21,935 nt of DNA from a virus: IMG/VR virus record IMGVR_UViG_3300006641_003025, positions 1-21,935 of that record; one strand, 5' to 3'. A model generated the notes under the pieces. The model saw only the letters and a list, made by a program, of their open reading frames with translations, made no database searches and had not been told where the DNA came from. Made by a program: the position numbers and the translations under genes. This document shows, piece after piece, positions 1 through 21,935 of the stretch. Numbering within the stretch: the first letter of the stretch is position 1; each line of letters opens with the position of its first letter.

Positions 1-9
1 TTAAAAAAT

Positions 10-2199
10 ATGAATAAAATAGTTGATTACGATTGGGAAAATGTTTTTAATGTTAATCCGGTTAAAAATCTTAAAAAAACTGGATTATATAGAGCTAAAG
101 TTGTAGAGACTAATGACCCATTAAATATTAATAGGGTAAGAATAATAGTTCCGGATTTACATGATTATGATTTAAATCCATCATTTTGTCCATGGGCATG
201 TGCGGCACCAATGATTGGTGGACGCGGCTCATTTTATTTTGTTGCTCCGACGATTGGAGATTGGGTGTGGGTCAGGTTTGAAAAGAACGATCCACATGCT
301 CCAGTATATCTTGGTTTTGCTAATCCAACTAGAAGAGGACATTATGCAATTCCGCAGATCCACACTCCAACAACGCCAATATTGAATGAAGATGGAAAAG
401 TTGTTCAGAGAGAGAAAGCATATGATAATAAGTATCTACCAAAAGATGGTAGACCAATGAAAACTGGTTGGGTTGATACTTATGGAAATATGGATTTTTC
501 AAGTGCTGTTGGATATTTTCCAGTAGAGCACAATATCAAACCAGCACCAACTGATTTGGGTAAAGTTGATAATGATAATATTTTATCTAGATTCACGGCA
601 CCAAAAGTTAATGATCCAGATTTAAAGTATATGCTACGTATGACTAAATATGGGCATATTTTCTTAATGAGTGATCAAGGATACTATTGGCAAAAACAAA
701 CAAATAATAGTCCTGGAAGCAAATCAGAAATTGGTGAGTTTGTTGGAGATCAAGATCAAGATTATAAGTATGAAGCTAAAAGATGGTTAGCAATTCAACG
801 ATTATTATCTGAAGATGATCCAACATCAAAAGATCGTCGTCGAATGTTACAAATGACGCGATATGGTCATATATTTGATATGCGTGACGTTGGTTGGGGG
901 CAGTTAGGCCCAGTTCCATCTAAATCACGAAATGGTGAATATGGTCCACCAACATTTATAAGCTCAGAAAAGAAACGTGATCAGAGATTTATAAGATTAA
1001 GAACTAAAGGTGGAATGTATTTCATTATGGGTGATAGAGGTTTTCATCCTAATGAAGATAAAAATGTTAAAAGATTATTATATGATGATTTAAAGAAACA
1101 AGATGAAGATTTAGAAAATTACTGGGGTGGCACAAAAGACGCACGTTTTATTGGGTTTATGACAAGATATGGATATAAGTTTATTTTAGATGACAGAGGT
1201 AGTGATAACAAAGATGCTACTAATAAAGAATTACCAAGAGGAATGGGTATTTTATTAAAAGGTCGTCGTAGTCCTGGAACATATGGTAAAGAAAAAGTTG
1301 GACCATCGCGTGGTTTCTTTTTTCAAGTGCTTGAACGTGATGATATGAACAGTCTTATGATGGGTAGTCCATTGGGACATTGTTTAGAAATGAGTGATAA
1401 ATATCAATATACAATGTTAGCAACAACAATGGGTCGTAAGTGGTCGTCAAAATGGAAAGGATTTAAAGAACATGAATATAACATTAAACCAATGATGTCA
1501 CGAAATCCAGAAAAATCGTCGCATCATTTAAAGTTAGATCATTATAATGAATATATTAGATTAAAAACACGTGGCGGACGTGGTGTAGCACCAGTTTTGG
1601 GTGTTGATGTTGGTGTTAAGAAGCGTGAATTACAACAAGGATTTGAAGCTCGCGATGGTGCTGATGGTGATGGACCATGGGTTGAATTGGTTGATTCTCA
1701 AAGTCGTGGTATTTGGTGTTCTAAAACTGAAGGATTGTTAATTCTTAGAGGAAAGAAACGCAAAAAATTGTATACGTGGATGAGCGATAAAACCAAAGAA
1801 ATAGTTATATATAATGGTGAATCTGGTGGTAAAACTAAAATTTATTGTAAAGGATCTATTGAATTAGTATCTGGTGGTGATATAAGTATTGAAGCTAATA
1901 GATTTGTTAATATTAAAGCTAGACAGATTAGAATGCAAAGTGAAGGAGCTAAATTCACAATTGCTAGAAATATTTCAACAGATACTAGAATAAATGCAGT
2001 TCAATTTAATGGTTTTTTACCAGGAGCCATGCCTGGTCCTGGTGCTCAAGTTTCAAGACCAGGTGGATCTACTGTAGAAAATTTAGAACGACCTAAAATT
2101 CCAGAAAAAATTGAACCATCTGATCGTGGCCAAACGTACAATGGACCATTTATTGGTATGAATGGTGACAAAATAAATCCTGAAATTAAACAACAATAA
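10..2199 (+). CDS. Baseplate hub/spike protein, gp5/VgrG-like OB-fold plus beta-structure tail
   Basis: This is probably the central spike of the contractile-tail baseplate, the part that pierces the host envelope. Residues about 25-110 read as the OB-fold domain of T4 gp5 and gpV/VgrG proteins: a PDLHD segment, then PWA...GGRGSF, GDWVWVRFE and PVYLG. The middle holds four copies of a module of the form R-F/M-I/L-x-M/L-x-T-K/R-x-G followed by a hydrophobic strand and a D-x-G turn, at about residues 207, 278, 326 and 379. Related spikes carry similar 'GH...DD' strands. The last third (about 600-670) has short alternating hydrophobic strands typical of a trimeric beta-helix, and the end is Pro/Gly-rich. 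No lysozyme domain like that of T4 gp5 is visible. The ATG lies 9 bases from the window edge with no in-frame stop before it, so the start is not certain. The stop overlaps the next start by one base (TAATG). Confidence 0.75.
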   Translation: MNKIVDYDWENVFNVNPVKNLKKTGLYRAKVVETNDPLNINRVRIIVPDLHDYDLNPSFCPWACAAPMIGGRGSFYFVAPTIGDWVWVRFEKNDPHAPVYLGFANPTRRGHYAIPQIHTPTTPILNEDGKVVQREKAYDNKYLPKDGRPMKTGWVDTYGNMDFSSAVGYFPVEHNIKPAPTDLGKVDNDNILSRFTAPKVNDPDLKYMLRMTKYGHIFLMSDQGYYWQKQTNNSPGSKSEIGEFVGDQDQDYKYEAKRWLAIQRLLSEDDPTSKDRRRMLQMTRYGHIFDMRDVGWGQLGPVPSKSRNGEYGPPTFISSEKKRDQRFIRLRTKGGMYFIMGDRGFHPNEDKNVKRLLYDDLKKQDEDLENYWGGTKDARFIGFMTRYGYKFILDDRGSDNKDATNKELPRGMGILLKGRRSPGTYGKEKVGPSRGFFFQVLERDDMNSLMMGSPLGHCLEMSDKYQYTMLATTMGRKWSSKWKGFKEHEYNIKPMMSRNPEKSSHHLKLDHYNEYIRLKTRGGRGVAPVLGVDVGVKKRELQQGFEARDGADGDGPWVELVDSQSRGIWCSKTEGLLILRGKKRKKLYTWMSDKTKEIVIYNGESGGKTKIYCKGSIELVSGGDISIEANRFVNIKARQIRMQSEGAKFTIARNISTDTRINAVQFNGFLPGAMPGPGAQVSRPGGSTVENLERPKIPEKIEPSDRGQTYNGPFIGMNGDKINPEIKQQ

Positions 2200-2888
2200 T
2201 GATAATTAATTATCCAACTGGGTTTTATAAATCAATTTTACCACCATTATCTAATACGAGTGATAAAGTTGTTACAATTGTGAGTAATAACCCACCACCA
2301 CGTGGTACATTGTTTTTTAATAAAATAAGCCTTAAATTAGCTTCATCTTCTTCACCATTAATATCTTCTGAACCAAACAATGAACAAATAAATGGTATAT
2401 TGAAGTCTTTTAGAAACACTTCAGTGGCTAGTATTCCAATTAGACCAATTGGTTCTGTTATAGAATTTACTGATTCATATGCTGATTCGACTAATATTGA
2501 TGCTAGCAGCGATCTAATACAGAATGATTATTTTAGTAGATTTGGTGATGATTTAATAAATCCAATAAATAATAAATTAATCAAAGCGTATAGAAAATTT
2601 CAGAATTTATTAATTACAACAACTCAAGAATTACAAAATTTGTATGTTAGTATGACTAATTATGAAAGAGAATCAAATGCGGCTATTGCTAGTTTGGATG
2701 CTGTAAATCAAGCTTTGACATTGGAACCAGATGATCAAGATTTATTAGATGTACGAAATGATTTACAACAGAAAATAGATAGTAATAATAGTAATATCAT
2801 TGATATTAATAGTAAAATTGATATTTTGTTAGATAAGAAATCAAAATATCAAGATTCTATTAGAGAATTGGTTAAGGTTATACAATGA
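2199..2888 (+). CDS. Baseplate-operon protein with C-terminal coiled coil, function unknown
   Basis: I do not recognise this 229-residue protein. The first 110 residues are rich in Ser, Pro and Asn and look beta-rich (VVTIVSNNPPPRGTLFF). Residues from about 125 to the end form a long heptad-like helix with Leu/Ile spacing (ELQNLYVSM, DVRNDLQQKI, SKIDILLDKK), so a coiled-coil oligomer is likely. It starts on the A of the spike gene's stop (TAATG) and its own stop overlaps the gp25-like start (ATGA). It is therefore translated as part of the baseplate cluster, and a structural role at the hub-wedge interface is a reasonable inference. No enzyme motif or signal peptide is seen. Confidence 0.7.
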   Translation: MIINYPTGFYKSILPPLSNTSDKVVTIVSNNPPPRGTLFFNKISLKLASSSSPLISSEPNNEQINGILKSFRNTSVASIPIRPIGSVIEFTDSYADSTNIDASSDLIQNDYFSRFGDDLINPINNKLIKAYRKFQNLLITTTQELQNLYVSMTNYERESNAAIASLDAVNQALTLEPDDQDLLDVRNDLQQKIDSNNSNIIDINSKIDILLDKKSKYQDSIRELVKVIQ

Positions 2889-3286
2889 GTTCTAGATATA
2901 TTGGATTCAATCCACCGTTTGTTGGTGGTTCACAGAAGATTATGAGTCGTCAAGATGATGAAAGATTGATTCGTAATGATATTATTCAAAATTTGTTAAC
3001 ATTACCTGGCGAATTGCCTTTTAGACCAGATTTTGGCGTTAATCTTCGTAATTTTTTGTTTGAAAAATTGGATGAGCATTCTTTACAATCATTAAAGTAC
3101 GAAATTGAAAATCAATTATTATTTAATGATCCTAGATTGATAATATTGAAATTAAATATTATTCCGATATATGATACATCTTCTTTAGAGATAACTTTAT
3201 TAGTTACTTTAAGAGAAGATCCTGATAAAAATATTGAAATAAAACGATTAATTAAGGTACTGTCGGGGAATAATGATGTCAGCTAA
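2885..3286 (+). CDS. Baseplate wedge protein, gp25-like (GPW/gp25 family)
   Basis: This small wedge protein of the contractile baseplate belongs to the family (Pfam GPW_gp25) found in T4 gp25, P2 gpW and type VI secretion TssE, where it helps nucleate the sheath. The 133-residue length fits. The family pattern is clear from about residue 28: an I-x-x-N-I/L-x-x-L-L-x-x-P-G-E stretch (IIQNLLTLPGELPFRPDFG), then LRNFLFE, then a helix with SLQSLKYEIENQLLFNDPR, and closing beta strands (LEITLLVTLRED). The gene begins inside the previous stop (ATGA overlap) and ends 14 bases into the gp6-like gene. That coupling matches the conserved gp25-gp6 gene pair of T4-like and Mu-like baseplates. Confidence 0.88.
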   Translation: MSSRYIGFNPPFVGGSQKIMSRQDDERLIRNDIIQNLLTLPGELPFRPDFGVNLRNFLFEKLDEHSLQSLKYEIENQLLFNDPRLIILKLNIIPIYDTSSLEITLLVTLREDPDKNIEIKRLIKVLSGNNDVS

Positions 3287-4868
3287 TATTGTTGTGCCAG
3301 TTAATGAGTTTGCTACTAGTTTACCTCACGCTAATTTGCGTCGAATTGATTTTACGGCTTTAGATTATAATACTAATCGTTTAGCATTAATTGAATATGT
3401 TAAAACATACTATCCTAATGATTTTAATGATTTTGTTTCTAGTAATGGTTTTATAATTTTAATGGATATTTTGGCTTCTTTAACTGATAAATTAGCCTTG
3501 CGTGGTGATTTATTAGCTAATGAAGCTTTTTTAAATACAGCTATTTCTGAAGAGGCTGTAGAAAATCATCTTAATCTTATTGGTCAATCGATAATTAGAC
3601 AGACACCATCTACTACAGATGTTGAATGTACGTTAAATAATATTGCGTTTATTGATACCATAATACCAGCTGGTCAAAAAGTGACTGTACAAGGACCAAA
3701 TAATATACAAATTCCATATGAGATTTATAAAAGTCCTGGTAATTGGACTGATGATATAATAATACCTGCTGGTAAACGTGGTGTTGTAGCTTGGGGGGTG
3801 CAAGGTGAATTTGGATCTCCATATTCTATTACAGCACTCGGTGGTAAAAATCAGCAATATATAATACAAGATGATAATATATTGCAAAGTCCGATTTATG
3901 TTGATATTACATATGGTGATTCTACTACATCGTGGAAAGTAATTTTTGATCCAATTCAATTGTATGGTTCTAGAGATGAAGTTGTTGAAATAAAATTCTA
4001 CACAACAATGGACGGTAATCCGTCTATGATTTTAATGTTTGGTGATGATATTAATGGAAAATCACCATTGCCTGGTTCTCAAATTGTGGTTAAATATCGT
4101 GTTGGTGGTGGTTCTATTGGTCGTATATCTGCTGGAGCTATTAACACCAGTTTACCAATAAGAAACGAAGGAAGAACACCAAGCGTGAGCTTTAGAAACA
4201 TTTCGGCAAGCGTAGGCGGCACTGATTTAGAAACGTTAACCGAAGTTAAAAGAAGGGCTCCAAAAACGTATTCGTTGCATGGTGCATTGGTTTCAGCGAC
4301 TGATTATGTTAATTTTGCAACTTCGTTTGTGCATCCATTTTATGGTAAAATAAGTAAAGCGTCTGTTGTACTTGAGACTTCACCTAATGATAATATAGTT
4401 GATTTGTATGTTTTATCAGAAGGATCGGATGGTTTACCAACTCAGTCATCGGTATATTTAAAAAATGCGTTACAAACTGCTGTTACTAATATTAATACGG
4501 TAACAGATCAAGTTAGGGTAAAAGATGGCAAGATAAAATCACTTGATTTAAAAGCTGTAGTTGTTATTGATAGAAATGTTGATGCCAGAATAACAAAAAA
4601 TAATGTTGATTTAGCAATAACGCTATTTTTTAATATAAACAATTTTAATATGGGTAGTCCATTATATATTTCTAAATTAATTGAAGCAGTTGAATCGGTT
4701 AGCGGTGTTAGATACATTGATTTAATAAATCCAAATAGAAATATATTAGCATCTGGATTATTAGTTTCTAATGATCAAAATTTGGTTAACATAGATGAGA
4801 TTATTACACTTGGTAGTAGTCAAATTGATTATTATTATGATAGTATAAATGGATCTAAATTAGCATGA
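3273..4868 (+). CDS. Baseplate wedge protein, gp6/gpJ-like
   Basis: This 531-residue protein matches the baseplate J / T4 gp6 family that forms the ring of wedges in contractile tails. The N-terminus has the gp6-type pattern of a segment ending in NRLALIEYVKTYYP, then FNDFVSSNGFIILMDILA, then LRGDLLANEAFLNTA. The middle carries a conserved GGTDLETLTEVKRRAP segment at about residues 312-331, typical of baseplate J proteins. The C-terminal part holds short repeated strands (VVVIDRNVDARI, LFFNINNFNMGSPLY) and a YIDLINP segment, as in the family's later domains. A good ribosome-binding site (GGGGAA, 3265-3270) precedes two adjacent ATGs at 3273 and 3276, and either could be used. It overlaps the upstream gp25-like gene by 14 bases. 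A short patch near 4140-4290 has noticeably more C-ending codons than its surroundings. Confidence 0.85.
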   Translation: MMSANIVVPVNEFATSLPHANLRRIDFTALDYNTNRLALIEYVKTYYPNDFNDFVSSNGFIILMDILASLTDKLALRGDLLANEAFLNTAISEEAVENHLNLIGQSIIRQTPSTTDVECTLNNIAFIDTIIPAGQKVTVQGPNNIQIPYEIYKSPGNWTDDIIIPAGKRGVVAWGVQGEFGSPYSITALGGKNQQYIIQDDNILQSPIYVDITYGDSTTSWKVIFDPIQLYGSRDEVVEIKFYTTMDGNPSMILMFGDDINGKSPLPGSQIVVKYRVGGGSIGRISAGAINTSLPIRNEGRTPSVSFRNISASVGGTDLETLTEVKRRAPKTYSLHGALVSATDYVNFATSFVHPFYGKISKASVVLETSPNDNIVDLYVLSEGSDGLPTQSSVYLKNALQTAVTNINTVTDQVRVKDGKIKSLDLKAVVVIDRNVDARITKNNVDLAITLFFNINNFNMGSPLYISKLIEAVESVSGVRYIDLINPNRNILASGLLVSNDQNLVNIDEIITLGSSQIDYYYDSINGSKLA

Positions 4869-5215
4869 CAGATAAATTAATTTATGATAATAAGTGCTGG
4901 GGTAGAACCGCTGTAGTTGGTTGTTTTAATAATGTGTTGGTACACCAAGCTTTTGTTGAGAAGAATGAATCTAGCGTTCATTTACATAATAATGATTTTA
5001 ATGTTATAATATCAGTTACTGCTATTATTAGGATTTTGTTTTATGATGATGGACCAAAGGCTGAACCTACATCATCATTTGTTTTAGAACCTGGTTGTAA
5101 AATTGTTATTCAACCAAATAGAATACATAAGTTTGTGGTTATAGATCCTGGTGTTATATTAGAAATTTATTATTCATTAAATCATGAATTTGATATTAAG
5201 AGATTCGATGACTAA
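4865..5215 (+). CDS. Cupin-fold protein, possible sugar-related or structural role
   Basis: This 116-residue protein reads as a single cupin domain. A CWGR opening is followed by strands, an HxH pair (H39, H41) in the position of cupin motif 1, and an EPGCKIVIQPNRIH stretch with H88 that fits motif 2 (G-x-P-x-H). Asn46 sits where many cupins have Glu, which also happens in the WxcM/FdtA-type and phosphomannose-isomerase-like branches. The end (VILEIYYSL) matches the last strand of those families. H39, H41 and H88 could bind a metal. It begins in the stop of the gp6-like gene (ATGA), so it is co-translated with baseplate genes, where a small-molecule enzyme would be unexpected. Whether it is an enzyme or a repurposed structural fold cannot be decided here. 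Confidence 0.65.
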   Translation: MTDKLIYDNKCWGRTAVVGCFNNVLVHQAFVEKNESSVHLHNNDFNVIISVTAIIRILFYDDGPKAEPTSSFVLEPGCKIVIQPNRIHKFVVIDPGVILEIYYSLNHEFDIKRFDD

Positions 5216-5588
5216 ATTTATAAATAGTGATATTATTCTTTGGATTATAAATTTTGATCAAGATGATTTTTCGTATATTCATTATAGAATAGAATCAGCT
5301 TTAGATGCTATAAAATTATTTATTGAAAATGGTTTAGTTGATGTTGAAGATAATACTACTAAACAAGACGCTATTGATAAAATTTTAGACGCTTGTGCCA
5401 ATAATATTTGTAAATCTAATGAAACACCATACGTTACATTAACTATAGGCGATGATAAATTAATACATATTAGAAGAATAGTATTAGATAAACATAATAT
5501 CATTAATAGAATATTAACTGATGTATATTCAATTGTTGATGATTTCAATAGAAAAAGAATTGAAAGTGTATTTCAACAATCTAGTTGA
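5208..5588 (+). CDS. Small protein of unknown function, end of baseplate cluster
   Basis: I do not recognise this 126-residue protein. It begins MTKFINSDIILWIINFD and is mostly helical with acidic patches (DVEDNTTKQDAID). A beta pair, PYVTLTIGDDKLIHIRRIV, follows. No catalytic motif, membrane segment or signal peptide is visible. I chose the ATG at 5208 because TTAAGAGAT lies just upstream. An in-frame ATG at 5184 has no such site and would lie further inside the cupin gene. The 5208 start overlaps the cupin stop by 8 bases, so the two are probably coupled. Its 3' end overlaps the tail of the minus-strand gene by 16 bases. Confidence 0.7.
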   Translation: MTKFINSDIILWIINFDQDDFSYIHYRIESALDAIKLFIENGLVDVEDNTTKQDAIDKILDACANNICKSNETPYVTLTIGDDKLIHIRRIVLDKHNIINRILTDVYSIVDDFNRKRIESVFQQSS

Positions 5589-5836
5589 CTACCAATTTGA
5601 TTTTTTAATTCTCTTACAAAATTTGCAACCATGACCGTAACATCATAGATATGACCTTTTAGATATACTGTCGGTGGTGTTGATTCATTAGGTTTTATCA
5701 TTATAACAACATCCATGTGTTCAGGTATTTTTTCTTTGAACTCGTTTATTAGTGATGTTACGTGTTCATCAAATGTCTTTTCTGGTTGTTTGTTTTCTTG
5801 ATCATCTAACTCTACATTTTGAGATTCTGTTGACAT
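5573..5836 (-). CDS. Minus-strand small protein of unknown function
   Basis: This 87-residue protein has an acidic, charged N-terminus (MSTESQNVELDDQENKQ), then a helix with FDEHVTSLINEFKEKIPEH, a beta hairpin (VVIMIKPNE, PPTVYLKGHIYDV) and a closing helix (MVANFVRELKNQIG). That balanced alternation looks like a real folded domain, and no + strand frame explains 5589-5834, so I take it as genuine. It is the only convincing minus-strand gene. Its start codon (complement of 5834-5836) shares two bases with the next + strand gene's ATG at 5835, both inside one CATG. Its end overlaps the preceding + gene by 16 bases. Any promoter must lie inside 5837 onward. No clear Shine-Dalgarno sequence precedes it. 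Function unknown. Confidence 0.7.
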   Translation of the reverse strand: MSTESQNVELDDQENKQPEKTFDEHVTSLINEFKEKIPEHMDVVIMIKPNESTPPTVYLKGHIYDVTVMVANFVRELKNQIGSQLDC

Positions 5837-6473
5837 GGTTCAAACTCAAGTAATTGATTGTAATTTTGTTTACGAAATTTGTAGAAAACATTTTGAAAAT
5901 TTTAATATAATATTAAAATTCCCAAAAAACACTCCACCACATCTTACTTACCAATGGCGTTTTATTAAAATATTAACAAATAAATTCGTAAAATGGAATT
6001 TTACAATAGAAGAAATAGATTTATTCATAAATATAGCAATTAAAAAACGTTATGTACAATTAAAAACTAGAGGATTAAGCGTACTAAATGATTCAGATAT
6101 TATTGACGAATGTTACACTGAAGTTAAAAATCATGAAAATGTAGAAAATCAAGATATTGTATTATTGAAAAATACACATCAATGGTTAATTAAACAATTA
6201 AAAAATGATTCAGCAGTTGAACACTTAATAAATAGAAGAAAACCTGGCTCTTTCACCAATATAACTACATATTATCAATCTGGGTATTTAGTCAAATTGT
6301 ATATAGCGTTTTCTAAATCGTGTTGTACAGCTTTAGAATTATTATCGCAAAGATGTCCAGAAGAACGAGAAAAATGCCCAAGTACATCTGCTTTGTACTT
6401 CATACGACATTATCAAAATCAATCAATTTTACCACAAATTAAAGAAATACTAGGGAGTGATTCGTATGTTTGA
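5835..6473 (+). CDS. Unknown protein upstream of ribonucleotide reductase
   Basis: I do not recognise this 212-residue protein. It is largely helical and basic to neutral, with aromatic-rich segments (LTYQWRFIKILTNKFVKWNFT) and two cysteine-containing stretches near the end (SKSCCTALELLSQRCPEEREKCP). The single C...C spacing does not make an obvious zinc site. The only ATG is the first codon at 5835, which supports that start even though the upstream ribosome-binding sequence is weak. The gene overlaps the ribonucleotide reductase start by 8 bases, so the two are co-transcribed and probably coupled. The start codon overlaps the start of the opposite-strand gene. Confidence 0.7.
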   Translation: MVQTQVIDCNFVYEICRKHFENFNIILKFPKNTPPHLTYQWRFIKILTNKFVKWNFTIEEIDLFINIAIKKRYVQLKTRGLSVLNDSDIIDECYTEVKNHENVENQDIVLLKNTHQWLIKQLKNDSAVEHLINRRKPGSFTNITTYYQSGYLVKLYIAFSKSCCTALELLSQRCPEEREKCPSTSALYFIRHYQNQSILPQIKEILGSDSYV

Positions 6474-9400
6474 ATCTGTTGTTGATAGATTTTTTGGTCA
6501 CGACGATCATAAAAATTTTAAATTAAATGACTCATTTAAATCATATTATTCAAATAAAAATCCACAATTTGGATATAATGGTTTAGGAGAAACAACTTAT
6601 TATAGAACATATTCACGAATAAAAGAAGATGGAACTAAAGAAAGATTTTTTGATACTGCTGTTAGAATAATTGAAGGAACATATGAAATACAAAGACGAT
6701 ATTGTAAATGGTTACATTTGCCATACGACATTGGTAAAGCACAAGAAAGTGCTCAAGAAATGTTCGAAAGAATGTGGGCATTTAAATGGCTACCGCCTGG
6801 ACGTGGTATGTGGACTATGGGTACGCCATTCATGTGGAGATCTGGCGGAGCAAGCTTAAATAATTGCTTCAAAGGTGACACAGAATTTATCACTAGAGAA
6901 GGAATAAAGAAACTTGGTGATTGTGTTAATACAATCCAGAAAGTTTTAACATCTAATGGAAAATGGGTTGACGCTAAGATTAAGAGTTTTGGTATTCAAC
7001 CATTACAAAAAGTCATTATCCGTAGAGGACGATGGCGTAAGTCGATTTTTGCTACAGCTGATCATAGGTGGTTCGTTCATTCTAAATCTAAGAAATTTGC
7101 AACTATTGGTGCTGCAGATAATTCTAAAAATGCTTGTATAAGAGAATGTATTACAAGTGAATTAGAATCTGGTGTTAGATTGTCGATGAATTTCGGTTCT
7201 GGTATTAATAACACTAATTTACGTCCAAGTGCTTTCGGAATAGCTCATGGTATTTGTTTTGGTGATGGTACTACAGGTAGTGATAATGAAAATCATGGAA
7301 CATACTTGTATTTGTGTAAACCAAAAGACGAACAATTAGAAAAGTTTTTTTCTGCTTGTTATAAAACAGAAGCACCAGAAAAGGGTGAACATGGTGCAAT
7401 AAGAGTTGCTGATTTACCAAGAATGTTTAGAAAAATACCAGATTTAAACGAATCTTCAACATATTTATATGGATTTTTGGTCGGATATTTTGCTGCTGAT
7501 GGTGATGTTACAAATAATGGCACTGTAAGAATCGCATCATCTGAACGTTCAAATCTTGAATTAGTTCAATCTATTTGTGCTATTTTAGGAATAGGAACAT
7601 ATGAAATATCACAAGGATTGCAAACAGTTCATCACAAAGGAAAAATTAAGAAATTTGTCGGTTATCGTTTAACATTAATGGCTGAACATCTTAATTCAGA
7701 ATTCTTTTTAATTGATGAACATAAACAACGATTTAATGCTAGAATTAAAACAAGTAGAAAGAAAATTCCTACATATCAATCGTGGTATGTAGAATCTGTT
7801 GAAGACACGCCTCTCATAGAAGAAGTGTTTTGCCCACAAGTTCCTGAAACTTATTGTTTCACATTAGCTGGTAATATTCTAACCGGAAATTGCGGATTTG
7901 TTTCTACCAATGATGAAATAGAATTAGATCCATCAACTCCATTTGCATTTGCGATGGACATGTTAATGCTGGGAGTTGGTATTGGATTTGATACCAAAGG
8001 TTCTGATCGAATTAAAATCAAGAAACCGCATGCTAAAACTACAAAATATATAATTGAAGATAGTCGTGAAGGGTGGGTTCATGCGTTATCGGATCTTATA
8101 AGATCATATACAATTAAACAAGAACTTGGTAATTTGCAATTTGATTATGGATTGATACGACCGAAAGGCAGTCTAATAAAAGGCTTTGGTGGAGAAGCAT
8201 CTGGTCCAGAAGGTTTAAAAGAACTATTGGAATCAACTAATGAATTTTTAGCAACAAGAATTAAAACCAGATTAACAAGTGTTGATATAGCTGATTTGAT
8301 GAATTTAGTTGGAAAATGTGTTGTCGCTGGTAATGTAAGACGCTCAGCAGAAATTGCTTTCGGATTTCCAAATGATATTGAATATAGATCAATGAAAAAT
8401 CCAACTCGTGATTTAAATGCTGAAGAAATAGGTGAATTTTATAAAATAACTGGTAAATTGTATAGTGAAAACAGATATAAAGCTAATTTAGATGATTTTG
8501 AATTCACTAATATTGACAGATCTAAATTATCTAGAGCCATAGAAGTATGGAATGCGATGAATGATCGTCGATGGGCGTCCAATAATTCAGTTTTTTCCGA
8601 AGTTGGTATGGATTATACAGAAGTTGGACATTCAACAGCGTTAAATGGAGAACCTGGTTACATCTGGCTCGATAATATGCGAGATTTTGGTAGGATGAAA
8701 GATGGTCGTCAACCAGGAATAGATGGTAGAGTGATGGGTAGTAATCCATGTGTTTCTGGAGACACAAGAATTCAAACTAAAGATGGAGCGTTTAAAATAA
8801 TAGATTGCGTTGATAAAGAAGTTGAAGTGTGGAATGGTCAAAAATGGTCAAAAGTTACACCGCGTAAAACTGGTACAAATAAATTTTTAAGAAGAGTTAA
8901 ATTGTCAGATGGATCTTATCTTGATGCCACACCAAATCATAGATGGTCAATTGTTAAAGAATCTGGTGAATTAGCTGAAATTGAAACTGATTCTTTAATG
9001 GCTAATGATAAACTTGAAACATTTTCATTGCCTGTTATTGATGGTGTATTAAGTATACCTGATTTGTTGGGTAAATTGGCTGCTGGTGATAATACTGTAT
9101 TTCATGAAGTTGTTGATGTATATGGTGAAATTGTAGCCAATGAATTATTAGACAATCGACAACCATTGCCAGATGTTATATTTACAATGGGTACTAATGA
9201 TTGTTCTAAATTTTTATTGGCTTGGGCTAAAACAAAAGGTGTTGTTGCTATTAGAGATTCGTCTATTATATTAATTTCGATATCAAATCGTAGATTACAT
9301 GAATTACAAATTTTGGCGAGACGTGCTGGGCAATCTGATACTATTATACATTCTGATTCTTTGATTATACGTAACATTTCTGGACAATTAGCTGTTCTGT

Positions 9401-10431
9401 CTGGTTGTAAAAATGACGCTGAACCAATAATAAATGAACAATTAGTTGTTTCTGTTGATATTATAGCTGGTACACATGATACATATTGTTTTGAAGAACC
9501 AGAATTACACAAAGGAGTGTTTAATAATGTGTTGACTCATCAGTGTGTTGAACAAACTCTAGAGAGTTATGAATTGTGCAATCTTGTAGAGACTTTCCCT
9601 GTTAAGAATGACGATGAAGTTGATTATATGCGTACCATTAAATATGCGTATTTATATGGTAAAACAGTAACTTTATTGCCGACTCATAATGATCGTACAA
9701 ATAGAGTTATGTTACGCAATCGTCGTATTGGATTGAGTCAATCAGGTATTGTTCAAGGTTTTGAAAAATTTGGTCGTCGCCGATATATTGATAATTTTTG
9801 TGATGCGGCTTATAGTGAAATTAAACGTTGGGATAGAATTTATTCTGAATATTTGGTATGTAGACAAAGTATTAAAGTGACTAGTATTAAACCAAGTGGT
9901 ACTGTTAGTTTAATAGCTGGTGTAACTCCTGGTATTCATTTTCCAGAAGCTAGAAGTTATTGGCGTAGAATGCGTTTGGCGGCTAATAGTGTTTTAGTTA
10001 AAGTTTTGAAAGATGCTGGATATCATGTTGAACCTGCTATGACAGACCCAGATAATACTGTTGTTGTGACATTTGGGGTTGAAGATGTTGGTGTTAGGCC
10101 AATTATGGATGTTTCGATATGGGAACAAATGGACAATGTTGCTGCTATTCAACATTATTGGGCTGATAATGCAGTTAGTGTGACTATTCAATTTAAACCA
10201 GAGGAAGCTAAAGATATACCAAAGATTTTAGAACATTATGAAGATAGAATTAAAGCTGTTAGCTTTTTACCACATTCTACACATGGTTATGTTCAGGCTC
10301 CATATGAACAAGCTAAAAAAGAAGATGTTGTTGCATATAATTCAAAATTAAAACCAATAGATTTTTCTTTGATGTTTGAAGAAGCAGTTGGTGAAAAATT
10401 TTGTAGTAATGATACTTGTGTTATTGGTTAA
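6466..10431 (+). CDS. nrdJ: Adenosylcobalamin-dependent (class II) ribonucleoside-triphosphate reductase with two inteins
   Basis: This enzyme makes deoxynucleotides for phage DNA synthesis using a cobalamin-generated thiyl radical. Exteins match the monomeric Lactobacillus leichmannii type: YYRTYSR, FKWLPPGRGMWTMGT, GGASLNN, AGNVRRSAEIAFG and IKPSGTVSLIAGVTPGIHFPEA. Removing both inteins leaves 714 residues, against 739 in the L. leichmannii enzyme. In the spliced numbering C134 corresponds to C119, the N418-P-C420-V-E422 motif to N406/C408/E410, and C431 to C419. The spacing of 11 between the last two cysteines is exact. The C-terminal FCSNDTC pair (C-x4-C) fits the redox-relay cysteines C731/C736. 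I chose ATG 6466 because AGGGAG (6452-6457) lies 8 bases upstream; a GTG at 6457 lies within that site. It overlaps the previous gene by 8 bases and is followed by a strong palindromic terminator. Confidence 0.93.
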   Translation: MFESVVDRFFGHDDHKNFKLNDSFKSYYSNKNPQFGYNGLGETTYYRTYSRIKEDGTKERFFDTAVRIIEGTYEIQRRYCKWLHLPYDIGKAQESAQEMFERMWAFKWLPPGRGMWTMGTPFMWRSGGASLNNCFKGDTEFITREGIKKLGDCVNTIQKVLTSNGKWVDAKIKSFGIQPLQKVIIRRGRWRKSIFATADHRWFVHSKSKKFATIGAADNSKNACIRECITSELESGVRLSMNFGSGINNTNLRPSAFGIAHGICFGDGTTGSDNENHGTYLYLCKPKDEQLEKFFSACYKTEAPEKGEHGAIRVADLPRMFRKIPDLNESSTYLYGFLVGYFAADGDVTNNGTVRIASSERSNLELVQSICAILGIGTYEISQGLQTVHHKGKIKKFVGYRLTLMAEHLNSEFFLIDEHKQRFNARIKTSRKKIPTYQSWYVESVEDTPLIEEVFCPQVPETYCFTLAGNILTGNCGFVSTNDEIELDPSTPFAFAMDMLMLGVGIGFDTKGSDRIKIKKPHAKTTKYIIEDSREGWVHALSDLIRSYTIKQELGNLQFDYGLIRPKGSLIKGFGGEASGPEGLKELLESTNEFLATRIKTRLTSVDIADLMNLVGKCVVAGNVRRSAEIAFGFPNDIEYRSMKNPTRDLNAEEIGEFYKITGKLYSENRYKANLDDFEFTNIDRSKLSRAIEVWNAMNDRRWASNNSVFSEVGMDYTEVGHSTALNGEPGYIWLDNMRDFGRMKDGRQPGIDGRVMGSNPCVSGDTRIQTKDGAFKIIDCVDKEVEVWNGQKWSKVTPRKTGTNKFLRRVKLSDGSYLDATPNHRWSIVKESGELAEIETDSLMANDKLETFSLPVIDGVLSIPDLLGKLAAGDNTVFHEVVDVYGEIVANELLDNRQPLPDVIFTMGTNDCSKFLLAWAKTKGVVAIRDSSIILISISNRRLHELQILARRAGQSDTIIHSDSLIIRNISGQLAVLSGCKNDAEPIINEQLVVSVDIIAGTHDTYCFEEPELHKGVFNNVLTHQCVEQTLESYELCNLVETFPVKNDDEVDYMRTIKYAYLYGKTVTLLPTHNDRTNRVMLRNRRIGLSQSGIVQGFEKFGRRRYIDNFCDAAYSEIKRWDRIYSEYLVCRQSIKVTSIKPSGTVSLIAGVTPGIHFPEARSYWRRMRLAANSVLVKVLKDAGYHVEPAMTDPDNTVVVTFGVEDVGVRPIMDVSIWEQMDNVAAIQHYWADNAVSVTIQFKPEEAKDIPKILEHYEDRIKAVSFLPHSTHGYVQAPYEQAKKEDVVAYNSKLKPIDFSLMFEEAVGEKFCSNDTCVIG
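6865..7890 (+). mobile_element. Intein 1 of the ribonucleotide reductase, with intact LAGLIDADG endonuclease
   Basis: This in-frame intein of 342 residues lies between extein ...GASLNN and CGFVST. It begins with Cys1 (CFKGDTEFITREG, block A) and has a block B motif with T-A-D-H (FATADHRWF). It ends FTLAGNILTGN followed by Cys+1. The last residue is the usual Asn but the one before it is Gly instead of His, a known variation. Between the splicing blocks lie two LAGLIDADG-type helices: AHGICFGDG (Asp134 of the intein) and LVGYFAADG (Asp212). Both keep the catalytic acidic residue, so the homing endonuclease is predicted to be active. The +1 cysteine equals C119 of the L. leichmannii enzyme, so the reductase cannot have its redox pair in place until splicing. 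Confidence 0.92.
8749..9543 (+). mobile_element. Intein 2 of the ribonucleotide reductase, decayed endonuclease, Gln terminus
   Basis: This in-frame intein of 265 residues lies between extein ...MGSNP and CVEQTLE. Block A is CVSGDTRIQTKDG, block B has T-P-N-H (DATPNHRWSIV), and the C-terminal block is GVFNNVLTHQ before Cys+1. The last residue is Gln where most inteins have Asn; Gln-ending inteins are known to splice. The endonuclease part is shortened and degenerate. FLLAWAKTKG keeps the shape of a LAGLIDADG helix but has Lys163 where the catalytic Asp should be, and the first helix (LLGKLAAGD) is also poor. The following HELQILARRAG segment is typical after the second helix of intein endonucleases. 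The +1 cysteine equals C408, the thiyl-radical cysteine. Confidence 0.9.
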
Positions 10432-10439
10432 TTATTATA

Positions 10440-10489
10440 ATAAATATGACAATGGCGTAAGAATATTCTTACGCCATTGTCATATTTAT
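10440..10489. terminator. Perfect 50-bp palindrome, likely transcription terminator
   Basis: The two halves of 10440-10489 are exact reverse complements around the centre GAATATTC (10461-10468), with no unpaired spacer. The stem carries a G+C-richer core (ATGGCGTAAG and its complement) flanked by AT-rich ends. It begins 9 bases after the reductase stop and lies 43 bases before the helicase gene, so its likely role is an intrinsic terminator for the reductase transcript. The trailing run (ATATTTATC) is only a weak U-tract. Symmetry means it could work in both directions, bind a dimeric protein, or be processed as RNA. A smaller hairpin (AATGTTT, 3-base loop, AAACATT) follows at 10500-10516. 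Confidence 0.7.
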
Positions 10490-10532
10490 CTCAGTGTTTA
10501 ATGTTTTTTAAACATTTCATGAATGATGTATT

Positions 10533-12122
10533 ATGCAAATTCAAATCGTAAATAATAATTATATTTACTTCAATAATATAACTGATGAACATAATAGTAT
10601 ATTATTTAATGAAATGACATTTGTTGATCCAAATGCAAAGTATATGAATCAAAATAGACCATGGCAAGGTAAGTTTAGAAAATATGATTTAATAAATAAA
10701 AAATGTCTATTAACATTTTTACCAAGAATTGTTCATATTTGTAAGAAAAATAATATTCCATTTGTGATTGAAGATTTAAGAGATAAATGGAATTATTATA
10801 TAGTTGAATCAGAGCTTATAAATGAAAATTATTTACCAGGAATTAAATTAGAAGATTATCAGATTGCCGCAATTAAAAAAGCATTGCAAATAGAGTTTGG
10901 AATATATAAGGCTGTAACTGGTTCTGGTAAAACTGAAATGATAGCCGGAATTTGTAAATCTATAAATTGTCCTACTGTTATATTAGCTGATATGACAGTG
11001 GTTGTCAGCCAATTAAAAGAAAGATTGCAGTTACGTAATGTTGCTGAAGAGATAGGCTTATTTTTTGCTGGTGAAAAACCAAATGGTGAAATGATAGTTG
11101 TTGGATCTGTTCAAAGCTTGGCTGCACCATCTGAAGTTGGTCCGTCTCCAAGTATTGTTGATTTTCCTGATGAAAAGAAATATGAAAAAGCTGTTCAAAA
11201 ATGGCAACAAAAACGTGATGCGTATAATACTAGAAAGAGAAATTATAGATTTTTAATAGAATATATTAAAAAAGCTGAAATGCTAATAGTAGATGAATGT
11301 GATAGGTCTGCTTCTGACACTTACAAGAAAGTCATTAGAACACATTTTAAAGGTAGAAGAAAATATGGATTTTCAGCTACTCCATATGATGATTCTAAAC
11401 CAATAAAGAATATAAATATTGAAGAAAATTTTGGCCCTATTGTTTTTGAAATGAATAGAACAGAAATTGAAGATAGGGGTCGTATTATACCATGTAAGTA
11501 TCGATCAATAGTATATGAAGATCCAATGTATGATTTACATAATAAAATTACATTGGATGAAGCTACTAATATGTTTATGGTTAATAATAATAGATTTCAT
11601 GATATTATTTTTGGTATTTGTAATGTTCATAAAGGTGAACGAAATATGATATTAACTGAGAGAATTCCTCTTGGTGAAAATCTTTTAGCTCGTGCACAAG
11701 AATTAGGTTTAAATGCTCGTTTTATTTATGGTTTAACTTCTAAAACAGAAAGAGATAAAATTATAAATGAATTTTCTAAAGGACAACTTGATGTTTTGAT
11801 TGGTGGTAAAATAATAAATCGTGGTCTTGATATTAAAGGTGGAGTTGATAATTTAATAATAGCCACTGGTGGTAAATTGAGGTCAGATTTTCTACAAAAA
11901 ATTGGTAGAGCATTAAGAGTAAACAATCGTGGATTTAGTTATGTTTATGATTTTTTATTTAGGTGCAACCATTATCTATATGAACATTCAAAAGCCAGAT
12001 TATTGACGATAATTGATGCTGGATATGAATCAAAAGTTCTATTTGGGTATACTAATTTAGATGGTAAAGAATTGGTTAGAAGAAATTTTAAATCTCCATC
12101 TAGACAATGTAATAAAAAATAG
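10533..12122 (+). CDS. SF2 DNA helicase, UvsW/XPB-like
   Basis: This ATP-dependent helicase of 529 residues would act in recombination, repair or replication-fork processing. The SF2 motifs appear in order: DYQ-x-A near residue 108 (Q-like region), Walker A TGSGKTE at 129-135, VVGSVQSL (motif Ib region), DECD box at 254-257, SAT at 281-283, then ERIPLGENLLARAQE and GLTSKTERDKIINEF in the second RecA domain. Motif V is IINRGLDI and motif VI is QKIGRALR. The DECD box and an N-terminal domain of about 100 residues ahead of Walker A resemble T4 UvsW, which unwinds R-loops and origin structures, but general XPB-like phage helicases look similar. The ATG has only a weak upstream site. The gene has its own leader after the palindrome and is followed by a 119-base gap. 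Confidence 0.88.
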   Translation: MQIQIVNNNYIYFNNITDEHNSILFNEMTFVDPNAKYMNQNRPWQGKFRKYDLINKKCLLTFLPRIVHICKKNNIPFVIEDLRDKWNYYIVESELINENYLPGIKLEDYQIAAIKKALQIEFGIYKAVTGSGKTEMIAGICKSINCPTVILADMTVVVSQLKERLQLRNVAEEIGLFFAGEKPNGEMIVVGSVQSLAAPSEVGPSPSIVDFPDEKKYEKAVQKWQQKRDAYNTRKRNYRFLIEYIKKAEMLIVDECDRSASDTYKKVIRTHFKGRRKYGFSATPYDDSKPIKNINIEENFGPIVFEMNRTEIEDRGRIIPCKYRSIVYEDPMYDLHNKITLDEATNMFMVNNNRFHDIIFGICNVHKGERNMILTERIPLGENLLARAQELGLNARFIYGLTSKTERDKIINEFSKGQLDVLIGGKIINRGLDIKGGVDNLIIATGGKLRSDFLQKIGRALRVNNRGFSYVYDFLFRCNHYLYEHSKARLLTIIDAGYESKVLFGYTNLDGKELVRRNFKSPSRQCNKK

Positions 12123-12241
12123 TGTATCCATAGCTGATTTTTGTTAATATACAATAATAGCTATATTAAACGACATATTGTGCTTGTGAATAAATATTCA
12201 TAGATTTAATATGTTGTTAACTCTAAATTTGTATATAATCT
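12123..12241 (+). promoter_or_regulatory. Intergenic region before the sigma factor, candidate promoter
   Basis: No gene is seen in these 119 bases. They are very AT-rich and contain AATAAATA at 12189-12196, one base from the T4 late -10 box TATAAATA and at a plausible distance from the ATG at 12242. A TATAAT at 12234-12239 is too close to the start codon to serve as its promoter in the usual way. ATAGCT and AGCTAT form a short inverted repeat near the beginning. No Shine-Dalgarno sequence is visible before 12242. Such boxes arise easily by chance in this base composition. Confidence 0.25.
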
Positions 12242-13126
12242 ATGAATATTACTCCTGATTTAATAGAATCTAAGAAGAAACATTATTTTATAAATGAAAT
12301 AGTTGAATGGAAACTAACAAAATATATATGGACAGGATGTACAGATGTTGTTCTTCGTGATTCTATAATGACACATGCCACAGAATTGATAATACAATTA
12401 ATAAGAAAACAAGGATTGTTTCAAATTTATCGTGGCCATGATCCGAGTGCTTTTAATGAATTGGTTCATGTTGCGTATATGCAAATTGAACGAACATTGT
12501 ATAAATATAGAGCACAAGCACATTGTAGAAATTGTTTTTCATATGATAGACCAAATGCTAGTATATTATACAAGCCAGCAATATTTGAATTTGGCATTAT
12601 TAAACCAACAGCTTTAGCTTTAAGAATTCAAAAATGTCCATATTGTAATGTAGTATTAAATAATTTACAACCAGTAGAACCAGAACAAGGATTGTATGGA
12701 GGAAGTTGGTCTATATTATATAGAGGAATGTCCAAAGTTTTTAATATGTGGAGTCAAGTATCCAGAACTGTAATATTAGCTCATGTTAAAAAAGACACTA
12801 GAGATTTAAGAAATAATGATAATTATACAGATTTTATAAATAGGAAACAATTATCTGGTGATAATTCTCATTATAATAAAATAATGCAAGAAGTAAAAGA
12901 ATATTTATGGTTTAATCCAGAATATTGCAGAATTGTTGATGCTTTGATAGAATTGTCCTCTGAATTAGATCCAGATAAAAATTTTAAAAAGAAATTATCA
13001 AACATTGCTAATGTTGACAGGAAAATGGTTGATAATTCATTGATGTTGATTAGAGTCATTATGTCAGAATGTATAGATGGCTTTAAACATAAAGATTTAA
13101 AATGTGTTGATGAAGCTATTTTTTAA
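12242..13126 (+). CDS. Late-transcription sigma factor, gp55-like, with Zn-ribbon insert
   Basis: This 294-residue protein probably redirects host RNA polymerase to late phage promoters. The N-terminal half follows T4 gp55 in order: HYFINEIVEWK (compare the gp55 IIDWK segment), a helix LRDSIMTHATELIIQLI, a short turn with IYRGHDPSAFNELVH, and AYMQIERTLYKY. The region-2-like segment continues after an insert, at KVFNMWSQVSRTVILAHVKKD, which matches gp55 [20 protein letters not shown]. The insert (about residues 97-150) holds CRNC and CPYC, a likely Zn ribbon not present in T4 gp55. The last 100 residues are helical and not recognised. It lies just upstream of packaging genes, in keeping with a late regulator. 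The match is by eye, so a remote sigma-like protein is the main alternative. Confidence 0.65.
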   Translation: MNITPDLIESKKKHYFINEIVEWKLTKYIWTGCTDVVLRDSIMTHATELIIQLIRKQGLFQIYRGHDPSAFNELVHVAYMQIERTLYKYRAQAHCRNCFSYDRPNASILYKPAIFEFGIIKPTALALRIQKCPYCNVVLNNLQPVEPEQGLYGGSWSILYRGMSKVFNMWSQVSRTVILAHVKKDTRDLRNNDNYTDFINRKQLSGDNSHYNKIMQEVKEYLWFNPEYCRIVDALIELSSELDPDKNFKKKLSNIANVDRKMVDNSLMLIRVIMSECIDGFKHKDLKCVDEAIF

Positions 13127-13135
13127 TAACATATA

Positions 13136-13327
13136 ATGAAATTAAATAAAATTACTGACGGTGCATTCTTTCCTTATAAATGGGGAGATAGAGTCAGTAT
13201 GTTTATTGATGCAAAGGAACGTGATAAATGGTTACAGAGAACAAACAAGAATGGGTTTTATGTGAATTCTCAAAAATCGCCCCATCGTTCGAAAAAATCG
13301 AAGAAAGCCTCAAAGAAAAAGGCATAA
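13136..13327 (+). CDS. Small basic protein, overlaps next gene out of frame
   Basis: This is a possible 63-residue protein. The first 40 residues look like a real folded segment (ITDGAFFPYKWGDRVSMF, then AKERDKWLQRTNKNGF). The tail is almost all Lys and Ser (KKSKKASKKKA), which would suit nucleic-acid binding. It begins 9 bases after the sigma gene but has no clear ribosome-binding site. Its last 100 bases overlap the next gene in a different frame. In that overlap the next gene uses TTC, ATC, GCC, AGC and CTC codons that are rare elsewhere here, as expected if both frames are constrained. An indel joining this N-terminus to the next gene is another explanation. Confidence 0.5.
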   Translation: MKLNKITDGAFFPYKWGDRVSMFIDAKERDKWLQRTNKNGFYVNSQKSPHRSKKSKKASKKKA

Positions 13328-13743
13328 TTATATCACCTTCTGATTATTTACAAGCTTGTAAAACAAATGGTTTAACACCAGATATACATCAGACATTCAT
13401 AAAGATAAACGAGGGTGTTGCTACACTTGAAGATATAAATTTAATATTATGTGATGTTGGATCTTCTGTACAAGAACGAATATTAAGAAGAGTACGTAAA
13501 AATCCAACAGAAAAACATCTAACTCATGGTGGTCATCAAAGACTCAGTGGACCTAATTTATCGGGTAGAATAACACCAAAAAGAAGTAGAAGTGGTCATA
13601 CTCAATCACATGGTAGAGGTAAACACGCACATGACAGAAGCACCAAAAAACAACGACGAACTGCAAGAACTGTTGATGAATCTGGACCAAATAATGGAAC
13701 AGAATCAACCACAGAATCAACCACAAACTATTCAACAGAATAA
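13228..13743 (+). CDS. Protein with basic His/Arg/Gly-rich tail, function unknown
   Basis: I do not recognise this 171-residue protein. Residues 1-90 look like a compact helical domain (FEKIEESLKEKGIIISPSDY, then TLEDINLILCDVG). From about residue 90 the chain becomes a basic, disordered tail rich in His, Gly, Arg and Ser, and the last 30 residues are Thr/Ser/Glu-rich. The basic tail suggests DNA or RNA binding. The start at 13228 is supported by AAAGGA at 13213-13218. It overlaps the small gene before it by 100 bases and the candidate small terminase after it by 113 bases, both out of frame. Its position just before the terminase genes suggests a packaging or late role, but that is inference only. 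Confidence 0.65.
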   Translation: MVTENKQEWVLCEFSKIAPSFEKIEESLKEKGIIISPSDYLQACKTNGLTPDIHQTFIKINEGVATLEDINLILCDVGSSVQERILRRVRKNPTEKHLTHGGHQRLSGPNLSGRITPKRSRSGHTQSHGRGKHAHDRSTKKQRRTARTVDESGPNNGTESTTESTTNYSTE

Positions 13744-14158
13744 TGAATTTAATCAAGACACACAAATAATAAAACAAAATACTAATGTACAAAAAGAAGA
13801 ATCAGATGAATTTGATAAATTTGTTGTTGAAAAAGTACAATTAGTAACAGAAACAATATTGTCTAATTGTTCAGAAGATAGAGCTAAAGCCACTCAAATA
13901 ATTGAACGAATTGAAACAATTATAGCTTCTCAGGATAGAATTATACAGGGCGGCACTATTTCTAGATTGTTGCAGGCGATCCAAACTCGTGCTGATATAA
14001 ATACAACTGCTGTAAAAATGATGGAAGCATGTGGTAAAATATTATCAGCTAGAAAATCTGGGTCTAAAACTACAATTACTAATAATAATCAACCTACAAA
14101 TAGTAGTAATACATTAATAAATATATTACAACAAGGTATTGATGCAATGGGTAAGTAA
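13631..14158 (+). CDS. Putative terminase small subunit
   Basis: This 175-residue protein would recognise phage DNA and stimulate the packaging motor. Evidence is mainly position: its stop overlaps the large terminase start (TAATG), as small subunits often do. The sequence fits a T4 gp16-like plan, with an acidic and Gln-rich N-terminal arm (MTEAPKNNDELQELLMNL, then many NQPQ), two long central helices (FVVEKVQLVTETILS and ATQIIERIETIIASQ, then LLQAIQTRADINTTAVKMM), and a disordered Asn/Thr-rich tail. No sequence motif is decisive. I chose ATG 13631, with AGAGG at 13615-13619, over upstream starts at 13592 (GTG) and 13610. The first 113 bases overlap the previous gene and use CTG, AAC and GAC codons that are otherwise uncommon here. 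Confidence 0.55.
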   Translation: MTEAPKNNDELQELLMNLDQIMEQNQPQNQPQTIQQNNEFNQDTQIIKQNTNVQKEESDEFDKFVVEKVQLVTETILSNCSEDRAKATQIIERIETIIASQDRIIQGGTISRLLQAIQTRADINTTAVKMMEACGKILSARKSGSKTTITNNNQPTNSSNTLINILQQGIDAMGK

Positions 14159-17145
14159 TGAATATAACTGAAGAAATATTAGCATGCCAAAAATCAATAA
14201 TTCATTTTTTATCACAACATTGTAAATTGCAGCATCCATCTGCTGGTATGCTTCCATTTATACCTTTTAAATATCAAATAAAAGCAATAAACGCTTTTAA
14301 TCAGCATAGATTCAACATAGTCAGAAAATGTAGACAATGTGGACTTAGCCAAATTGCTGGTGGTTATGCTTTACACCAATCTATGTTTTATCCTTATCAA
14401 ACGATCTTAGTGGTATCTAAAAAAGAAGACGATGCTAAGAATTTTTTAAAGAGAAACATTGGTTTTTTGTTTAGTAATTTACCACCATGGATGCAAGAAT
14501 TGTGGGCTCCACTTAAATGGAATGAACACGAGATTGAATTTCCAAATCATAGTAGCATAAAATCATTAACCAGCAGCCCTAATGTGTTACGATCACATTC
14601 CGCGTCATTGAACATAATTGACGAAGCTGCGTTTATACCATCGATGGATTCCATGTGGGCAGCAGGTTGGTCATGTGTAACTGGTGATACACTATTGTCA
14701 ACAAACAATGGTTTAACTAGAATACAATCATTGGTTAAAAATTCTGACCAATGGCAAGATATTGATATAAATGTTAATACCGATGAAGCAATTGAAAAGT
14801 CTGATAAATTATATCTATCAGGACATACCCCAATAAGAAGAATTAAAACAGAACTTGGATTAGAAATTGGTGCCACAGGTAATCATAGATTAAGAACCGT
14901 AACACCAAATGGTGATTATGAATGGTTATATGTAGATAAAGCTTGCGTTGGACAGTATGTTGTAATAAAACTTGGTCAAATTCCAAATATGAAAGAAATG
15001 AACCAAGAATTATATATGGCTGGTATAATATTAGCAAGAGCCACAAAAGTCGGAGATGAAATCCACACTAAATTTAATAGTCAATTATTGACATCCGAAT
15101 TTGTTCAAGTATGTAATGAAATATTCGGAGAAGATGGATTTATTATTAATAAACGTCAATTGAAAATTAATAATCCAATAATATTTGACATTATTAATAA
15201 GTATAATATTGATATCACTACACCAATTGTTGATCGTGAATTATCAGATGAAATATTATCATTGGGTAGAGATAATTATTATCATATAATATGTGGAATT
15301 ATAGATGCTCAATCAGCTAGCGGTAAAAGAATAGGTGCGATTTTTGATAGTCATAAATTAGCTAGAAATGTTCAAGATATATTATTTGATTTTGGATTTC
15401 CGATTTCGATTGGAATAACGTCAGCTAATCAATGGCGTTTAATAATAATTGATTCTGATATTGGAAATGAATTTTCAAATCATTTTTATTCTACAAGAAA
15501 TGATTTAAGATTGTGTGCTGAATCTGGTCAGTCATTAAATACTGATCATCCAATAATGGTATACATGTTCGAACAAGAATGTAATTTATTGATAAAAGAA
15601 TACCCTAATGATTCTGATATTAATAAATGTGGATCATATGGTAGAATAAGATATAATGATATTCAAAATATGTTGTCATACAATATTGGTGACATAAATT
15701 CGTGGCTGGTTTCTAAGAATTTATTTGTTGATAGAATAGTTTCAATAAAAGAAGATACAGCAGAAACATTTGATATACAAGTCCCAAATAGGAATTGTTA
15801 TGTTTCAAACAGTTTAATAAGTCACAACACTTTACAACACGGTGGTAAAGTAATAGTCATTAGTACTTTGAATGGTATGGGTGATTGGTATCATCGTACT
15901 TTGAAAGGTGCTGAAAGGGGAACTAATGGATTTAATTTAATAGAAATAAATTGGTATGACATGGATTGGTCTATAGAATATAAAGATAAGGCAACGGGCG
16001 AACATTTAAAAATTGCACCATGTGATGGTATAAGACAATGTTCTAATCAAATTGAAGTTGAAAAATATGGTAAATACTGGTCGCCGTGGTTAGAATCACA
16101 ATATATTGCATTGGCTGAAGATGGTGAAACATGGAAATTTGATCAAGAAGTTTTAGCCAGAGTTGTTAGTTCTGGTAAAACTGTCGTGCCTGCTAAAAAT
16201 TTGGATGTTGTAGAACAAACAGTTATTAAACCAATTGAAATAGCTTCTGGTATTAGACAGTATGTTCACCCAATTAAAAGAACACCAATAACATTAGATT
16301 ATGACTTTGAAAATGAACACGGTTTGTGGTTTTGGGAAAAACCAATAAAAAGAGCACCAGGATATCCTAATGGATATGATTATGTTATGGGTGTTGATAC
16401 AATGACAGGTCGTGGAGACGATTTTAATTCATTAGAAATATTTTGTATACAAACTCAAGAACAAGTTGCTGAATTGTCAATGCGTTGTATACCTAAATTG
16501 TTAGCAGCTTATATTGACATGCTTGGTAGATATTACAATACAGCATGTGTAGCTATTGAACGAAACAACGGTGGTGATGGTGTTATTGATGAATTAAGAT
16601 TGGAATATGGCTATCCTAATTTGTGGCGTAGAATTGTTCATCCTGATAAAGTAAATGCTGAAGCTAAAATTGAACCGGCTGGGTTTTTTACTAATGAACT
16701 TAGTAAAATAGCATTGAATAAATTATTAATAAATTTAGTTGGTGCAGAACAAGGAATTATAATTAAAAGTTCAAGACTACATGAACAATTATGTACTTAT
16801 ATAAATCATAGAGATAAAAGTGGTAGAATAACTGGTAAAACTGGAGCTGAAATTGGTTGTCATGATGATAATGTTAGTGCATTGGGCATATGTTTATACG
16901 CAATGGTAAGTAATCCAGATCCATCAAAAAGCATAGTATTACCATTTAAAATAGATTTAGATTTTGATTTTAACAATGAACAAATAATTGAGACATTAGA
17001 TCAGAATTTAATTCAGCCTGTAAGTAGTGATATTGATGTGATAAATTATTCTGACAATAGTTTGTCACTATTTACTCAATCATTAACTGCTGCTCCTAAA
17101 AAAACTATTCCAGCAGTTATCACAAAAAAGAACTATTTTAAATAA
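14158..17145 (+). CDS. terL: Terminase large subunit, gp17-like, with an intein
   Basis: This is the packaging motor: an ATPase that pumps DNA into the prohead and a nuclease that cuts concatemers. Removing the intein leaves 610 residues, the same as T4 gp17. The ATPase has the variant Walker A RKCRQCGLSQ (residues 56-65), where the lysine sits before RQ-x-G as in many terminases, and Walker B NIIDEAAF with D155 and E156. After the intein comes the coupling motif region GGKVIVISTLNG. The RNase H-like nuclease shows D747 in GVDTMTGRGDD, E801 in VAIERNNGG and D903/D904 in GCHDDNVSALG (unspliced numbering). The start overlaps the previous stop by one base. The gene is followed by a 123-base gap. 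Confidence 0.93.
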   Translation: MNITEEILACQKSIIHFLSQHCKLQHPSAGMLPFIPFKYQIKAINAFNQHRFNIVRKCRQCGLSQIAGGYALHQSMFYPYQTILVVSKKEDDAKNFLKRNIGFLFSNLPPWMQELWAPLKWNEHEIEFPNHSSIKSLTSSPNVLRSHSASLNIIDEAAFIPSMDSMWAAGWSCVTGDTLLSTNNGLTRIQSLVKNSDQWQDIDINVNTDEAIEKSDKLYLSGHTPIRRIKTELGLEIGATGNHRLRTVTPNGDYEWLYVDKACVGQYVVIKLGQIPNMKEMNQELYMAGIILARATKVGDEIHTKFNSQLLTSEFVQVCNEIFGEDGFIINKRQLKINNPIIFDIINKYNIDITTPIVDRELSDEILSLGRDNYYHIICGIIDAQSASGKRIGAIFDSHKLARNVQDILFDFGFPISIGITSANQWRLIIIDSDIGNEFSNHFYSTRNDLRLCAESGQSLNTDHPIMVYMFEQECNLLIKEYPNDSDINKCGSYGRIRYNDIQNMLSYNIGDINSWLVSKNLFVDRIVSIKEDTAETFDIQVPNRNCYVSNSLISHNTLQHGGKVIVISTLNGMGDWYHRTLKGAERGTNGFNLIEINWYDMDWSIEYKDKATGEHLKIAPCDGIRQCSNQIEVEKYGKYWSPWLESQYIALAEDGETWKFDQEVLARVVSSGKTVVPAKNLDVVEQTVIKPIEIASGIRQYVHPIKRTPITLDYDFENEHGLWFWEKPIKRAPGYPNGYDYVMGVDTMTGRGDDFNSLEIFCIQTQEQVAELSMRCIPKLLAAYIDMLGRYYNTACVAIERNNGGDGVIDELRLEYGYPNLWRRIVHPDKVNAEAKIEPAGFFTNELSKIALNKLLINLVGAEQGIIIKSSRLHEQLCTYINHRDKSGRITGKTGAEIGCHDDNVSALGICLYAMVSNPDPSKSIVLPFKIDLDFDFNNEQIIETLDQNLIQPVSSDIDVINYSDNSLSLFTQSLTAAPKKTIPAVITKKNYFK
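14674..15828 (+). mobile_element. Intein in the large terminase, endonuclease catalytic residues lost
   Basis: This in-frame intein of 385 residues separates extein ...MWAAGWS from TLQHGGK. It starts with Cys1 (CVTGDTLLSTNNG), has block B with T-G-N-H (GATGNHRLRTV), and ends NSLISHN with Thr+1, the canonical His-Asn pair. The endonuclease part keeps its length and helix shape but both LAGLIDADG catalytic positions are changed: Arg122 in MAGIILARA and Gln213 in ICGIIDAQS. Splicing residues look intact, so it should splice but no longer home. The insertion follows the Walker B strand and precedes the next ATPase motif, so the unspliced protein should not be able to hydrolyse ATP productively. 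Confidence 0.9.
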
Positions 17146-17268
17146 TATACGTACCCGAATTAAAATTAGCTATAGAACATCATTAAATATGATGAAATTT
17201 AAGTAAATCAGAAATTTATTTAAATTATAAAGATTATTAATATTTAATAATATAAAGTTGGTGAAAAT
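17146..17268 (+). promoter_or_regulatory. Intergenic region before the portal gene, candidate late promoter
   Basis: No gene is seen here. CATCAT and ATGATG (17178-17194, 5-base loop) make a weak hairpin after the terminase stop. TATAAAGA at 17226-17233 and TATAAAGT at 17251-17258 resemble the T4 late box TATAAATA; the first would give a leader of about 30 bases. An all-AT inverted repeat (ATTATTAA, TAT, TTAATAAT) lies between them. With a gp55-like factor encoded 4 kb upstream, a late promoter is plausible, but the match is not exact and chance is likely in such AT-rich sequence. Confidence 0.3.
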
Positions 17269-19305
17269 ATGCCTAGTAATTGGTTAATGTTTGATAGGTT
17301 ACGAGCATTTATGTCTGGGAGCGGTGTATTCCAGCATGAAAACTTGTTACAAAATCAACCATCATTAGATAATTTATCTAGTAGTGGTTCAGAACGTAGC
17401 GGCATACAATCAGCCATATTACAAAGTGTACAAATTAATTATTATAGACGAGAAAGATATCGCGACTATGATAAAATGGATGAGATGGGTGAAATTAGTT
17501 TAGCACTGGATATATATGCAGACGAATCATCAATAATAAATCCAGAAACTGGTTCTATAGTACAAGTAAAAGGAACTAAAACACATGTTAAAAAGAAGGT
17601 AGAAAAATTATTTAATAAAACATTGATGTTAGATCATCAAATAAGACCATTAATTAGATATCTATGCAAATATGGCGATGCACCATTCAGAATAATAATA
17701 GATAAAGATAGAAAATCTGTAATGGGTTTAAAAAGATTAGATGTATACAATTTTACTAGAATAGAAACATCAACCGGAGATTTGGTAGCTTTTCATTATG
17801 CAGATCCTGAAACCAATACATCATATTTTCTGCATCCGTGGGAAGTAATTCATTTTAGATTAACAAATTACGAAGCATCTTTTCATCCATATGGTAAATC
17901 TATAGTTGAAGGTGGTAGAAAAGCTTTTAAACAACTATCATTGATGGAAAATTCTGCAGTAATTTATAGACTTACTCGTGCTCCACAAAAAAGAAAATTC
18001 AAAATTCCAATTGGACAATTACCAAGTCAACAAGTTCCAGAATATCTTCGTAAAGTTGCGGCGATGTTTAAATCTAAAAGATTTTATAATCCGCAAACCG
18101 GTGAATTTGATGAGAGATATTCACCATTAACACAAGAAGACGATTTCTTTTTACCAGTAAGACCTGACGGATCTGGACCAGATGTTGATACTTTGCAAGG
18201 TGCTGATAATTTAGGTCAAATAGAAGATATAGAATATTTCTTAAAGAAAATGGTTGCACCAACAAAAATTCCAATATCAAGACTTGGAATTGGTGATGTG
18301 TCAGCAGATGATTCAAAACCTGTAAGTCAAATAAGTAGTGAATTTGCTAAAAATGTTGGCTGGGTACAACAAGCAGTAAGTGTTGGTCTTACTAAATTAG
18401 CATTAGTAGATTTAGCATTAAAAGGTTATCCATTAGAAGATCTTGATTCTTTTTGGGTAACATTAATGGTAAGTTCAGCAATGGAAGAATTATATAGAAT
18501 AGAAACATGGCAAACCAGAGCCAATATTATGGCTGATTTGAACGAATTAAGTTGGTTTCCTAAAGAATGGATTATAAGTAAATTCACTGATTTAAGCCCA
18601 GATGAGATAGAACAAATGATGATGAACAGTGATGCAGCAGATTCTAGTGTTCCAGAATTAAATGGCGGTGGAATAGGAGGATTGGGTGGACTTGGTGGTG
18701 ATGAACTTGGCGGTGAAGGATTAGGTGGTGATGAACTTGGTGGTGAAGGATTGGGCGGTGATGAACTTGGTGGTGAAGGATTGGGCGGTGAAGGATTGGG
18801 CGGTGAAGAGTTGGGCGGTGAAGAGTTGGGCGGTGAAGGATTGGGCGGTGAAGAATCTATTTTAGGTGAATCTTATAATAGAGATTTTGCGAGAATTAAG
18901 AAAATAGAATATGATTTAAATATTCAAACTAAAAAAGAAAAATTTTTAAGTTTATTAAAATCATATAAGAGTGACAGAGATAATGCTATATCTGAACACA
19001 TTATTAATAATGGTGAATTAAAAGGATTGACAACTAGTTTGCCGTTAGTAAATAAGATTATTGTTGAGAGCATAGATGAAGGTGAAAGAGATGAAGCTTT
19101 GTTTTATAATTATCAAATTGATGATTCAGAATTTAAATTTGGTCCTCCAATAAAACTTACTGATATTCAAGCTGCTTATAAACATTCATTAACTCTTGAA
19201 CAAAAAATTTTAGATGGTGACAGGATTAATGCTATAATAATAACTGAAGCTATTGATCAAAGTAAGATAACACAATCAGATGTAGATCAATGCGTTATAA
19301 GTTAA
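17269..19305 (+). CDS. Portal vertex protein, gp20-like, with Gly-rich repeat and C-terminal extension
   Basis: This forms the ring at one capsid vertex through which DNA passes, and it initiates head assembly. The first 455 residues follow the T4 gp20 plan: INYYRRERYRDYDKMDEM, EISLALDIYADES, a KVEKLFN region, LIRYLCKYGDAPFRI, LHPWEVIHFRL, PYGKSIVEGGRKAFKQL, and RAPQKRKFKI then VAAMFKSKRFYNPQTG, a region well conserved in gp20 proteins. KMVAPTKIPISRLG and the segment around ELSWFPKEWI follow. The protein is 678 residues against 524 in T4 gp20. The excess is a Gly-rich tandem repeat (about 466-529) and a helical 150-residue C-terminal domain (RIKKIEYDLNIQ, KKEKFLSLLKSY), which I do not recognise. 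The ATG follows a modest GGTGA site. Confidence 0.88.
   Translation: MPSNWLMFDRLRAFMSGSGVFQHENLLQNQPSLDNLSSSGSERSGIQSAILQSVQINYYRRERYRDYDKMDEMGEISLALDIYADESSIINPETGSIVQVKGTKTHVKKKVEKLFNKTLMLDHQIRPLIRYLCKYGDAPFRIIIDKDRKSVMGLKRLDVYNFTRIETSTGDLVAFHYADPETNTSYFLHPWEVIHFRLTNYEASFHPYGKSIVEGGRKAFKQLSLMENSAVIYRLTRAPQKRKFKIPIGQLPSQQVPEYLRKVAAMFKSKRFYNPQTGEFDERYSPLTQEDDFFLPVRPDGSGPDVDTLQGADNLGQIEDIEYFLKKMVAPTKIPISRLGIGDVSADDSKPVSQISSEFAKNVGWVQQAVSVGLTKLALVDLALKGYPLEDLDSFWVTLMVSSAMEELYRIETWQTRANIMADLNELSWFPKEWIISKFTDLSPDEIEQMMMNSDAADSSVPELNGGGIGGLGGLGGDELGGEGLGGDELGGEGLGGDELGGEGLGGEGLGGEELGGEELGGEGLGGEESILGESYNRDFARIKKIEYDLNIQTKKEKFLSLLKSYKSDRDNAISEHIINNGELKGLTTSLPLVNKIIVESIDEGERDEALFYNYQIDDSEFKFGPPIKLTDIQAAYKHSLTLEQKILDGDRINAIIITEAIDQSKITQSDVDQCVIS
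18694..18855 (+). repeat. 15-bp tandem repeat coding Gly-Gly-Asp/Glu pentads in the portal
   Basis: Ten copies of a 15-base unit plus a partial one encode pentads of the form GG(D/E)(E/G)L. The first six alternate as GGDEL-GGEGL three times (a 30-base higher-order unit), followed by GGEGL, GGEEL, GGEEL, GGEGL and a final GGEE. A shorter Gly-rich lead-in begins at 18664. Copies are nearly identical at DNA level, so recent expansion by slippage or recombination is likely. The result is a flexible, acidic linker between the portal body and its C-terminal extension. Confidence 0.9.
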
Positions 19306-19376
19306 TGTCCCATCTTGACAAATATAATTCAGTCATAAATTGGCTGTCGTAACAATTTGATAGGATATTTGCGAAA

Positions 19377-21935
19377 ATGTCGGCATACCAAAAAGCTCAA
19401 CAGGTTGAAGCACGAAAGATTGTTAGATTCATTAATAATGGACTTAAGACTCAGTTAAATGAAGCTGTGAATTGCGTTCGTAAAGCTGGTGAAGCATGCA
19501 ATCGTGTGTGGAATCTAATCACTTTAAATAAAAATGAAATATTATTTGAAGATGTTCAATCAAATCAATTTTTTATGGCTAATTACAGCATTAAGCCTGA
19601 GCCTAAACTTATTGATATTAAACCAATTGAAATAGTTGATGAGCAAAAAGTTGACTCATTTTTCGATGCTTGTAAATTATTAGTTGAATCAATAGAATCA
19701 AATAATAAAAAATCAATTGCATCGGCATTTGGGATAATGTCTTCGCAACGATTTACTTCAAAGATTATACCAGAGAGTAATCAAATTAAATGTAAAGATG
19801 GTGAAGTATATAGATTACCTGTATCTGAGTCTAAAATCTTCACCAATAATGATATCAAAAAGATAATTAAAGAAGCTAAAAAACACTATAATAGTGGTTT
19901 AGTTTTATCAGAAGGTAAGATTGTAGCTTTTAATTCAACATCTGAAAAACCAAAGATCAATTCTTGGATTCCTAGAAAAGCAGCAACGCGATCAATGAAA
20001 AATATCGCATTGAATGCTCATAATAATCAATTGTTTAGAAATACTATACTTGAATCTGCAACGTTACTAGCAGAAGGCCAAATAGAAAAAGCCGCTAAGA
20101 ATATAGGCAGATTATTACAAGTTGATGAAGAATATACTTTATTAACAGAAAGTGAAATAAATTCTGTTATTAAAAATTGTTTAGCCACATCAGCAATATT
20201 TAATGATAAATTGGCCAATGATTTATCATTAATGACACATAAATTAAATTTGAAACTTAATAAAAATACATTTATTAATGAATGGAAGAAAATAGCAAAA
20301 GTGGCTGGTTCTTCTATATTATTAGAAAATGTCAACAAACTTGAATCATCGCCAAATTTTGAAAGATCACATGAAAAATTTATGGTCGCTGTTCTAGAAA
20401 CGGCTGGCGGACGTGATACACAAATCACTATGCTCCGTACGACATTAGAAAAATTTGCCAATGATGTTACTGGTATCAAAAATGATCCAGGATTAAGCGA
20501 AAAAATGAATGGACTTATAGGCAAATTGAAGTCTGGAACAGTTGATGAATCAACACTATTCGAAGCTGAAGATGTAGTTGCTGCAGTTGGTGATGAATTA
20601 CGCGACACTGAATCAATGAACGATTTTGATGTTGATGAACCTGATTTAAGCACACTTGATGATGAATTAGAAGATATTCCAGGAGATGTTCCAGACGATA
20701 TAGCAAATGATTCAGGAACATCACAACAACCAGTAATAAACATAAACAGTCCACTGATTCAGATTGGTGGAACTAGCGGATCTCCTGATGCTAATTCTGG
20801 AGCAACATCAGATTTGAATGATGATGTTTTGGACGATTTATCAAATGTTGATACAACAGGATTAGGAGAAACTGGAGAAACTGACGAAACTGGAGAACCA
20901 GATCTTGAAACAGATCCATTAGCAACAGGAGATTCTGATAATCCATTTGATGCATTAACTTCACCAGAAGATGAAGAAGAAAATGATGATAGTGGATTAT
21001 TTGAATCAAAAACAATGCTTAAATCTCCAAAAATTAATGAATCTTTAACTAATTATGGTTATAAATTCTTAAAAGAAGCTAAACTACTTGATAAAGTAGT
21101 TGAATCAATGGCGATAGCAGTTAATGCGTCAAATGGTAGAATTGAATTAGAACAAATAGCTGAACATGTAATATCAGAATTAGAAATATCAATTCCATCA
21201 AAATCAAGATGGCAAGCTGTTCAAGAAGCGGTGGAAGCTTATGAATCATCACCAGATGTCGATGGTAATATAGAAGATATTGATGAATCAGAGTGTAATG
21301 AAGCAGCAAACAATTTGCCGTTTGCTAGTTCAACACCAACAAGTGTAGAAAAGAAATCGCAGTTGCAAGCTGGTAAAACACCGCCGCAAGCAGCAAAGCA
21401 TGAATTAAGTGAAGATCAAATATTTACAGCTCATACTAATAAAATTGGACCACAAAAAACAAAAATTGGACCAACTTTAGAATGGACTTCAATAGGTGAT
21501 AATACAAGCACAGGGATTTGTGAAGGAATAAAATTTATAATTGACCATGGTAAAAATGGGTCAATGGTCGTAAAAAATGAAAATGGTTCAGCTACAATTC
21601 CAGTTCCTAAACCGCTTTTGGAAAGTGCACTAGGAAGCATGAATTTAGCAGAATCAAATCCATCAGAATTTAACAAATGGTTGGTTAGAATCACTGAATC
21701 AATAAGACCAATATCAGAATTGGAAGATGATGATTTAGATGATGAAATTGATAATTATGATGAAGAAACAGATGAATTTGAAACTGATCATGATTATGAA
21801 ACTGATGAAACTGATGATATGGAACAAGTTGATGACGTTGATGACGTTGATGACGTTGATCTAACTGATGACGTTGATGACGTTGATGACGTTGATGACG
21901 TTGATGACGTTGATGACGTTGATGACGTTGATGAC
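19377..21935 (+). CDS. Large acidic protein downstream of portal, partial at window end; candidate prohead core/head protein
   Basis: An open + strand frame runs from ATG 19377 to the end of the window without a stop, giving at least 853 residues; the C-terminus is missing. AGGAT at 19362-19366 precedes the ATG at a suitable distance. Residues 1-400 are mixed and helical (MSAYQKAQQVEARKIVRFI, FMVAVLETAGGRDTQITML). From about 400 the chain alternates acidic, disordered stretches (GDELRDTESMNDFDVDEPD) with short folded segments such as SRWQAVQEAVEAYE and LEWTSIGDNTSTGICEGI. It ends in Asp-rich sequence and a pure Val-Asp-Asp repeat. Several I/L-x-E sites, the T4 prohead protease style, are present but could be chance. 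Position after the portal, where T4 has prohead core and protease genes, suggests a scaffold or head protein. No protease motif was seen. I do not recognise the family. Confidence 0.8.
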   Translation, partial: MSAYQKAQQVEARKIVRFINNGLKTQLNEAVNCVRKAGEACNRVWNLITLNKNEILFEDVQSNQFFMANYSIKPEPKLIDIKPIEIVDEQKVDSFFDACKLLVESIESNNKKSIASAFGIMSSQRFTSKIIPESNQIKCKDGEVYRLPVSESKIFTNNDIKKIIKEAKKHYNSGLVLSEGKIVAFNSTSEKPKINSWIPRKAATRSMKNIALNAHNNQLFRNTILESATLLAEGQIEKAAKNIGRLLQVDEEYTLLTESEINSVIKNCLATSAIFNDKLANDLSLMTHKLNLKLNKNTFINEWKKIAKVAGSSILLENVNKLESSPNFERSHEKFMVAVLETAGGRDTQITMLRTTLEKFANDVTGIKNDPGLSEKMNGLIGKLKSGTVDESTLFEAEDVVAAVGDELRDTESMNDFDVDEPDLSTLDDELEDIPGDVPDDIANDSGTSQQPVININSPLIQIGGTSGSPDANSGATSDLNDDVLDDLSNVDTTGLGETGETDETGEPDLETDPLATGDSDNPFDALTSPEDEEENDDSGLFESKTMLKSPKINESLTNYGYKFLKEAKLLDKVVESMAIAVNASNGRIELEQIAEHVISELEISIPSKSRWQAVQEAVEAYESSPDVDGNIEDIDESECNEAANNLPFASSTPTSVEKKSQLQAGKTPPQAAKHELSEDQIFTAHTNKIGPQKTKIGPTLEWTSIGDNTSTGICEGIKFIIDHGKNGSMVVKNENGSATIPVPKPLLESALGSMNLAESNPSEFNKWLVRITESIRPISELEDDDLDDEIDNYDEETDEFETDHDYETDETDDMEQVDDVDDVDDVDLTDDVDDVDDVDDVDDVDDVDDVDD
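21828..21935 (+). repeat. 9-bp tandem repeat GTTGATGAC, truncated by window end
   Basis: Three perfect units of GTTGATGAC (21828-21854) are followed by a 12-base variation (GTTGATCTAACT) and a GATGAC remnant, then seven perfect units (21873-21935) to the last base. Read in the gene's frame it encodes Val-Asp-Asp. The window ends exactly at a unit boundary, so the true number of copies is unknown and the edge may be an assembly break. Confidence 0.95.

Follow-up and report, generated by a model that had tools for sequence, protein, structure and literature searches.

The ribonucleotide reductase gene in this viral DNA is interrupted by two inteins, which in all likelihood are mobile elements occupying two recurrent hot spots of phage RTPR-type reductases, directly before the catalytic cysteines C119 and C408. 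The gene spans positions 6466–10431 of the window, the whole 21,935-nucleotide stretch, and all features described here lie on the plus strand. A single open frame encodes an RTPR-like precursor of the adenosylcobalamin-type, monomeric class II enzyme, with 1321 residues including both inteins. The precursor matches the RTPR model TIGR02505 (E 2.8e-88) and a PHROG ribonucleotide reductase (E 1e-117); its TIGR02505 score is 296.8 against a cut-off of 340 bits, the scored sequence being the intein-interrupted precursor. A search against Rfam gave no match and hence no known riboswitch, for example for cobalamin, and ARAGORN found no tRNA. The proposal in the initial annotation that nucleotide supply depends on the two splicing events is no more than possible, since the record covers just 21.9 kb and reductases are also encoded by the host.

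With both inteins removed, the exteins join into a protein of 714 residues that aligns to the Lactobacillus leichmannii RTPR (PDB 1L1L; E = 8e-92) with all five cysteines in place. The N-extein (6466–6864, ending in SLNN) provides residues 1–133, as placed by alignment to 1L1L and to the intein-free relatives L004–L011; the middle extein (7891–8748, CGFVST to GSNP) provides residues 134–419, and the C-extein (9544–10428) residues 420–714. Counted residue by residue on the 1L1L alignment, the +1 residue after intein 1, C134 (7891–7893), is C119 of the L. leichmannii enzyme, and the +1 residue after intein 2, C420 (9544–9546), is the thiyl-radical cysteine C408. The initial annotation had placed the junctions at these two cysteines and named both as +1 nucleophiles, and the alignment bears this out. 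The same holds for the 11-residue spacing from C420 to C431 (9577–9579), which reproduces that of C408 and C419. The remaining two cysteines, C706 and C711 (10402–10419, spacing 5), form a C-terminal pair that corresponds, by position and spacing, to C731 and C736 of RTPR. All five are invariant among the ten divergent phage reductases compared. By these five cysteines the gene is classed as a monomeric class II RTPR, with predicted B12-dependent activity.

Both inserts carry intein blocks A, B, F and G, as expected from the annotated pair of inteins, and the proposed interval 6865–9543 is exact, running from Cys1 of intein 1 (TGC, 6865–6867) to Gln265 of intein 2 (CAG, 9541–9543). Each insert begins with Cys, where inteins have Cys or Ser, contains the TxxH motif of block B, ends in an accepted residue (Asn in intein 1, Gln in intein 2) and is followed by Cys at +1, where Cys, Ser or Thr is expected; autocatalytic splicing is predicted for both. 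In the likeliest scenario, each intein is made as part of the precursor, adopts its splicing fold, ligates the exteins and departs, so that the +1 catalytic cysteine would enter the mature active site. Given the anatomy of the precursor, and given that during splicing the N-extein is attached as a thioester to the sulfur of the +1 residue, it is plausible that the unspliced precursor has no active site and that the reductase depends on splicing.

Intein 1 (6865–7890, CFKGDTEF to NILTGN) has 342 residues. Its AlphaFold model (mean pLDDT 87) has, by Foldseek comparison, a predicted Hedgehog/intein fold, and the top PDB fold matches are TliVMA, PI-PfuI and PI-SceI, all inteins with endonucleases. 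Pfam LAGLIDADG_3 recognises it (E 6.7e-7), and the catalytic aspartates of both LAGLIDADG motifs are kept, D134 in motif 1 (GIAHGICFGDG, 7231–7269) and D212 in motif 2 (GFLVGYFAADG, 7468–7503). With these motifs intact, intein 1 would be expected to cut DNA and is probably still able to spread. The inteins at the same site in two relatives (L012 and L016) are 80–82% identical to intein 1, compared with 59–78% for the flanking exteins. In these comparisons dN is about 0.15 and dS is saturated or nearly so, and intein 1 is, on this measure, under purifying selection. With synonymous sites saturated, its higher identity could reflect strong constraint instead of transfer.

The Trp B:12/Cys F:4/Thr G:5 triplet of class 3 is present in both, as W69 (7069–7071), C323 (7831–7833) and T340 (7882–7884) in intein 1 and as W66 (8944–8946), C247 (9487–9489) and T263 in intein 2. 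Class 3 inteins are further defined by the lack of a nucleophile at position 1; both inteins start with Cys, and we therefore assigned neither to class 3. Every C119-site relative shares the Trp-Cys-Thr triplet with intein 1, Cys1 is kept in nearly all of them, and two (L175 and L214) have Pro at position 1. Cys323 is invariant in the C119-site family and is the candidate initiating nucleophile if intein 1 uses class 3 chemistry; splicing of intein 1 and its C119-site relatives may thus begin at the internal cysteine. Mixed cases were reportedly proven class 3 by mechanism by Tori and Perler in 2011. The Cys1-bearing inteins with the triplet at C119, together with the two Pro1 relatives, are possible natural intermediates for the origin of class 3.

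Intein 2 (8749–9543, CVSGDTRI to NVLTHQ; 265 residues) is recognised by TIGR01445 above the cut-off and by a weak Pfam match; its AlphaFold model is poor (pLDDT 58), too weak for a fold search. Its LAGLIDADG region is shortened and degenerate, with the catalytic residues lost: where relatives read FIAGCLDTDG, intein 2 reads FLLAWAKTKG. It has no Pfam LAGLIDADG match, whereas the C408 intein of L012 does (E 2.6e-14). Intein 2 also unites a –1 Pro with a C-terminal Gln, a residue that is slow to splice in some other inteins (PMC4031507), and this combination may make for poor splicing or partial regulation. The ruined endonuclease, the Gln and the –1 Pro would also fit a reading of the reductase gene as a decaying pseudogene, with one intein or the pair of them reduced to relics that no longer splice properly; degeneration has been proposed for intein-containing nrdA genes of Campylobacter phages (PMC3653736). 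We consider this very improbable, as the 1321-codon frame is intact, the catalytic residues are conserved and the exteins are constrained. Moreover, the C-terminal Gln is common to the whole C419-site family and to most NrdA C439-site inteins, and in the CIV RNR intein a Gln supports better splicing than an Asn does (PMC4031507). In our preferred account of two mobile elements, intein 2 would persist after loss of its endonuclease motifs because the host protein needs it to splice.

The relationships of intein 2 do not follow its insertion site. It clusters with inteins of the C419/C420 sites and not with the other C408 inteins, and in the tree that includes the survey inteins a grouping with the latter is rejected (AU p 0.012); in an earlier tree of 23 inteins this grouping was not rejected (AU p 0.16). 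Within one gene, the family of intein 2 is split between two catalytic cysteines separated by 11 codons, which raises a question testable on sequence, and intein 2 is one member whose endonuclease is lost.

We surveyed relatives with a C-terminal, intein-free query; a first, wide scan was dropped as a site survey because one of its patterns reaches across the C119 junction, so that sites already holding an intein would escape it. Of the 73 full-length related phage genes in the survey, 11 contain inteins, 13 in total, and 11 of these 13 directly precede C119, C408 or C419. The chance of finding 11 of 13 inteins at three of 94 possible sites is about 3e-15, a value that assumes independence, which shared descent violates. 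Placement before active-site cysteines is therefore a rule in this reductase family: the location given in the initial annotation is exact, but it is not supported as a special feature of this gene. The joined protein contains 9 Cys, 46 Ser and 39 Thr, and a pair of sites drawn at random from all of these would lie entirely within the three barrel cysteines with p about 0.0007, compared with about 0.08 for a pair drawn from the cysteines, so that the coincidence within this gene is strong only if inteins could use any Cys, Ser or Thr. What the survey adds is a measurable rule, namely that inteins sit almost only before three active-site cysteines that cannot change or be deleted. This agrees with the view that the best places for an intein to persist are those where its inexact removal would be lethal and a +1 nucleophile is always present.

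The distribution is patchy. Among close relatives, both sites are empty in L004–L011, and L016 has intein 1 without intein 2; in those phages, therefore, the reductase requires neither intein in order to work. The inteins of L012 have a GC content of 36–42% and its exteins one of about 50%, a difference suggestive of an outside source. In other phages, class I NrdA and class III NrdD carry inteins at the same or homologous sites. These observations bear on the proposal that the inteins act as a post-translational switch, through which splicing and reductase activity respond to redox state or metal during infection. Each intein brings together three reactive thiols (Cys1, Cys F:4 and the catalytic Cys at +1). 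There are precedents: the inhibition of an M. smegmatis DnaB intein by oxidation can be reversed (PMC6195587), and other inteins respond to disulfides and divalent cations (PMC4031507). Redox or metal control of splicing is therefore possible as chemistry, but chemical sensitivity by itself does not amount to regulation, and no sequence feature tells such control from plain splicing. Because relatives lack one or both inteins, mobile elements are favoured over a built-in switch; the sites also hold unrelated inteins, some of which (L252, L260 and L262) have Asp F:4. We regard the switch as improbable. A stricter form, a double redox lock, is more doubtful still: either intein, if unspliced, would tie up the catalytic sulfur of C119 or C408, and oxidised intein cysteines would keep the enzyme in zymogen form for as long as reducing conditions are not reached in the infected cell. 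If true, the condition for release would be the one that the mature enzyme needs for turnover.

Several known systems come close to the present case. The C119/NrdD-site inteins of Thermobifida phage P318, Morganella phage MP1 and Vibrio phage V6Aob are homologous to intein 1, lie just before the homologous catalytic cysteine and end in TGN or TGQ. In contrast to the present case, they are only 23–29% identical over intein 1 (tblastn), their genes carry one intein each as far as seen, and NrdD is a class III enzyme. The inteins at the thiyl-radical site of NrdA in Vibrio phage ICP1 and Pectobacterium phage phiTE are related to intein 2, with an NL|C junction homologous to NP|C408 and a C-terminal Gln in most, but they reside in a class I enzyme, keep their endonuclease motifs and show 27–28% identity. 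NCBIfam model PRK08332, which describes the B12-dependent reductase with inteins of Thermococcales, matches without a break from the last part of intein 2 into the extein that follows; therefore, an intein ends at the same junction there. PI-PfuI (1DQ3), from the P. furiosus reductase, gives both intein profiles their best sequence match in the PDB; profiles were needed, as phmmer searches of the PDB with the single inteins gave no match. These archaeal proteins belong to another class II subfamily and show weak sequence identity. Another phage reductase gene likewise carries several inteins (PMC3322345), three of them annotated, but it encodes a class I enzyme; by our own reading, its junctions lie close to the catalytic cysteine without coinciding with it, and the gene is not in one frame. 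M. smegmatis DnaB, also a replication-related protein with two inteins and with the Trp-Cys-Thr triplet in one, differs in being a helicase, in a +1 Ser and in the absence of a position-1 nucleophile from DnaBi1 (PMC6195587). With the present gene, a known kind of placement gains a clear new case, whose odd twist is the origin of intein 2.

The window, a virus record of 21,935 bases, belongs to a T4-like phage with a contractile tail, and PHROG matches identify baseplate, terminase and portal genes in it. Its reductase gene (6466-10431, + strand) is a single open frame of 1321 codons with two intein-signature inserts, intein 1 at 6865-7890 and intein 2 at 8749-9543. Joining the flanks without the inserts yields a 714-aa protein, which aligns to the ribonucleotide reductase RTPR from L. 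leichmannii (PDB 1L1L) with an E-value of 8e-92. Counted on this alignment, C119 directly follows intein 1, the thiyl-radical cysteine C408 directly follows intein 2, and C419 lies 11 residues past C408. The anatomy described in the initial annotation, with junctions at C119 and C408 and a spacing of 11 to C419, is therefore exact.

Cys, Ser and Thr together account for 94 residues of the joined protein, nine of them Cys. The probability that two sites drawn at random from the 94 both belong to the three barrel cysteines is ~0.0007; for two random cysteines among the nine it is ~0.08. We surveyed viral contigs using only the reductase segment after C419 as a query, so that retrieval was free of bias from inteins at C119, C408 or C419. 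Among the best 80 loci, 73 genes extend to the N-terminal part, and 11 of these contain 13 inteins, which were positioned by mapping onto the window protein. Four are located before C119, six before C408 and one before C419; of the remaining two, one is a residue past C419 and one is at the non-catalytic junction between VRR and S285. Therefore, placement directly before a catalytic cysteine is the rule in the surveyed reductases. The reductase of L226 (L numbers denote loci of related sequences) combines an intein at C119 with one at the non-catalytic site VRR/T, equivalent to S285, and in the partial gene of L263 an intein ends at the same site.

Two inteins in one reductase are not unique to the window. 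They occupy C119 and C408 in L012 (also found as L013-L015) and L034, C119 and C419 in L027, and C408 and C419 in L026. The C408 intein of L026 (1-3219) is apparently naturally split, with the N part running to 403, a separate ORF (456-1271) in between and the C part starting from an ATG at 1252; the extein between its two inteins is only 11 residues long (CGEATLEDGEP). That phage reductases host inteins is well known (PMC3653736), and NrdA with several inteins has been published (PMC3322345). Our literature search, of partial coverage, found no account of a single reductase with an intein at each of two catalytic cysteines, which is not proof of novelty.

Intein 1 is 80-82% identical to the inteins of L012 and L016, with exteins at 59-78%. 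The low dN (~0.15), alongside synonymous sites that are saturated or nearly so, indicates that the insert is constrained over its whole length. Both LAGLIDADG motifs retain the catalytic Asp, and the AlphaFold model (pLDDT 87) has inteins with endonuclease domains as top PDB folds. Intein 1 contains the Trp-Cys-Thr triplet (Trp69, Cys323, Thr340) that marks class 3 inteins (PMC3196547, PMC7891396). The triplet positions are kept in all C119-site inteins examined and Cys1 in nearly all; Cys1 and Cys323 are each candidates for the start of splicing in intein 1. The C119-site inteins of L175 (5343-6341) and L214 (near 6001-6894) have the triplet and a +1 Cys, with Pro at position 1 and the block B Thr lost, making them candidates for a rare type of class 3 intein; at the time of an earlier report (PMC5222942), just one class 3 intein with a +1 Cys was known.

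In Thermobifida phage P318 a relative of intein 1 occupies the C119 site, and in Morganella phage MP1, Vibrio phage V6Aob and two gut phages such relatives are found at the equivalent cysteine of class III NrdD. Two bacterial MAG loci (L175 and L181) likewise carry C119-site inteins. In class I NrdA of ICP1 and phiTE, relatives of intein 2 precede the homologous radical cysteine. The NrdD (T4 C79) and NrdA (E. coli C439) cysteines were assigned by motif recognition, not structural alignment. In six further loci (L201-L205 and L213), intein 1 relatives lie directly before a Cys in other proteins, with flanks resembling a zinc-finger motif in L203 (FGCSP) and a DNA polymerase motif in L205 (YGT).

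Intein 2 is shortened to 265 aa. Its second LAGLIDADG motif reads FLLAWAKTKG, versus FIAGCLDTDG in relatives, and LAGLIDADG models gave no match to it. Its last residue is Gln, a feature shared by its C419 relatives and most NrdA relatives; splicing with a C-terminal Gln is possible, is slow in some inteins, and in one reductase intein works better than splicing with Asn (PMC4031507). A tree of 18 inteins groups intein 2 with four inteins from the C419 and C420 positions (support 99/97). A grouping with the C408 inteins of L012, L034, L221 and L222 was rejected (AU p 0.012), and had been left undecided by a tree with fewer inteins (AU p 0.16). C408 has thus been colonised by two or more separate intein lineages, and a single family is present at a pair of catalytic cysteines that lie 11-12 codons from each other.

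We propose that translation produces a precursor whose polypeptide is interrupted by an intein just before C119 and before C408. Each intein would transfer the N-extein to its +1 cysteine, cyclise its own last residue and depart, leaving the exteins joined by a peptide bond. In the branched intermediate the N-extein would be borne on the catalytic sulfur itself, so the catalytic cysteines are most likely unable to act before splicing ends, as follows from known intein chemistry. It is very unlikely that such inteins form a dedicated switch, with redox-responsive splicing controlling the reductase: three thiols come together in each window reductase intein, and peroxide reversibly blocks one of the two inteins in M. 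smegmatis DnaB (PMC6195587), but reductase inteins occur patchily, and the same sites host varied unrelated inteins, some with Asp replacing the block F Cys.

Eight relatives (46-50% identity) carry no intein; L016 has intein 1 only, and L012-L015 and L017, nearly identical in DNA, have intein 1 plus a different 405-aa intein at C408. Judging from these sequences, the reductase evidently functions without the inserts in related phages, and their absence or partial presence is the pattern predicted for mobile elements. The window terminase large subunit contains a third, 385-aa intein (14674-15828; CVTGDTLL...SLISHN, +1 Thr). Block F position 4 of this intein is Asp, as in class 1 inteins, and the catalytic Asp is seemingly missing from its LAGLIDADG motifs (MAGIILARA, ICGIIDAQS); homologues are found in L012, L014 and L016 (58-62% identity). 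Further intein signatures occur in other genes of the L016 record (116 kb; near 15.8 kb and 24.1-25.2 kb) and the L012 record (near 5.5-6.7 kb); these two related phages seem intein-rich. Both reductase inteins are most likely maintained as mobile elements at positions from which an imprecise loss is lethal, in agreement with the general preference of inteins for conserved sites (PMC2814812).
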